A stretch of 48,592 nucleotides of DNA from an uncultured Candidatus Saccharibacteria bacterium (lineage in GTDB: Bacteria > Patescibacteriota > Saccharimonadia > Saccharimonadales > Saccharimonadaceae). The translations under genes were made by a program, and so were the position numbers. Location: assembly GCA_947304395.1 (NCBI GenBank), contig CAMZBA010000002.1:1-48592 (forward strand). Reading direction: 5' to 3'. Of the stretch, positions 1 to 48,592 are shown piece after piece; position 1 is the first letter of the stretch, and the number at the start of each line of letters is the position of its first letter. The notes below the pieces were generated by a model. That model saw nothing but the letters and a program-made list of their open reading frames with translations, was not told the DNA's origin and did no database searches.

Positions 1-2
1 GT

Positions 3-122
3 CGTGTGCCAGATCTTCCAGGTGTTCGCTATCATATCGTTCGCGGTACTTTGGACCTACAGGGCGTCCAGGGTCGCAAGCAGGGTCGTTCTAAATACGG
101 CGCAAAGAAGGAGGGTAAGTAA
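3..122 (+). CDS. rpsL: 30S ribosomal protein S12, C-terminal fragment
   Basis: The first in-frame codons read [15 protein letters not shown] and continue to a [12 protein letters not shown] tail ending in TAA. This is the invariant C-terminal end of S12, the decoding-centre protein of the small subunit. The 5' part lies outside the window, so this is a partial gene of 39 codons. It is followed after 2 nt by rpsG, the usual str-operon order. Confidence 0.95.
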
Positions 123-124
123 TT

Positions 125-604
125 ATGCCACGTAAAGTTACTTCAAGCTTGCAGCGCAAAGTTATGCCAGATCGCAAATACCAGAGCGTTTTGGTCCAAC
201 GTTTAATTAATAAGTCTATGCTTGACGGCAAGAAGCATGTCGCTGAACGTGCGGTTTATTCCGCCATCGAAGGTGCCGCCAAGAAGCTCAAAAGCGAGAA
301 CCCTGTAGAAGTTCTCGAGCAGGCTATTAAGAATATCAGCCCAGATTTTGAAGTTAAATCTCGTCGTGTTGGTGGTGCGAACTATCAGATTCCATTCCCA
401 ATCGCCGGACATCGCCAACTTCATTTCGCAATGATGTGGCTAGTTCAATCCGCACGTGCTCGCTCAGGCATGCCATATGCCAAGCGTCTAGAGGCGGAAA
501 TTGTTGACGCCTACAACGAAGCTGGCGCCGCCTTCAAGAAGAAGGAAGATTGCCATCGTATGGCTGAGGCAAACCGCGCCTTTGCGCACTTTGCTCGCGC
601 CTAA
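125..604 (+). CDS. rpsG: 30S ribosomal protein S7
   Basis: The 159 aa match the family length (about 156). The protein binds the 3' major domain of 16S rRNA and nucleates head assembly. Recognisable segments are PDRKYQSVLVQRLINKSMLDGKK near the N-terminus, the RRVGGANYQIP loop (about residues 79-90) and the C-terminal HRMAEANRAFAHF helix. It sits 2 nt behind rpsL. A strong terminator follows within 15 nt, so here the str operon ends after S7 instead of running into fusA. Confidence 0.97.
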   Translation: MPRKVTSSLQRKVMPDRKYQSVLVQRLINKSMLDGKKHVAERAVYSAIEGAAKKLKSENPVEVLEQAIKNISPDFEVKSRRVGGANYQIPFPIAGHRQLHFAMMWLVQSARARSGMPYAKRLEAEIVDAYNEAGAAFKKKEDCHRMAEANRAFAHFARA

Positions 605-617
605 TTCGCAATCACTT

Positions 618-655
618 AAAAATGGCTCTCGGAGGAATCCGGGGGTCATTTTTTT
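618..655 (+). terminator. intrinsic terminator after rpsG
   Basis: A 15-bp stem (AAAAATGGCTCTCGG paired, with G-U pairs, to CCGGGGGTCATTTTT) with a 6-nt loop runs into a T tract. It closes the rpsL-rpsG transcript. Confidence 0.85.
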
Positions 656-691
656 ATGGCAAGTATCGGCGATGGCGAAAACTAATAATGC

Positions 692-720
692 TTGACTAAA
701 AATAAATAGTGTGATATAAT
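692..720 (+). promoter_or_regulatory. sigma70-type promoter of the repeat-protein gene
   Basis: TTGACT at 692-697 and TATAAT at 715-720 are separated by 17 nt, with TGA just upstream of the -10 (extended -10). The next gene starts about 50 nt downstream. Confidence 0.85.
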
Positions 721-771
721 AACATTATTGTTGCATAAAACAAGTAATTTCCTAAAAAGGAGGTGTCAAGC

Positions 772-1155
772 ATGGCACATGAAGTTATCAGCAATGGCAG
801 ACCCGACATCTGCAAGATCGATCCTGCAATGCCGAAGGCGGCAGCCGATGAAGTCAGAAGTACGGAGCAGGCCCGCTCGGGAAGAGAGCAGTTCGCTGAT
901 GAAACCTTCATTGGAACCGTCCATGAAGTTATCTGCAATGGCAGACCCGGCCGCGACGATCTCGATCTCGATTCCGAAAGGCTGGATGCTGCGATCGCCG
1001 AGTTTAGGATGGCGGAGAATGAGCGCGACAGAAGGGAACGCTACGTTAGGGAATCCTTCTTTGAAGCCGTCCTGCTTCCCGCCCTTCGTCGCGCCAGAGA
1101 GGCATTCAGCGATGGATTCCAGCAGGGACGGGAGCGGTTCCTGTCCGGGAAGTAG
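772..1155 (+). CDS. orphan protein with two 48-residue tandem repeats
   Basis: I do not recognise this 127-aa family. The ATG at 772 is chosen over a GTG at 763 because AAGGAGG lies just upstream of it, while the GTG falls inside that SD. The protein is an internal tandem duplication: residues 3-50 and 51-98 both open with HEV(I)-x-NGRP, continue through an acidic and then charged helical stretch, and close with a D/R-E-(T/S)-F-(I/F)-x-x-V motif. The opening 28 nt of the two units (778-805 and 922-949) differ at one base. The remaining residues 99-127 look helical and basic. No signal peptide or membrane segment is visible. The gene has its own promoter and terminator and sits between rpsG and the GH13 gene. 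Function unknown. Confidence 0.8.
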   Translation: MAHEVISNGRPDICKIDPAMPKAAADEVRSTEQARSGREQFADETFIGTVHEVICNGRPGRDDLDLDSERLDAAIAEFRMAENERDRRERYVRESFFEAVLLPALRRAREAFSDGFQQGRERFLSGK

Positions 1156-1195
1156 AAGCCGCTGCGCTTCTCGGCGACGCCAACTTCACTCCACA

Positions 1196-1224
1196 GACTC
1201 CGCTAATTGAGGCGGAGTCTTTTT
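1196..1224 (+). terminator. intrinsic terminator
   Basis: The 8-bp stem GACTCCGC/GCGGAGTC with an 8-nt loop is followed by five T. It ends the repeat-protein module. Confidence 0.85.
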
Positions 1225-1287
1225 AAATGGTATGAAATACACGTCTTGGGTATAGGTACTCAGGTGCTTATATACTACAAAGTGCTT

Positions 1288-1297
1288 GTGCTAAAAT
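1288..1297 (+). promoter_or_regulatory. extended -10 promoter placed for a leaderless GH13 mRNA
   Basis: TG-C-TAAAAT ends 6 nt before the GH13 start codon. A transcription start 6-7 nt past the -10 would fall on the ATG itself. No convincing -35 is visible. Confidence 0.55.
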
Positions 1298-1303
1298 TAG
1301 ATT

Positions 1304-2722
1304 ATGAAAAAGCGCAAGCTTATCTATCAAATCTATCCTACGGCCATCGGATCATTGCGAGATATCGCAGACAAAATACCGCTGATTGCTAAGCTTCAGC
1401 CCGACTATATTTGGCTCAGCCCAATATTTCTGAGCCCGTGGGTGGATGGCGGCTATGATGTATCGGATTACTGCAAGATTGACCCGCGATTCGGCAATAT
1501 GCGCGACTTTAAAAAGCTCGTATCGGTTGCCAAAGAATATAATATCGGCATCCTGTTAGATCTTGTCTTGAATCACACTTCGAATGAACATGTTTGGTTT
1601 AAGAAATCCGAGCGCCACGACTCTTGGTATAAAGACTACTACGTCTGGCTAGATAAGCCCCTAAACTGGAATTCATTCTTCGGCGGTCCAGCCTTCGACT
1701 ATAACGAAAATCGCGGAAAGTACTATCTTCACCTATACGACAGCACGCAGCCAGATTTAAATTTCTGCAATCCGCGCGTGGTTAGGGAGTTTAAGGATAT
1801 TATCAAGTTTTGGGTCGATAATGGCGTCGCCGGTTTCCGGGTTGACTCGGCTAATGTTTTGGCGGAAGACGCCCTTAAAAGCGGAGTGCTCCCGCGCCTG
1901 TCCGGATTCTTTAACTATTATCAGACTAAAGAGACGGTAGCGATTTTGGAGAAGTTGTTTAGTTCCGAAAAGATATTTACAATCGCCGAACCGATTGGTG
2001 GGAACTTTTTGAGCCATGCGCGCTTTCATGAACTGACGCGAAAAGCCTTTGATGCTTCGTTTAATATCGGCACGCTCGATGTTGCGGATACCTTTTTCTC
2101 AATTAAAGACTATTTTCATCCTGTTAATTACACTAAATGGTTCCGCAAGCTTGCCAAATGGAGCATAGAACCGAAATTCTCTCTCGCTCTCGAATCTCAC
2201 GACACGCCACGTTCGCCGTCTCGCTTTCATGCAAATCCAAAAACTTTAGCCATGTTGGAATTCTTGTTGCCATGCTGCTTTCCTTGCATCTATCAGGGCC
2301 AGGAGCTTGGCACGAAGAATGCTAAGCTAAGTAATAATATTGACGATTACCCAGGAGTACAGTCGCGCATGATCTATCGAAGGCTGCGTAAGGAAGGTAA
2401 GACCAAGGCGCAAGCTATGCGACAAGTTAAGATATCCTCACGAGATAATGCGCGCCAGCCTATTGATTGGGGTGAATATATTATGCAGGAGGCAAACGAG
2501 CAATCTACGCTCAGCCTCTACCGAAAGCTGACCAATCTTTGGAAAACCGACCCTGTCCTAATAAATGGAGACTTGAAGGTTCGCAAGATAAGCAAGAAAG
2601 GCATTTTCGACTTTGATCGACGCTATAATGGCGAAAAGTATACCATCCATCTAGACTTTAGTGGAAAAACGAAGTCGTATTGTAAAAATTCCCAGGGCGA
2701 AGAAATTGTGTCGAATCGTTAG
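1304..2722 (+). CDS. GH13 alpha-glucosidase / oligo-1,6-glucosidase-like enzyme
   Basis: This 472-aa glycoside hydrolase family 13 protein has all four catalytic regions: DLVLNHTS (region I, from residue 86), GFRVDSANV with the nucleophile D181, IAEPIGGN with the acid/base E229, and ESHDTPR with H299 and D300. QPDLNF (region V) and RDNARQPIDW resemble the oligo-1,6-glucosidase / dextran glucosidase / trehalose-6-phosphate hydrolase group, so an exo-acting cytosolic alpha-glucosidase is likely. The substrate cannot be read from sequence. There is no signal peptide. The length is a little short for the group (usually 530-560), mainly at the C-terminal beta domain. There is no SD before the ATG and the -10 lies 6 nt upstream, so translation is probably leaderless. 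It is flanked by an orphan gene and fusA. Confidence 0.9.
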   Translation: MKKRKLIYQIYPTAIGSLRDIADKIPLIAKLQPDYIWLSPIFLSPWVDGGYDVSDYCKIDPRFGNMRDFKKLVSVAKEYNIGILLDLVLNHTSNEHVWFKKSERHDSWYKDYYVWLDKPLNWNSFFGGPAFDYNENRGKYYLHLYDSTQPDLNFCNPRVVREFKDIIKFWVDNGVAGFRVDSANVLAEDALKSGVLPRLSGFFNYYQTKETVAILEKLFSSEKIFTIAEPIGGNFLSHARFHELTRKAFDASFNIGTLDVADTFFSIKDYFHPVNYTKWFRKLAKWSIEPKFSLALESHDTPRSPSRFHANPKTLAMLEFLLPCCFPCIYQGQELGTKNAKLSNNIDDYPGVQSRMIYRRLRKEGKTKAQAMRQVKISSRDNARQPIDWGEYIMQEANEQSTLSLYRKLTNLWKTDPVLINGDLKVRKISKKGIFDFDRRYNGEKYTIHLDFSGKTKSYCKNSQGEEIVSNR

Positions 2723-2832
2723 TTAATTGCTCGACGTCACATCTTTCTTATCGTACCAAAATGTGTTACTATTATTCCAAACGCTTGCAAGAGCTATTAT
2801 TGCTATTGTCTAAAATAATTTAAAGGAAATAT

Positions 2833-4929
2833 ATGGCAAACCAAAAAGTTACGGATTTATCCAAGTATCGCAATATTGGCATCATCGCCCATATCGATGC
2901 TGGTAAAACCACCACATCAGAGGCCATTCTCTATCGTACTGGTCTCAAGCATAAAATCGACCTCGTCAAGGGCGATACCGGCGGTGCTACTACCGACTGG
3001 ATGGAGCAGGAAAAAGAGCGCGGTATTACAATTACTTCCGCTGCTGTTACTGCCTACTGGAAAGGTCACAAAATCAACATTATCGATACCCCAGGCCACA
3101 TCGATTTTACCGCTGAGGTAGAGCGCTCGCTTCGTGTGCTCGATGGCGCAGTAGTCGTATTCGACGGTAAGATGGGTGTCGAGGCTCAGTCTGAAACCGT
3201 CTGGCGCCAGGCTGATAAATATGGCGTTCCACGCATTTGCTTCATCAACAAAATCAACCAAATTGGCGGCGATTTCTACAAATCTCTCGAATCTATTCAC
3301 AAGCGCCTGAGCAAGAATGCCTTTGCTATTCATCTTCCAATTGGCTTCGAGAAAGATATCTGCGGTGTCGTTGATCTTATCGACATGAAGGCTTACACCT
3401 ACAAAGATTATGCCGATCACGAGCTAGCCGTTGGCGAAATACCTGCCGATATGGTCGAAAAAGCTAAGAATTATCGCTCCATGCTTGTCGAGGAAGCTGT
3501 TCAGGCCGACGAAGCGTTGATGGAAAAGTTCTTCGAACAAGGCGAAGAAGCTATCACCCCAGAAGAACTTAAAAAGGCTTTGCGCAAGCGTGTCATTGAT
3601 GGTCAATTCTTCCTCGTCACCGGCGGTGATGGCCGCGGTGTTATTGTTGAGAAAGTTCTCGATCTCGTGACCGACTTCTTACCAGCCCCAACCGACATTC
3701 CGGCTATTCTCGGTAAGTCGCCAAAGACTGGCGAAGATATTGTTCGCCATAGCGATGAGAAAGAGCCGCTAACGGCCCTTGCTTTCAAGATTGCAACCGA
3801 CCCATTTGTTGGTAAACTAATCTTCATCCGTGTATATTCGGGCAAGCTATCTTCCGGTTCGTATGTATTGAATGCAACAACTGGCAACAAAGAGCGCGTT
3901 GGGCGTCTCGTCCGTATGTTTGCCGACAAGCGCGACGATATCGATGAAATCGGCGCTGGCGATATTGCTGCCGTTGTAGGCCTCAAGGATACTACCACCG
4001 GTACTACGCTTTGTGATCCAGCTCATCCAATTTTGCTTGAGTCTATCGAATTCCCAGATCCACCTGTATCTATTGCCGTGGAGCCAAAGACTAAGGCTGA
4101 CCAAGAGAAGATGGCAATCGGTCTCGGCAAGCTCGCCGAAGAAGATCCAACCTTCCGCGTTCACACTGACGAAGAATCCGGCCAAACCATTATTTCTGGT
4201 ATGGGCGAGCTTCACCTTGATATCATTATCGACCGTCTGAAACGCGAATTTAACGTCGAGGCTAATACTGGTGAACCGCAAGTAGCCTACCGCGAAACCA
4301 TTCGTGGTACCGCCGAAGCTCAGGGTAAGCATATCAAGCAGTCTGGTGGTCGTGGTCAGTATGGTGATGTTTGGATCAAGTTTGAACCAAATGAGCCAGG
4401 CAAAGGCTTTGAATTCATCGATCAGATTAAAGGCGGCGTTGTTCCTCTTGAATATCGCAAGCCAGTCATGGAAGGCGTTAAGGAGACGCTCGAAGGTGGT
4501 GTTATTGCTGGGTATCCAGTACTCGACGTCAAGGCGACCCTCTACGATGGTTCCTACCACGATGTCGACTCTTCCGAGCTCGCATTCCACCTCGCTGGTG
4601 CACTTGCGACCCGTGAGGGCATCAAGAAGGCTCGTCCAGTTCTCTTAGAGCCAGTCATGAAGATTGAAATCACCACCCCAGAAGACTTCATGGGCGACGT
4701 AATTGGCGATCTCAACTCTCGCCGTGGCCGTGTCGAGAACATGGAAGACCGCGAGAATGGTGTCAAGGTCATCTCTGGCTTCGTGCCTCTAGCAAACATG
4801 TTTGGTTATACTTCGGATCTCCGCGGTATGTCTCAGGGCCGCGCCGCTTCTACGATGGAGCTGAACGGTTACGAGGAAGTCCCACCGAACATCGCGCAAG
4901 AGATCATTGATAAGCGAAATTCGAAATAA
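2833..4929 (+). CDS. fusA: translation elongation factor G
   Basis: The 698-aa translocase GTPase is full length. G1 is AHIDAGKTTT (about residues 16-25), G2 is RGITI, G3 is DTPGHIDF and G4 is NKIN (normally NKMD). The domain IV/V region includes GGRGQYGDV and the C-terminal FGYTSDLRGMSQGRA motif. It catalyses ribosomal translocation after peptide-bond formation. In this genome it is separated from rpsG by two unrelated genes and from tuf by four. The SD-like AAAGGAAA lies a few nt before the ATG. Its last codons are partly copied in the 3' flank (see the repeat entry). Confidence 0.98.
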   Translation: MANQKVTDLSKYRNIGIIAHIDAGKTTTSEAILYRTGLKHKIDLVKGDTGGATTDWMEQEKERGITITSAAVTAYWKGHKINIIDTPGHIDFTAEVERSLRVLDGAVVVFDGKMGVEAQSETVWRQADKYGVPRICFINKINQIGGDFYKSLESIHKRLSKNAFAIHLPIGFEKDICGVVDLIDMKAYTYKDYADHELAVGEIPADMVEKAKNYRSMLVEEAVQADEALMEKFFEQGEEAITPEELKKALRKRVIDGQFFLVTGGDGRGVIVEKVLDLVTDFLPAPTDIPAILGKSPKTGEDIVRHSDEKEPLTALAFKIATDPFVGKLIFIRVYSGKLSSGSYVLNATTGNKERVGRLVRMFADKRDDIDEIGAGDIAAVVGLKDTTTGTTLCDPAHPILLESIEFPDPPVSIAVEPKTKADQEKMAIGLGKLAEEDPTFRVHTDEESGQTIISGMGELHLDIIIDRLKREFNVEANTGEPQVAYRETIRGTAEAQGKHIKQSGGRGQYGDVWIKFEPNEPGKGFEFIDQIKGGVVPLEYRKPVMEGVKETLEGGVIAGYPVLDVKATLYDGSYHDVDSSELAFHLAGALATREGIKKARPVLLEPVMKIEITTPEDFMGDVIGDLNSRRGRVENMEDRENGVKVISGFVPLANMFGYTSDLRGMSQGRAASTMELNGYEEVPPNIAQEIIDKRNSK

Positions 4930-5018
4930 GACGGCTGCGGAAATGCTCGCATTTCCGAGGCGTCGGTGAGAATGAGCTTATATAGCGAAGCATATATAAG
5001 CGAAATTCGAAATAAGAC
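4911..5018 (+). repeat. duplicated fusA 3' end with two hairpins
   Basis: A 22-nt segment covering the last five sense codons and stop of fusA (4911-4932) recurs exactly at 4997-5018. Between the copies are two perfect hairpins: GGAAATG/CATTTCC at 4939-4956 and GCTTATATA/TATATAAGC at 4976-5001. The second hairpin overlaps the start of the second copy. The layout suggests a small duplication or insertion between the gene and its terminator. Confidence 0.75.
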
Positions 5019-5030
5019 AGCTAAACAAGA

Positions 5031-5056
5031 CCGCCTCCTTCCGGGGGCGGCTTTTT
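5031..5056 (+). terminator. intrinsic terminator of fusA
   Basis: An 8-bp GC-rich stem CCGCCTCC/GGGGGCGG (one T-G pair) with a TTCC loop is followed by CTTTTT. Confidence 0.85.
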
Positions 5057-5119
5057 GGTGTTCGACTTATATGTTATCGGGCAATACGTTGGAATAAATT
5101 TTATGTTAACAAGAGATGA

Positions 5120-5148
5120 TTGACAAATAGCATCATATATGCTATAAT
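5120..5148 (+). promoter_or_regulatory. consensus promoter, extended -10
   Basis: TTGACA at 5120-5125, a 17-nt spacer and TATAAT at 5143-5148 preceded by TGC. It drives the orphan gene at 5180. Confidence 0.88.
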
Positions 5149-5179
5149 CAAACAATAGCATTTTGAAAGGGGGTAAAAA

Positions 5180-5626
5180 ATGAGATCGTTAGATATATTA
5201 ATGGCCATCTGCATGCTTTTGTTTGTCGTGGGCGTGCTCCTAATTGCATACATAATATGGGATGCTATTTATAGGACATTCTTTGTCAATTATGCCGAAT
5301 GGCATACATTCGAAGCAAGAGTGGTAGAACGCGAGAAGGTAGAAGCAAGCACCACCTTTTTCCCCATGATCGTAGGTAAAGCTATCGTTTTGAACAGGAT
5401 TCATAACCCGGAAGAATATATAGTATGGGTTAAGCTAATCCGCAGCTCCTATCCGCAATCGGCGGATGAGACTAATCTGTTATTTGGCTGGCTGCACGAT
5501 ATCCGCGACGAAGAACTCTACGAAGCCGTAAAAGAGGGCGACACGATAGAGGTTTTGGTGAGAGTTGGATACAGTAAGCTCAGTGGCAAAGCAAAATACG
5601 TCGATATTGGGTTACCGGATAGCTAA
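5180..5626 (+). CDS. orphan membrane-anchored protein
   Basis: The 148-aa protein is not recognised. One N-terminal membrane segment lies at about residues 7-29 (LMAICMLLFVVGVLLIAYII). A soluble domain follows, with the beta-rich pattern EARVVEREKVEA, EEYIVWVKLIR, and a final GDTIEVLVRVGYSKLSG-K-KYVDIG stretch. This resembles small anchored beta-barrel or OB-like domains, but I cannot assign a family. GGGGG lies 6 nt before the ATG. It is monocistronic between its own promoter and terminator in the fusA-tuf gap. Confidence 0.75.
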   Translation: MRSLDILMAICMLLFVVGVLLIAYIIWDAIYRTFFVNYAEWHTFEARVVEREKVEASTTFFPMIVGKAIVLNRIHNPEEYIVWVKLIRSSYPQSADETNLLFGWLHDIRDEELYEAVKEGDTIEVLVRVGYSKLSGKAKYVDIGLPDS

Positions 5627-5670
5627 CCTAGCATCTCGGCTGACAGGAACTATAAAACCAAAGTTATAAA

Positions 5671-5694
5671 GCTGGCCTTAGGGCCAGCATTTTT
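5671..5694 (+). terminator. intrinsic terminator
   Basis: The perfect 7-bp stem GCTGGCC/GGGCCAGC with a 4-nt loop is followed by ATTTTT. Confidence 0.85.
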
Positions 5695-5705
5695 AATACA
5701 AGCAA

Positions 5706-5728
5706 AACCCCTGGCCATGCCAGGGGTT
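5706..5728. other. strong palindromic hairpin between convergent genes
   Basis: AACCCCTGGC/GCCAGGGGTT is a perfect 10-bp stem with a 3-nt loop. It lies between the plus-strand terminator and the minus-strand terminator. The minus side ends in only a short T tract, so it may be a back-up terminator for the minus-strand operon. Confidence 0.6.
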
Positions 5729-5754
5729 AAATATAAACATAAGTCAATAAAAGT

Positions 5755-5780
5755 AAAAACTCCGCCTTGAGTGGCGGAGT
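5755..5780 (-). terminator. intrinsic terminator for the minus-strand pair
   Basis: On the minus strand ACTCCGCC/GGCGGAGT forms an 8-bp stem with a 6-nt loop followed by a T run (A tract at 5755-5759 on plus). Confidence 0.8.
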
Positions 5781-5801
5781 AAAAAATGCTTGTTCTTCAA
5801 T

Positions 5802-6260
5802 TTAAATCGGCGAGAACCTGTCGAGTAATCGTGCAATGATGCGCTCCCATGTAGAGCGACCCTCGAGTAAACTTTCGCGAATATAATGCGCATCCTCAAT
5901 GGAATAGCAAAAGACGTAGTTCGTGTGAAGTATGTGCAAAAAAGGTGCTTTTGACCCAACCTCAAACTCGTAGGAGACCTTATATGGGTGCCCCGTAATC
6001 CCAAGTGGTTTAACTCGAATCAGGGAGCGATCACAACAGAAAGGACAGAGAGGCGTACCGCCACGATAGCGGGCGGCCGTGTAGCCCATAGACGCATCAA
6101 ATATTCCTGCGAATGACGGGTTTTTATATACGACATACATTACGTCGTGCGACATGGCTTTCGAGATAGGGAAGCGAAATCCGTCAACGCATACTTTGTA
6201 CTGGGCTTCCGGATATCCATCCAAGTATTGCAGGTAGTGGCGTTTTATAATTTTTTTCAC
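5802..6260 (-). CDS. orphan cytosolic protein with CPFCC motif
   Basis: The 152-aa protein is not recognised. It starts at a GTG, with AGGAGG 10 nt upstream on the minus strand. No membrane segment is visible. The middle of the protein has a GGTPLCPFCCDRS motif (about residues 67-79), which could be half of a zinc site or a redox-active cysteine cluster. The C-terminal part (EDAHYIRESLLEGRSTWERIIARLL) looks helical. It is the second gene of a two-gene minus-strand unit, 36 nt after the membrane protein at 6297. Confidence 0.7.
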   Translation of the reverse strand: MKKIIKRHYLQYLDGYPEAQYKVCVDGFRFPISKAMSHDVMYVVYKNPSFAGIFDASMGYTAARYRGGTPLCPFCCDRSLIRVKPLGITGHPYKVSYEFEVGSKAPFLHILHTNYVFCYSIEDAHYIRESLLEGRSTWERIIARLLDRFSPI

Positions 6261-6296
6261 TATTCAAGAACCTCCTCGGACAAGTATGTAAGCGTT

Positions 6297-6674
6297 TTAT
6301 AATTTTCTAACACTTACGTCGAGGCTTACGATCTCTCCGCCCATTCCTTCGACTCCGCTCATGATTCCATTACGAATCTGCATTTCGGCGAACGGACTAT
6401 AGACGACATCAAATCCATCGATTAAATAGTGATGTTCCGCCAAAAGACCATAGAATAATGATCTTATGTTATCTTCGTATAATCTTGAGCCATCAGGCCA
6501 CCTGACGCGCAGCTTGATATCTGTAGCCACCGTGTCAACGCCACACACCGTCACGGAGGTGGAGTAGCTTGAGACCCCCGTGGTAACAGTTACTTTTGCG
6601 CCCTTTACCACGCAATACAGGATAGCGATCACGACAAGTGCGAGAGAGAAGATTATAGCAGTTTCAGGTTTCAT
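6297..6674 (-). CDS. orphan membrane-anchored protein
   Basis: The 125-aa protein starts at the ATG that follows TTAGGAGG (reading MKPETAIIFSLAL). A longer in-frame start exists upstream but has no SD. One N-terminal membrane segment (about residues 5-22) precedes a small soluble domain. That domain reads ITDVKLRVRWPDGSRLYEDN-like beta strands, then DGFDVVYSPFAEMQIRNG and a closing VSLDVSVRKL strand. Family unknown. It is first in the minus-strand pair with the gene at 5802 and has its own promoter. Confidence 0.7.
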   Translation of the reverse strand: MKPETAIIFSLALVVIAILYCVVKGAKVTVTTGVSSYSTSVTVCGVDTVATDIKLRVRWPDGSRLYEDNIRSLFYGLLAEHHYLIDGFDVVYSPFAEMQIRNGIMSGVEGMGGEIVSLDVSVRKL

Positions 6675-6733
6675 ATAGGTACCTCCTAATGAGTTTGGCA
6701 TACTTCTGCCGATTTTAAAGAACAACTTTAGAT

Positions 6734-6762
6734 ACCATAACAGAAAGAGGTGATAAAGTCAA
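6734..6762 (-). promoter_or_regulatory. promoter of the 6674-5802 unit
   Basis: On the minus strand TTGACT (6757-6762), a 17-nt spacer and TATGGT (6734-6739). The -35 starts right after the T run of the preceding terminator, so the two modules abut with no spare DNA. Confidence 0.7.
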
Positions 6763-6763
6763 T

Positions 6764-6788
6764 AAAAATGCCGCCCTAGTGGGGCGGC
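6764..6788 (-). terminator. intrinsic terminator of the 7554-6805 gene
   Basis: On the minus strand GCCGCCC/GGGCGGC with a 5-nt loop is followed by ATTTTT. Confidence 0.82.
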
Positions 6789-6804
6789 TGTTTGAGTGGC
6801 GGCA

Positions 6805-7554
6805 TCAGAAATGCCAATTCCCGTCGCTGGACAGAAAAATCACATCTCCAGGGCGGCATGCTTTGTACATTTCCTCGGAGTAGACAAAGACGGTGTTGTC
6901 GTATTTGCCCTCAATGCCGTTCTCGGAGTCTACCTCGCAGACTGTAGTCACGAAAGAACCTCCGTCGGGATGCGACTCGCCAGGGATATGAGCTCTATTG
7001 ATTACTCGATAGTAAACAACATCATCTTGAGCCTCTTTGTACTCGGACACTCTCAGTTTATTCGCGAAATAATCACGAGCAGCCTCAAAATGAGACAGAC
7101 TTATAGCTACCGTATATTCGTCTTCTTCGCTGAAGGCAACATTGGGCGACAAGATAATTTTGTCAATTTTGGTAGACTTGCGGAGCGTAAACCCAAATAA
7201 CGATACGGTCTTTGTCTCGATTTCATTTAGGAGCTTTGGCTGGCTACCTCTTGGATTAGGAACGATATGTGCTTCGAATCTACCAAAAGACATCTTCGAC
7301 GAATCGCTCAATACGACATGGATACGCTCATCTTCAATGTAGCAATATTTGTCAGCTCTCAGAGGTTCAAGGGCGTAGATGAAGTCTCTTTTTACCGTAG
7401 TACTCGCAACCAAATTTGCTCTTTTGGGAATGTCTTCATCGGCTATGGGCCGCAAATCGTGATCTTCATATTCGACATCATAATTTATGTTGATGTTAAT
7501 CCCGATGATGTCGATCACGAAGACGACTACAAGAATTATGATAAGTGTCTGCAT
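6805..7554 (-). CDS. orphan membrane-anchored protein
   Basis: The 249-aa protein is not recognised. The ATG reading MQTLIIILVV follows AAAGGAGG with a 5-nt spacer. A hydrophobic N-terminal helix (about residues 2-20) acts as a signal anchor. The rest is soluble and acidic, with alternating beta-strand stretches, a helical segment SLSHFEAARDYFANKLRVSEYKEAQ and a C-terminal YKACRPGDVIFLSSDGNWHF tail. The size and anchor plan match the other orphan membrane proteins nearby. It is monocistronic with a perfect terminator. Confidence 0.75.
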   Translation of the reverse strand: MQTLIIILVVVFVIDIIGINININYDVEYEDHDLRPIADEDIPKRANLVASTTVKRDFIYALEPLRADKYCYIEDERIHVVLSDSSKMSFGRFEAHIVPNPRGSQPKLLNEIETKTVSLFGFTLRKSTKIDKIILSPNVAFSEEDEYTVAISLSHFEAARDYFANKLRVSEYKEAQDDVVYYRVINRAHIPGESHPDGGSFVTTVCEVDSENGIEGKYDNTVFVYSEEMYKACRPGDVIFLSSDGNWHF

Positions 7555-7590
7555 AAGCACCTCCTTTGTAAATGTGCAAGATTTGAATAT

Positions 7591-7618
7591 ATTCTAGCAT
7601 AAATCTTAAATTAGTCAA
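7591..7618 (-). promoter_or_regulatory. promoter of the 7554-6805 gene
   Basis: On the minus strand TTGACT (7613-7618), a 16-nt spacer and TAGAAT (7591-7596) preceded by TGC. Confidence 0.8.
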
Positions 7619-7885
7619 ATACGCCATCTTCCCACATGCTCTATGCCTGCGCGGCCGATTTCGTAGCTTACAAAGTTGTCAAAAGTATTTGTACGACAAT
7701 ACTGATACTGGCCATTAAAGATAGCTTTACCTCTCTTCGCAATCTTTGTACAAATATCCGTTATCTGTACTGATTAAAATGTTCGAAAATAAGTGGTCGT
7801 ATCGTACAAAAATCTTGGACAACAACGCATGGTTTCGAAAAATATAGCAAGAACAACATATATCTGTTATCTCTCGCATTTATGC
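7619..7885. other. intergenic stretch without a gene
   Basis: Most of the 371-nt gap before tuf is AT-rich with no ORF carrying an SD. Several short TTGTAC/GTACAA-like words recur (for example near 7691, 7746, 7768 and 7813), but their spacing is irregular and I do not see a clear operator or RNA. Confidence 0.5.
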
Positions 7886-7914
7886 TTTACTTTCAGCAAA
7901 TAATCATATAAAAT
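7886..7914 (+). promoter_or_regulatory. probable tuf promoter
   Basis: TTTACT (7886-7891), a 17-nt spacer and TAAAAT (7909-7914). It is about 75 nt before the tuf start. Confidence 0.55.
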
Positions 7915-7929
7915 AATCCCATATAGACT

Positions 7930-7959
7930 TTTTGGGCTGGTTAATATTAGTGCCCAAAA
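7930..7959 (+). promoter_or_regulatory. hairpin in the tuf leader
   Basis: TTTTGGGC (7930-7937) pairs perfectly with GCCCAAAA (7952-7959) around a 14-nt loop. It lies inside the predicted tuf 5' UTR, 13 nt upstream of the AAAGGAG SD. It has no T tract, so it is more likely a stabilising or regulatory stem than a terminator. Confidence 0.5.
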
Positions 7960-7989
7960 TTTATTAAAAATAAAGGAGAATATTAAACT

Positions 7990-9171
7990 ATGGCAGAATT
8001 TGACCGTAGCAAGCCACATATCAATGTCGGTACCATGGGTCACGTTGACCACGGTAAAACCACTTTGACGGCTGCTATTACTGCTGTTCTCGCAAAGAGA
8101 CTTCCTTCTGATATCAATAAGCCAGTCGCTTATGATCAGATCGATAACGCTCCAGAGGAAAAGGCTCGCGGTATTACCATCGCAACCTCCCACCAGGAGT
8201 ATGAATCAGAGAAGCGTCACTACGCTCACGTCGACATGCCAGGCCACGCCGACTACATTAAGAACATGATTACCGGTGCTGCACAGGTTGATGGTGCTAT
8301 CCTCGTAGTCGCTGCTAACGATGGTGCTTTGCCACAGACTCGTGAGCACGTACTCTTGGCTCACCAGGTAAACGTTCCAAAAATCATCGTCTTCTTGAAC
8401 AAGATGGACCTCGCTGATCCAGATCTAGTCGAGCTCGTCGAAGAAGATGTTCGTGACCTTCTTGAAAAGAACGGTTTCGATCGCAACTGTCCAATCATCA
8501 AGGGTTCTGCAACTAAGGCCCTCGAAGGCGACAAAGAAAACGAAGATGCCGTTATGGAACTCGTCCATGCTATGGATGAATACTTCGATATTCCAGAGCA
8601 TGATCTCGACAAGCCATTCTTGATGCCAGTTGAGGATGTCTTCTCCATTAAGGGTCGTGGTACTGTTGCTACTGGTCGTATCGAGCAGGGTACCGTCCAC
8701 ATCAATGATGAAATCGAAATCGTCGGTCTCAAAGACACTCAAAAATCCGTTGTTACCGGCATCGAGGCCTTCCACAAGACTCTCGATCAGGGTCAAGCTG
8801 GCGATAACGCTGGTCTTCTCCTCCGCGGTATTGAGCGCGATCAAATTGAGCGTGGTCAGGTTATTGCTGCTCCAGGTAGCATCACCCCACACACCGAATT
8901 CGAAGGTCAGGTTTACATCTTGAAGAAGGAAGAAGGCGGTCGCCATACGCCATTCTCCAATGGTTACAAGCCACAGTTCTACTTCCGCACCACCGACGTT
9001 ACCGGTGAGGTTGAGCTCGAAGACAAAGAAAAGATTGTCATGCCTGGTGATACTGTCACCTTCAAGGTAAAGCTCAACGCTCCAATCGCTATGAACGACA
9101 ATGACCGCTTCGCTATCCGCGAAGGTGGCCGCACCGTCGGTTCTGGCGTTGTTACCAAGATTGTCAAATAA
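7990..9171 (+). CDS. tuf: translation elongation factor Tu
   Basis: The 393 aa are standard length. The GTPase motifs are G1 [10 protein letters not shown] (residues about 17-26), G2 RGITI, G3 DMPGHADY (normally DCPGHADY; Cys is Met here), G4 NKMD and G5 GSATKAL. The protein delivers aminoacyl-tRNA to the ribosomal A site. The C-terminal beta barrels include [13 protein letters not shown] and the closing [22 protein letters not shown] precedes the ATG. A terminator follows at once, so tuf is monocistronic and not linked to fusA or rpsJ. Confidence 0.98.
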
Positions 9172-9188
9172 TTGATATATCTTACGCG

Positions 9189-9218
9189 AAAATCTCCTCA
9201 GCAATGGGGAGATTTTTT
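9189..9218 (+). terminator. intrinsic terminator of tuf
   Basis: AAAATCTCC pairs with GGAGATTTT around a short loop and runs into TTTTTT. Confidence 0.85.
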
Positions 9219-9240
9219 GTTAGTAAAATAATGCTTACTC

Positions 9241-9269
9241 TTGACTATATTGACGCGGTATGATATAAA
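9241..9269 (+). promoter_or_regulatory. promoter of the ManC-like gene
   Basis: TTGACT (9241-9246), a 17-nt spacer and TATAAA (9264-9269) preceded by TGA. The leader is about 67 nt. Confidence 0.82.
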
Positions 9270-9342
9270 AGTAAAAGTAGTCGTAGAGATTACTGTTTTT
9301 TGTTTCATTAGAACAAGCACATTAAAAAAGGAGGGGGTAATT

Positions 9343-10569
9343 ATGCCTGAAAAAGTAGCAAAAACAGTAGAGAAAATCGCAAACGACATCTTCAGGGCAC
9401 TAATCAGTCACATATGGGTGATAGTGCTGGCCGGTGGCGGAGGTACAAGGCTATTTCCGCTCAGTAACAAATACAGGCCGAAGCCCTTTGTGTCGGTGAA
9501 AGGAAAGCAGACCCTAATTGAGGAAACCGTAAAAAGGTTTATCGATCTGGGAATCAGCAAAAACCACGTTGTCGTCATTACAACAAACGAATGTCAGACG
9601 AAGCATGCGAAAGAAAAGCTGAGTGGCCTCGGTATTCTGCCGCAAAACATCTACCAAATCCTCCCGAAATACGGATATACGGGAGCCATGATTAAGGCCG
9701 CGGAGTTCGTGCTTTCTCGCGACAAGGATGCAGTTCTCATAAATACACCATCGGATCAGTTGGTGGAGGCGAATGCGTCGTTCGCGGCTACGATAAAAAG
9801 AGGCGTGCAACTTGCGACAAGCGGCATGTTTACCATCATCGGCGTTAAAATATACGATCTCGTAACCTTTATGGGTTCTGGGCACGTGTTTTATGACGAA
9901 AACGGCAGAGTTCTTAAGTTTATCGAAAAACCGGAACTCGAGATAGCTAATGAGATGATGTTGGCAGATACGACAGCGTGTAATACTGGAATCAACATAT
10001 GGAGAGCCGCTGATCTGCTCGAGGCTATAAAAGGCGAAGACTACGAAAACCATTCGTTGTCTACCGATGAATTTATGGCCCTCCTTATGGAGAGGCTGTA
10101 CACCGTAGTTGGCAACTTTGTATGGCACGACTGCGGCACATTGGGGGCTCTATATGACATAAATGAAGCATTTGCGACTCCCGAGCATCGCAATGTTTCC
10201 TTCGGAGATGTCAGTCGCCGGGGCTGTTGGCAGAGCTATTTTCGCGCAGATCCTGGGCACAGGATTGAGGCGTACGGTATAAAGAATGCTGCAATTGTCG
10301 TTACGTTCATCAACGGCGAGCCGATAATGGTCGCCTGCGAACGCAGACTGAGCCAGGATGTCCGAAATATCGCAGAAGAGTATGGGATTACAGGAAAAAT
10401 CACTGTTGGCCCTGAGCACCATATTGTATGGACCGCTGACACCTCGGAGAAATGCGCATTCGGCATCATTGGCCTGCCCGGGTTGGATGTTACCGTAACG
10501 GAGCGTACTTCTCGTAATGGCGACAAGGTTTACAACTGGGTCGTCTCAATGTCTCCTAAAGCTGCATGA
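9343..10569 (+). CDS. mannose-1-phosphate guanylyltransferase-like nucleotidyltransferase
   Basis: The 408-aa protein starts at the ATG behind AAGGAGGGGG. A nucleotide-binding loop, LAGGGGTRLFPL (residues 29-40), is followed by RPKPF, as in GDP-mannose pyrophosphorylases (AGGxGTRLWPLS...PKQF). Other family marks are KFIEKPEL, ACNTGINIW and WHDCGTLGAL. The expected reaction is mannose-1-P plus GTP to GDP-mannose, but another sugar-1-P or NTP is possible. The C-terminal 120 residues are beta-rich and would match the left-handed helix or cupin position. The protein has an unusual 25-residue helical lead before the Rossmann strand. It stands alone between tuf and a small membrane gene, away from any sugar cluster. 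Confidence 0.82.
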   Translation: MPEKVAKTVEKIANDIFRALISHIWVIVLAGGGGTRLFPLSNKYRPKPFVSVKGKQTLIEETVKRFIDLGISKNHVVVITTNECQTKHAKEKLSGLGILPQNIYQILPKYGYTGAMIKAAEFVLSRDKDAVLINTPSDQLVEANASFAATIKRGVQLATSGMFTIIGVKIYDLVTFMGSGHVFYDENGRVLKFIEKPELEIANEMMLADTTACNTGINIWRAADLLEAIKGEDYENHSLSTDEFMALLMERLYTVVGNFVWHDCGTLGALYDINEAFATPEHRNVSFGDVSRRGCWQSYFRADPGHRIEAYGIKNAAIVVTFINGEPIMVACERRLSQDVRNIAEEYGITGKITVGPEHHIVWTADTSEKCAFGIIGLPGLDVTVTERTSRNGDKVYNWVVSMSPKAA

Positions 10570-10592
10570 TCAATATGCGATAATTACCTCAC

Positions 10593-10616
10593 GACCCCCC
10601 GAAAGGGGGTCTTTTT
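10593..10616 (+). terminator. intrinsic terminator
   Basis: GACCCCC/GGGGGTC with a CGAAA loop is followed by TTTTT. Confidence 0.88.
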
Positions 10617-10620
10617 CATG

Positions 10621-10629
10621 TGTTAAAAT
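10621..10629 (+). promoter_or_regulatory. extended -10 promoter
   Basis: TGT-TAAAAT begins 4 nt after the preceding T run. No clear -35 exists because that position is inside the terminator stem. Confidence 0.5.
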
Positions 10630-10660
10630 ATAAACAGAAGCATCTAAAAAGGAGTTGCCT

Positions 10661-11089
10661 GTGAGCGTAGTCGAAATAATAATATTAATCATCGGGGTAA
10701 TACTCGTGATTGCGGGGTATTCATATGGCAAGATTTCAGAGTCTAAAAAAGGAAGGAAGATTCCGGCGGGCTATGCTGAATGTATTGGGATCTGTAAAAA
10801 ACATGAAGAAAAAGATGGGAGATTCTTTGAGGTTTTTGAAGTAATTCATGATGGCAAAACTATTAAATATAAGTTTCCTCCACAAGAATCGAAGGACAAT
10901 CTTCGCAAAATTGATTCAATTGAAAAGTTTTATATCGATAAGTCCAGCGGCGCAAAAGTAGTGAAAACGTTGTCTGATATTGTCGGTGGCGACGGCCAAG
11001 TAGACAAGAAGACTCTTTATGCTTGCTATGCCTTAATGGGCGCGGGGCTAATCATTATTCTAATAATACTAATGAGGATAATATTCTAG
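10661..11089 (+). CDS. small membrane protein, DUF3592-like layout
   Basis: The 142-aa protein starts at GTG 10661, which has AAAGGAG 6 nt upstream; a TTG two codons earlier is less well placed. One membrane helix at residues 3-21 and another at the C-terminus (about 122-141) enclose a soluble segment. That segment contains YAECIGICKKHEEKDG, FFEVFEVIHDGKTIKYKF and FYIDKSSGAKVV. The helix / beta domain / helix plan and the strand with xGKTIxY resemble DUF3592-type proteins. It is paralogous in plan to the next gene, 9 nt downstream. Function unknown. Confidence 0.7.
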   Translation: MSVVEIIILIIGVILVIAGYSYGKISESKKGRKIPAGYAECIGICKKHEEKDGRFFEVFEVIHDGKTIKYKFPPQESKDNLRKIDSIEKFYIDKSSGAKVVKTLSDIVGGDGQVDKKTLYACYALMGAGLIIILIILMRIIF

Positions 11090-11098
11090 AATAAAACC

Positions 11099-11557
11099 AT
11101 GCAAGAAGAATACACGCCATTTATACTATTCGGCATAGCCTCCATCGCTATAGGAATTGCCATTCTGATTTCGGCGGCATTGTCTGGCCGCAAGGGGCAT
11201 AGAGAATGCACCGAACGCGTAATCGCGCACTGCGTACGCATAACCAACGAAGCAGACGTGGTCGAAAGAGTCGTTTCTATTGGCAATGAAGGAAGCCTTA
11301 ATTTCGGCATAAAAGCGCCCGTATTCGAAATACTATATAACGGCCAGACAATAGAGCTAGAGCCGCACGTCTATTCGAACGTTTGCAATACTCAGGTTGG
11401 AGAAGCGCGAGAGATTCTCATTGACCCAAAAAATCCCCAAAATTATTACGACCCCAAAGAGCGAAGGGCTAATTTTACGTTAGTCAAGGTAATCCCTGCT
11501 TTGGGTTTAATTGTATTCGGCATTATGTTTCTATGTATTCCTGTCCTTGGAATCTAG
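11099..11557 (+). CDS. small membrane protein, DUF3592-like
   Basis: The 152 aa have a membrane helix at about residues 6-29 and another at about 128-150. The middle segment reads APVFEILYNGQTIELEP and ends with EILIDPKNPQNYYDP, a pattern typical of DUF3592 (a V-x-Y/I-DPxNP close). It lies 9 nt after the paralogous gene, probably in the same transcript. The ATG has no SD. A TAGAAT word ends 8 nt before it, so coupling or leaderless initiation is possible. No terminator is visible after it before the rpsJ promoter. Confidence 0.72.
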   Translation: MQEEYTPFILFGIASIAIGIAILISAALSGRKGHRECTERVIAHCVRITNEADVVERVVSIGNEGSLNFGIKAPVFEILYNGQTIELEPHVYSNVCNTQVGEAREILIDPKNPQNYYDPKERRANFTLVKVIPALGLIVFGIMFLCIPVLGI

Positions 11558-11564
11558 ATAAAGG

Positions 11565-11593
11565 TTGACAGATAACATAATCTTTGATATAAT
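11565..11593 (+). promoter_or_regulatory. rpsJ promoter
   Basis: TTGACA (11565-11570), a 17-nt spacer and TATAAT (11588-11593) preceded by TGA: an almost perfect extended consensus, 95 nt before rpsJ. Confidence 0.9.
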
Positions 11594-11616
11594 ATAAAAG
11601 CATTAACTAAATATTG

Positions 11617-11670
11617 TTTCGCAAAAACTCATAGACTGCACGTCTAGATGTAATCTGAGGTTATGCGAAA
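11617..11670 (+). promoter_or_regulatory. structured rpsJ leader
   Basis: TTTCGCA (11617-11623) pairs with TGCGAAA (11664-11670). Inside it TAGAC/GTCTA forms a small hairpin around 11633-11646. The closing stem sits 7 nt before the AGAAAGGA SD. The leader occupies the position of the S10-operon leader, which is an r-protein autoregulatory site in E. coli. Autoregulation here is inference. Confidence 0.5.
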
Positions 11671-11687
11671 AGCAGAAAGGAATAAAA

Positions 11688-12008
11688 ATGGCAGAAAAAA
11701 ATGACGGACTCACCATCCGTATTCGCCTTAAAGCGTATGATCATCGTCTAATCGATGCTAGCGCAAAACAAATCGTAGACACAGCAATCCGCACCGGTGC
11801 GCAGGTAAGCGGTCCAGTTCCGCTACCAACCAAGCGCTCTACTTTTACGGTCGTAAAGAGCCCACATGTTTACAAGACTGGTGGCGAAGCTTTCGAAATG
11901 AAAGTTCACAAGCGCCTCATCGATGTTATCAACGCTACGCCAAAGACGATTGATGCACTACAGAATCTTTCTTTGCCAGCTGGCGTCGATGCAGAAATCA
12001 AGATGTAA
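11688..12008 (+). CDS. rpsJ: 30S ribosomal protein S10
   Basis: The 106 aa include [24 protein letters not shown] and [22 protein letters not shown], the invariant S10 segments. S10 is a 30S head protein and the NusB partner (NusE) in antitermination. The gene is normally first in the S10 operon, directly before rplC. Here it is a single-gene unit with its own promoter and terminator, and rplC follows only 2.75 kb later after four unrelated genes. SD AGAAAGGA. Confidence 0.97.
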
Positions 12009-12022
12009 TCAAGAATCATCGC

Positions 12023-12048
12023 AAAAGATCCCCGCAAGGGGATTTTTT
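12023..12048 (+). terminator. intrinsic terminator of rpsJ
   Basis: ATCCCC/GGGGAT extended by A-T pairs on both sides, with a GCAA loop and a T run. Confidence 0.85.
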
Positions 12049-12056
12049 GGTTGGTA

Positions 12057-12065
12057 TGGTATAAT
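12057..12065 (+). promoter_or_regulatory. extended -10 promoter
   Basis: TGG-TATAAT starts 9 nt after the rpsJ terminator T run. The -35 position falls within the terminator stem and has no consensus. Confidence 0.6.
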
Positions 12066-12108
12066 CAACCGTGAAGCCAATCAATATTTGTATTAGGAGG
12101 TGGTAAGA

Positions 12109-12447
12109 ATGGCTTTGATTTTTAGGACTCCAGTAATCTTGACTTATGCACTATTAGCAAAAGATCCTGGCAATGAAGGGATTACATATCAAGACATCAG
12201 GCAATATTGCGATAGCTTGAAGGTGGCGTATTTTGAGACGAGAAAAGATGAACGCGCCTTCTCGGGCTTTGACATATCCAAAGACGACCTCATGCGATGT
12301 GTTGGAGAGTATGAACAACAGTTTTGGCATTTCGATGGCCGGTATTATAAGGGAATATTCTTTGACCCGAAGGCATTTTCGAGAGAGGATGCGCAAATGC
12401 GTGGGTTGTTGAAGTCTGTGGGCCTAGAGCTCAATTCCGCACTCTAG
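12109..12447 (+). CDS. orphan soluble protein
   Basis: The 112-aa protein is not recognised. The ATG at 12109 lies 8 nt after AGGAGG; an in-frame GTG further up overlaps the SD. It has no membrane segment. An ITYQDIRQYCDSLKVAYFETRKDE stretch and a helical YKGIFFDPKAFSREDAQMRGLLKSVG tail suggest a small alpha/beta fold. It is the first of four single-gene modules in the rpsJ-rplC gap. Confidence 0.72.
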   Translation: MALIFRTPVILTYALLAKDPGNEGITYQDIRQYCDSLKVAYFETRKDERAFSGFDISKDDLMRCVGEYEQQFWHFDGRYYKGIFFDPKAFSREDAQMRGLLKSVGLELNSAL

Positions 12448-12474
12448 GCGATAGGTTACAGATGGTAGCTTTAT

Positions 12475-12499
12475 GGCTCCTCATTCGAGGGGCCTTTTT
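12475..12499 (+). terminator. intrinsic terminator
   Basis: GGCTCCTC/GAGGGGCC (one T-G pair) with an ATTC loop and TTTTT. Confidence 0.85.
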
Positions 12500-12514
12500 C
12501 TAATCTTGGATTAC

Positions 12515-12543
12515 TTGTTATATGATGCATTATATGTTATAAT
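12515..12543 (+). promoter_or_regulatory. promoter of the 12575 gene
   Basis: TTGTTA (12515-12520), a 17-nt spacer and TATAAT (12538-12543) preceded by TGT. Confidence 0.8.
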
Positions 12544-12574
12544 ATATGAAACAAACCATGGGGAGGTAGTTTGT

Positions 12575-13048
12575 ATGAACCTTATAGATAGAATAGATGC
12601 CGTCCAGCGCAGGATTGCTAGATATCCGGATCGGATGGGCCAGATAAAGAATCCCGGGAATCTCACGGGAAGCTTGAGGCAAAAACTGAATTCTGACGAT
12701 GTCAAGTTTGAAATGAAAGTATTCCTGCAGGAGCTGGGGGCTGCAAGTATACCTCTGAGATTAGCTTTGGCAAGCTATACCAAAATCAAAAAAGACATCG
12801 CGTCGGACATTGAGGAAATCGACAATTTAACGGCACAGGCTTATGAAGAGGTTTCGCCTCAGAAAGCAGAGTCACTGGCTTTATCAAGGATACAGGCACT
12901 TCAGATGAATGCGATAGTTGAAACTAATATCGCCGCCTGCCAGAGCCAGATCGATGCAATTGAGGAAGCAGAAGGGCAAATAAGGGGCGCAAAAAGAGAC
13001 TGGAGCGACCTCGTATTAGACACCCTGTTGAATACACTAAACACCTGA
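12575..13048 (+). CDS. orphan helical protein
   Basis: The 157-aa protein is not recognised. The start is the ATG 8 nt after GGGGAGG; an upstream in-frame ATG at 12473 lies within the previous terminator. The sequence is almost entirely helix-forming and charged, with likely coiled coil over about residues 60-145 (KIKKDIASDIEEIDNLTAQ, NIAACQSQIDAIEEAEGQ). There is no membrane segment. It is a monocistronic module in the rpsJ-rplC gap. Confidence 0.72.
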   Translation: MNLIDRIDAVQRRIARYPDRMGQIKNPGNLTGSLRQKLNSDDVKFEMKVFLQELGAASIPLRLALASYTKIKKDIASDIEEIDNLTAQAYEEVSPQKAESLALSRIQALQMNAIVETNIAACQSQIDAIEEAEGQIRGAKRDWSDLVLDTLLNTLNT

Positions 13049-13061
13049 GGCAGCAACCCCC

Positions 13062-13085
13062 AAAAGAGGCACGCGTGCCTCTTTT
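13062..13085 (+). terminator. intrinsic terminator
   Basis: The perfect 10-bp stem AAAAGAGGCA/TGCCTCTTTT has a CGCG loop and continues as T. It is nearly symmetrical, so it could work in both directions. Confidence 0.88.
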
Positions 13086-13102
13086 TTCATGCGAATATAC
13101 AT

Positions 13103-13131
13103 TTGACAAACCATAAGTATTAGTGTATAAT
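13103..13131 (+). promoter_or_regulatory. consensus promoter
   Basis: TTGACA (13103-13108), a 17-nt spacer and TATAAT (13126-13131). The transcript begins with a small hairpin, CCTATGC/GCGTAGG, at about 13143-13159. Confidence 0.88.
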
Positions 13132-13199
13132 CAATACATGATGCCTATGCTTCGCGTAGGTTTTGTTGTTTTAAAGTACACAAGAAGGAGGTGGAATCG

Positions 13200-13916
13200 T
13201 TGAAGCGATTTACGCGTATCATTTCGAGACTGTTTCTGATTTCCCTTGCTGCAATCGTGATACTTCACTTAGGCAAGGGCTTTTTTATGAGGAGCATGGG
13301 CGACGTGCCGTGGCGTAGCGTGACCAACTACTTTTGGGCCGTGCTGGGAGCTTCCCTGGTAGGCATAATTCTCACTCACAAAAGCAGACTGAAAGAGTTG
13401 GAAGAAGAGCGAGCCAAGGCAGACAGGGACAAAGAATACGCCAAACTCTTGGAGCCCGAAGGGGTTCGTAATTACCTCCAACGAATCTGGGAGGAAAGCA
13501 GCGGCAATAGTGGCAGCAACGCTTTGGATATGCTCCGTCAGCTTGACCAAGTAGAAGAGCGCAAGAGGCGTTTGGAGAAGTTGATCACGATGAACGGCAT
13601 GGGAGGTATCCAGGACGGCATAGATTCACTCCCTGAAATGGTGTTGGAGGAAATCAGCGATAACTGCAGAGCGGCTATCAACCAGTATATTGCTACTCCG
13701 GACGATAGTGCGTTCTTGACATTCTCCAAAGTTGCCATTGAAAAGAATAACGAAAAGCTCAAAATGCTTGACGAATTGCTCCGTTCGCTCGCTTGCAAGG
13801 CTAGCGGAGTCGACTTTAATGGTATTGAGGTTGAAGCGGAAGTGGGGAGCGAGGCGATCATGCAGCAGCTTATCGACGTAATGCAAAACTCACAAAGCTT
13901 ACCTAGCGTGTACTGA
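13200..13916 (+). CDS. orphan membrane protein with coiled-coil domain
   Basis: The 238-aa protein is not recognised. The TTG at 13200 is 8 nt after AGGAGG, the same spacing as the neighbouring ATG-start genes; the GTG at 13191 would overlap the SD. Two membrane helices lie at about residues 8-26 and 42-60. A charged helical cytosolic region follows (SRLKELEEERAKADRDKEYAK, then LRQLDQVEERKRRLEKL). The C-terminal part (EEISDNCRAAINQYIATPDD and EKNNEKLKMLDELLRSLACKASG) is also helical. It is a monocistronic module. Confidence 0.75.
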   Translation: MKRFTRIISRLFLISLAAIVILHLGKGFFMRSMGDVPWRSVTNYFWAVLGASLVGIILTHKSRLKELEEERAKADRDKEYAKLLEPEGVRNYLQRIWEESSGNSGSNALDMLRQLDQVEERKRRLEKLITMNGMGGIQDGIDSLPEMVLEEISDNCRAAINQYIATPDDSAFLTFSKVAIEKNNEKLKMLDELLRSLACKASGVDFNGIEVEAEVGSEAIMQQLIDVMQNSQSLPSVY

Positions 13917-13922
13917 CAACTC

Positions 13923-13947
13923 GAGCGTCCGTAAGGGCGCTCTTTTT
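13923..13947 (+). terminator. intrinsic terminator
   Basis: GAGCGTCC/GGGCGCTC (one T-G pair) with a GTAA loop and TTTTT. Confidence 0.85.
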
Positions 13948-13962
13948 ATAATATGTGGCACG

Positions 13963-13991
13963 TTGACAATCTAGAATAATTGTGCTATAAT
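13963..13991 (+). promoter_or_regulatory. consensus promoter, extended -10
   Basis: TTGACA (13963-13968), a 17-nt spacer and TATAAT (13986-13991) preceded by TGC. Confidence 0.9.
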
Positions 13992-14033
13992 CGCCAAAGC
14001 ATTTGTTGTGTAACATACGCAGTACTTTAGGAG

Positions 14034-14405
14034 GTGATAGACACGAAACATGAATTTCGCTTCTGCCTCACGCAGATTGCCGAGATGCTCGACGAATACG
14101 ATGAGGTGAATCGGCGTCGAGTATGGGCATTTTCCAAGCGATTCAACGAGCGAATCGTAATTATGGATATGCTTGCGGATGCCATCGAGCAGAGCCTTAA
14201 CTACACTAATGAAAACAGCACAGAGTGTAAAGCGGCAACGCGCAATCTTGAAAATGTAAAGAAACTGCGCGACGACTATGTCGCAATCGCTAAGCTCGGC
14301 CCGTACAGAAGGGGCGAAAAACGCCCCAGAATGGTTGAGAACAATAACCGATGGTTTGAGCTCGTTGCCAGCCTGAAGGCTTTCGTCAATACCTATTCAA
14401 GGTAA
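14034..14405 (+). CDS. orphan helical protein with unusual start
   Basis: The protein of up to 123 aa is not recognised. It is soluble, charged and helical (QIAEMLDEYDEVNRRRVWAFSKRF, ATRNLENVKKLRDDYVAI, WFELVASLKAFVNTYSR). The start is uncertain. The first GTG in frame at 14034 overlaps the AGGAGG SD (14029-14034) and so is poorly placed. Exactly 8 nt after that SD, where neighbouring genes have ATG or TTG, stands ACG (14043). An ACG start would give 120 aa. The next in-frame ATG (residue 18 of the long form) lacks an SD. The coordinates given use the GTG. Confidence 0.65.
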   Translation: MIDTKHEFRFCLTQIAEMLDEYDEVNRRRVWAFSKRFNERIVIMDMLADAIEQSLNYTNENSTECKAATRNLENVKKLRDDYVAIAKLGPYRRGEKRPRMVENNNRWFELVASLKAFVNTYSR

Positions 14406-14460
14406 AACAAACGATAACCTTTAGTCATTAACTATACGTCTCAAGGTATGGCTATCACCA

Positions 14461-14486
14461 CGCCCCTCGCAAGAGGGGCGTTTTTT
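14461..14486 (+). terminator. intrinsic terminator
   Basis: CGCCCCTC/GAGGGGCG with a GCAA loop and TTTTTT. Confidence 0.9.
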
Positions 14487-14601
14487 CATACTTAAACATG
14501 GGCGGCCGACATGATGGCCTCTCATGTCACAAAACAATACCAAGGGGGGTAATCGGCTAGTCTCGAGTTGAAATCCGGTCCTGCACAAGCGCGGCCTTTT
14601 T
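14487..14601 (+). other. structured non-coding stretch, possible small RNA
   Basis: No gene is visible. A perfect hairpin GACATGA/TCATGTC (14508-14514 with 14522-14528) is followed by a G-rich CAAGGGGGGTAATCGG segment. A terminator-like stem then follows (14577-14596, one mismatch, ACAA loop) with TTTTT at 14597-14601. No clear promoter is seen directly in front, so it may be a remnant of a lost module. Confidence 0.4.
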
Positions 14602-14616
14602 AATCTGAAAATCTAT

Positions 14617-14646
14617 TTGACAATCAGGGGTACATTGTGCTAAAAT
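14617..14646 (+). promoter_or_regulatory. promoter of the rplC operon
   Basis: TTGACA (14617-14622), an 18-nt spacer and TAAAAT (14641-14646) preceded by TGC. It drives the long r-protein run. Confidence 0.85.
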
Positions 14647-14677
14647 ACATCCCGTATATTATCAACGTAACGGTCGC

Positions 14678-14731
14678 ATTGGCGCAAGAGGTACTGGTCC
14701 GTCAATTGACGGAGACCACTCATAAGCCAAT
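14678..14731 (+). promoter_or_regulatory. multi-stem leader of the rplC operon
   Basis: ATTGGC (14678-14683) can pair with GCCAAT (14726-14731), enclosing a hairpin CCGTC/GACGG with an AATT loop extended by GGT/ACC (about 14696-14716). The folded segment lies in a leader of about 107 nt, upstream of the rplC SD. Its position suits an r-protein-binding autoregulatory leader. The ligand is unknown; L4 is the regulator in E. coli. Confidence 0.5.
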
Positions 14732-14759
14732 CGATTTTAATGGGAAAGGACGCCCACAG

Positions 14760-15380
14760 ATGAAAATCATCCTCGGCACCAAGATTGGTATGACCCAGAT
14801 CATCGGTGAAGATGGCGTAGTTACTCCTGTAACTATCCTCCAAGCCGGCCCGTGCACGGTGACTCAGACTAAGTCTGTCGAAAAAGACGGCTATAGCGCT
14901 GTGCAATTGGCATTTGGTCAGGGTAAGAATCTGAGCAAGGCCGTGTCCGGACACGTCAAAAAATCCGGAAAAGATATCAACCCTAAACACATCCGTGAAT
15001 TCCGCGTCGAGAATATCCCAGAAGATGTCACGCTTGGTAGCGAAATCACCGTCGCCAGCTTTACGCTTGGTGATAAGGTCCAAGTTACAGGTACGAGCAA
15101 AGGTAAGGGCTTTGCCGGTACCGTTAAGCGCCACAACTTCCTGGAATCTCGTAACACGCACGGTTTCAAAGGCGACATTCGCAAGGTTGGTTCCATTGGT
15201 TCCATGTATCCCCAGAAGGTCTTCAAGGGCAAGAAGATGGCTGGTCGCATGGGTCATGACCGTGTAACCGTCAAGAACCTCGTTGTCTCCTATATCGACA
15301 CCGATCACAACCTTATTGGTCTCAAAGGCGCAGTGCCTGGTCCAAACAAAGGTCTCGTAATGGTGGAGGGAAAGGACTAA
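14760..15380 (+). CDS. rplC: 50S ribosomal protein L3
   Basis: The 206 aa begin MKIILGTKIGMTQI, the standard L3 opening. The start at 14760 is preferred to the longer frame from 14637 because AAAGGA lies 9 nt upstream and the longer N-terminus is translated leader. GSIGSMYPQKVFKGKKMAGRMGHDRVTV is the conserved peptidyl-transferase-proximal loop. L3 starts 23S assembly. It is first gene of the run; rplD follows after 1 nt. Confidence 0.97.
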   Translation: MKIILGTKIGMTQIIGEDGVVTPVTILQAGPCTVTQTKSVEKDGYSAVQLAFGQGKNLSKAVSGHVKKSGKDINPKHIREFRVENIPEDVTLGSEITVASFTLGDKVQVTGTSKGKGFAGTVKRHNFLESRNTHGFKGDIRKVGSIGSMYPQKVFKGKKMAGRMGHDRVTVKNLVVSYIDTDHNLIGLKGAVPGPNKGLVMVEGKD

Positions 15381-15381
15381 T

Positions 15382-15984
15382 ATGGCAGAAGCAAAATTGA
15401 ATAAAGACGTATTTGGTCTTTCCGTCGATAATCATGAGCTCGTCAAACTAGCTTATGATACCTATCTTGCAAACTCTCGCAGCTCTCACGCTAAGACTCT
15501 TAAGCGTGGCGAAGTCCGCGGTGGCGGCAAGAAGCCATGGAAGCAGAAAGGTACCGGTCGTGCTCGTTTTGGTAGCACCCGCAACCCAATTTGGCGCCAT
15601 GGTGGTGTAGCTTTCGGTCGCACCGGCGAAGAAAACTTCACCAAGAAAATCAGCAAGAGCAGCAAGCTCCTCGCTGTACGTCAGGCTCTCAGTATGCAAA
15701 ATACTGACAAGGCTGTCATAACGATTGCAAAATTTGACGCCAAGAGCGGCAAAACTAAAGATGCAGTCAAAGAACTAAAATTAGAAGCTGGTAAGAACTA
15801 CCTCCTTGTAGTTCCTGAGAAAACCGACGAGATTCTTCGCGCTACTAATAATATCGCTAATCTCAAGGTCGTCCGCCCAACTTATCTAAATGTTTTCGAT
15901 ATTCTAAACGCTGACCAAATCATCATCGTTGAAGCTGCTCTCGAGCAAATCGAAAACTGGCTGATCGGAAAGGAGAACGCATAA
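15382..15984 (+). CDS. rplD: 50S ribosomal protein L4
   Basis: The 200 aa contain the extended loop that lines the exit tunnel: RGEVRGGGKKPWKQKGTGRARFGSTRNPIWRHGGVAFG (about residues 41-80). L4 also autoregulates the S10 operon in some bacteria. The stop and the rplW start overlap by one base. Confidence 0.96.
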   Translation: MAEAKLNKDVFGLSVDNHELVKLAYDTYLANSRSSHAKTLKRGEVRGGGKKPWKQKGTGRARFGSTRNPIWRHGGVAFGRTGEENFTKKISKSSKLLAVRQALSMQNTDKAVITIAKFDAKSGKTKDAVKELKLEAGKNYLLVVPEKTDEILRATNNIANLKVVRPTYLNVFDILNADQIIIVEAALEQIENWLIGKENA

Positions 15985-16319
15985 TGTTAATTCGTCCTAT
16001 CGCAACCGAAAAAGCCTATCATGAACAAACCAAGCGTGGCTACATGTTCGTCGTTCCTAACGACGCTAGCAAACAAGCCGTCGCAAAACAGGTTTCCGAA
16101 CAATTTAACGTAACAGTCACTTCCGTTCGTATCAGCGTGCGCAAAGGTAAAGCAACTCGCTTCAGCCGTGGTAAGCATGCCTATCCTGGTACAACTTATC
16201 GTCAAGACAAGAAAATTGCTTTTGTTACTCTTAAAGAGGGCGACAAAATCAAGATCTTTGACGAGGAGCCAGTAGCAGAAGCTGACGACAAGAAATCCGA
16301 CAAGAAAGGGGATAAATAA
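15984..16319 (+). CDS. rplW: 50S ribosomal protein L23
   Basis: The 111 aa begin MLIRPIATEKAY and contain the family segment VSEQFNVTVTSVRISVRKGK. L23 sits at the tunnel exit and docks trigger factor and SRP. A lysine/aspartate-rich tail (ADDKKSDKKGDK) extends past the usual end. It overlaps rplD and rplB by one base each, so the three are translationally coupled. Confidence 0.95.
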   Translation: MLIRPIATEKAYHEQTKRGYMFVVPNDASKQAVAKQVSEQFNVTVTSVRISVRKGKATRFSRGKHAYPGTTYRQDKKIAFVTLKEGDKIKIFDEEPVAEADDKKSDKKGDK

Positions 16320-17155
16320 TGGCTATTAAAGCATATCGCCCAACTACGCCGGCTCAACGTCAGAAAACAACCCAAGATTTTGATCAAGTTACTACTCGTA
16401 AGCCGCTCAAAAGCTTGGTAAAGAGCAAAAAACAGCAAGCCGGTAAGAACAACTCCGGTCGCATTACGGTCCGCCATCGTGGCGGCGGCGTCAAACGCCA
16501 CTATCGTATTTTGACTCACAATCTTCCAGCGGGTCTTACCCTAAGGATTGAAGAGATCGAATATGATCCAAACCGTAGCGCACGCATTGCTCGTGTCAAA
16601 GACCAGAACGGTGTATATTATTACATTCTCGCCGATACCAACATGGCAAAAGGTGCCGAGATTAAAACTGGTGATGAGGCTCCTATCGAAGCTTCCAACC
16701 GCATGTCTCTTGAGCAAATTCCAGTTGGTACCCAGGTTTATGCAATTGAATTAACTCCAGGCAAAGGTGCTCAAATGGTCCGCGCCGCTGGTGCTACTGC
16801 TCAGCTCATGGCAAAAGAAAATGGCTATGCCACTCTTCGTATGCCATCCGGTGAGGTTCGCAAAGTATTAACTACTTGCGAAGCAAGCATCGGTACCGTA
16901 GGTAACGTTCAACACCAAAATATCAAGATTGGTTCCGCCGGTCGCAAACGCCGCAAAGGCATTCGCCCAACCGTTCGTGGTGTCGTTATGAACGCTTGTG
17001 ATCACCCACATGGTGGTGGTGACGGTGGTCGTCACGGTTCGGGCAAAGCTCCACGCACGCCATGGGGCCAACTCACCTTGGGTTATCGTACTCGTCATAA
17101 TAAGAAAACTAACAAGATGATTGTCCGCAGTCGTCATGAAGGAAAGAGGAAATAG
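16319..17155 (+). CDS. rplB: 50S ribosomal protein L2
   Basis: The 278 aa are standard. GRITVRHRGGGVKRHYR (about residues 47-63) and MNACDHPHGGGDGG (about 223-236, with the conserved histidine near the peptidyl-transferase centre) are clear. Most bacteria have MNPVDHPHGGGEG there, so A-C replaces P-V. The start overlaps the rplW stop. Confidence 0.97.
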   Translation: MAIKAYRPTTPAQRQKTTQDFDQVTTRKPLKSLVKSKKQQAGKNNSGRITVRHRGGGVKRHYRILTHNLPAGLTLRIEEIEYDPNRSARIARVKDQNGVYYYILADTNMAKGAEIKTGDEAPIEASNRMSLEQIPVGTQVYAIELTPGKGAQMVRAAGATAQLMAKENGYATLRMPSGEVRKVLTTCEASIGTVGNVQHQNIKIGSAGRKRRKGIRPTVRGVVMNACDHPHGGGDGGRHGSGKAPRTPWGQLTLGYRTRHNKKTNKMIVRSRHEGKRK

Positions 17156-17158
17156 TCT

Positions 17159-17449
17159 ATGTCTAGATCTCTTAAGAAGGGCCTTTATGTGGACGCCAAG
17201 CTTCAGAAAAAGATTGAAGCCCTTTCCGCTGAAGACCGCACTATTATCAAGACCTGGGCTCGCGAATCTACTATCAGCCCAGAGATGGTTGGTCGCACTA
17301 TTGCCGTCCACAACGGTCGTGTCCATGTACCAGTGTTCGTAACTGAGAACATGGTTGGCCATAAGCTCGGTGAATTTGCGCCAACTCGTAAATTTAAGCG
17401 CCATGGCGGCAAGAAAGCCGCTGAAGCTGCAGCAAAGAAGGGGGCATAA
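17159..17449 (+). CDS. rpsS: 30S ribosomal protein S19
   Basis: The 96 aa begin [42 protein letters not shown] and [13 protein letters not shown] are invariant features of this 30S head protein. The C-terminal tail is alanine/lysine-rich. Confidence 0.97.
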
Positions 17450-17452
17450 TCT

Positions 17453-17866
17453 ATGGCCACTAAAACTGCACATGCATATATTAAAGGCGTAGACGGCCAG
17501 CCGCGCAAAGTTAGCGTTGTTGCTAGCTTGGTCCGTGATCGCTATGTCGCCGACGCCGTGATTATTCTCGAGAATACTCCACGTCGCGCCGCAAAGGCTG
17601 TTCGCAAAGCAATCGAGTCCGCCACAGCTAACCTATTGCAAAGTGGTAGCATCGACTCCAAGACTATCGCTATCAACCGTATTTCGGTGACAGCCGGTAC
17701 TCGTATGCGCCGCTATGTTCCAGCTAGCCGCGGTCGCGCATTGCCTTATGAAAAGATTTCATCCAACATCTTCGTTGAGGTCGTAGGCGAAGAAAAAGTT
17801 AAGAAGACTGCTGAGAAAAAAGCTGATTCAAAGGCAGACAAGAAAGAAGAAAAGGAGAAAAAGTAA
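17453..17866 (+). CDS. rplV: 50S ribosomal protein L22
   Basis: The 137 aa have the L22 core: KVSVVASLVRDRYVADAV, the beta hairpin that reaches into the exit tunnel (ISVTAGTRMRRYVPASRGRA, about residues 80-99) and ISSNIFVEV. A lysine-rich tail of about 25 residues (KKTAEKKADSKADKKEEK) follows the family end, as in several other r-proteins of this window. Confidence 0.95.
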   Translation: MATKTAHAYIKGVDGQPRKVSVVASLVRDRYVADAVIILENTPRRAAKAVRKAIESATANLLQSGSIDSKTIAINRISVTAGTRMRRYVPASRGRALPYEKISSNIFVEVVGEEKVKKTAEKKADSKADKKEEKEKK

Positions 17867-18493
17867 ATGGGTCAGAAAGTAAACCCAGTAAGCTACCGCC
17901 TCCAGGTCAACAAGAACTGGAGCAGCAAGTGGTTCTCCCGCAAGGCTGACTTCAAGAATTGGCTCATCGAAGATGTCAAAATCCGTGAAGTTATCGAGAA
18001 TCGCTTCAAGAGTCGCCCAACTATCGACCGTATCGGTATTGAGCGCAGCCCAAACCTTACTACCATTACTATTCGCACCGCTAAAGCGGGTGCCGTAATC
18101 GGCAAGCAAGGTGCCGGCATCAACGAGCTCAAGAAAGAACTCGAAAAAGTTACTAGCGCTCCTCTTCGCATTAATGTCGAGGAAGTTAAGAAACCAGAAC
18201 TCAGTGCTAAGCTCGTTGCCGAAAACATCGGTTTTCAGCTTGGTAAGCGTATGAATTTCCGCCGCGCCGTTAAGATGGCATGTTCATCTACTATGAACGC
18301 GGGCGCCAAAGGAATTCGTGTTGAGGTAGCTGGTCGTTTGAATGGTGCAGAAATGTCTCGCCGTGAGAAATTTATTGAAGGCTCGGTGCCTCTACATACT
18401 CTCCGCGCAGATATTGATTTCTACGTCGAGCACGCTCAGACTATCGCTGGTATCGTAGGTGTTAAAGTTTGGATCTATAAGGGGGAGAAATAA
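17867..18493 (+). CDS. rpsC: 30S ribosomal protein S3
   Basis: The 208 aa open MGQKVNPVSYRL. The KH domain GXXG loop is IGKQGAGINELKKEL (about residues 79-93), and MNAGAKGIRVEVAGRLNGAEMSR is the C-domain signature. S3 is part of the mRNA entry helicase site. It begins directly at the base after the rplV stop. Confidence 0.97.
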   Translation: MGQKVNPVSYRLQVNKNWSSKWFSRKADFKNWLIEDVKIREVIENRFKSRPTIDRIGIERSPNLTTITIRTAKAGAVIGKQGAGINELKKELEKVTSAPLRINVEEVKKPELSAKLVAENIGFQLGKRMNFRRAVKMACSSTMNAGAKGIRVEVAGRLNGAEMSRREKFIEGSVPLHTLRADIDFYVEHAQTIAGIVGVKVWIYKGEK

Positions 18494-18496
18494 ATT

Positions 18497-18916
18497 ATGG
18501 CACTTAGTCAACCACGCAAAGAAGCGCACCGCAAGGTTCGCAAAGGCAAGAATGAAGGTAAGGCTAGCCGCTGCAATTATGTAGCATTTGGCGATTTTGG
18601 CCTCATGAGCCTTGATAACGAACGCATCAATGGCCGCCAAATCGAGGCAGCTCGCCAGGCGATTACTCGCTACGTTAAACGTGGTGGTAAAATCTGGATT
18701 CGCATCTTCCCGCACACCCCAGTCACCAAGAAGCCACTCGATGTCAAGATGGGTAGCGGCAAGGGTGAACCGCAGTTCCACGTTGCTAAGGTAAAAGCCG
18801 GCACTGTTATGTTCGAAATCGCGGACGTTACTGAAGCGCAAGCACGCGAAGCTCTCCGCCTCGCCTCTCATAAGCTTCCAGTCCGCTGCAAAATCGTAAA
18901 GAAGGGGGAGCTCTAA
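18497..18916 (+). CDS. rplP: 50S ribosomal protein L16
   Basis: The 139 aa include [58 protein letters not shown] and a KLPVRCKIV end. L16 contacts tRNA in the large-subunit A/P region. The N-terminus is somewhat diverged from the usual ML-PKRTKYRK. Confidence 0.95.
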
Positions 18917-18917
18917 A

Positions 18918-19121
18918 ATGGCAGATAAGAAAACCGTCAAAGAAGCAAAGACTGTTAGCAAACTCCCATTGGATGAGCAGCTAAAAGCAAAACGCGAAGA
19001 ACTTCTTATCGCACAGCAAGGTCTTGGTTCGACACTTCAGAACCCACACCGCATTAAAGCTATCAAGAAAGAAATTGCTCGCATATTAACGCAAATTAAC
19101 GCCACGGAAGGAGATAAGTAA
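18918..19121 (+). CDS. rpmC: 50S ribosomal protein L29
   Basis: The 67-aa helical protein holds the core [17 protein letters not shown]...[19 protein letters not shown]. The QNPHRI(K/R) motif is diagnostic. An N-terminal lysine-rich stretch of about 18 residues is extra. L29 sits beside L23 at the tunnel exit. It overlaps rpsQ by one base. Confidence 0.93.
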
Positions 19122-19423
19122 TGGCACGCACACTTACAGGAGTAGTGTCCTCCGACAAGCGCAACAAGACAATTACTGTCGAAATCACCTCTCGTGAGAC
19201 GCATCCACTCTACAAGAAGCAGTACTCCAAAACCCGTAAGTATACCGCTCACGATGAAAAGAATGCTGCTCATGAAGGCGATATCGTCATGATTGCCGAA
19301 AGTCGCCCAATCAGCAAGACCAAAACCTGGACTCTCGTAAAAGTTATCGAGAAGAGCCATGGTAAAGTTGAGCTTAAAGAAGAAGTCACTCAGGTCGAAA
19401 GTGACGAGAAAGAGGAGAAATAA
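19121..19423 (+). CDS. rpsQ: 30S ribosomal protein S17
   Basis: The 100 aa start [22 protein letters not shown] and keep [40 protein letters not shown], the OB-fold core of S17. The acidic/lysine tail after about residue 84 is an extension. Confidence 0.96.
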
Positions 19424-19426
19424 TAA

Positions 19427-19795
19427 ATGATTCAACAAGAAACCCGTTTGAAAGTTGCCGACAACAGCGGCGCCAAAGAGCTTGGTGTCATCCGCGTTCT
19501 CGGTGGCACTCGCGCTCGATATGCGCACGTGGGCGACATTGTGACCTGCTCAGTTAAGGAAGCATCCCCAACTGGCAACGTCAAGAAAAAAGCTGTCGTT
19601 CGTGCCGTAATCGTTCGTACGCGCGCAACCATTCGCCGTCCTGATGGATCAACGATCCGCTTTGATGACAATGCGGCCGTTCTCGTCAACGACGACAAAA
19701 CCCCAAAGGGTACCCGTGTCTTTGGTCCAGTTCCACGCGAACTTCGCGACCTTGGCTACGCAAAGATTATCAGCTTAGCTCCGGAGGTACTATAA
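19427..19795 (+). CDS. rplN: 50S ribosomal protein L14
   Basis: The 122 aa are a textbook L14: [38 protein letters not shown] and [14 protein letters not shown]. It forms intersubunit bridge B8. The stop overlaps the rplX start by one base. Confidence 0.97.
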
Positions 19796-20115
19796 TGGGT
19801 GTACGAATTAAAACTGGTGACACCGTAAAAATTATTTCCGGCGCCAACAAAGGTACGACCGGTAAGGTTGTTAAGGTCGAACCGTCAAACAATAAAGTAT
19901 ATATTGAAGGTGTAGGCAACCGCACCCGCCACATGCGTGCAAGTATGTATCGCCAAAGTGGTAAAAAAGATATTCAAGTCGGCATCGATGCAAGTAATGT
20001 CGCGCTCGTGATTGACGCAAAGTCTGGCGATACCAGCCGCGTCGGCTACGGCAAAGACAAGGACGGCAAAACCGTTCGCATCGCCCGCCAAGCAAATAAC
20101 CGGGAGATTAAATAA
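19795..20115 (+). CDS. rplX: 50S ribosomal protein L24
   Basis: The 106 aa contain the KOW motif RIKTGDTVKIISGANKGTTGKVVKVEP (residues 3-29). L24 helps start 23S folding. It is preceded by a good GGAGG SD and overlaps rplE by one base. Confidence 0.95.
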   Translation: MGVRIKTGDTVKIISGANKGTTGKVVKVEPSNNKVYIEGVGNRTRHMRASMYRQSGKKDIQVGIDASNVALVIDAKSGDTSRVGYGKDKDGKTVRIARQANNREIK

Positions 20116-20687
20116 TGGCCGAAACTAAATATGAAGCACGCCTCAAGACTCTTTATAACAAAGAGATCGCAAAGGCACTACAAAAAGAACTAGGTCTCGA
20201 CAATATCAACCAAGTACCAAAACTAGAAAAAGTAATGGTCACTTCTGGTGTTGGTAAAAAACGTGAAGACAAACGCTTCACGGAGACCGTAGAGCTTACC
20301 TTAACTAAGATTACAGGTCAAGCAGTAACGAGCCGTTTGGCTAAAAAATCAATCGCTCAATTCAAAATTCGTAAAGGCATGGGCGCACCAGTTGGCTATA
20401 TGACCACTTTGCGCAATGATAAAATGTACGAATTTGTTGATCGTCTAATCAATATTGCATTGCCACATGTGCGCGATTTCCACGGCGTCAGCCGCAAGGC
20501 CTTCGATGCTCAGGGCAACTATAACCTTGGTCTCAAAGAGCAGACCGTCTTCCCAGAAATTTCTTTCGAAGACGCAGCTGTCCTTCATGGCCTTGAAATC
20601 ACATTTGTAATTAAAAACGGTTCACGCGAAGGGAGCATGAAATTGTTAGAAAAATTCGGCATGCCGTTTGAGAAGGAGGCAAAGTAG
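20115..20687 (+). CDS. rplE: 50S ribosomal protein L5
   Basis: The 190 aa include [71 protein letters not shown] and [16 protein letters not shown]5 binds 5S rRNA and bridges to S13. Confidence 0.97.
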
Positions 20688-20688
20688 T

Positions 20689-20958
20689 ATGGCTAAGAAG
20701 TCTGCCGTCCTTCGTGACGAAAAACGCCGCAAAATGTACGAAAAATACGCTGAAAAGCGCGCAGAGCTTAAGGCTACTGGCGACCTCGAGGGTCTACAAA
20801 AGTTGCCACGCAACTCCAGCCCAACTCGCCTTAAGAATCGCGATATGCTAGACGGCCGCCCACGTGGCTACATGCGCCGTTTCGGCCTCAGCCGTATTAA
20901 TTTCCGCGAAAAAGCAAGCAAGGGTGAAATCCCTGGCGTAACAAAGAGTAGTTGGTAG
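20689..20958 (+). CDS. rpsN: 30S ribosomal protein S14, zinc-free form
   Basis: The 89 aa start at the ATG one base after the rplE stop; AAGGAGG lies upstream. [35 protein letters not shown] is the S14 core. No cysteine is present, so this is the long C-minus type and not the short CXXC zinc form. Confidence 0.95.
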
Positions 20959-20971
20959 GAAAGGAGAAGAT

Positions 20972-21373
20972 ATGTCTATTCAAACAACCGATCCTGTAGC
21001 TGACTTGCTTACCCGTATCCGTAACGCAATCGCAGTCGGCAAGACCGAAATTCGTGTCCCTACCAGCAAACTCAAATTTGCTGTTGCCGACAAGCTGCAG
21101 AAGATTAATTATCTAGAAAAAGTCGAAATCGAAGAAGCTCAACCGCGCGGCATCCTTCATATCGTTATCAATAACGAAGGTGAAAATGCTCGCATCAATG
21201 AGATTTCCAAGGTTTCAACTCCAGGTCGCCGTATCTATACTGGCGTGAACGAGATTCCGAAAGTCAAATCTGGTCGCGGTACCGTATTGATTTCAACCAG
21301 CAAGGGTATTATGACTGGCCAAGAAGCCGTCAAGAATAAACTTGGTGGAGAAATACTTGTCCGAGTTTGGTAA
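20972..21373 (+). CDS. rpsH: 30S ribosomal protein S8
   Basis: The 133 aa run from DPVADLLTRIRNAIAVGK to the closing STSKGIMTGQEAVKNKLGGEILVRVW. S8 is a primary 16S binder and, in E. coli, the spc-operon regulator. AAAGGAG precedes the ATG. In almost all bacteria rplF follows directly; here a terminator ends the transcript and rplF is 9.5 kb away. Confidence 0.97.
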   Translation: MSIQTTDPVADLLTRIRNAIAVGKTEIRVPTSKLKFAVADKLQKINYLEKVEIEEAQPRGILHIVINNEGENARINEISKVSTPGRRIYTGVNEIPKVKSGRGTVLISTSKGIMTGQEAVKNKLGGEILVRVW

Positions 21374-21393
21374 TATTACGGCCTGAATGCAAG

Positions 21394-21418
21394 AATATCC
21401 TCTACGGGGGATATTTTT
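21394..21418 (+). terminator. intrinsic terminator of the rplC-rpsH operon
   Basis: AATATCCTC/GGGGATATT (one T-G pair) with a TACG loop and a T run. Confidence 0.85.
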
Positions 21419-21462
21419 GTTATGGAAACTTGTTCAAATATATACACCTTTACGTAATCTTA

Positions 21463-21471
21463 TGGTAAAAT
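21463..21471 (+). promoter_or_regulatory. extended -10 promoter of the T7SS substrate operon
   Basis: TGG-TAAAAT with no good -35. It is the only promoter-like signal between the rpsH terminator and the first Esx-like gene. Confidence 0.5.
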
Positions 21472-21480
21472 CATGTTAAG

Positions 21481-21535
21481 AAAGGAGGTCAAAAAAAACA
21501 AGATGCTATCATTTTGCGATAGCTTGAAGGTATAA
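21481..21535 (+). promoter_or_regulatory. leader with detached SD and hairpin
   Basis: A strong AAAGGAGG (21481-21488) is 60 nt upstream of the first Esx-like start, too far to serve it. Between them GCTATC (21505-21510) and GATAGC (21518-21523) form a perfect hairpin, and an ATG at 21503 opens a 10-codon frame ending TAA at 21533-21535. This could be a leader peptide or a control stem. Confidence 0.4.
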
Positions 21536-21547
21536 AAACATTACGTC

Positions 21548-21892
21548 ATGAACAACGTTATAGCTGGTATAAAAGATAGCGAGCTTAATGATCTTAGCCT
21601 CGAAGTGATAAAGTACCGTGATAGAATTTCCGATTTATTCGAGAAAGTTGATGCTTGCATGGAGAGACTGCAGTCGTGCTACGTAGGCGAGCCAAGCGGA
21701 AGAATCGCCAACTATGCCGAAAACTTGCATGCTTCTTTTTCAACGGCTAAAGATAATATTAAGTCATACGCGGACGATTTCGCTACTTTGATTAGTAAAA
21801 TGCACGAGAATGACCAATATTTATCAAGTTTATTCCTAGAATCCACGGAAGAACAACAAACTAAAATTGATAATAACGATTTTTCAGTATAA
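21548..21892 (+). CDS. WXG100/Esx-like helical protein (first T7SS small gene)
   Basis: The 114 aa are all helix except a central turn CYVGEPSGRI (about residues 44-53), which occupies the place of the W-x-G turn in Esx proteins (aromatic-V-G). The length and helix-turn-helix layout suit the WXG100 superfamily, whose members are exported as dimers by type VII secretion. The strict W is missing, so the assignment leans on context: it heads a run of seven small genes ahead of EssC. No signal peptide. Confidence 0.6.
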   Translation: MNNVIAGIKDSELNDLSLEVIKYRDRISDLFEKVDACMERLQSCYVGEPSGRIANYAENLHASFSTAKDNIKSYADDFATLISKMHENDQYLSSLFLESTEEQQTKIDNNDFSV

Positions 21893-21913
21893 AAAATAGG
21901 AGAATTTATTAAT

Positions 21914-22225
21914 ATGGCACTAAATATAGACGGCGCAACGACCGGGTACGATTCGGCTGGGATCGCATCTCTACTACAGATTATTCATGCTGATGTGATT
22001 CAGGCAGCGTCCGATAAACTAACGGCCGACAAAGCTACCTTGGATACAGCTCTTGACAGTATCTGGCAAGGTAAATCCGAACTTATATTCAAGAGCAATC
22101 TCGAAGCGGATGTTAAGAAAGTTTGCAAAGGTCTAGAGGATGCATATAAAGTCCTAGAGTCGGAAGTGACCCAGACTGGTCAGCAAATGGGAAAAGTAGA
22201 CGAAAATTTAGTGGACAAGAAATAG
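21914..22225 (+). CDS. WXG100-family protein
   Basis: The 103 aa have the Esx size and a clear turn: SIWQGKSELIFKSNLEADV (WQG at about residues 50-52), flanked by two amphipathic helices. Proteins of this kind (EsxA/EsxB, YukE) are substrates and structural partners of the EssC ATPase. The SD AGGAG lies about 10 nt upstream of the ATG. It is second in the small-gene run. Confidence 0.75.
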   Translation: MALNIDGATTGYDSAGIASLLQIIHADVIQAASDKLTADKATLDTALDSIWQGKSELIFKSNLEADVKKVCKGLEDAYKVLESEVTQTGQQMGKVDENLVDKK

Positions 22226-22242
22226 GAAAGGATAAATAAATT

Positions 22243-22719
22243 ATGAGCATTAATGATGCTACTGGCGCAATCCAACACAATGTACCAGATGCCTTCGATA
22301 ATATACAAACCGCAAGCGCCGCCGTGCAATCTCAAGTTGGCGATCCAGCAGGCAATTTCTTCACGGGAACTGCTTCATATGGAGCAGACTTTGCGGGTAT
22401 AAATTCTAATAATCTTGATGCATTTAATAACGCCGTCGATGCATATAGAGATGCTGCAATCCAAATTCTCGACGGCTTCGACACGCAGAAGTCAAATATC
22501 GAAAAAGCGTTCAAAGGATCGACTGCGGATGCGCTACAAACGTTCTTCACATCAATTAAGGATCTATGTAACGCATATGTCACCGCAATAAATACGGAGA
22601 AAGCATACCTGCTAGAAGTTAATCGGAACTGGATAAACACCACTGCGCAGATATCCCAAGATATTAATGCTGACGCTAGCGCAGTCGGTGCCCAAAAAGA
22701 TACAATTAATCTGCAGTAA
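22243..22719 (+). CDS. long Esx-like protein
   Basis: The 158-aa helical protein has an N-terminal low-complexity Ala/Asn-rich part and a central turn AFKGSTADALQTFFTSIKDLC (about residues 88-108), with F-K-G in the W-x-G position followed by the usual small-residue helix start. It resembles the longer WXG100 relatives and the N-terminal halves of LXG proteins, but has no toxin domain. SD AGGAAAGG. Confidence 0.62.
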   Translation: MSINDATGAIQHNVPDAFDNIQTASAAVQSQVGDPAGNFFTGTASYGADFAGINSNNLDAFNNAVDAYRDAAIQILDGFDTQKSNIEKAFKGSTADALQTFFTSIKDLCNAYVTAINTEKAYLLEVNRNWINTTAQISQDINADASAVGAQKDTINLQ

Positions 22720-22733
22720 GGGGAACTTAAAAT

Positions 22734-23033
22734 ATGGCTTCAATTGGAGAATATCGAAACGATATAAAAAGATATCGCGCACTAAAAGAAAAAGTGGCGT
22801 ATATTATTAGCGAGTTAAATTCGGGTTCCGAAAATGCAAATAAGCTTAGCAATGAAGTTGCGGGTAGTTTTAAAGTTAACAACATTCCAGCTAAGCTTAC
22901 CGGTCGTATCGATATTCTCAATCGGAGCATGGCAGAAACTGCAAACTACTTAAAGGACACTATACTACCAAGTTTAGACAGGGCTATAGATAATGCGTAT
23001 GATGAAATTGAAAGGCTTGAGGAGGAAGACTGA
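22734..23033 (+). CDS. small helical T7SS-associated protein, DUF5082/YwqH-like
   Basis: The 99-aa protein is two long helices (YRNDIKRYRALKEKVAYIISELN and ILNRSMAETANYLKDTILPSLDRA), joined by a segment with KVNNIPAKLTGRI and without W-x-G. The plan recalls the DUF5082 proteins that precede DUF5344 and LXG genes in Bacillus T7SS loci. That link is inferred from size and order only. AAGGGGA lies upstream, and the stop is at the next gene's SD. Confidence 0.6.
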   Translation: MASIGEYRNDIKRYRALKEKVAYIISELNSGSENANKLSNEVAGSFKVNNIPAKLTGRIDILNRSMAETANYLKDTILPSLDRAIDNAYDEIERLEEED

Positions 23034-23034
23034 A

Positions 23035-23328
23035 ATGAAAGCAATTTCATATGCGGACACAACAGAAATTGAAAGCATATCAGACAAGCTCCTTGTTCTA
23101 GCAAATGATATTAATTTGGAATTTAACTCTCTGTTTGAACGTCTTGCAGAAGTACCAAGGGGAACACAAGAATGGATTGGTGGGCAAGCCGACATATACT
23201 TCCGCATTACAGCAACCGAAAGATCTCAATATGTCAATTTAACAAATGCTATAAGAGATATCAGCAAAGAACTAAAGATTGAATCGATAGGACTAGATAA
23301 CGCTATAGATAGAAACAATAAGGATTAA
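23035..23328 (+). CDS. WXG100-like protein, DUF5344/YwqI-like
   Basis: The 97 aa start at the ATG one base past the previous stop, with GAGGAAG upstream. The turn EWIGGQADIYFR (about residues 46-57) is a clear W-x-G followed by the usual A-x-x-F/Y helix. It is a small helical hairpin. Pairing with the upstream DUF5082-like gene would match the Bacillus order. Confidence 0.65.
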   Translation: MKAISYADTTEIESISDKLLVLANDINLEFNSLFERLAEVPRGTQEWIGGQADIYFRITATERSQYVNLTNAIRDISKELKIESIGLDNAIDRNNKD

Positions 23329-23333
23329 AAAAA

Positions 23334-23642
23334 ATGAGCAAAATAAACTATCCTGAAAAAGGTCTTATAATCACCACCAAATCGCTGGTTGAAGAATGTT
23401 CCAATTCTATCTCAAATGCAAGATCTCGTGCTGATTTGGATGTTCCGCATCGCTACTCAAGAAGAGATTATTTGAAAGATTTAGATAATAAAATTGATGG
23501 TTTTAAAAAACAGCTAGTTGATATTCAGCGCGAAATAGAACAAGCAGACCGAGATTTTGGCGAGGTGTGCGAAAATGCTGTAAAAAGAATCGCAAAGATG
23601 AATACGCCTAATATAATAAAACGCATTAGGCGAGTAGTATAG
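23334..23642 (+). CDS. small basic helical protein in T7SS operon
   Basis: The 102-aa protein is not recognised. It has a central YSRRDYLKDLDNKIDGFKKQLVDIQREIEQ coiled-coil-prone helix and a strongly basic end (IIKRIRRVV). No W-x-G turn and no signal peptide. It starts 5 nt after the previous stop and is clearly in the same operon. Confidence 0.6.
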   Translation: MSKINYPEKGLIITTKSLVEECSNSISNARSRADLDVPHRYSRRDYLKDLDNKIDGFKKQLVDIQREIEQADRDFGEVCENAVKRIAKMNTPNIIKRIRRVV

Positions 23643-23649
23643 AGGTTAA

Positions 23650-24021
23650 ATGGATAATACTGAAATATACCTGCGACACGATAATGGCAGAAGCGATAAG
23701 GCGGAACAAGAAGAGCTGTCTACCGCTAGCAAGAATTCAGAAAACGATGACGAACCTACTGCGAATAATGCCGAAACGACGCAAAGCGAGAGTACCAGAC
23801 TAATAGAAGCTGCCGATGAAACATTTAGGGTCAACCACGAAGAACTTGAGTCGGAAGAAATCGATATAGCGCCGACAGAAGTCGCAGAAGAAAAGCCGCT
23901 AGAAATGATTGGAGGCGGCGCAAGCTATCCACTTCCGACGCCAGAAATTGGAGATATGCCCCCTCCAGCACCACCAAAACACAATAATGACGACGAAAAC
24001 ATAGAAAAATCCCCAGCCTGA
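23650..24021 (+). CDS. acidic, disordered, proline-tailed protein in T7SS operon
   Basis: The 123-aa protein is low complexity, rich in E, D, N, S and T. Its proline-rich end (SYPLPTPEIGDMPPPAPPK) suggests a disordered tail or a binding peptide. No fold is evident. It is the last gene of the run; its stop is part of a hairpin. It might be a substrate, a chaperone-like adaptor or a wall-spanning spacer, but nothing in the sequence decides this. Confidence 0.55.
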   Translation: MDNTEIYLRHDNGRSDKAEQEELSTASKNSENDDEPTANNAETTQSESTRLIEAADETFRVNHEELESEEIDIAPTEVAEEKPLEMIGGGASYPLPTPEIGDMPPPAPPKHNNDDENIEKSPA

Positions 24022-24032
24022 CGGCTGGGGAT
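24009..24032. terminator. hairpin terminator between convergent genes
   Basis: The perfect 10-bp stem ATCCCCAGCC/GGCTGGGGAT has a TGAC loop. On the minus strand TTTTT follows at once (24004-24008 on plus), so it is a good terminator for the minus-strand gene. On plus the T run starts 8 nt later. Confidence 0.75.
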
Positions 24033-24072
24033 GAGTGGTTTTTTAGGGAAAAATACCTGCCTGCCACCTCAA

Positions 24073-24735
24073 TTACTGGGCGTATACCGTGTATGTGCCA
24101 TACTGACACTCATACGTGCCAATCTCTTCGGCAGACGACATAGCGGCTTTGGCCAGTGCCCAAGTGTTTGTTCTGCTCGGCAGAACATAAACTTTAGCAC
24201 CGCTCCAGGACAGTTCGAAGTCCGCGGCAGACTTTCCTTCGCAGTAGAATGTGGGTCCTTCGGACGTGGGAATGGCTGATCCTTTGAGGGCAGCTTCAAG
24301 CCCGCGACACCAGCTGGAGTCGTCGCCAATATTCTGGCTTACCCACTTGGCGTCTTCGGATTCGAATGCGTACCCGATGCCATTCGTTTCCATGAAGACG
24401 ACATAGCCCTTCAGGGCGTAATCTTCATCGGACATCACGGCAGAAGTTTCAGTTGAGCCTTCATTCTGACCATCATCAACGACGGAATCGGGAGTCTCTG
24501 TGCGATCATCGACAGCTTCAGGGGCAGTAGCTTCTGTGTGATCCGTCTCCGTGTCAGCAGGCTGCTCGACGTCCTCGGGAGTAGGAGCCTCAACTTCTGT
24601 CTCGGTCACCTGCGTCGCTGTGGGTTCAGTCTGAGTCTGGCCACGACGACCGCCGGTAGTTACTCCGACATACATGATGACGGCGCCGATGATGACGCAA
24701 ACGATGGCGATGGCAAAATTTTTTACTCTTTCCAT
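24073..24735 (-). CDS. membrane-anchored protein with acidic linker
   Basis: The 220-aa protein starts at the ATG reading MERVKNFAIAI behind AAGGAGG; longer upstream starts lack an SD. The membrane anchor is at about residues 5-25. An extracytoplasmic T/E/P-rich linker (about 30-105) and a C-terminal domain follow. The domain has GYVVFMETNGIGYAFES, W-C-G-L-E-A, FYCEGKSAADFELSW and a closing GTYECQYGTYTVYAQ. Three cysteines in the domain could form disulphides. The stalk-plus-domain plan suits a surface protein. It is transcribed against the T7SS genes from its own promoter, and a link to secretion is only positional. Confidence 0.72.
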   Translation of the reverse strand: MERVKNFAIAIVCVIIGAVIMYVGVTTGGRRGQTQTEPTATQVTETEVEAPTPEDVEQPADTETDHTEATAPEAVDDRTETPDSVVDDGQNEGSTETSAVMSDEDYALKGYVVFMETNGIGYAFESEDAKWVSQNIGDDSSWCRGLEAALKGSAIPTSEGPTFYCEGKSAADFELSWSGAKVYVLPSRTNTWALAKAAMSSAEEIGTYECQYGTYTVYAQ

Positions 24736-24786
24736 AAATAAAACCTCCTTAAAGAACTTATGTGTTTTTGCAACAAATATACTAAG

Positions 24787-24815
24787 ATTATAGCACGTGT
24801 ACATGGAATTGTCAA
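24787..24815 (-). promoter_or_regulatory. promoter of the 24735-24073 gene
   Basis: On the minus strand TTGACA (24810-24815), a 17-nt spacer and TATAAT (24787-24792) preceded by TGC. Confidence 0.88.
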
Positions 24816-24843
24816 GCATAATATGAAGTATAATAATAGCTCA

Positions 24844-24872
24844 TTGCTACAATAACTAAAAAATAATATAAT
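24844..24872 (+). promoter_or_regulatory. promoter of the essC-esaB operon
   Basis: TTGCTA (24844-24849), a 17-nt spacer and TATAAT (24867-24872). It lies back to back with the divergent promoter at 24787-24815. The leader is about 60 nt. Confidence 0.7.
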
Positions 24873-24903
24873 AATCTTAATACTTATGTTTAAAGGTGGG
24901 TCA

Positions 24904-24960
24904 ATGTACAATAACGTCTGCCCATTTCCAATAAAAGATGATCATACATATATTCAATAA
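24904..24960 (+). CDS. possible 18-codon upstream ORF overlapping the EssC start
   Basis: ATG at 24904 follows AAAGGTGGG at a good distance and encodes MYNNVCPFPIKDDHTYIQ. The frame spans the EssC ATG (24938) in a different frame. The EssC start itself has no clear SD. A short leader peptide that feeds ribosomes to EssC by coupling is possible; coding cannot be proven from one sequence. Confidence 0.3.
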   Translation: MYNNVCPFPIKDDHTYIQ

Positions 24961-27900
24961 CAGAGTAAACTATACGCGTAAAATATCGTCTACTGCAAGT
25001 GGTATGTATCCTCTTAATGTTGGCAACAAAATCTTAGGCAACATCATTTCAAACTATGACAGTTGGACCATTCAGCTCACTGATGAGTTTCATAGCCCCG
25101 AAGCAATTGGAGATTCCTTTAACCTCAAGCTATATCAAACTCACACCATAGTGTCAAAAAGAACTCGCGAAACATATTATGTAGTAGGCACTGAAAGCTA
25201 TTACAAAGAACGAACAGTTCTTAAAGCACCAAGAGATTTCCTAGTCGGAAGCAGTGAAGTATGCGACATATACTATCGTCAAGAGTATAGCAACAAGGAA
25301 ACATTAAAGCTTAGCCTAACCATGTATGGCTGGGTTGCAGAAACTAGCTCGTCAAACTTCTTTGCCTCTAGAGAACGAATAGTCGGCAAGAAGAAATTGT
25401 CCTGCGGTGATTATATTTTTTATTTTGGGCTAAAAATAATCTTACTTAATAACGCTATTATTATTAATAGCCCTACTGATAAAATTAAGATAGGCCCCAA
25501 GTTATCTCCAACAAAAATTGACTACGCTAGTGCCGGAGAGACTAAAGATGCCGGCAGAAAAGATCAAGATATCGATCAAGACTTGCCATTCTTCTCAGAA
25601 GACGATTATTACTACAAATCGCCAAGGTTCAACTACCTAATTGACACAACCGAGGTTACGATCGACGAACCGCCGGCACCGAATAAAAATGATAACATGC
25701 CTGCAATTTTAGCCATAGGTCCACAACTCACAATGGGCATAGCCTCCGGCTTATCTGTAGTATCAATGATAATGATGCTGGGGCAGGGTTCAATTAATCC
25801 AATTCGAATTAGGCTATCGATTGCTACTATGTGTGTTTCGATGATTGGCACGGTAGCGTGGCCGACCATATCGCGTGCTATTAATAAGAAGCGCTTAAAG
25901 AAACGAGAAGAAAAAAGGCAAAATAAATACCGCGAGTATCTATCCAAGAAACAAGAGCAAATTAAACAAATCAAAGAGGTACAATACAAAACCCTTCTTG
26001 ACAATAACCCGCCCATAGATCAATGCGCTCGAATAATCGATACAAAAAACAGCAGATTGTGGCAGCGCAATATTGAGCACAAGGATTTTCTATGCGTTCG
26101 CGTTGGGACGGGCAACGTGGAAACGAAGATTGACATAGAAAAACCAGAGGATCATTTTAGTATCGATGATGAGGATCAGCTATTCGTAGAGCTCAAAAAA
26201 GTCGTGAATGATTCGCTACTTATCAAAGACGCGCCGTTAACCTATAATTTTACGAATCAAATAATCGATGCCATAATGGGGTCTTCAAGTTTAGTGAAGC
26301 CATTTATGGACAGCGTATTTCTTCAAATGCTTACATTCTACTCGTATACTGACTTAAAAATAGTAGTGTTTACTACCGAGCCGGAAAAATGGGATTATTT
26401 AAAAAACGCACCCCATTGCTGGAATAATGAGCGCACAACTCGCTACTTCGCGACATCTATCGAAAAGCTGACGACCATCTCGAGCGACTTAGAGAAGGTA
26501 TTTAATGCTCGCAAGTCGAATGATGAAGAAGAAAAGCTAGAAGATAATGGCGAAAAACGCGCAGAGAGTGGGGTGAATTTTAGGGATTTTCGCCCATACT
26601 ATCTTCTCTTTATCGACGACATGTCGGCAGTAAGGAATGTGCCGCTAATCAATAAAATACTTCATTACAAAAGAAATCTAGGTTTTTCCATTATTGCCTT
26701 AGCGCAAAGCGTATCGATGCTCCCAAGCGAGACCGCCGATTTTATTAGCATTACGAAAGATTATGCAGCCATCTTGACTACGGGCGAAAATGAAAAACAG
26801 ATTTATTTTAAAGCCGACATGAATAATGAAATAGTCGACATGAGAACCTGTACTAGAAAACTAGCAAACATACCCGTCAAGGCTGAAAAAGGAAAATTTG
26901 AATTGCCAAAATCGCTACCTTTTCTCGAAATGTACGAATGCGGACGCGTCGAGCAGCTCAACAGTCTAGCAAGATGGAAAAGCAACGATCCAACGTCTAG
27001 CCTATCCGTACCAATAGGAGTGGATCAAAACAATGAGTGTTTTAATATGGATACGCACGAGAAAGCGTATGGTCCGCACGGCCTGATAGCGGGAACGACA
27101 GGCTCTGGCAAATCTGAGTGGATCATAACCTTTATTCTATCGCTAGCCGTAAACTTTAGCCCAGAAGAAGTCCAATTTGTTTTGATAGACTACAAAGGTG
27201 GTGGTTTAGCAAAGAGCTTCGAGAATGCAGAATTAGGAATTAGACTTCCGCACTTAGCGGGCACAATCACGAACCTAGATAAATCCGAAATTTTTCGCTC
27301 CATCTCAGCTATCGAATCTGAGCTCAGACGACGACAGTCCATGTTTAATAACGCTCGGGAAAAGCTCAAAGAAGCGTCAATGGATATTTACAAGTACCAA
27401 CAGTGCTATAGAAAAGGACAGGTCAGTGAGCCTATGTCTCATTTGTTTATCATTTGCGACGAGTTTGCTGAGCTAAAATCCCAACAGCCAGATTTCATGG
27501 ATCAGCTCATCTCGACATCACGCATTGGCCGCTCGCTAGGGGTTCACTTAATTTTAGCAACACAGAAACCTAGCGGCGTCGTAAACGAGCAAATCTGGTC
27601 CAACTCTAAATTTAAAATTGCGCTAAAAGTACAGAATAGAAGTGATTCAAATGAAGTGATTAAGAAACCAGACGCAGCATACCTAAAACAGGTCGGATCG
27701 TTCTACCTTCAGGTAGGAAATGATGAATATTATAACCTAGGACAAGTCGCCTGGGCTGGCGCGAAATATTACCCATCTAACTCTATAAAGAAAGAGATTG
27801 ACGGTGCTGTTTTGCTAATCGACGATATTGGAAATGTCACTAATACTATCGAAGACAAAGTAAAAACGGAAAGCCAAGGCGAGCAGCTATTGAATGTGGT

Positions 27901-29515
27901 CGGATACCTATCGGATATCAGTAAAAAAGTCCAACTCCATACCAGACAAATGTGGCTGGAAAACATAAAATCAAAAGTACTACTTTCGGACCTTCGCGAA
28001 AAGTATCGCGCTCAACCAAGCGCAAAATATACCTATAATACCGTAATCGGCGAATATGACGAGCCGCGCCTTCAGAAACAGGATATACTACGAATAGATT
28101 TGGCGGGCGGAAATATTGCAATAGTCAGCAAACCAGACGGGAGCATAGAAAAACTAATTTCAACTATCGTTTGGTCTAGCATTTGCGACCATACGCCTGC
28201 AGAGATAGCCTACTATATACTAGACTTCGGATCTGAGACACTTCGAAAATTTGCCAAATTCCCACAAGTGGGCGAAGTCATCTTTCAAAATGAGCCAGAC
28301 AGAATTGCTAGTATGATCAATATGATTAACGACGAAATGGCGCAACGCAAACAAATATTATCCGATTACAATGGGTCATTCGAATACTACAATCGCGTGG
28401 CAAAAGAAAAAATGAATTTAATGGTAATTATTATAAATAATTACGACATATTTTCAGAGACTTATCCAAAAGTAGTTGGAATGGTCGAAGACCTATTCCG
28501 CGACGCGCCGAAGTATGGAATCGTATTTATAATCAGCGCAAACGCAACTAATACCATTGGCTCAAGATTGTTGCAGCATTTCAATCATTACATTTTGATG
28601 CAAATCACGGACGATTCGATGTATAGAGTATTATCGAACTGCCGCCGAGGCTTAATACCTAAAAAAATAGTAGGAAGGGGCATATGTAAGGTTAATGCTG
28701 AATCAGCAGATTCATATTGCGAGTTCCAGACTGCTATGATTGACGATGAAGAAAACGAACTGCAGACCATCAAAACTTATGCCGAACAGTGTATTGAATA
28801 CTATAAATGCAAAGTTAAACAGCTCGCTAAAATACCAGACGATATTACGAGTAACGATCTTATTAGCCACGTATCCGACCTATCCAGTGTTCCAGTGGGT
28901 ATAAATCTATATGAAAAGAACCTTGCAATTTATGACTTCCTGGCACAAAAAGTTCACCTCGTCACTAGTAAAGATATAAAGACGAATATGGAGTTTGTGT
29001 ATGCTCTTGCCGCACTAATGACGAAAGTGTCCAACGCAAAAGTACGCGTACTAGACTTATTGAAAATATTCCACAAACCTATCTTAGATATACAGAAACT
29101 CGATCAAGATCCAAACGCCGTATTTGAAGCGCTCGAAAAGGACGTATTAACAAGAACGGAGTCACAAGATTACGGTATTAATATAATAATCGGAGCCGGT
29201 AACTATAAGAGTGTTCTTTCTGAAGAAGGCGTAAAGACGTTCCAAAATCTCTTCGAAAATCTCTCGAAGAGTAAGAGAGTTATATTCGTATTAGTTGACA
29301 ACTACGAAAGCATAAGAAATCTCACGGTCGAAAAATGGTATAGAGAGATGGATCTAAAGCAAGGCATTTGGCTTGGACGCGGGCTTGACAGCCAAAGCTT
29401 ATACGATGTCGAAGTACGCTCCGAAGATAACAAATATCATTACCCAGGCCTAGGCTATATTATTTCTGGCAATAATTACGACATAATAAAGACAATGATG
29501 GATAAGGACGAATAA
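24938..29515 (+). CDS. essC: EssC-type FtsK/SpoIIIE ATPase of type VII secretion
   Basis: The 1525 aa match Firmicutes EssC/YukBA (about 1480). The N-terminal 240 residues are beta-rich, in the place of the two FHA-like domains of EssC. A pair of membrane helices lies at about 256-277 and 288-308, preceded by SPRFNYLI...VTIDEPPAP as in EssC. ATPase domain 1 (about 650-900) is intact: Walker A GTTGSGKSE (719-727), LLIDYKGGG-like VLIDYKGGGLAK, Walker B LFIICDE (836-842), ATQKPSGVV and IALKVQNRSDSNEV. Domains 2 and 3 keep the fold pattern (VVIIINNYD-like strand), but their P-loops are degenerate (SKPDGSIEK and VTSKDIKTN). The protein would drive export of the Esx-like proteins encoded upstream. 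The stop overlaps the next start. Confidence 0.93.
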   Translation: MIIHIFNNRVNYTRKISSTASGMYPLNVGNKILGNIISNYDSWTIQLTDEFHSPEAIGDSFNLKLYQTHTIVSKRTRETYYVVGTESYYKERTVLKAPRDFLVGSSEVCDIYYRQEYSNKETLKLSLTMYGWVAETSSSNFFASRERIVGKKKLSCGDYIFYFGLKIILLNNAIIINSPTDKIKIGPKLSPTKIDYASAGETKDAGRKDQDIDQDLPFFSEDDYYYKSPRFNYLIDTTEVTIDEPPAPNKNDNMPAILAIGPQLTMGIASGLSVVSMIMMLGQGSINPIRIRLSIATMCVSMIGTVAWPTISRAINKKRLKKREEKRQNKYREYLSKKQEQIKQIKEVQYKTLLDNNPPIDQCARIIDTKNSRLWQRNIEHKDFLCVRVGTGNVETKIDIEKPEDHFSIDDEDQLFVELKKVVNDSLLIKDAPLTYNFTNQIIDAIMGSSSLVKPFMDSVFLQMLTFYSYTDLKIVVFTTEPEKWDYLKNAPHCWNNERTTRYFATSIEKLTTISSDLEKVFNARKSNDEEEKLEDNGEKRAESGVNFRDFRPYYLLFIDDMSAVRNVPLINKILHYKRNLGFSIIALAQSVSMLPSETADFISITKDYAAILTTGENEKQIYFKADMNNEIVDMRTCTRKLANIPVKAEKGKFELPKSLPFLEMYECGRVEQLNSLARWKSNDPTSSLSVPIGVDQNNECFNMDTHEKAYGPHGLIAGTTGSGKSEWIITFILSLAVNFSPEEVQFVLIDYKGGGLAKSFENAELGIRLPHLAGTITNLDKSEIFRSISAIESELRRRQSMFNNAREKLKEASMDIYKYQQCYRKGQVSEPMSHLFIICDEFAELKSQQPDFMDQLISTSRIGRSLGVHLILATQKPSGVVNEQIWSNSKFKIALKVQNRSDSNEVIKKPDAAYLKQVGSFYLQVGNDEYYNLGQVAWAGAKYYPSNSIKKEIDGAVLLIDDIGNVTNTIEDKVKTESQGEQLLNVVGYLSDISKKVQLHTRQMWLENIKSKVLLSDLREKYRAQPSAKYTYNTVIGEYDEPRLQKQDILRIDLAGGNIAIVSKPDGSIEKLISTIVWSSICDHTPAEIAYYILDFGSETLRKFAKFPQVGEVIFQNEPDRIASMINMINDEMAQRKQILSDYNGSFEYYNRVAKEKMNLMVIIINNYDIFSETYPKVVGMVEDLFRDAPKYGIVFIISANATNTIGSRLLQHFNHYILMQITDDSMYRVLSNCRRGLIPKKIVGRGICKVNAESADSYCEFQTAMIDDEENELQTIKTYAEQCIEYYKCKVKQLAKIPDDITSNDLISHVSDLSSVPVGINLYEKNLAIYDFLAQKVHLVTSKDIKTNMEFVYALAALMTKVSNAKVRVLDLLKIFHKPILDIQKLDQDPNAVFEALEKDVLTRTESQDYGINIIIGAGNYKSVLSEEGVKTFQNLFENLSKSKRVIFVLVDNYESIRNLTVEKWYREMDLKQGIWLGRGLDSQSLYDVEVRSEDNKYHYPGLGYIISGNNYDIIKTMMDKDE

Positions 29516-29769
29516 TGCAGTATAAAGTACTTGTGCAGTTTCATGCGCCGGAAATCGAGGAAGATTACGAAGCATATATCCCCATCAATAAGACCATTGG
29601 CGAAGTATCAGAACTGCTTCTTAGAGTAATTCGAGAGAAATATAGCACCTTTGCTGAAGGAGGCAAAGTGAAACTCTACGATAAGTATACATACCGAATC
29701 TATCGAGAAAACGACCTTATTCGCAATACGGACATCAAGAATGGTTCGGAACTAATCGTAATCTCATAA
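29515..29769 (+). CDS. EsaB/YukD-like ubiquitin-fold protein
   Basis: The 84-aa protein has a beta-grasp pattern: KVLVQFHAP strand, EDYEAYIPINKTIGEVSELLLRVI helix, RIYRENDLIRNTDIKNGSELIVI end. The final (N/D)GSxLIVI strand is typical of EsaB/YukD, the cytosolic ubiquitin-like component of T7SSb. It overlaps the EssC stop (TAATG), which indicates coupled translation. Together the pair identifies the locus as T7SSb-like. Confidence 0.85.
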   Translation: MQYKVLVQFHAPEIEEDYEAYIPINKTIGEVSELLLRVIREKYSTFAEGGKVKLYDKYTYRIYRENDLIRNTDIKNGSELIVIS

Positions 29770-29807
29770 CTTCCTTCAGTACGCCTAAAATAAATATTAA
29801 ATTAAAA

Positions 29808-29825
29808 AGCCCCCATTCGGGGGCT
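29808..29825. terminator. terminator hairpin between convergent genes
   Basis: The perfect 7-bp stem AGCCCCC/GGGGGCT has an ATTC loop. A T run follows on the minus side, so it terminates the 30617-29856 gene well; it probably also ends the essC operon. Confidence 0.75.
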
Positions 29826-29855
29826 AAGATGAATTTCTACAATCAAAAGTATTAT

Positions 29856-30617
29856 TTAATCTACGCGTAAGATATTCCACACGGGCGACTTGTAGCTTCT
29901 GGCAATAAGCTCCAATGCGTAATCGTCCCGACAATTAGATCTTCCACAGCGGTAGGCACCTTCGAAAACGTCACGCAAATCTTCTTCAAGCTTGCCATAG
30001 TTATCAGGGATTCGGGAGAAAATATTTTTACTAAGAATAGCTTGCGAGTTATCGCTAAGCTTAGCAACGCAGTTTTTCAGCTGTTTTGACTCGATGATGT
30101 ACTTTATCTTCATGCATACAAAGCACATCGCGATAGCTGCCGGCGCAAGGCCGCCGCTGAAAAGATCGGACACCACCGCTGAAAACTTATTATAATCCTG
30201 GTAGCTTACCTTATCAGGACCATTCTGCAGTAAGGCATAAAATTTACGCACTTCATTATGCAGATCATATTCCATTTTCTCCCTTAATTTATCAAAATCT
30301 CCCTTCACGATATTAACAGCACTGACATGTGGCATATTCGCGAAAAGGAAATCATATCCGGGCACCTTCAAGTATTCGCTGATAACATAGTAGTCTTCAC
30401 AAGGCCAATACCCGTCAGCACGGACGGCTCCGTCTAAAACGGATGGAAGACTACCATAAATTAAGTCAGGAAGACCACACTGTGTCGCAAGATAGATGAT
30501 CGCAGCGGCGTTTGGCGACCATTCCGGCGGCCCCACAATGCTGCGTGTCCGAAGTTGCTCCAGAAGAGCATAGTCTATGGGAGACATGGACGGACCGGAG
30601 TATTCAAGCTTTGGCAT
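29856..30617 (-). CDS. orphan soluble protein
   Basis: The 253-aa protein is not recognised. The ATG is 8 nt after AGGAGG on the minus strand. No signal or membrane segment is obvious except a moderately hydrophobic stretch (LAPAAIAMCFVCMKIKYII). It is largely helical, with CGLPDLIYGSLP, DGYWPCEDYYVISEYLK and a C-terminal CGRSNCRDDYALELI cysteine pair. It is monocistronic and convergent with the essC operon. Confidence 0.72.
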   Translation of the reverse strand: MPKLEYSGPSMSPIDYALLEQLRTRSIVGPPEWSPNAAAIIYLATQCGLPDLIYGSLPSVLDGAVRADGYWPCEDYYVISEYLKVPGYDFLFANMPHVSAVNIVKGDFDKLREKMEYDLHNEVRKFYALLQNGPDKVSYQDYNKFSAVVSDLFSGGLAPAAIAMCFVCMKIKYIIESKQLKNCVAKLSDNSQAILSKNIFSRIPDNYGKLEEDLRDVFEGAYRCGRSNCRDDYALELIARSYKSPVWNILRVD

Positions 30618-30682
30618 AATAATCACCTCCTAGAAAAGCTGAACGTAAAGGAACAAAAAAGTAGAAATTCTTATAAGCCCAT

Positions 30683-30711
30683 ATTATATCATAAGTATGA
30701 GCATCTTGCAA
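30683..30711 (-). promoter_or_regulatory. promoter of the 30617-29856 gene
   Basis: On the minus strand TTGCAA (30706-30711), a 17-nt spacer and TATAAT (30683-30688) preceded by TGA. Confidence 0.8.
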
Positions 30712-30785
30712 AGAATGGCGCGAAATCTCGCACGGAGCACTTGCAGGCTAGTCAATAAAAATGTTACTATGGCGCACTATGTTTC

Positions 30786-30814
30786 TTGCAAAAGCGGCTC
30801 ATATATGATAAAAT
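30786..30814 (+). promoter_or_regulatory. promoter restarting the spc operon
   Basis: TTGCAA (30786-30791), a 17-nt spacer and TAAAAT (30809-30814) preceded by TGA, 32 nt before rplF. This promoter is needed because rplF is cut off from rpsH. Confidence 0.8.
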
Positions 30815-30845
30815 ACACGAGATATTATTAACAAAGAGGAACGCA

Positions 30846-31382
30846 ATGAGTCGTATCGGAAAACTACCTGTAGAGATTCCTGCAGGCGTGACAATTACGG
30901 TCGGCGACAAAGAAATTACCGTCGCTGGTCCAAAAGGCACGCTTCAGGTTCCTGTTCAGGAAAATACCACGACGAAAGTCGAGGGTAACCAAATCATCGT
31001 GACGCGTAGCGACGATGAGCCAAAGTCTCGTGCTTGGCACGGTTTGCAACGCGCACTACTTAATAACGCCGTTACTGGCGTCACCAAAGGTTTTGAGAAA
31101 AAACTCGAAATCAATGGCGTCGGTTTCCGCCTCAGTGGTGGACCAAAAGAAATCGAAATGGCACTTGGTTTTTCTCACCCAGTCAAATATTCAGCCCCAG
31201 AGGGTATTGAACTAAAGACGGACAAGATGACCATCACCGTATCTGGCATCGACAAGCAAAAAGTCGGCCAGGTCGCAGCCGAAATTCGCGCATTAAAGAA
31301 ACCAGAACCATACAAGGGTAAAGGTATCAAATATGCTGACGAAGTTATTATTCGTAAAGCCGGTAAGGCAGGGAAGAAATAA
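30846..31382 (+). CDS. rplF: 50S ribosomal protein L6
   Basis: The 178 aa begin MSRIGKLPVEIPAGV; AGAGGAA precedes this ATG, while a longer frame from 30786 lies in the promoter. GVTKGFEKKLEINGVGFR and the C-terminal KKPEPYKGKGIKYADE loop are diagnostic. L6 lies near the sarcin-ricin loop and factor-binding site. Confidence 0.97.
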   Translation: MSRIGKLPVEIPAGVTITVGDKEITVAGPKGTLQVPVQENTTTKVEGNQIIVTRSDDEPKSRAWHGLQRALLNNAVTGVTKGFEKKLEINGVGFRLSGGPKEIEMALGFSHPVKYSAPEGIELKTDKMTITVSGIDKQKVGQVAAEIRALKKPEPYKGKGIKYADEVIIRKAGKAGKK

Positions 31383-31384
31383 TC

Positions 31385-31714
31385 ATGAAAGCAGAATTTA
31401 GAGCGAATCGTACTCGCGCAAGGATTCATGGCACTGCTGATCGCCCACGCCTTAGCGTAAATATCAGCAATATGCATGTAATTGCTCAGATTATCGATGA
31501 TGATAAAGGAGCTACGCTTGCATACGCAACGACCGTCGGTTCAAAGCAAAAAGGTAGCAAGACCGAACTCGCCACCTACGTTGGAACCGAGATCGCCAAA
31601 AAAGCAAAGAAAGCCAAGATCTCAAAGGTAGTCTTTGATCGTGGCTCACGCCTTTACGCAGGTCGCATGAAAGCTCTCGCTGATGCCGCCCGCAAGGAAG
31701 GATTGGAGTTCTAA
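31385..31714 (+). CDS. rplR: 50S ribosomal protein L18
   Basis: The 109-aa 5S rRNA-binding protein contains RPRLSVNISNMHVIAQIIDDDKGATLAYATT and VVFDRGSRLYAGRMKALADAAR(K)EGLEF. It is slightly shorter at the N-terminus than the family norm (about 117). Confidence 0.96.
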   Translation: MKAEFRANRTRARIHGTADRPRLSVNISNMHVIAQIIDDDKGATLAYATTVGSKQKGSKTELATYVGTEIAKKAKKAKISKVVFDRGSRLYAGRMKALADAARKEGLEF

Positions 31715-31715
31715 T

Positions 31716-32345
31716 ATGGATAACAAGAAACAACCAAAGGTTATCAACCAATCTGGTACCACCAAGCTTACGGACGAAGCCGTAGCTGCACGCGAAGCAA
31801 AAGCAGAGCGCGAATTCCGTGGTCGCCGCCGCGACAATCGTCGCAATCGCCGCGCCGCCGAAGAAACCAAGAAAGAGTTTGATACCGTTAATATTTCAAT
31901 TAATCGCGTTTCCCGCACCGTAGCTGGTGGTCGCCGCATGCGCTTCCAGGCTCTCGTTGCTATGGGTAACCACAAGAATAAAATCGGCGTCGGCATGGCT
32001 AAAGGCAACGATGTTACTTCTGCCGTTCAAAAGGCTGAGCGTCGTGCAAAGAAGAACATGATCACCATCAACATGAATGGCGACACTATTTGCCACGAAG
32101 TTGAAACGAAAATTACTGGCGCACACGTACTCATGAAGCCAGCCGCACCGGGTACTGGTATTATCGCTGGCGGCGTCGTTCGTTCGATTATTGGCCTTAC
32201 TGGAATTAAGAACTTGATTTCAAAGTCACTCGGTTCCACCAACAAGGCAAACATCGCTTACGCCGTAATCGAAGGTCTAAAGCAGCAAGTTCCAAAATCC
32301 GAATGGAATGGCGCTAAAAAAGCCGCCAAAAAGGAGGATAAGTAA
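31716..32345 (+). CDS. rpsE: 30S ribosomal protein S5
   Basis: The 209 aa start at the ATG one base after the rplR stop. A basic N-terminal extension of about 45 residues (arginine-rich, RGRRRDNRRNRRAAEE) precedes the core SINRVSRTVAGGRRMRFQALVAMG. GTGIIAGGVVRSIIGLTGIKN is the second S5 signature. S5 works in decoding fidelity and mRNA unwinding. No rpmD (L30) lies between rpsE and rplO, which overlap by one base. Confidence 0.97.
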   Translation: MDNKKQPKVINQSGTTKLTDEAVAAREAKAEREFRGRRRDNRRNRRAAEETKKEFDTVNISINRVSRTVAGGRRMRFQALVAMGNHKNKIGVGMAKGNDVTSAVQKAERRAKKNMITINMNGDTICHEVETKITGAHVLMKPAAPGTGIIAGGVVRSIIGLTGIKNLISKSLGSTNKANIAYAVIEGLKQQVPKSEWNGAKKAAKKEDK

Positions 32346-32815
32346 TGAAATACAACGAACTTTCTGTCAATAGAAACGATGACCGCAAACGTGTCGGTCG
32401 TGGTATCTCTGGCGGCCAAGGCAAAACTGCCGGTCGCGGCACCAAAGGTCAAAAGTCCCGCACTGGCCATCACAAATTGCCAGCAGGCTTCATGGGCGGC
32501 CAACGCGCCATTATGCAAGCTATTCCAAAGATGAAAGGCTTTAAGTCTATCCATGCTAAGGCACAAGTTGTTTATACTGATGCACTTAACGCGGTTAAGG
32601 GTAAAGTCGACAACTTCGCGCTTGCTGAAGCTAACCTTATTGCTGATCCATTTGCCAAGGTAAAAGTAATTAGCCGCGGCGAAATCACCAGCAAAATTGA
32701 ACTCGAAACACAATTTGCAAGCAAAACCGCCATTGAGGCAATCAAGAAAGCTGGTGGCAGCTTCAAGAAAGTCGCTGTTCCTGCTCGTAAAAAGCAAGAA
32801 AAAGAAGACAAATAA
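32345..32815 (+). CDS. rplO: 50S ribosomal protein L15
   Basis: The 156 aa include KRVGRGISGGQGKTAGRGTKGQKSR and a GFMGGQRAIMQAIPKMKGF segment, both typical. The C-terminal GGSFKKVAVPARK part is shorter and lysine-rich. It is last in this spc piece, followed by a terminator instead of secY. Confidence 0.96.
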   Translation: MKYNELSVNRNDDRKRVGRGISGGQGKTAGRGTKGQKSRTGHHKLPAGFMGGQRAIMQAIPKMKGFKSIHAKAQVVYTDALNAVKGKVDNFALAEANLIADPFAKVKVISRGEITSKIELETQFASKTAIEAIKKAGGSFKKVAVPARKKQEKEDK

Positions 32816-32839
32816 GCACCTAGTGTTTTATCGCAAATT

Positions 32840-32860
32840 GAGCCCTCCGGGGCTCTTTTT
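32840..32860 (+). terminator. intrinsic terminator of rplF-rplO
   Basis: GAGCCC/GGGCTC with a TCCG loop and TTTTT. Confidence 0.87.
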
Positions 32861-32881
32861 GCGGCCCTAAATACCTTATGC

Positions 32882-32910
32882 TTGACAATTTAAGCAGTAT
32901 ATGATAGAAT
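32882..32910 (+). promoter_or_regulatory. promoter of the DUF3841-like gene
   Basis: TTGACA (32882-32887), a 17-nt spacer and TAGAAT (32905-32910) preceded by TGA. Confidence 0.87.
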
Positions 32911-32948
32911 AGATAAATGCGGTTGCTTTATCAGAGGGGAGGGCAAAG

Positions 32949-33434
32949 ATGGTTCTTTATACAACCCAAAGTCCAGAGGTATATCGTATTATCCAAGAGG
33001 ATGGCATTTGCTTCTGCGACATAAGGAAAAGCCAAGTTTTCGACCTCTTTGAAAGGTCATATAATTGGCTCGAAGGCAAAGTTGGCGAAAGAGTAAGACG
33101 TCCAGCCGCGGCAAAAGGCTTAATCTGGGCCTATCATACATTGCCCGAATGGTTCGACTACCACTACAGCGGCGAAATCGGAAAACAAAACGTATTTATG
33201 CGTCTCGAAGTTCCGGACGAACAGGTAACTTTTATCGAAGCTATGAAATGGCAGAACGTCATTGATTGCTTTAGTTTAGAAGAAGCCGAAGATTTTGCGG
33301 CCGAGGGTGAATATGACGTATTCGATACGTCCGATGCCGAAGTGCCTCCCGAAGTGGTGTTTTGGCAGATCGATCGCGAATATGTAAAAGAGGCAATCTT
33401 TTATATTTGCGAAGAACCACACTATGACGATTAA
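32949..33434 (+). CDS. DUF3841-like protein
   Basis: The 161 aa open VLYTTQSPEVYRIIQEDG and continue with FERSYNWLEGKVGERVRRP and LIWAYHTLPEW. This order (T-x-Q at the start, Y-x-W-L with a basic helix, then I-W-A) is that of DUF3841 proteins, small cytosolic proteins of unknown role common in Firmicutes. The C-terminal part is acidic and closes with VFWQIDREYVKEAIFY. GGGGAGGG precedes the ATG. It is a single-gene module wedged between rplO and secY. Confidence 0.7.
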   Translation: MVLYTTQSPEVYRIIQEDGICFCDIRKSQVFDLFERSYNWLEGKVGERVRRPAAAKGLIWAYHTLPEWFDYHYSGEIGKQNVFMRLEVPDEQVTFIEAMKWQNVIDCFSLEEAEDFAAEGEYDVFDTSDAEVPPEVVFWQIDREYVKEAIFYICEEPHYDD

Positions 33435-33456
33435 CCGGGCAACGCCCGGTTTTTTC
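33433..33456 (+). terminator. intrinsic terminator
   Basis: AACCGGGC/GCCCGGTT with a 3-nt loop and a T run. It begins inside the DUF3841-like stop codon. Confidence 0.87.
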
Positions 33457-33501
33457 TTACATAAAAACAAATGTGCACATACCATTCTTAATAAGCTACC
33501 A

Positions 33502-33530
33502 TTCACAGACCATATCATTTATGATAATAT
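33502..33530 (+). promoter_or_regulatory. secY promoter
   Basis: TTCACA (33502-33507), a 17-nt spacer and TAATAT (33525-33530) preceded by TGA. Confidence 0.65.
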
Positions 33531-33553
33531 AAAGAGAGTAAATAAGAGGTAAC

Positions 33554-34966
33554 ATGAATTTTAAGACCATTTTTAAGTCTTTCAAGAACAAGGATATGCG
33601 CAAGCGTATTTTTGCGGTCGTCGGTATTCTGGTCGTCTATCGCTTTTTGGCCCATATTCCTGTCCCACTTGGAGACCAGACTACATTCAAACAAGCAATC
33701 GACAACTTTATTAACGGCACGGACTTTGGCGGCTTTATCAACCTAATTTCGGGTGGCGGCCTTACCAACTTCTCAATACTTCTAGTCGGTCTTTCGCCGT
33801 ACATTACCGCATCTATCGTAATGCAGCTTCTTACCAAAGCCATCCCGCGCATGGAAGAACTGAATAACGACGGCGAAGCTGGCAGACGCAAAATTAGCCA
33901 GTGGACCCGTATGCTAGCTGTTCCACTCGCAGTCCTCCAGAGCATCGCTTATATTTATATTCTTTTCCAAGAGCTACTCGCAGCCAACACTGGCGGCTCC
34001 GTAGAAGTCAGTTTCCAGAGCTGGGCGTTAGCTGTTACATCAATGACAGCCGGGTCAATTATCTTAATGTGGCTAGGAGAGCTCGTAACCGAGCAAGGCA
34101 TCGGCAACGGCATATCTACTATCATCCTCTGTAGCATTATTTCTTCATTGCCAAAAACCTTAACCCAATTCGGCGTAGCATTATTCAATACAAGCGCAGG
34201 TACATTAAGTTTATTCGGCTGGCTAGAACTACCAGTCAATCCAAACATGTTCTGGACTATCCTAGGTTTGGGCGCAGGTTTAATAGTAGTACTCTACATA
34301 CTAATCAAAATCAACGAAGCGCAGCGTATTATTACAATTAATTATGCCAAGCGCGTGCATGGCAACAGCGCATATGGCGGCATCAAATCAATTATGCCAA
34401 TTAAACTCATTGCGGCCGGTGTTGTACCAGTCATCTTTGCAGTCGCATTTCTATCCGTACCAGCATTTATCGGCCAATTAGTCCTACGTGCCGACCCAAC
34501 AAGCGTTATTGCCAAAAACATCGTTAGTTGGTTCACCGCACCAAACGCGAACACTTACGATTCCGCCACGGGCCTACAAGCGAAAGATTTTGTCTATCCT
34601 ACGCTCTACTTCATACTTGTGGTCATGTTTACCTACTTCTACACGAGTATTGTATTTAATGCCCAAGAAATCGCGGAAAACCTCCAAAAGCAAGGCGGCT
34701 TCATAGAAGGCGTCCGCCCGGGCAAGCAGACAGAAAAATATTTCAACAAAGTCGTGAACCGCCTCAACCTATTTGGCGCATTAGCACTAGGCATTATCGC
34801 AATGCTCCCATACATCGTAGACTACATATTTATCGCAACCACAAATGCTCCGCTTGGATTATCAATTTCTGGTACGGGACTCCTAATCGTAGTTACGGTT
34901 GCACTCGAAAATATGCGTCAAGTCAACTCTAGAGCACTAATGGTAACTTACGACGACTATCAATAA
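33554..34966 (+). CDS. secY: preprotein translocase subunit SecY
   Basis: The 470 aa have about ten membrane helices. Family marks are VVYRFLAHIPVPLGD in the first helix, LLVGLSPYITASIVMQLL (helix 2), WTRMLAVPLAVLQ, GELVTEQGIGNGIS and the cytosolic loop VFNAQEIAENLQKQGGFIEGVRPGKQTEKY. It forms the channel for unfolded proteins in the inner membrane. A weak AGAGG SD precedes it. The usual partners adk and map do not follow; a sortase-like gene starts 1 nt after the stop. Confidence 0.97.
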   Translation: MNFKTIFKSFKNKDMRKRIFAVVGILVVYRFLAHIPVPLGDQTTFKQAIDNFINGTDFGGFINLISGGGLTNFSILLVGLSPYITASIVMQLLTKAIPRMEELNNDGEAGRRKISQWTRMLAVPLAVLQSIAYIYILFQELLAANTGGSVEVSFQSWALAVTSMTAGSIILMWLGELVTEQGIGNGISTIILCSIISSLPKTLTQFGVALFNTSAGTLSLFGWLELPVNPNMFWTILGLGAGLIVVLYILIKINEAQRIITINYAKRVHGNSAYGGIKSIMPIKLIAAGVVPVIFAVAFLSVPAFIGQLVLRADPTSVIAKNIVSWFTAPNANTYDSATGLQAKDFVYPTLYFILVVMFTYFYTSIVFNAQEIAENLQKQGGFIEGVRPGKQTEKYFNKVVNRLNLFGALALGIIAMLPYIVDYIFIATTNAPLGLSISGTGLLIVVTVALENMRQVNSRALMVTYDDYQ

Positions 34967-34967
34967 T

Positions 34968-35654
34968 ATGGCACTAAAAATCAATCGTACTACGCGAAGG
35001 GTAATTAAGGGTATCGGCATAGCACTACTGATTATACTAGTCGCCATAATGCTCAAAATCCTGGTATGGGAAAACAACTATTACAAGACCAAAACAGGCG
35101 AAGAACGCGCCATGGCAGATGTGCCCATTACACAAATCGTCAGCGCACTAAATCCCTCAGAGACTGAGCCAACAACAGAAGAGATCGCTAAATATCAAGT
35201 TGAAAAGAATACGCCGCGCTACCTGGACATCGAAAGATTAAATATTCATGCCAGAGTGATAAAAACAGAAGTTGACACCAATGGCATCTTGGCAACGCCG
35301 GACAATATCTATGATGTGAACTGGCATTCTGGATCGAGCGCACCTGGCGAAGGCGGATACATAATAATTAGCGGGATCAACTCGGGAAAGACAAAAACTG
35401 GCACCTTTGCTAATCTCGACAGCATGGAAAAAGGCGACGAAATCTCTATCGAAAACGGCGATGGCACCAAGTTTAAGTACGAGGTTAAAGAAATTAACGT
35501 CATCTCCGATCAAAAAGACAGCGATGAGAATCTCATCAAAATGCAAACTAAACTAGACGATAAGGAAACCTTATCGCTAATTACCGTAAAAACAAGGCAG
35601 AATAGTCGCGAATTTGAGTCTCTCGTGATGTTGCGAGCTACTATTAAAAAATAA
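34968..35654 (+). CDS. sortase-fold protein without catalytic His and Cys
   Basis: The 228-aa protein has an N-terminal anchor at about residues 14-32, a linker and a sortase-like domain. The domain includes PRYLDIERLNIHARV, GILATPDNIYDVNWHSGSSAPGEGG, IIISGINSG, GTFANLDSMEKGDEISI and LSLITVKTRQNSREFES. In active sortases the GH of the (V/I)xxGH strand supplies His and LxLxTC supplies Cys. Here these read SGI and LITV, so both are lost, while the fold and an Arg further on remain. It probably has a structural or binding role. It follows secY by 1 nt and is likely cotranscribed. Confidence 0.75.
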   Translation: MALKINRTTRRVIKGIGIALLIILVAIMLKILVWENNYYKTKTGEERAMADVPITQIVSALNPSETEPTTEEIAKYQVEKNTPRYLDIERLNIHARVIKTEVDTNGILATPDNIYDVNWHSGSSAPGEGGYIIISGINSGKTKTGTFANLDSMEKGDEISIENGDGTKFKYEVKEINVISDQKDSDENLIKMQTKLDDKETLSLITVKTRQNSREFESLVMLRATIKK

Positions 35655-35676
35655 TTTATATATTTAGCTTTTAGTA

Positions 35677-35705
35677 TTTACTATTTGCCAAAAATTTGAT
35701 ATACT
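35677..35705 (+). promoter_or_regulatory. promoter of infA and the alpha operon
   Basis: TTTACT (35677-35682), a 17-nt spacer and TATACT (35700-35705) preceded by TGA. infA starts 13 nt after the -10, so the leader is only about 6-8 nt. Confidence 0.65.
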
Positions 35706-35718
35706 ACCAAGGTAATTT

Positions 35719-36003
35719 ATGGCTAGTCACAAGAAAACCGCTAAGGTCGCCAAGAGAGATGCGGATAATTCCGTAGGCGCCAAGAATAAGAAGGAAGTTA
35801 TTAAACTTACCGGAAAAGTCGTTGAAGCCCTCCCGGGGACCAAATTCCGCGTGGAGCTTGAGAACGGCCATATTATTGTTGCTCATATGTCGGGTAAAAT
35901 GCGTAAGAATTATATCCGTCTCGTGCCGGGCGACAAGGTGGATGTTGAGTTAACCCCATACGATCTCACGAAGGGGCGTATCAGCTACCGCCAAAAAGAT
36001 TAA
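35719..36003 (+). CDS. infA: translation initiation factor IF-1, N-terminally extended
   Basis: The 94 aa contain the full S1/OB-fold IF-1: [39 protein letters not shown] and [16 protein letters not shown]. Ordinary IF-1 is 72 aa; here a lysine-rich lead of about 22 residues ([12 protein letters not shown]...) is added. An internal start is unlikely, since no other ATG or SD lies near residue 24. Confidence 0.95.
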
Positions 36004-36011
36004 TTTTAATC

Positions 36012-36068
36012 GAAAGCGAGAGAATCCAGCTCGCAGATTTTATATCTGCAAGCCAGAACGATGCTTTC
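36012..36068 (+). promoter_or_regulatory. branched RNA leader between infA and rpmJ
   Basis: GAAAGC (36012-36017) pairs with GCTTTC (36063-36068), enclosing two hairpins, GCGAG/CTCGC (36016-36034) and CAGAT/ATCTG (36034-36048). Some bases are shared, so alternative folds compete. Such a junction ahead of rpmJ-rpsM is where the S4-controlled alpha-operon leader lies in other bacteria. Autoregulation is inferred. Confidence 0.45.
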
Positions 36069-36088
36069 AGAAAGGTAATTTTCAATAC

Positions 36089-36205
36089 ATGAAAGTTCGT
36101 GCTAGTGTAAAGAAAATCAGCCCTGATGATATCATTGTGCGCCGCAAAGGTGTACTTCGTATCATTAACAAGAAGAAACCTAAGAATAAACAAAGGCAGG
36201 GTTAA
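36089..36205 (+). CDS. rpmJ: 50S ribosomal protein L36, cysteine-free
   Basis: The 38 codons translate to [21 protein letters not shown], then a short basic middle, and end KNKQRQG. Standard L36 has C-x2-C...C...H zinc ligands (ICRNCKIIRRKG). Here ISPDD replaces ICRNC and no Cys remains, so this is the zinc-free form. GAAAGG precedes the ATG. It is 2 nt from rpsM. Confidence 0.93.
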
Positions 36206-36207
36206 GC

Positions 36208-36594
36208 ATGGCAAGAATCGCCGGTGTTACCATTCCTAGCGAAAAGCAAGTCTGGATTGGCTTGACTTACGTTTACGGTATCGGTCGCACCACTAGCAAA
36301 GCCATCCTTGCGGCGGCTAAAATAGAGCCGACCACTCGGGTGAAAGATCTCACCGAGGCTCAGGAACAGAAACTTAACGATATTATTTCTAGTAAATATT
36401 CCGTTGAGGGTGACCTAAAGCGCCTCGTGACAAACAATATTAAACGCATTAAGGATATCAATTCCTACAAAGGGCTTCGCCACAAGGCAGGTTTACCAGT
36501 CAACGGTCAGCGCACCCGCACGAATGCGCGCACACGCAAAGGTAAAGCTATCGCAGTTGGTGGCGCTCAACCAAAAGCAGCAAGTAAAACTTAA
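36208..36594 (+). CDS. rpsM: 30S ribosomal protein S13
   Basis: The 128 aa begin [30 protein letters not shown] and contain [27 protein letters not shown], the universal S13 end. S13 forms head-to-large-subunit bridges. Confidence 0.97.
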
Positions 36595-36603
36595 GGAGTT
36601 AAT

Positions 36604-37035
36604 ATGGCAGAAGATACTACAGTCAAAACAGCTCCTGAAGTGGAGCAAAAAGCCCCAAAAGCTAAAGGCAAAAAAGGCAAACGCATTGTTCAAGCTGGTG
36701 AAGCTCATATTCAAGCCACCTTCAACAATACCATCGTGAGCGTTACGGACAAGAAAGGCGAAATTATCGCTGCTTCTTCCGCCGGCGCCAATGGCTTCCG
36801 CGGTTCCAAAAAAGGCACCGCATATGCAGCTCAAATCGCCGCGGAAAAAGTTGCCGAAATTGCTAAGCGTGATCATGGCATGAATAGCGTTGACGTCTAC
36901 GTCAAGGGTATTGGCCTCGGCCGCGACAGCGCAATTCGCGCTTTTAGCACTATGGGCATTTCTATCAACAGCATCACGGACAAAACCCCAATTCCACACG
37001 GTGGTTGCCGTCCTAAGGGAGAAAGGAAACCATAA
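36604..37035 (+). CDS. rpsK: 30S ribosomal protein S11
   Basis: The 143 aa carry an N-terminal lysine-rich extension of about 25 residues before the core. The core includes AHIQATFNNTIVSVTDKKGE, a SAGANGFRGSKKGTAYAAQ stretch and the end ITDKTPIPHGGCRPKGERKP. It overlaps rpsD by one base. Confidence 0.97.
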   Translation: MAEDTTVKTAPEVEQKAPKAKGKKGKRIVQAGEAHIQATFNNTIVSVTDKKGEIIAASSAGANGFRGSKKGTAYAAQIAAEKVAEIAKRDHGMNSVDVYVKGIGLGRDSAIRAFSTMGISINSITDKTPIPHGGCRPKGERKP

Positions 37036-37652
37036 TGGCACGCGATATTTCACCAATTGGCAAACAATCTCGCCGTGAAGGTTATGCACTTGCTCCAAAA
37101 GCGCAAAAAATCATGGCAAAAAAGACCGGGATTCCAGGTCAACACGCCGACATGCGCGTTCGTGGCGGTAGTCTATACTTGACTCAGCTCCGCGAAAAGC
37201 AAAAAGTACGCCGCATCTACGGCCTACTAGAGAAACAATTCGCTAAACTCATGCGCGAAGCACAACGCTCTGAAGGAATGACGGGCGAAAAGCTACTCGA
37301 ATATCTCGAGCGCCGCGCAGATAACGTTGTTTACCGCGCTGGCTTTGCGACTACTCGTCGCGCTGCACGCCAGCTAGTTTCACATGGACATTTCACGCTC
37401 AATGGTAAGCGCGTCGATATTCCATCAATCCGCCTCGATGCCGGAGACGTACTAGAAGTTCGTCCAAAATCAAAGAAAAATACTTACTTTAACAACCTTG
37501 AAAACATTATCGGCGCAGCTAGCCAGACCCCACTTTCATGGATGAAGGCAGATGCAAAGAAAATGAAAATCGAAATCACAGGTACACCAAAGCGTGAAGA
37601 AGCAGAGGTGGGCATCAACGAACAATTAATCGTCGAGTATTACTCACGTTAA
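37035..37652 (+). CDS. rpsD: 30S ribosomal protein S4
   Basis: The 205 aa include KQKVRRIYGLLEKQF, LLEYLERRADNVVYRAGF and the S4 RNA-binding domain ARQLVSHGHFTLNGKRVDIPS. No N-terminal zinc cysteines are present. S4 nucleates the 30S 5' domain and often represses its own operon. Confidence 0.97.
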   Translation: MARDISPIGKQSRREGYALAPKAQKIMAKKTGIPGQHADMRVRGGSLYLTQLREKQKVRRIYGLLEKQFAKLMREAQRSEGMTGEKLLEYLERRADNVVYRAGFATTRRAARQLVSHGHFTLNGKRVDIPSIRLDAGDVLEVRPKSKKNTYFNNLENIIGAASQTPLSWMKADAKKMKIEITGTPKREEAEVGINEQLIVEYYSR

Positions 37653-37661
37653 AGGAGAACT

Positions 37662-38585
37662 ATGACAAAAGTTATTCACGAAGCAGAACTAGCAGAAATC
37701 AAGGACCTTGGTGAGAACAGTTCAAGCTTTGTTATCAAGCCACTATATTACGGCTACGGTAACACACTTGGTAACTCCCTCCGTCGTGTTCTTCTATCCA
37801 GCATTAAAGGTGCGGCCATCACTGCTTTTCGCATTGAAGGCACTACGCACGAATTCTCAGCAATCCCAGGCATCGTCGAAGATACAGTAGACATCATGCT
37901 CAACTTAAAGAACATTCATGTCAAATCACATTCGGATGCCCCAGTTGAAATCCATCTCGAAAAGAAAGGTACGGGTACCGTTCTTGCTGGCGATATCAAA
38001 CTCCCAGCAGAGATTGAAATTGCCAACCCACAGCAGGTTATCTGCAATATCGATGATCCAAAATTCACCCTCAAGATGGATATGGTCGTCGATACCGGAC
38101 GCGGCTATCTAAGTATAGAGCAGTCCAGCGAAGATCGTGTTCATAGCGACATGATTGCGCTAGATGCCGTTTTTACGCCAGTACTTCGCGTTCGCTACAA
38201 CGCAGAAAACACTCGCGTTGGCCAAGACACCAACCTACAACAGCTCACACTAACGATTGACACTGACGGTACTATTACCCCACGTGAAGCTTTCGAAGAA
38301 GCTGCCGCCATCTTGGTCAACCAATATAAGGCGCTCGCCGGTAGCACTACCGTCGAAACCGCCCCAGCTCCAACTGCGAGCAAGACCGAAGACGAATCAG
38401 GCCTCATGCTTCCAATTGAAGACCTCGGCCTATCCGCACGCACTGCGAATGCTCTTCTCAATAACGACATTCACACCGTACGCGATCTCGTCGTATTATC
38501 AGAAAGCGACCTCAAAGAGCTTAAAGGCTTTGGTGCTAAAGCGCTCGATGAAGTTCGCGAGAAATTAACGGAGTTAAAAGTTTAA
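37662..38585 (+). CDS. rpoA: RNA polymerase alpha subunit
   Basis: The 307 aa have the dimerising N-terminal domain (GYGNTLGNSLRRVLLSSIKGAAITAFRI, about residues 28-55; then TPREAFEEAAAIL) and a C-terminal domain with helix-hairpin-helix IEDLGLSARTANALLNNDIHTV and LKGFGAKALDEVREKL. The linker is rich in Ala/Thr/Pro. AAAGGAG lies before the ATG. The CTD being intact means UP-element and activator contacts are possible. Confidence 0.97.
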   Translation: MTKVIHEAELAEIKDLGENSSSFVIKPLYYGYGNTLGNSLRRVLLSSIKGAAITAFRIEGTTHEFSAIPGIVEDTVDIMLNLKNIHVKSHSDAPVEIHLEKKGTGTVLAGDIKLPAEIEIANPQQVICNIDDPKFTLKMDMVVDTGRGYLSIEQSSEDRVHSDMIALDAVFTPVLRVRYNAENTRVGQDTNLQQLTLTIDTDGTITPREAFEEAAAILVNQYKALAGSTTVETAPAPTASKTEDESGLMLPIEDLGLSARTANALLNNDIHTVRDLVVLSESDLKELKGFGAKALDEVREKLTELKV

Positions 38586-39008
38586 ATGCATCGCCATGGA
38601 TATAAAGGGCGCAAGTTTGGTCGCGAAACAGACCAACGCACTGCACTAACACGCGGTTTGATGCGCTCCTTGTTTAAGTACAAAGCAATCAATACTACTC
38701 TCGCAAAGGCAAAAGAAATTCGTCGCCCTGCAGAGAAATTGATTACCCTCGCGAAGAAAGGCGACTTGGCTTCCCGCCGTCTCGTCATCGCTCGCTTGAA
38801 TGATCAATTAATTGGCAATGAGCTTTTCGATAATATTGCGCCACAAATCAAGCGCAATAGTGGTTACCTCAAGATAGAACGCACCGGTTTCCGCCGCGGC
38901 GACAATTCTGAAATGGCAACTATTTCCTTTGTTGATGAAATTAAAGACAAAGCCGAAGAAGCTCCAAAAGCCGAGAAGAAACCAGCCACCAAAAAGGAGG
39001 ATAAGTAG
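38586..39008 (+). CDS. rplQ: 50S ribosomal protein L17
   Basis: The 140 aa begin MHRHGYKGRKFGRETDQRTALTRGLMRSLF and keep RRPAEKLITLAKKGDLASRR. A lysine-rich tail extends beyond the usual 116-120 residues. It begins at the base after the rpoA stop. Confidence 0.96.
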   Translation: MHRHGYKGRKFGRETDQRTALTRGLMRSLFKYKAINTTLAKAKEIRRPAEKLITLAKKGDLASRRLVIARLNDQLIGNELFDNIAPQIKRNSGYLKIERTGFRRGDNSEMATISFVDEIKDKAEEAPKAEKKPATKKEDK

Positions 39009-39010
39009 TT

Positions 39011-39436
39011 ATGAAAACTTATAGCCAAAAAACCTCCGAAATTAGCCGCGAATGGTGGATTATCGACGCTGGCACTTTGCCACTTGGCAAACTCGCCGTC
39101 GTTATTGCAGATAAATTGATGGGCAAATCAAAGGTTACCTATACGCCACATACCGATAACGGCGACTATGTCGTAGTTATCAATGCAAAGAATCTCAAAG
39201 TTACCGGCGAAAAGATGACCGATAAGCATTACTATAGCCATTCCGGATTCCCTGGAGGGCTCAAGGATCTTACTCTCGCTGAAGTTATCGAGAAGAATCC
39301 AGCTCTTGCTATTGAGCAAGCAGTAAAAGGTATGCTTCCAAAGAATAAACTACAAGCCGATCGCTTAGCTCGCCTCCGTGTCTTTGAGGGCGCAGAGCAT
39401 GCTCACACGGCACAACAGCCAAAGGAGATTAAATAA
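39011..39436 (+). CDS. rplM: 50S ribosomal protein L13
   Basis: The 141 aa include WWIIDAGTLPLGKLAVVIADKLMGK, HYYSHSGFPGGLK and KGMLPKNKLQADRLARLRVFEGAEH, the canonical L13 blocks. It overlaps rpsI by one base. Confidence 0.97.
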   Translation: MKTYSQKTSEISREWWIIDAGTLPLGKLAVVIADKLMGKSKVTYTPHTDNGDYVVVINAKNLKVTGEKMTDKHYYSHSGFPGGLKDLTLAEVIEKNPALAIEQAVKGMLPKNKLQADRLARLRVFEGAEHAHTAQQPKEIK

Positions 39437-39840
39437 TGCCAGCTAAGAACGCAAAGTATACTTACGGAAACGGTAGCCGCAAAGCTGCTACTGCTACCGC
39501 TCGTCTTTACAAGGGCAAAGGTGAAATCACTATCAATGGCAAGCCAGCTTTAGAATTTCTAAGCGGCAACAAGACCTTGATGGCCGAAATCACTGATCCT
39601 CTTGCAATGACGCAAAAGCAAAAAGAATACGACGTTACCATCTTGGTTAAAGGCGGCGGCGTCGCAGGCCAAGTTGACGCTATCAAATTAGCCATCTCAC
39701 GCGCACTAGTTATCGAATTCCCAGAATTCCGCCCAGTGCTCAAGAAGGCTGGACTCATGAAGCGCGACCCACGCGAAAAAGAACGCAAGCATTACGGTCT
39801 CCGCAGTGCTCGCAAACGCGAACAATTCTCCAAGCGTTAA
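39436..39840 (+). CDS. rpsI: 30S ribosomal protein S9
   Basis: The 134 aa show TYGNGSRKAATATARLYKGKGEITING, the KGGGVAGQVDAIKLAISRAL block and the tRNA-contacting tail RKHYGLRSARKREQFSKR (with KR at the end, as required at the P site). It ends the alpha-operon run. Confidence 0.97.
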   Translation: MPAKNAKYTYGNGSRKAATATARLYKGKGEITINGKPALEFLSGNKTLMAEITDPLAMTQKQKEYDVTILVKGGGVAGQVDAIKLAISRALVIEFPEFRPVLKKAGLMKRDPREKERKHYGLRSARKREQFSKR

Positions 39841-39859
39841 TACGCCTGAAAAACCAAAG

Positions 39860-39888
39860 AATCTCCCCAGACAATGGGGAGGTTTTTT
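39860..39888 (+). terminator. intrinsic terminator of the alpha operon
   Basis: AATCTCCCC/GGGGAGGTT (one T-G pair) with a 7-nt loop and a T run. Confidence 0.87.
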
Positions 39889-39900
39889 GTATCTAAAGAC

Positions 39901-39930
39901 TTGAACAAATAACCATAAATATAATAAAAT
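39901..39930 (+). promoter_or_regulatory. promoter of the envelope operon, near-leaderless
   Basis: TTGAAC (39901-39906), an 18-nt spacer and TAAAAT (39925-39930). The first ATG is 9 nt after the -10, so the mRNA would have about 0-3 nt of leader. No SD is present. Confidence 0.65.
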
Positions 39931-39939
39931 ATAGCTAAT

Positions 39940-40587
39940 ATGAGGGTCAAAGAGTGGTTTATTAAGAACCTCCGCACTATTGCGATGTTCTTAGGAATAT
40001 TATTAGCAATATCAATCATAGGAGTGGTAGCCTTAAGGTTTTTCCGTAACGCAAAGCTAATAGTAATGGCAACTCCCCTAGATGCAACTATCAAAATAAA
40101 TGGTGCAAAATATCATAACGGCAATCATATATTCTTCGCCGGCAAGGTAACAGTAGAGATTAGCAAGGACGGTTTTGATACCCAAAAATACGAAGTAGAG
40201 CTAAAATCGGGGCAAACCGCCACCGTATATGCCGCACTGTCCCAAAGCGGCGACTACAAATGGTACACAAAACATCCAGAAGACTACGAAGCACTAAAAC
40301 TTATCGGCACTAACGAATCAAAAGACTACATCCAAGAAATCGAAAGCTCCAAACAAATCATTTCAGTTTTACCACTACACCAAGTCACGATGCTTACAAA
40401 TGGCAATAACGCACCTGACGGGAAACCATTCTACGAAACCGTTCTTACCAACGGCACATCAGATAAGAACTGTAGAGCAGTTTTCTGTCTCAAAATAAAA
40501 AACAATACTGGCAACGATAGTGTCGCTAGAAAACTAGTAGAAGACGCAGGCTTTAAGTATGACAACTACGGGATTATTTATGAATAA
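39940..40587 (+). CDS. membrane-anchored PEGA-domain protein
   Basis: The 215 aa have an N-terminal anchor at about residues 13-34 with basic residues on the cytosolic side. A PEGA-type domain follows: LIVMATPLDATIKINGAKYHNG, then GKVTVEISKDGFDTQKYEVELKSGQT (about residues 40-95). PEGA domains are short extracytoplasmic beta modules of surface proteins. The rest is an unclassified domain with NGTSDKNCRAVFCLKI. It heads a five-gene operon, and its last 8 bases overlap the next start. A paralogue closes the operon at 45046. Confidence 0.82.
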   Translation: MRVKEWFIKNLRTIAMFLGILLAISIIGVVALRFFRNAKLIVMATPLDATIKINGAKYHNGNHIFFAGKVTVEISKDGFDTQKYEVELKSGQTATVYAALSQSGDYKWYTKHPEDYEALKLIGTNESKDYIQEIESSKQIISVLPLHQVTMLTNGNNAPDGKPFYETVLTNGTSDKNCRAVFCLKIKNNTGNDSVARKLVEDAGFKYDNYGIIYE

Positions 40588-43171
40588 AAAGATATTATTA
40601 GCACTATTCCTTATCGTGACGCTATCGATGGTCGGAAATAATGCTCACGCAAATACCAGCGAATATATCGACCAATTCGCTCAAAACAGAATCAGATTCT
40701 ATAAGCCAGACGACTACTGCGGAACTGGCGATATTACTGGCGAATGTGGCGGCGAAATTACGAGCACGGATGTAGAAGGTCGCCTCCGCGAAGTGACCGA
40801 AAAATACGGCATCCTTTCCATGAAACTACAAGAAGAAACGGGTGTGCCGTGGGAATTAGTATTTGCACAAATGGTGCACGAATCAAGCATGGGCCTCTGT
40901 ACAAACTGCGTCGCCTCACACGTAGAAGAGTTAGGAGGTTTTAACTGGCTCGGTTTATCCTATACGGGTAGCGGTTTCTATAATAAACCAGAACCATACG
41001 ACGCTGGAAGTAGAAAATGGTCAATTTATTCATCAATCGAAAATATGATGGCCGGATACGCCATAGACTTCTTGCGCAACGGAATCTACTCCGACGCCTT
41101 TCAATATTCATCAGCAAGCAACTTTGACTTAAAACAGTTCTTTTATGCAGAAATTGCACATTACTGCCCATCGTCAGACGGCTGTAACCACGATAATTAT
41201 TGGAATGCTATGAAATGGGCAATCGATATCTCGGATGAGGTTGCAAAACAAAAAGGATGGCCAAATTCTGAAGAGCTCGCAAAACAAAAAAATATCCCAG
41301 TCGGCGGCAAATATTCAGATATCAACTCAGATATCCATAAGATTTCAGAGTTTTCGGGCACCGAACCACACTCGCTCAACATGGAATGCGCCAGTAATAA
41401 CATTAGTAGTGGCGGAGTAGACGAAGATACCGGTGTTACTGCCGACGGCAATAAAGTTACCTTGGTAGGAGACTCCATCTCTGTGCATTCAAAGAAGGAG
41501 CTACAAGAGGCAATGCCGGGCATCGATATTGATGCCATCAGCGGATCAATGTGGTCGGGGAAATGGAGGGCAGATAAACCCGATGGTCTAACACGCCTAA
41601 GAGGTAAAGGCGACAAAATACGCAGCGTAGTAGTCTTCGCATTGGGCACAAACGACGATGATGTAACCGAGCAAGATTTCAAAGATCTTATGGAAATCGT
41701 TGGTACAAAAAGAAAAGTAGTCCTTATGACTTTTTACAACAGAACAGACAGCGGCAAAAACTCGGCCAAGTTTAATGAAAAAAACGAGCATCTTAAAAAA
41801 TACGCAGCGCGCTACAGCAACATTGTCATTGCCGACTGGCTTGGCCCTGCATCAAAAGACCCAAAGAAGTACATGATGGACCCACTTCACCCAACCGATG
41901 ACATCGGGTGCAAACTATTTGCTAAAATTATTGCTCAAGCCGTCAACAGCACAACCGGCAAGCAAGCAGTTAGCGCCACTTGGTCAAACGGCTGGATTAC
42001 AAGCGGAATTGAAGGATACAAACGCGAAGAAGTAATTGGCAACTATACGCCTGGCGACAGCGAACATCTTAAAGATTTTAAAACCAAAAACTCGAAAGAC
42101 GGTACTACCTTCGGCCCAAACAAAATTACTCTGCATAACACCGAAGGTGGCGACGGTGGCGGCACTAGCGGCTTAGCTCTATATGGCCAAAATGGTTTTC
42201 CTGCCCACTTTACAATCAACCTAAAAAGCAAAACCGTATTCCAGCATCACCCTATCACAAAACCAGCAAATAGTATTGCATCTTATGACTATTCAGCAGG
42301 CGTACAGATAGAGATAATCGGTTTTTCATCAAAAGGGCATGAAAATGACGACTGGTATCTATTAGACAAGACCAAATTCACGAAAGAGGAATGGGCGTAC
42401 CTTGCTAAATTATTAGTCGCAATCGGTCAAGAAACCGGCATACCAATGGACACTTCGGTCGACTGGGAAAACCCGCAACGTCTTGCGGCTGGTGAAGATT
42501 TTGATAGTTATAATGGCATTTTAGCCCATATGCACACGCCAGCACCAAACGATCATACTGATACTGGAAATATTTGGCCAATGCTAAAGGAGGCTCTCGA
42601 CTCCATACAGGCGTCTACTAACACAGGTTTTTGTGGCGCACAGGAGAAAGCATGGGGCGGCGATGATTTTCCATGGTGGGATCAATGTGATGAAAAATGG
42701 GCAAACACGGATTATGGCGGATGTGGCACGACCTGTACTTCAGGATGCGGAGTGACCTCCTTCGCTATGATGGCTACCGCCTTGACCGGAAAAGAGCATC
42801 TTCCAGATGAAGTGACAAAGGTAGCCAGCAGTAAAGGCTTGCATGTTTGCGGTGCTGGTAGTAGCTGGACACTTCCATTAGTACTCGCTCCGGAATACGG
42901 GCTAGAAGCCGAAAATATAGATGGTGCTAGCATTGATCAGATTAACGCTAAATTACGTAGCGGATATATGATTTGGACCTGCGGCAATGGTTCTAATCCA
43001 TTCACTGGAGGTGGACACTGTATCGGCATTCGCGGAATTACCAGCGAGGGGAAATGGCTATTGGCCGACTCTAACGGAGAAAAAGGACGCGTCAATAGTA
43101 TGGAGACCGAGTGGGATCCGTCTAGCGTATATCCAAGGATGAACAACTGTAAGGCTATCAAAGCGAGGTAA
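40580..43171 (+). CDS. secreted four-domain cell-wall enzyme
   Basis: The 863 aa start at the ATG overlapping the previous gene and open with a signal peptide (about residues 1-25, cleavage near AHA-N). Domain 1 (about 60-220) resembles glucosaminidase/lysozyme-type enzymes (VPWELVFAQMVHESSMG, FNWLGL, YSSIENMMAGYA). Domain 2 (about 290-455) is an SGNH hydrolase: GDSIS with S299, FALGTND, DPLHP with D434 and H437. Domain 3 (about 500-680) is an Amidase_2/PGRP fold: ITLHNTEG with H519, GVQIEIIG and LAHMHTPAPNDHTD. Domain 4 (about 700-860) is a C39-type cysteine peptidase: SGCGVTSFAMM with C723, GGGHCIGI with H813 and LLADSNG with D830. It could cut sugar, ester, amide and peptide bonds of peptidoglycan, plausibly of a host. 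Confidence 0.87.
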   Translation: MNKKILLALFLIVTLSMVGNNAHANTSEYIDQFAQNRIRFYKPDDYCGTGDITGECGGEITSTDVEGRLREVTEKYGILSMKLQEETGVPWELVFAQMVHESSMGLCTNCVASHVEELGGFNWLGLSYTGSGFYNKPEPYDAGSRKWSIYSSIENMMAGYAIDFLRNGIYSDAFQYSSASNFDLKQFFYAEIAHYCPSSDGCNHDNYWNAMKWAIDISDEVAKQKGWPNSEELAKQKNIPVGGKYSDINSDIHKISEFSGTEPHSLNMECASNNISSGGVDEDTGVTADGNKVTLVGDSISVHSKKELQEAMPGIDIDAISGSMWSGKWRADKPDGLTRLRGKGDKIRSVVVFALGTNDDDVTEQDFKDLMEIVGTKRKVVLMTFYNRTDSGKNSAKFNEKNEHLKKYAARYSNIVIADWLGPASKDPKKYMMDPLHPTDDIGCKLFAKIIAQAVNSTTGKQAVSATWSNGWITSGIEGYKREEVIGNYTPGDSEHLKDFKTKNSKDGTTFGPNKITLHNTEGGDGGGTSGLALYGQNGFPAHFTINLKSKTVFQHHPITKPANSIASYDYSAGVQIEIIGFSSKGHENDDWYLLDKTKFTKEEWAYLAKLLVAIGQETGIPMDTSVDWENPQRLAAGEDFDSYNGILAHMHTPAPNDHTDTGNIWPMLKEALDSIQASTNTGFCGAQEKAWGGDDFPWWDQCDEKWANTDYGGCGTTCTSGCGVTSFAMMATALTGKEHLPDEVTKVASSKGLHVCGAGSSWTLPLVLAPEYGLEAENIDGASIDQINAKLRSGYMIWTCGNGSNPFTGGGHCIGIRGITSEGKWLLADSNGEKGRVNSMETEWDPSSVYPRMNNCKAIKAR

Positions 43172-43174
43172 AAA

Positions 43175-43927
43175 ATGGGAAGCTATAAAGATTGGAAAGA
43201 TAAAAACCAAGAGCTAATCAACATCATCGTATACGCCGTAGTTAGCGTCGCAATCATTGCAATAATAATATCTATATTGATATACGGCTATAGTCTCACT
43301 CAGAATACCGCTATCGTTATTGATATGGCTTCCGGTAAAGAAATAAATGAAAAGAACCTAGGCGCAGTCAATGACTGGAAACTGTCTTTAATCGGCTTCG
43401 AAGACATTAGTGCCGATTACGAACAAGATGCCTATGTAGAGATGATGGAAGTTATTCAAAACTATTTCTCAATCATTCATCCGAAGGGAAAAAAGATTAG
43501 CTATCAAAAAGATAGCTGGGTGGCGAACGACGAAATAAAAAAGTTTAAAGTAAAAATAGCAGATACATACGATTATACGATTCAAACTAAAGAAGACGAG
43601 AACCAGAAAATCAGTCTCATTATTAAAGAAGGTAATTCAAAAATCTACGAATACGCCAGCGGTAAATACGAGCTCAAAAAGCAATCGCCGTCAGCAATCG
43701 ATAGTTATTTGCCATACGTAGGCAAAACAGATAACGGAGATAGCTACACCGTAATACGACGCAAGAATGATAAGAAGCTTGAGATAGCGGTAGATAGTTG
43801 CGGCGATGCGGAAATAAAAGCTAACGCGCTGAAGCATTTTCAGGCTTGGCTGGAAAGGAATAATTTTAACGTCTCAGAGTTTACTTTCGTAATGCCAAAC
43901 TATTGCGACTCGAACAGTGGAGAATAA
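43175..43927 (+). CDS. membrane-anchored protein of unknown family
   Basis: The 250-aa protein has one strong membrane helix at about residues 15-41 after a short charged N-terminus. The remaining domain is lysine/aspartate-rich with alternating strands (KFKVKIADTYDYTIQTKED, SLIIKEGNSKIYEYASGKYEL). It closes with a helix KANALKHFQAWLERNNFNVSEFTFVMPNYC, which has a Cys that could pair with the earlier DSCGD Cys. It lies 3 nt after the wall hydrolase. I do not recognise the family. Confidence 0.7.
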   Translation: MGSYKDWKDKNQELINIIVYAVVSVAIIAIIISILIYGYSLTQNTAIVIDMASGKEINEKNLGAVNDWKLSLIGFEDISADYEQDAYVEMMEVIQNYFSIIHPKGKKISYQKDSWVANDEIKKFKVKIADTYDYTIQTKEDENQKISLIIKEGNSKIYEYASGKYELKKQSPSAIDSYLPYVGKTDNGDSYTVIRRKNDKKLEIAVDSCGDAEIKANALKHFQAWLERNNFNVSEFTFVMPNYCDSNSGE

Positions 43928-43942
43928 TCCAAACAAAGACAT

Positions 43943-45037
43943 ATGAACTATTTTATATTGTTGCTAAAGCAATTCGCGGCAGGCCTGCCATCAAACTGTA
44001 TTAACACTATATTTTTTGGGCAAGTCTGCGACGACTGTCACGGTAGCGCTATCTTTAAAATTCTCTCATTTGTCATTAGTACGTTTACTATCGGAATTGG
44101 GCTACTTGCGACCATTGGCTTAATCCATGGCGCAATCTTAATCATGACATCCAGAGACCAATCAGATAGAAAATCTAAAGGCATAAAACGCATCATCGAA
44201 ACAATAATCGGCATGCTACTATATGCAACGCTAGCAATTTCTATATCGATGTTTATCCCGGGCGGAGATCTAAATGCATTTTTAAACCCCCAAGAATCAA
44301 CAGAAGGCTGTACTGAAGCTGGCTCACGGGTAGTCGGAGATGGCACAATAGACTTAAGCCAGCCCAGCGATGGCTCCAACGACCAGAATGGCGGCAGCTC
44401 AACCTGGGGGAATAGTAGCACCGGCGGCGACCAAGGCGGAAACACTGGCGGGGGGAACGAAGCAACGCAGACCGATAAGCCTATCGGGCCACTTACGAAG
44501 GATTCCGATAAAATCCAATGTGACCCCAGAACAAAGTTCTACAAAACTTACGACAAAGCACACGTTAATGGCAAATTGGTAAAAATAAACCTTTGCTCCA
44601 TTCCAAACATAAATGGAGACGTATATGTAAACTCGCGTGTATCTGGAGCATACTACGCTCTTGCGGAGGCCTACAAAAAAGAATATGGGCAACAGCTTAG
44701 CGCCAGCCAATCATTCCGTTCATACGAAAAACAGCAAGAACTCTATAACGAATATAAAAACAACGGCGGACAATACGCTGCAAAACCAGGCGAATCACCA
44801 CACGAAGGTGGCTTAGCAATAGACTTTAGTATTCCAAAAGGCGATACTAACAATGACAAAAAGACAACCTGCGCCTCCACGCAAGATTGGGGCAATGTTA
44901 CAGACAATCAATCTCCCAATCGCTGGCACTATTCGATCACATCACATTGGTTCTGCGACAATCTAAAGAACTATGGCATGCAAAGACCGGTTAAATCAGA
45001 AGTATGGCACGTTAATCCTACAACGAACTACTTTTAG
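43943..45037 (+). CDS. pilin-like membrane segment fused to VanY D,D-carboxypeptidase
   Basis: The 364-aa protein has two hydrophobic helices (about residues 33-58 and 80-105) joined by a basic loop, TSRDQSDRKSKGIKR. This is the layout of VirB2/T4SS-pilin-like small proteins that CPR genomes encode often. A Gly/Ser/Asn-rich linker (about 120-185) leads to an M15 peptidase of the VanY type: SASQSFRSYEKQQELYNEY, then SPHEGGLAIDF with zinc ligands H287 and D294, and EVWHVNP with H356. VanY enzymes remove the terminal D-Ala from peptidoglycan stems. The active site faces outside if the helices span the membrane. Confidence 0.82.
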   Translation: MNYFILLLKQFAAGLPSNCINTIFFGQVCDDCHGSAIFKILSFVISTFTIGIGLLATIGLIHGAILIMTSRDQSDRKSKGIKRIIETIIGMLLYATLAISISMFIPGGDLNAFLNPQESTEGCTEAGSRVVGDGTIDLSQPSDGSNDQNGGSSTWGNSSTGGDQGGNTGGGNEATQTDKPIGPLTKDSDKIQCDPRTKFYKTYDKAHVNGKLVKINLCSIPNINGDVYVNSRVSGAYYALAEAYKKEYGQQLSASQSFRSYEKQQELYNEYKNNGGQYAAKPGESPHEGGLAIDFSIPKGDTNNDKKTTCASTQDWGNVTDNQSPNRWHYSITSHWFCDNLKNYGMQRPVKSEVWHVNPTTNYF

Positions 45038-45045
45038 GAGAAAAA

Positions 45046-45981
45046 ATGAACAACAATAGCGAAAGACCAAATCAAGAGTTTATCCAAAATTTCATAAATA
45101 ACAGTGCCAACTATACGCAGATACAACAACAAAAGCAGAAAAAACCAATAAAGAAGAAGTTGATAATTGCCGGAGCGATAATACTGCTGTTTGTCTTCGT
45201 ATTTGCAGCAAGAGCCGCCATTAGGTCAAAGAACGGAAATGCCGTTATTGGAGATACGGCAATCTTGAATGTTAGGCTAATCCCTTCAAGCGCCAGCGTT
45301 GAAATAAATGGCATAAACTACACTAACGGCACTCATCGTTTACCGTCAGGCAAATGTCACGCCGTCATAACGGCTGAAGGCTTTATACAGAAAGAATTGG
45401 ATTTTGAGTTAGTCGGAAACGCAAACTCATATTTATTGCAGTATCTGTTGCCAGATACAGGAGCCTATACGGAAGAAGAATACGACTTACTTAGATTTAT
45501 CACAAGAGACCAAACAATCGAAAAGATGCTCAACGAGTATATGATCGATAAGGATAAAGACTATGAATTTCCTTCCGAAAGAAATAGTATTTTTGCCGGC
45601 GTCACAAGAATCGCCGCTAAAGGCTATTCCGACTATGCAAATAAAGTGATACGCCAAACAATCTCCGCATTCTTCTATTATCTACTCCCAGAAGTACGCG
45701 ATTATCAAGATATTAAATATAAAGCGGACGGAAGTTTTACGGTGTTGCTAAGAAATAGCAAAACAAGCTATTCGGTATCATTCATATCGACTTACAAGAA
45801 TGGCGTAACAGGGGAAAAAGAGATAAATGGTGTTCGCATTAAAGAGACGGGGCAACCATTCACGATATTCGAATATTACGGCCAATTTACGTTCGACTAC
45901 AGCAATCTAGAACCAATCATCGACAAAGTTGACAGAGACGACGAAAGAATCACCATGCAAGAAGGCATATCGGACGAATAA
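45046..45981 (+). CDS. second membrane-anchored PEGA-domain protein
   Basis: The 311 aa have a cytosolic N-terminus of about 37 residues, Asn/Gln/Lys-rich, then a membrane helix at about 38-58. The PEGA repeat is LNVRLIPSSASVEINGINYTNG, then GKCHAVITAEGFIQKELDFELVG (about residues 74-125). The C-terminal domain shows IRQTISAFFYYLLPEVRDYQDIKY and a YSVSFISTYKNGV hairpin. It is related in plan to the first gene of the operon. AGGAGAAA precedes the ATG. It converges with the prepilin gene, 4 nt apart, without a visible terminator. Confidence 0.8.
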   Translation: MNNNSERPNQEFIQNFINNSANYTQIQQQKQKKPIKKKLIIAGAIILLFVFVFAARAAIRSKNGNAVIGDTAILNVRLIPSSASVEINGINYTNGTHRLPSGKCHAVITAEGFIQKELDFELVGNANSYLLQYLLPDTGAYTEEEYDLLRFITRDQTIEKMLNEYMIDKDKDYEFPSERNSIFAGVTRIAAKGYSDYANKVIRQTISAFFYYLLPEVRDYQDIKYKADGSFTVLLRNSKTSYSVSFISTYKNGVTGEKEINGVRIKETGQPFTIFEYYGQFTFDYSNLEPIIDKVDRDDERITMQEGISDE

Positions 45982-45985
45982 CTAA

Positions 45986-46531
45986 TTAAACTTCCTGACA
46001 ATACCAGTAGCCTCGTTCCATAAAGCGAACTACTGCTATATCGGTACGATGTCCAGTATTTATAAATTGAATCGTGTCATTACTCAAGTCGGGACATTTG
46101 GAACCAACTACTACCGAAACTACATCGTGATAAGCTACGCCATTATTGTCTATTCTGTAGCGCAGAGAAGTACGATTCTTTTCTATTAAATTGCGCACAG
46201 CCACAACCTTAGTAACGTTACCCGGGTCAAGATCAACAAGATAGCGTTTTAGGGGCTCACTAGGCAACACGGCCACCCAATTGCCGTACTCATCAGAACT
46301 AAGAACATCGCTACCACTTCCAGAATCTGGCGGGGCTTTGCCGTGATTATTCTTTGTGTAGTTTTTTACTGCCGCAATAATAATTGCTACATCCGCACGT
46401 CTCTGCGAATCGCGTTGAGCGGCCTGAAGAGCGGGAAGGGCAATAAATACCATTAAAAAGACAAGTCCCGCAATAGCTAGAACCAAAACTACTTCAATAA
46501 TAGTAAAACCCTTATTATGCCTATTAACCAT
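45986..46531 (-). CDS. type IV prepilin-like protein
   Basis: The 181 aa start at the ATG reading MVNRHNKGFTIIEVV. The class III signal is KG-FTIIE, cut after Gly with Glu at +5, followed by the hydrophobic helix VVLVLAIAGLVFLMVFIALPAL. Processing by a PilD-like peptidase and assembly into a pilus or pseudopilus are expected. The C-terminal domain has a conserved-looking C-P-D-L-S and a near-terminal WYCQEV cysteine that could close a D-region loop. The start is the leaderless ATG 6 nt past the -10. Confidence 0.88.
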   Translation of the reverse strand: MVNRHNKGFTIIEVVLVLAIAGLVFLMVFIALPALQAAQRDSQRRADVAIIIAAVKNYTKNNHGKAPPDSGSGSDVLSSDEYGNWVAVLPSEPLKRYLVDLDPGNVTKVVAVRNLIEKNRTSLRYRIDNNGVAYHDVVSVVVGSKCPDLSNDTIQFINTGHRTDIAVVRFMERGYWYCQEV

Positions 46532-46537
46532 AAGTAA

Positions 46538-46546
46538 ATTATAGCA
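46538..46546 (-). promoter_or_regulatory. extended -10 promoter for a leaderless prepilin mRNA
   Basis: On the minus strand TGC-TATAAT is followed by 6 nt and then the ATG. No SD and no clear -35. Confidence 0.65.
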
Positions 46547-46670
46547 CCATAAATGCATCATGCCGCCACGGGGTTTTCATTATTTCATTGTATTTAGCGC
46601 CAGGAGCTAGATTATCAAGCCACCCTATAGATATAGCGGGGTCGGAAATATGAGTCATATCGTATGGCTA

Positions 46671-46699
46671 TTGACTTTCCATTACGTTTATGCTATAAT
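46671..46699 (+). promoter_or_regulatory. consensus promoter, extended -10
   Basis: TTGACT (46671-46676), a 17-nt spacer and TATAAT (46694-46699) preceded by TGC. Confidence 0.88.
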
Positions 46700-46846
46700 G
46701 AACAAAAGGCATAACTAATGCCTAGTACCCTTGTAGTTAGGATTTGCCATTCTAATTCGAGACGGGATACGGCTAGATAGCTTATCCGTCTGTCCATATT
46801 CCGTCTTGAAAACCCAAAGAGCCCAACACGCTATGGAGGAGAAAAA
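46700..46846 (+). promoter_or_regulatory. long structured 5' leader
   Basis: The leader is about 140 nt, longer than in other modules. It has a hairpin AGGCAT/ATGCCT (46707-46723) and a larger stem pairing GACGGGATA with TATCCGTC (one bulge; about 46760-46796). A second CCGTC word near 46801 could compete for the same partner. GGAGGAG lies 7 nt before the start. It may be regulatory; no known riboswitch class is recognised. Confidence 0.4.
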
Positions 46847-47167
46847 ATGGCAAGAAAAAAAGAAAAGAGTATATTCAGGCATATCACAAGGAGACGCAGA
46901 AATATCTCGAGGTTCATGATTGTAGTCATAGCTATGAGCTGGATCTCGTTGCTCCTGGCGACGCCTTGGTCTCATGCGCATTCATATCGGAGTAGCCATG
47001 TCGACAATGGGTCGAGCTATTTCGAAATGCCGCTCGGTGACTATGACAGCGAAAGATACATGTTAGACGATACGTCTGACCTGCATTATAAGAACCCTTA
47101 CTTCACGTTCACGTTCAAAGATGGTACAACCATTACCTTCCGGTTGCCCACTTGTCCTAACTATTAA
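46847..47167 (+). CDS. small exported or membrane-anchored protein
   Basis: The 106 aa have a highly basic N-terminus (about 20 residues with RRRR) and a hydrophobic helix at about 23-39 (MIVVIAMSWISLLLATPW), then SHAHS, which could be a cleavage site. The mature part is short and beta-rich, ending YFTFTFKDGTTITFRLPTCPNY. Family unknown. It is a single-gene module with promoter and terminator. Confidence 0.7.
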   Translation: MARKKEKSIFRHITRRRRNISRFMIVVIAMSWISLLLATPWSHAHSYRSSHVDNGSSYFEMPLGDYDSERYMLDDTSDLHYKNPYFTFTFKDGTTITFRLPTCPNY

Positions 47168-47173
47168 TTGTAG

Positions 47174-47204
47174 GGCCGAGAGCTATGCATTTCTCGGCCT
47201 TTTT
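47174..47204 (+). terminator. intrinsic terminator
   Basis: GGCCGAGA/TCTCGGCC with a 10-nt loop and TTTTT. Confidence 0.87.
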
Positions 47205-47257
47205 CATGCTAAAACACTGACAGTAAAGTGTACTTTGATAATATTTAATCGCAAACA

Positions 47258-47286
47258 TAAAAAATACCCCGGGCTATTCGCCCGGG
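47258..47286 (-). terminator. intrinsic terminator of the 47745-47356 gene
   Basis: On the minus strand CCCGGGC/GCCCGGG with a 5-nt loop is followed by GTATTTTTT. Confidence 0.8.
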
Positions 47287-47355
47287 AAATATGATGCGTG
47301 ATTACGGCTCGCGACTTCAGTCGCTAAACCAACGGGCTGCAAAACTCCCGAAGTA

Positions 47356-47745
47356 TTACGCTTCTTCTTCCGCCTTCTTTTGAGCCTTCCGTACGATCCT
47401 TTCATATGCAGCAATTGTAATCTTCGACTCGGCGAAGACTTCACCGTCGCACTTGATGCGTTCTATGAAGCGCCAATGAGCACCCCGAAGCGGAAAGTGA
47501 TCATGCGCGCATTTGTAGGTGACAACATCCCACTTTTGCCCATCTATATCCTCGAAATGTGCGGTAAAACGATCGCGTTTCCTTATCACGGCGCTCTTCT
47601 CACTCTTAAAAGTGCCGAAACTGGTCCATGTCTGGTAGGTCTTTTCTGGAATCAAGCCATAATCGTGCCGTTTCAGCCCCTCAGCTATCTCCGTCAAAGC
47701 AAAACCAATCGTTCCATAACATAGCTTGTATTCGCCTCTACCCAC
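47356..47745 (-). CDS. orphan soluble protein
   Basis: The 129-aa protein is not recognised. It starts at GTG 8 nt after GGAGG on the minus strand. It has no membrane segment. A beta-rich middle (FTAHFEDIDGQKWDVVTYKC, HWRFIERIKCDGEVF) leads to a helical, basic then acidic tail (YERIVRKAQKKAEEEA). It is a single-gene module. Confidence 0.7.
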   Translation of the reverse strand: MGRGEYKLCYGTIGFALTEIAEGLKRHDYGLIPEKTYQTWTSFGTFKSEKSAVIRKRDRFTAHFEDIDGQKWDVVTYKCAHDHFPLRGAHWRFIERIKCDGEVFAESKITIAAYERIVRKAQKKAEEEA

Positions 47746-47796
47746 TTAAATCACCTCCAATCCGATGGGTGGCCGTTTCTATGTAAGATAGCGGTT

Positions 47797-47825
47797 ATTA
47801 TACCACAACGGGGGAGAATAAGCAA
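47797..47825 (-). promoter_or_regulatory. promoter of the 47745-47356 gene
   Basis: On the minus strand TTGCTT (47820-47825), a 17-nt spacer and TATAAT (47797-47802) preceded by TGG. Confidence 0.8.
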
Positions 47826-47844
47826 TCATAACATGTTATCGCAA

Positions 47845-47872
47845 TTGACAAAATATATAAGTATGATAAAAC
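47845..47872 (+). promoter_or_regulatory. promoter-like signal without a gene
   Basis: TTGACA (47845-47850), a 16-nt spacer and TAAAAC (47867-47872) preceded by TGA. Nothing downstream on plus up to 48017 reads as a gene. It could drive a small RNA, be antisense to the minus-strand gene, or be left over from a lost module. Confidence 0.45.
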
Positions 47873-48017
47873 ATATATTGCTATTTAGTTCTATCAATCC
47901 CAAGGGCTAAGTAAGTCATTATCGTCGAGATCATGTGTGCGATTGCGAAGTAGCATCAAAGTTGGTAAGACATATATTTTCGGCAAAAAGTCACAGATCG
48001 CCTACGTATCTACACAA

Positions 48018-48592
48018 TTAATTACTTTTTTCTTCTACAGTATATGTATCTCTCCTAATATAAATATCAAAGGTTATTTTTTGACCATCGGGTGACTCTA
48101 ATATAAATTCAGTTTTACCGGCTTTTTTAAATTCTGCATGAACTTTCCAATCTTCAATACCACTTTCATATCTGATGCTTAATTCACCATATTTATTATC
48201 AGTAAGATAAACTTTATAATTATCATCAAACTTATATTTTTCGCCATTGAATAATATGTCGGTACTATATACTGGTGGATTTATTATACATATAATTGTG
48301 AGTGCAATAATTATTATGCTACTTATTGCTACTCCCGTAATTCTTATTTTTTTATTATTAAATATAGCTAATGGATAAACTATTAATGCGCTCAAGCAAA
48401 AAATAGTTGTTAAAAGATGTCTTGGAAAAGAAAACATCGTTTTCGATAAATATCCAGCACACTCTTCTCCAGCTAATAACAACATAGGGATAAGAATCAA
48501 TAATCCCCACCATTTATCTTTTTTCATATAATAACCAATAAATCCCATTGGAAGACATGCAATTGTCCAACCAAACCAAAATCTATAGTAAG
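48018..48592 (-). CDS. membrane protein, 5' end outside the window
   Basis: The frame is open past the ATG at 48548 to the window edge (upstream codons read FWFGWTIACLP). That stretch is hydrophobic and continues a membrane helix, so the gene is probably truncated by the window. The visible part has about four membrane helices in the first 110 residues (GLLILIPMLLL, LLTTIFCLSALIVYPLAIF, VAISSIIIIALTIICII). An outside domain follows with ILFNGEKYKFDDNYKVYL, KYGELSIRYESGIEDWKVHAEF and ILESPDGQKITFDIYI. The coding DNA is visibly more AT-rich than the rest of the window, and no consensus module signals are seen. It resembles Firmicutes membrane proteins in style; family not assigned. Confidence 0.75.
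   Translation of the reverse strand, partial: YYRFWFGWTIACLPMGFIGYYMKKDKWWGLLILIPMLLLAGEECAGYLSKTMFSFPRHLLTTIFCLSALIVYPLAIFNNKKIRITGVAISSIIIIALTIICIINPPVYSTDILFNGEKYKFDDNYKVYLTDNKYGELSIRYESGIEDWKVHAEFKKAGKTEFILESPDGQKITFDIYIRRDTYTVEEKSN

Follow-up and report, generated by a model that had tools for sequence, protein, structure and literature searches.

A reduced type VII secretion variant, apparently acquired from gut Bacilli, in a ribosomal operon of Candidatus Saccharibacteria

Introduction

The type VII secretion systems (T7SS) described to date, types a to j, are all from Bacillota and Actinomycetota; the ATPase is present in all of them, nearly always together with WXG100 and YukD-like proteins (Garrett et al. 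2024, PMC11217815). In the clostridial T7SSe, T7SSf and T7SSj, EssC carries an N-terminal FHA region and is accompanied by a YukD-like protein (PMC11217815). LXG proteins form pre-secretion complexes with small hairpin partners, as in TelA-LapA3-LapA4 (8gmh; PMC9600955), and some T7SS are reported to serve nutrient uptake (PMC12607788). In T7SSb of S. aureus and B. subtilis, the genes are arranged in the order EsxA-EssA-EsaB-EssB-EssC-EsaA.

Saccharibacteria are very small and live attached to a way of life on other bacteria, and the contact machines described for them are type IV pili and T4SS. No report of T7SS in Saccharibacteria or CPR was found in the open-access literature, and a survey of freshwater CPR did not detect it (PMC9166423). 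An earlier note, made from the letters of a Saccharibacteria contig, had proposed a T7SSb-like locus within a ribosomal operon. Here this locus is compared with its relatives and with the known T7SS types.

Results

Setting and gene content of the cassette

The window, which is the whole stretch of DNA analysed (48,592 nucleotides; assembly GCA_947304395.1, contig CAMZBA010000002.1), belongs to a genome of 1.02 Mb that is 96% complete and whose relatives are labelled Candidatus Saccharibacteria. The cassette is situated between rpsH (end at 21373) and rplF (start at 30846), both flanking ribosomal genes being those of Saccharibacteria. The proposal of a type VII-type locus (EssC, WXG100 and a YukD-like protein) in a Saccharibacteria ribosomal operon is borne out. 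No Rfam family or tRNA was found in the window. The features are as follows.

Protein A, 21548..21892, plus strand: WXG100 superfamily, with YxG at the WxG position
Protein B, 21914..22225, plus strand: WXG100-type, W51-x-G53
Protein C, 22243..22719, plus strand: 158 aa, WXG100/LXG-like; the turn reads FKG and the N-terminus has a variable extension
Protein D, 22734..23033, plus strand: helical hairpin, possible Lap/YwqH-type partner
Protein E, 23035..23328, plus strand: WXG100-type, W47-x-G49
Protein F, 23334..23642, plus strand: helical hairpin without known family
Protein G, 23650..24021, plus strand: acidic, low-complexity, proline-rich, with a conserved C-terminal YPLPTPE...PP motif
Terminator-like hairpin, 24009..24032, bidirectional, between G and H: consensus match only
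Protein H, 24073..24819 (likely start around 24735), minus strand: divergent gene, one TM helix, acidic linker, C-terminal domain
EssC-type ATPase, 24938..29515, plus strand: 1,525 aa
Protein K, 29515..29769, plus strand: EsaB/YukD-like, overlapping the essC stop and coupled to essC

Seven small helical genes had been counted previously. Six of them (A-F) are of hairpin type; the seventh, G, is the acidic proline-rich protein, and H had not been listed. H lies on the opposite strand and divides G from essC. A perfect sigma-70-like promoter, TTGACA-17-TATAAT, is found ahead of H at 24815-24787, and promoter-like sites are found upstream of essC, all as consensus matches only. Together with the terminator-like hairpin between G and H, they suggest that the cassette probably consists of three transcription units.

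The order of A-F is identical in 12 loci, eight from Saccharibacteria (in two genera and at three genomic sites) and four from gut Bacilli, and dN/dS (NG86, against the locus L046) is 0.06-0.34 for A-G and EssC. The cassette is therefore not a chance assembly; its genes are kept together and are under purifying selection.

The ATPase and its small partner

Judged from its sequence, the ATPase is a genuine EssC and not a plain FtsK. It scores 905.5 bits (E 6e-272) against NCBIfam TIGR03928, above the curated cut-off of 778.4, whereas the genome's own FtsK, on another contig (C4), scores 117 bits only. The closest PDB chains are YukB and EccC, the best being B. subtilis YukB (9qks; phmmer, E 3.5e-120), as expected of an FtsK-type membrane ATPase of the EccC/EssC kind. 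The full-length protein with an intact first Walker motif, as originally described, is thus confirmed: Walker A (GTTGSGKS) is at residue 719, in D1, and D2 and D3 are without Walker A. It is confined to D1 in EssC of the Bacilli sister group too, and is present in both D1 and D2 in most EssC of Clostridia. A TM segment is placed around residue 264 by a simple hydropathy scan, which gives few clear TM segments. The N-terminus can be aligned with the canonical FHA domains found in Clostridia, with the phosphothreonine motifs lost, and is accordingly called degenerate FHA-like; Pfam FHA is matched by 22 of 34 EssC relatives, while the N-terminus of the window EssC alone gives no FHA match.

K was regarded as a coupled EsaB/YukD-like protein from the beginning, and this holds at the level of the family: 14 of 21 members match Pfam YukD (PF08817), although the window copy alone does not. 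K homologues number 57 in the fetched loci and most of them adjoin essC. A profile of YukD-like proteins from the Saccharibacteria/Bacilli set matched no PDB chain.

Small proteins A-F

Relatives of A-F and K were gathered with profiles built in this analysis. A, B, C and E are assigned to the WXG100 superfamily on the basis of Pfam tallies for A, B and C and an invariant WxG in B and E. PF06013 is matched by 9/12 members of A and by 10/12 of B, and 7/12 members of C match WXG100; single scores of A, B and C fall under the WXG100 gathering cut-off, as those of the individual small proteins do for Pfam in general. The WxG motif is invariant in B and in E (12/12 loci each), which upholds the W-x-G turns noticed earlier; the positions then given, 21914 and 23035, are the gene starts, and the motifs lie at the residues listed above. 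A also matches EsxA in a PDB profile search (3zbh, E 2.4e-4).

Clostridia have two WXG100 genes after EssC-YukD, the first E-like and the second A-like. E matches clostridial WXG genes adjoining EssC and corresponds to the first WXG100 after EssC-YukD; A has its first-pass matches among the same kind of genes and corresponds to the second. A combined set of A/E and the clostridial proteins matches WXG100 in 25/34 cases (best E 3e-18). WXG100/EsxA-type partners are present near EssC in the cassette.

C shows 85% to A by hhalign, and 6/12 of its members match LXG with a best E of 1.9e-5, below the cut-off. An LXG effector combines an LXG domain with a C-terminal toxin; C has an LXG-like match below the cut-off and no separate toxin domain within its 158 aa. 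Among A-F, C would be the best candidate for a secreted effector or carrier.

D and F are predicted by AlphaFold2 as two-helix hairpins without WxG (D: pLDDT 90.9, helices 4-45 and 54-98; F: pLDDT 82.3, helices 11-32 and 44-88). The hairpin folding, for which structure prediction had been suggested as a check, is thus predicted for these two, but the fold searches returned only generic helical hairpins, with no significant fold or sequence match. Two of 12 members of D are weakly YwqH-like, and the Foldseek list of D holds the TelA-LXG/LapA3/LapA4 complex (8gmh) at E 1.9, which is not significant; F, for which a Pfam search gave no clear family, matches ESAT-6/CFP-10 (3fav) and EsxA (2vrz) at Z 6.8-6.9 amid unrelated rows. 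Given this E value and these unrelated rows, neither match establishes kinship. No useful links among D, F, B and E came out of profile-profile comparison.

G and H

G and H are confined to the Saccharibacteria loci, each being found at profile significance in 7/8; for H, no relative was found in L048. H is anchored to the membrane by its single TM helix, with its C-terminal domain probably outside the cell.

Search for membrane partners, and candidate substrates

The search for membrane partners covered EssB and EsaA. With B. subtilis as the positive control, the nine carrier genomes were searched in full and gave neither an EssB match over the cut-off nor an EsaA match at E 0.01, also where they are 96-99% complete; a single EssB match below the threshold occurred (G585, E 0.03). 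EsaA and EssB, reported absent from the locus, are thus undetected in the genomes as well, and the searches of the four Bacilli relatives found neither.

A genome-wide search for WXG100 and LXG genes was also suggested in the earlier note. The WXG profile A9 matched A and E in the carriers and C in one of them, and outside the cassette it picked up no WXG-type gene; LXG gave nothing over the cut-off in the nine carrier genomes, and no toxin domain was found at the locus or by the LXG search.

Three of the four Bacilli genomes have additional WXG-type genes next to genes of 250-715 aa, as with T7SS substrates. Nine of the extra WXG-profile places in Bacilli were read, on the basis of the lengths and positions of ORFs and without a domain search. 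Pairs of WXG-type genes are found near ORFs of ~255 and 591 aa (G753:C13), 442 aa (G753:C4) and 271-421 aa (G751:C3), and single ones near ORFs of 282 and 715 aa (G752:C1) and 273 and 699 aa (G751:C4). A large partner is absent at G752:C12 (a single 304-aa WXG-type ORF) and at G753:C8 (a match adjoining a 139-aa ORF), and at G750:C16 a match with two internal stops lies beside a 623-aa ORF. G753:C12 was set aside as a histidine kinase.

Distribution, insertion sites and origin

Among 380 Patescibacteria genomes sampled across the phylum, the window's genome alone has an EssC above the cut-off, and at the family level a close EssC was found in 9/394 genomes. The carriers are independent MAGs of rumen and gut Saccharibacteria from several projects. 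Within the window's genus, all readable sites are rpsH-rplF. In the two genomes of the other genus, one cassette lies downstream of ORFs around ftsZ, and the other has EssC facing A-F. Non-carriers of the window's genus hold other genes (1.0-8.6 kb) at the rpsH-rplF junction, which marks the junction as a variable cargo site. When a tree is built from the neighbouring ribosomal genes, carriers are intermixed with non-carriers.

A phylogeny of EssC had been proposed as a check: in a tree with SH-aLRT supports, a quick method, Saccharibacteria EssC forms one clade (100) that is sister to four gut Bacilli (100) and nested in Bacillota, with Clostridia joining next; a single B. subtilis-type row (L135) stands apart on a long branch. 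Since the clade is sister to gut Bacilli within Bacillota, the cassette was apparently acquired horizontally from gut Bacilli or a close relative, which is the simplest reading. No EssC relative was found in viral contigs, and relatives on plasmids were only Bacillota EssC, ~30% identical.

Comparison with known T7SS types

The nearest counterpart is found in the gut Bacilli MAGs (L050-L053), where EssC is 47-49% identical, K is present and A-F follow the same order. In contrast to the cassette, EssC-K come first in these loci, G and H are absent, and, in the loci read, two minus-strand genes (a 470-aa unknown and a GNAT) lie between K and A.

Clostridial loci such as L060, tentatively likened here to T7SSe/f/j, share with the cassette an EssC with an N-terminal FHA region, a YukD-like protein and WXG100 genes directly after EssC-YukD. 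Unlike the cassette, L060 has canonical FHA motifs, Walker A in D1 and D2, and ORFs that read by eye as a PPM phosphatase and a Ser/Thr kinase; kinase matches also occur in the genome of L060. T7SSe/f/j combine a phosphothreonine-binding FHA with a kinase and/or phosphatase; in the cassette the FHA is degenerate and Pkinase over the Pfam cut-off was found in none of the six carriers searched, the genome-wide search covering the kinase. Several kinases were found in each of the two clostridial genomes searched, and in one of these genomes (G757) on the EssC contig.

With T7SSb the cassette shares the EssC architecture, EsaB/YukD and EsxA-type proteins. It differs in its six hairpins, in the lack of detected EssB/YukC and EsaA in nine carriers up to 99% complete, and in the order A-F, G, EssC, K, so that the match to the Firmicutes T7SSb order claimed in the earlier note fails. 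As EssC also lies outside the B. subtilis-type row (single, on a long branch), the T7SSb label is unsupported. The LXG-Lap complexes resemble the cassette in having small hairpin partners beside an LXG-like protein; C differs from the LXG protein of TelA-LapA3-LapA4 by lacking a separate C-terminal toxin domain, and the link of D to 8gmh is not significant. The cassette is read as a reduced variant of T7SS that apparently had no earlier description.

Discussion

The reading that we consider probable is a horizontally acquired, reduced T7SS in which EssC and the YukD-like protein export the hairpins, and C is carried out to act on or in a neighbouring bacterium. An assembly artefact, with Bacilli DNA binned into Saccharibacteria or a chimeric contig, might be suspected from the lower GC of the cassette (41%, the left ribosomal flank having 48%), but it is hardly credible: Saccharibacteria ribosomal genes flank both sides, the eight loci come from several projects with three insertion sites, and the identity of EssC is 58-80% between the more distant carriers but just 47-49% towards Bacilli. 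The same A-F order in eight Saccharibacteria and four Bacilli loci excludes chance and contamination. An FtsK/HerA-type DNA translocase or conjugation locus with no link to protein secretion would account for the FtsK_SpoIIIE domain and a weak TraG-D_C match (E 6e-4) of EssC; the full-length EssC/EccC match, far above that of the genome's own FtsK, the WXG100 and YukD partners and a locus with no relaxase seen make this very improbable.

That the genomes encode a complete T7SSb of the Staphylococcus or Bacillus kind, with the EsaA/EssA/EssB genes elsewhere, is improbable, too. Such a system would explain why EssC exceeds TIGR03928, which is named for Firmicutes T7SSb, but EssB and EsaA escaped detection in the nine carriers, under a working positive control, and in the four Bacilli relatives, and EssC falls away from the B. 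subtilis-type row. Vestigial or self-contained export, with the hairpins as the sole cargo, might instead serve the envelope of the cell itself, the uptake of nutrients or adhesion, and not attack or host manipulation. The lack of a toxin domain, the confinement of WXG-profile matches in carriers to A, E and, in one, C, and the nutrient uptake reported for some T7SS (PMC12607788) agree with such a role. The surface protein H and the Saccharibacteria-only G, suggesting adaptation to contact, and the LXG-like features of C speak against it, and we regard it as unlikely.

If a reduced T7SS for export toward a neighbour is assumed, EssC and K would be the motor and the hairpins A-F would pair up into dimers. 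The A/E pair would prime EssC, as the clostridial WXG pair adjoining EssC presumably does, and C, partnered by e.g. D or F, would pass through the EssC ring via D1 ATPase cycles to act outside, on or in the neighbouring bacterium. From topology and Saccharibacteria-only presence, it may be guessed that H is exported and serves as an anchor, in immunity or at the surface, and that G is a cytosolic adaptor. Delivery of proteins to the host bacterium, as suggested when the locus was first noticed, is a plausible hypothesis. More tentatively, the cassette may represent a new T7SS subtype, made up of EssC, a YukD-like protein and six fixed hairpins without the known membrane partners, derived from gut Bacilli and used on host bacteria.

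Previous descriptions of T7SS come from Bacillota and Actinomycetota (PMC11217815); the present locus is in Saccharibacteria. The gut Bacilli copy of the cassette widens the known subtypes and brings candidate substrate loci in Bacilli. The cassette is a natural minimal system for asking what T7SS needs besides EssC, and a T7SS from gut Bacilli would offer a candidate means of delivering proteins in episymbiosis that is concrete and can be tested.

The rpsH–rplF junction and genes elsewhere

Within the window's Saccharibacteria genus, the junction between rpsH and rplF is a variable cargo site in the ribosomal operon, at which the inserts measure 1.0 to 8.6 kb (L126–L134). Gene content at this junction varies between these genomes and the window (21373–30846). 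The genes lying between the type VII secretion cassette and rplF, and a further gene elsewhere in the operon, are as follows.

Window 29856–30626, minus strand: 256-aa protein adjoining the cassette, without Pfam family
L047 10807–13614 and L049 14931–17739: additional genes separating the cassette from rplF
Window 32949–33434: DUF3841 protein, flanked by rplO and secY

Nearly identical copies of the 256-aa protein are encoded at L034/L100, L042/L099 and L041/L054; L126 has a relative that shares 32% identity. Among the additional genes of L047 and L049, the first two were read by eye as thymidylate synthase-like and dihydrofolate reductase-like ORFs, and the third, whose product is 441 aa long, gave a weak nucleotidyltransferase match. 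ORFs resembling the first two are present in L127, which lacks the cassette. Repeat-rich versions of the small hairpin-type protein C (GSKPKGSGS repeats) and of the gene in the position of the acidic protein G are found at L048 (15623–16354) and L097 (7772–8677). In the window's own genome, a Pkinase match below the cut-off (29 bits) lies at G000:C6:18066–18590 inside a 584-aa frame.

Relatives in gut Bacilli

At the gut Bacilli cassette loci L050–L053, a conserved minus-strand protein of ~470 aa is sited between K (EsaB/YukD-like) and the small protein A; a Pfam scan of the L051 copy matched no family. A GNAT acetyltransferase-like gene adjoins it in L051–L053, the GNAT match having been checked on the L051 copy. 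WXG-type genes also occur at five gut Bacilli loci (L152–L154, L158 and L159), as pairs at three and singly at two, with ORFs of about 250–715 aa nearby; these are candidate type VII secretion substrate loci.
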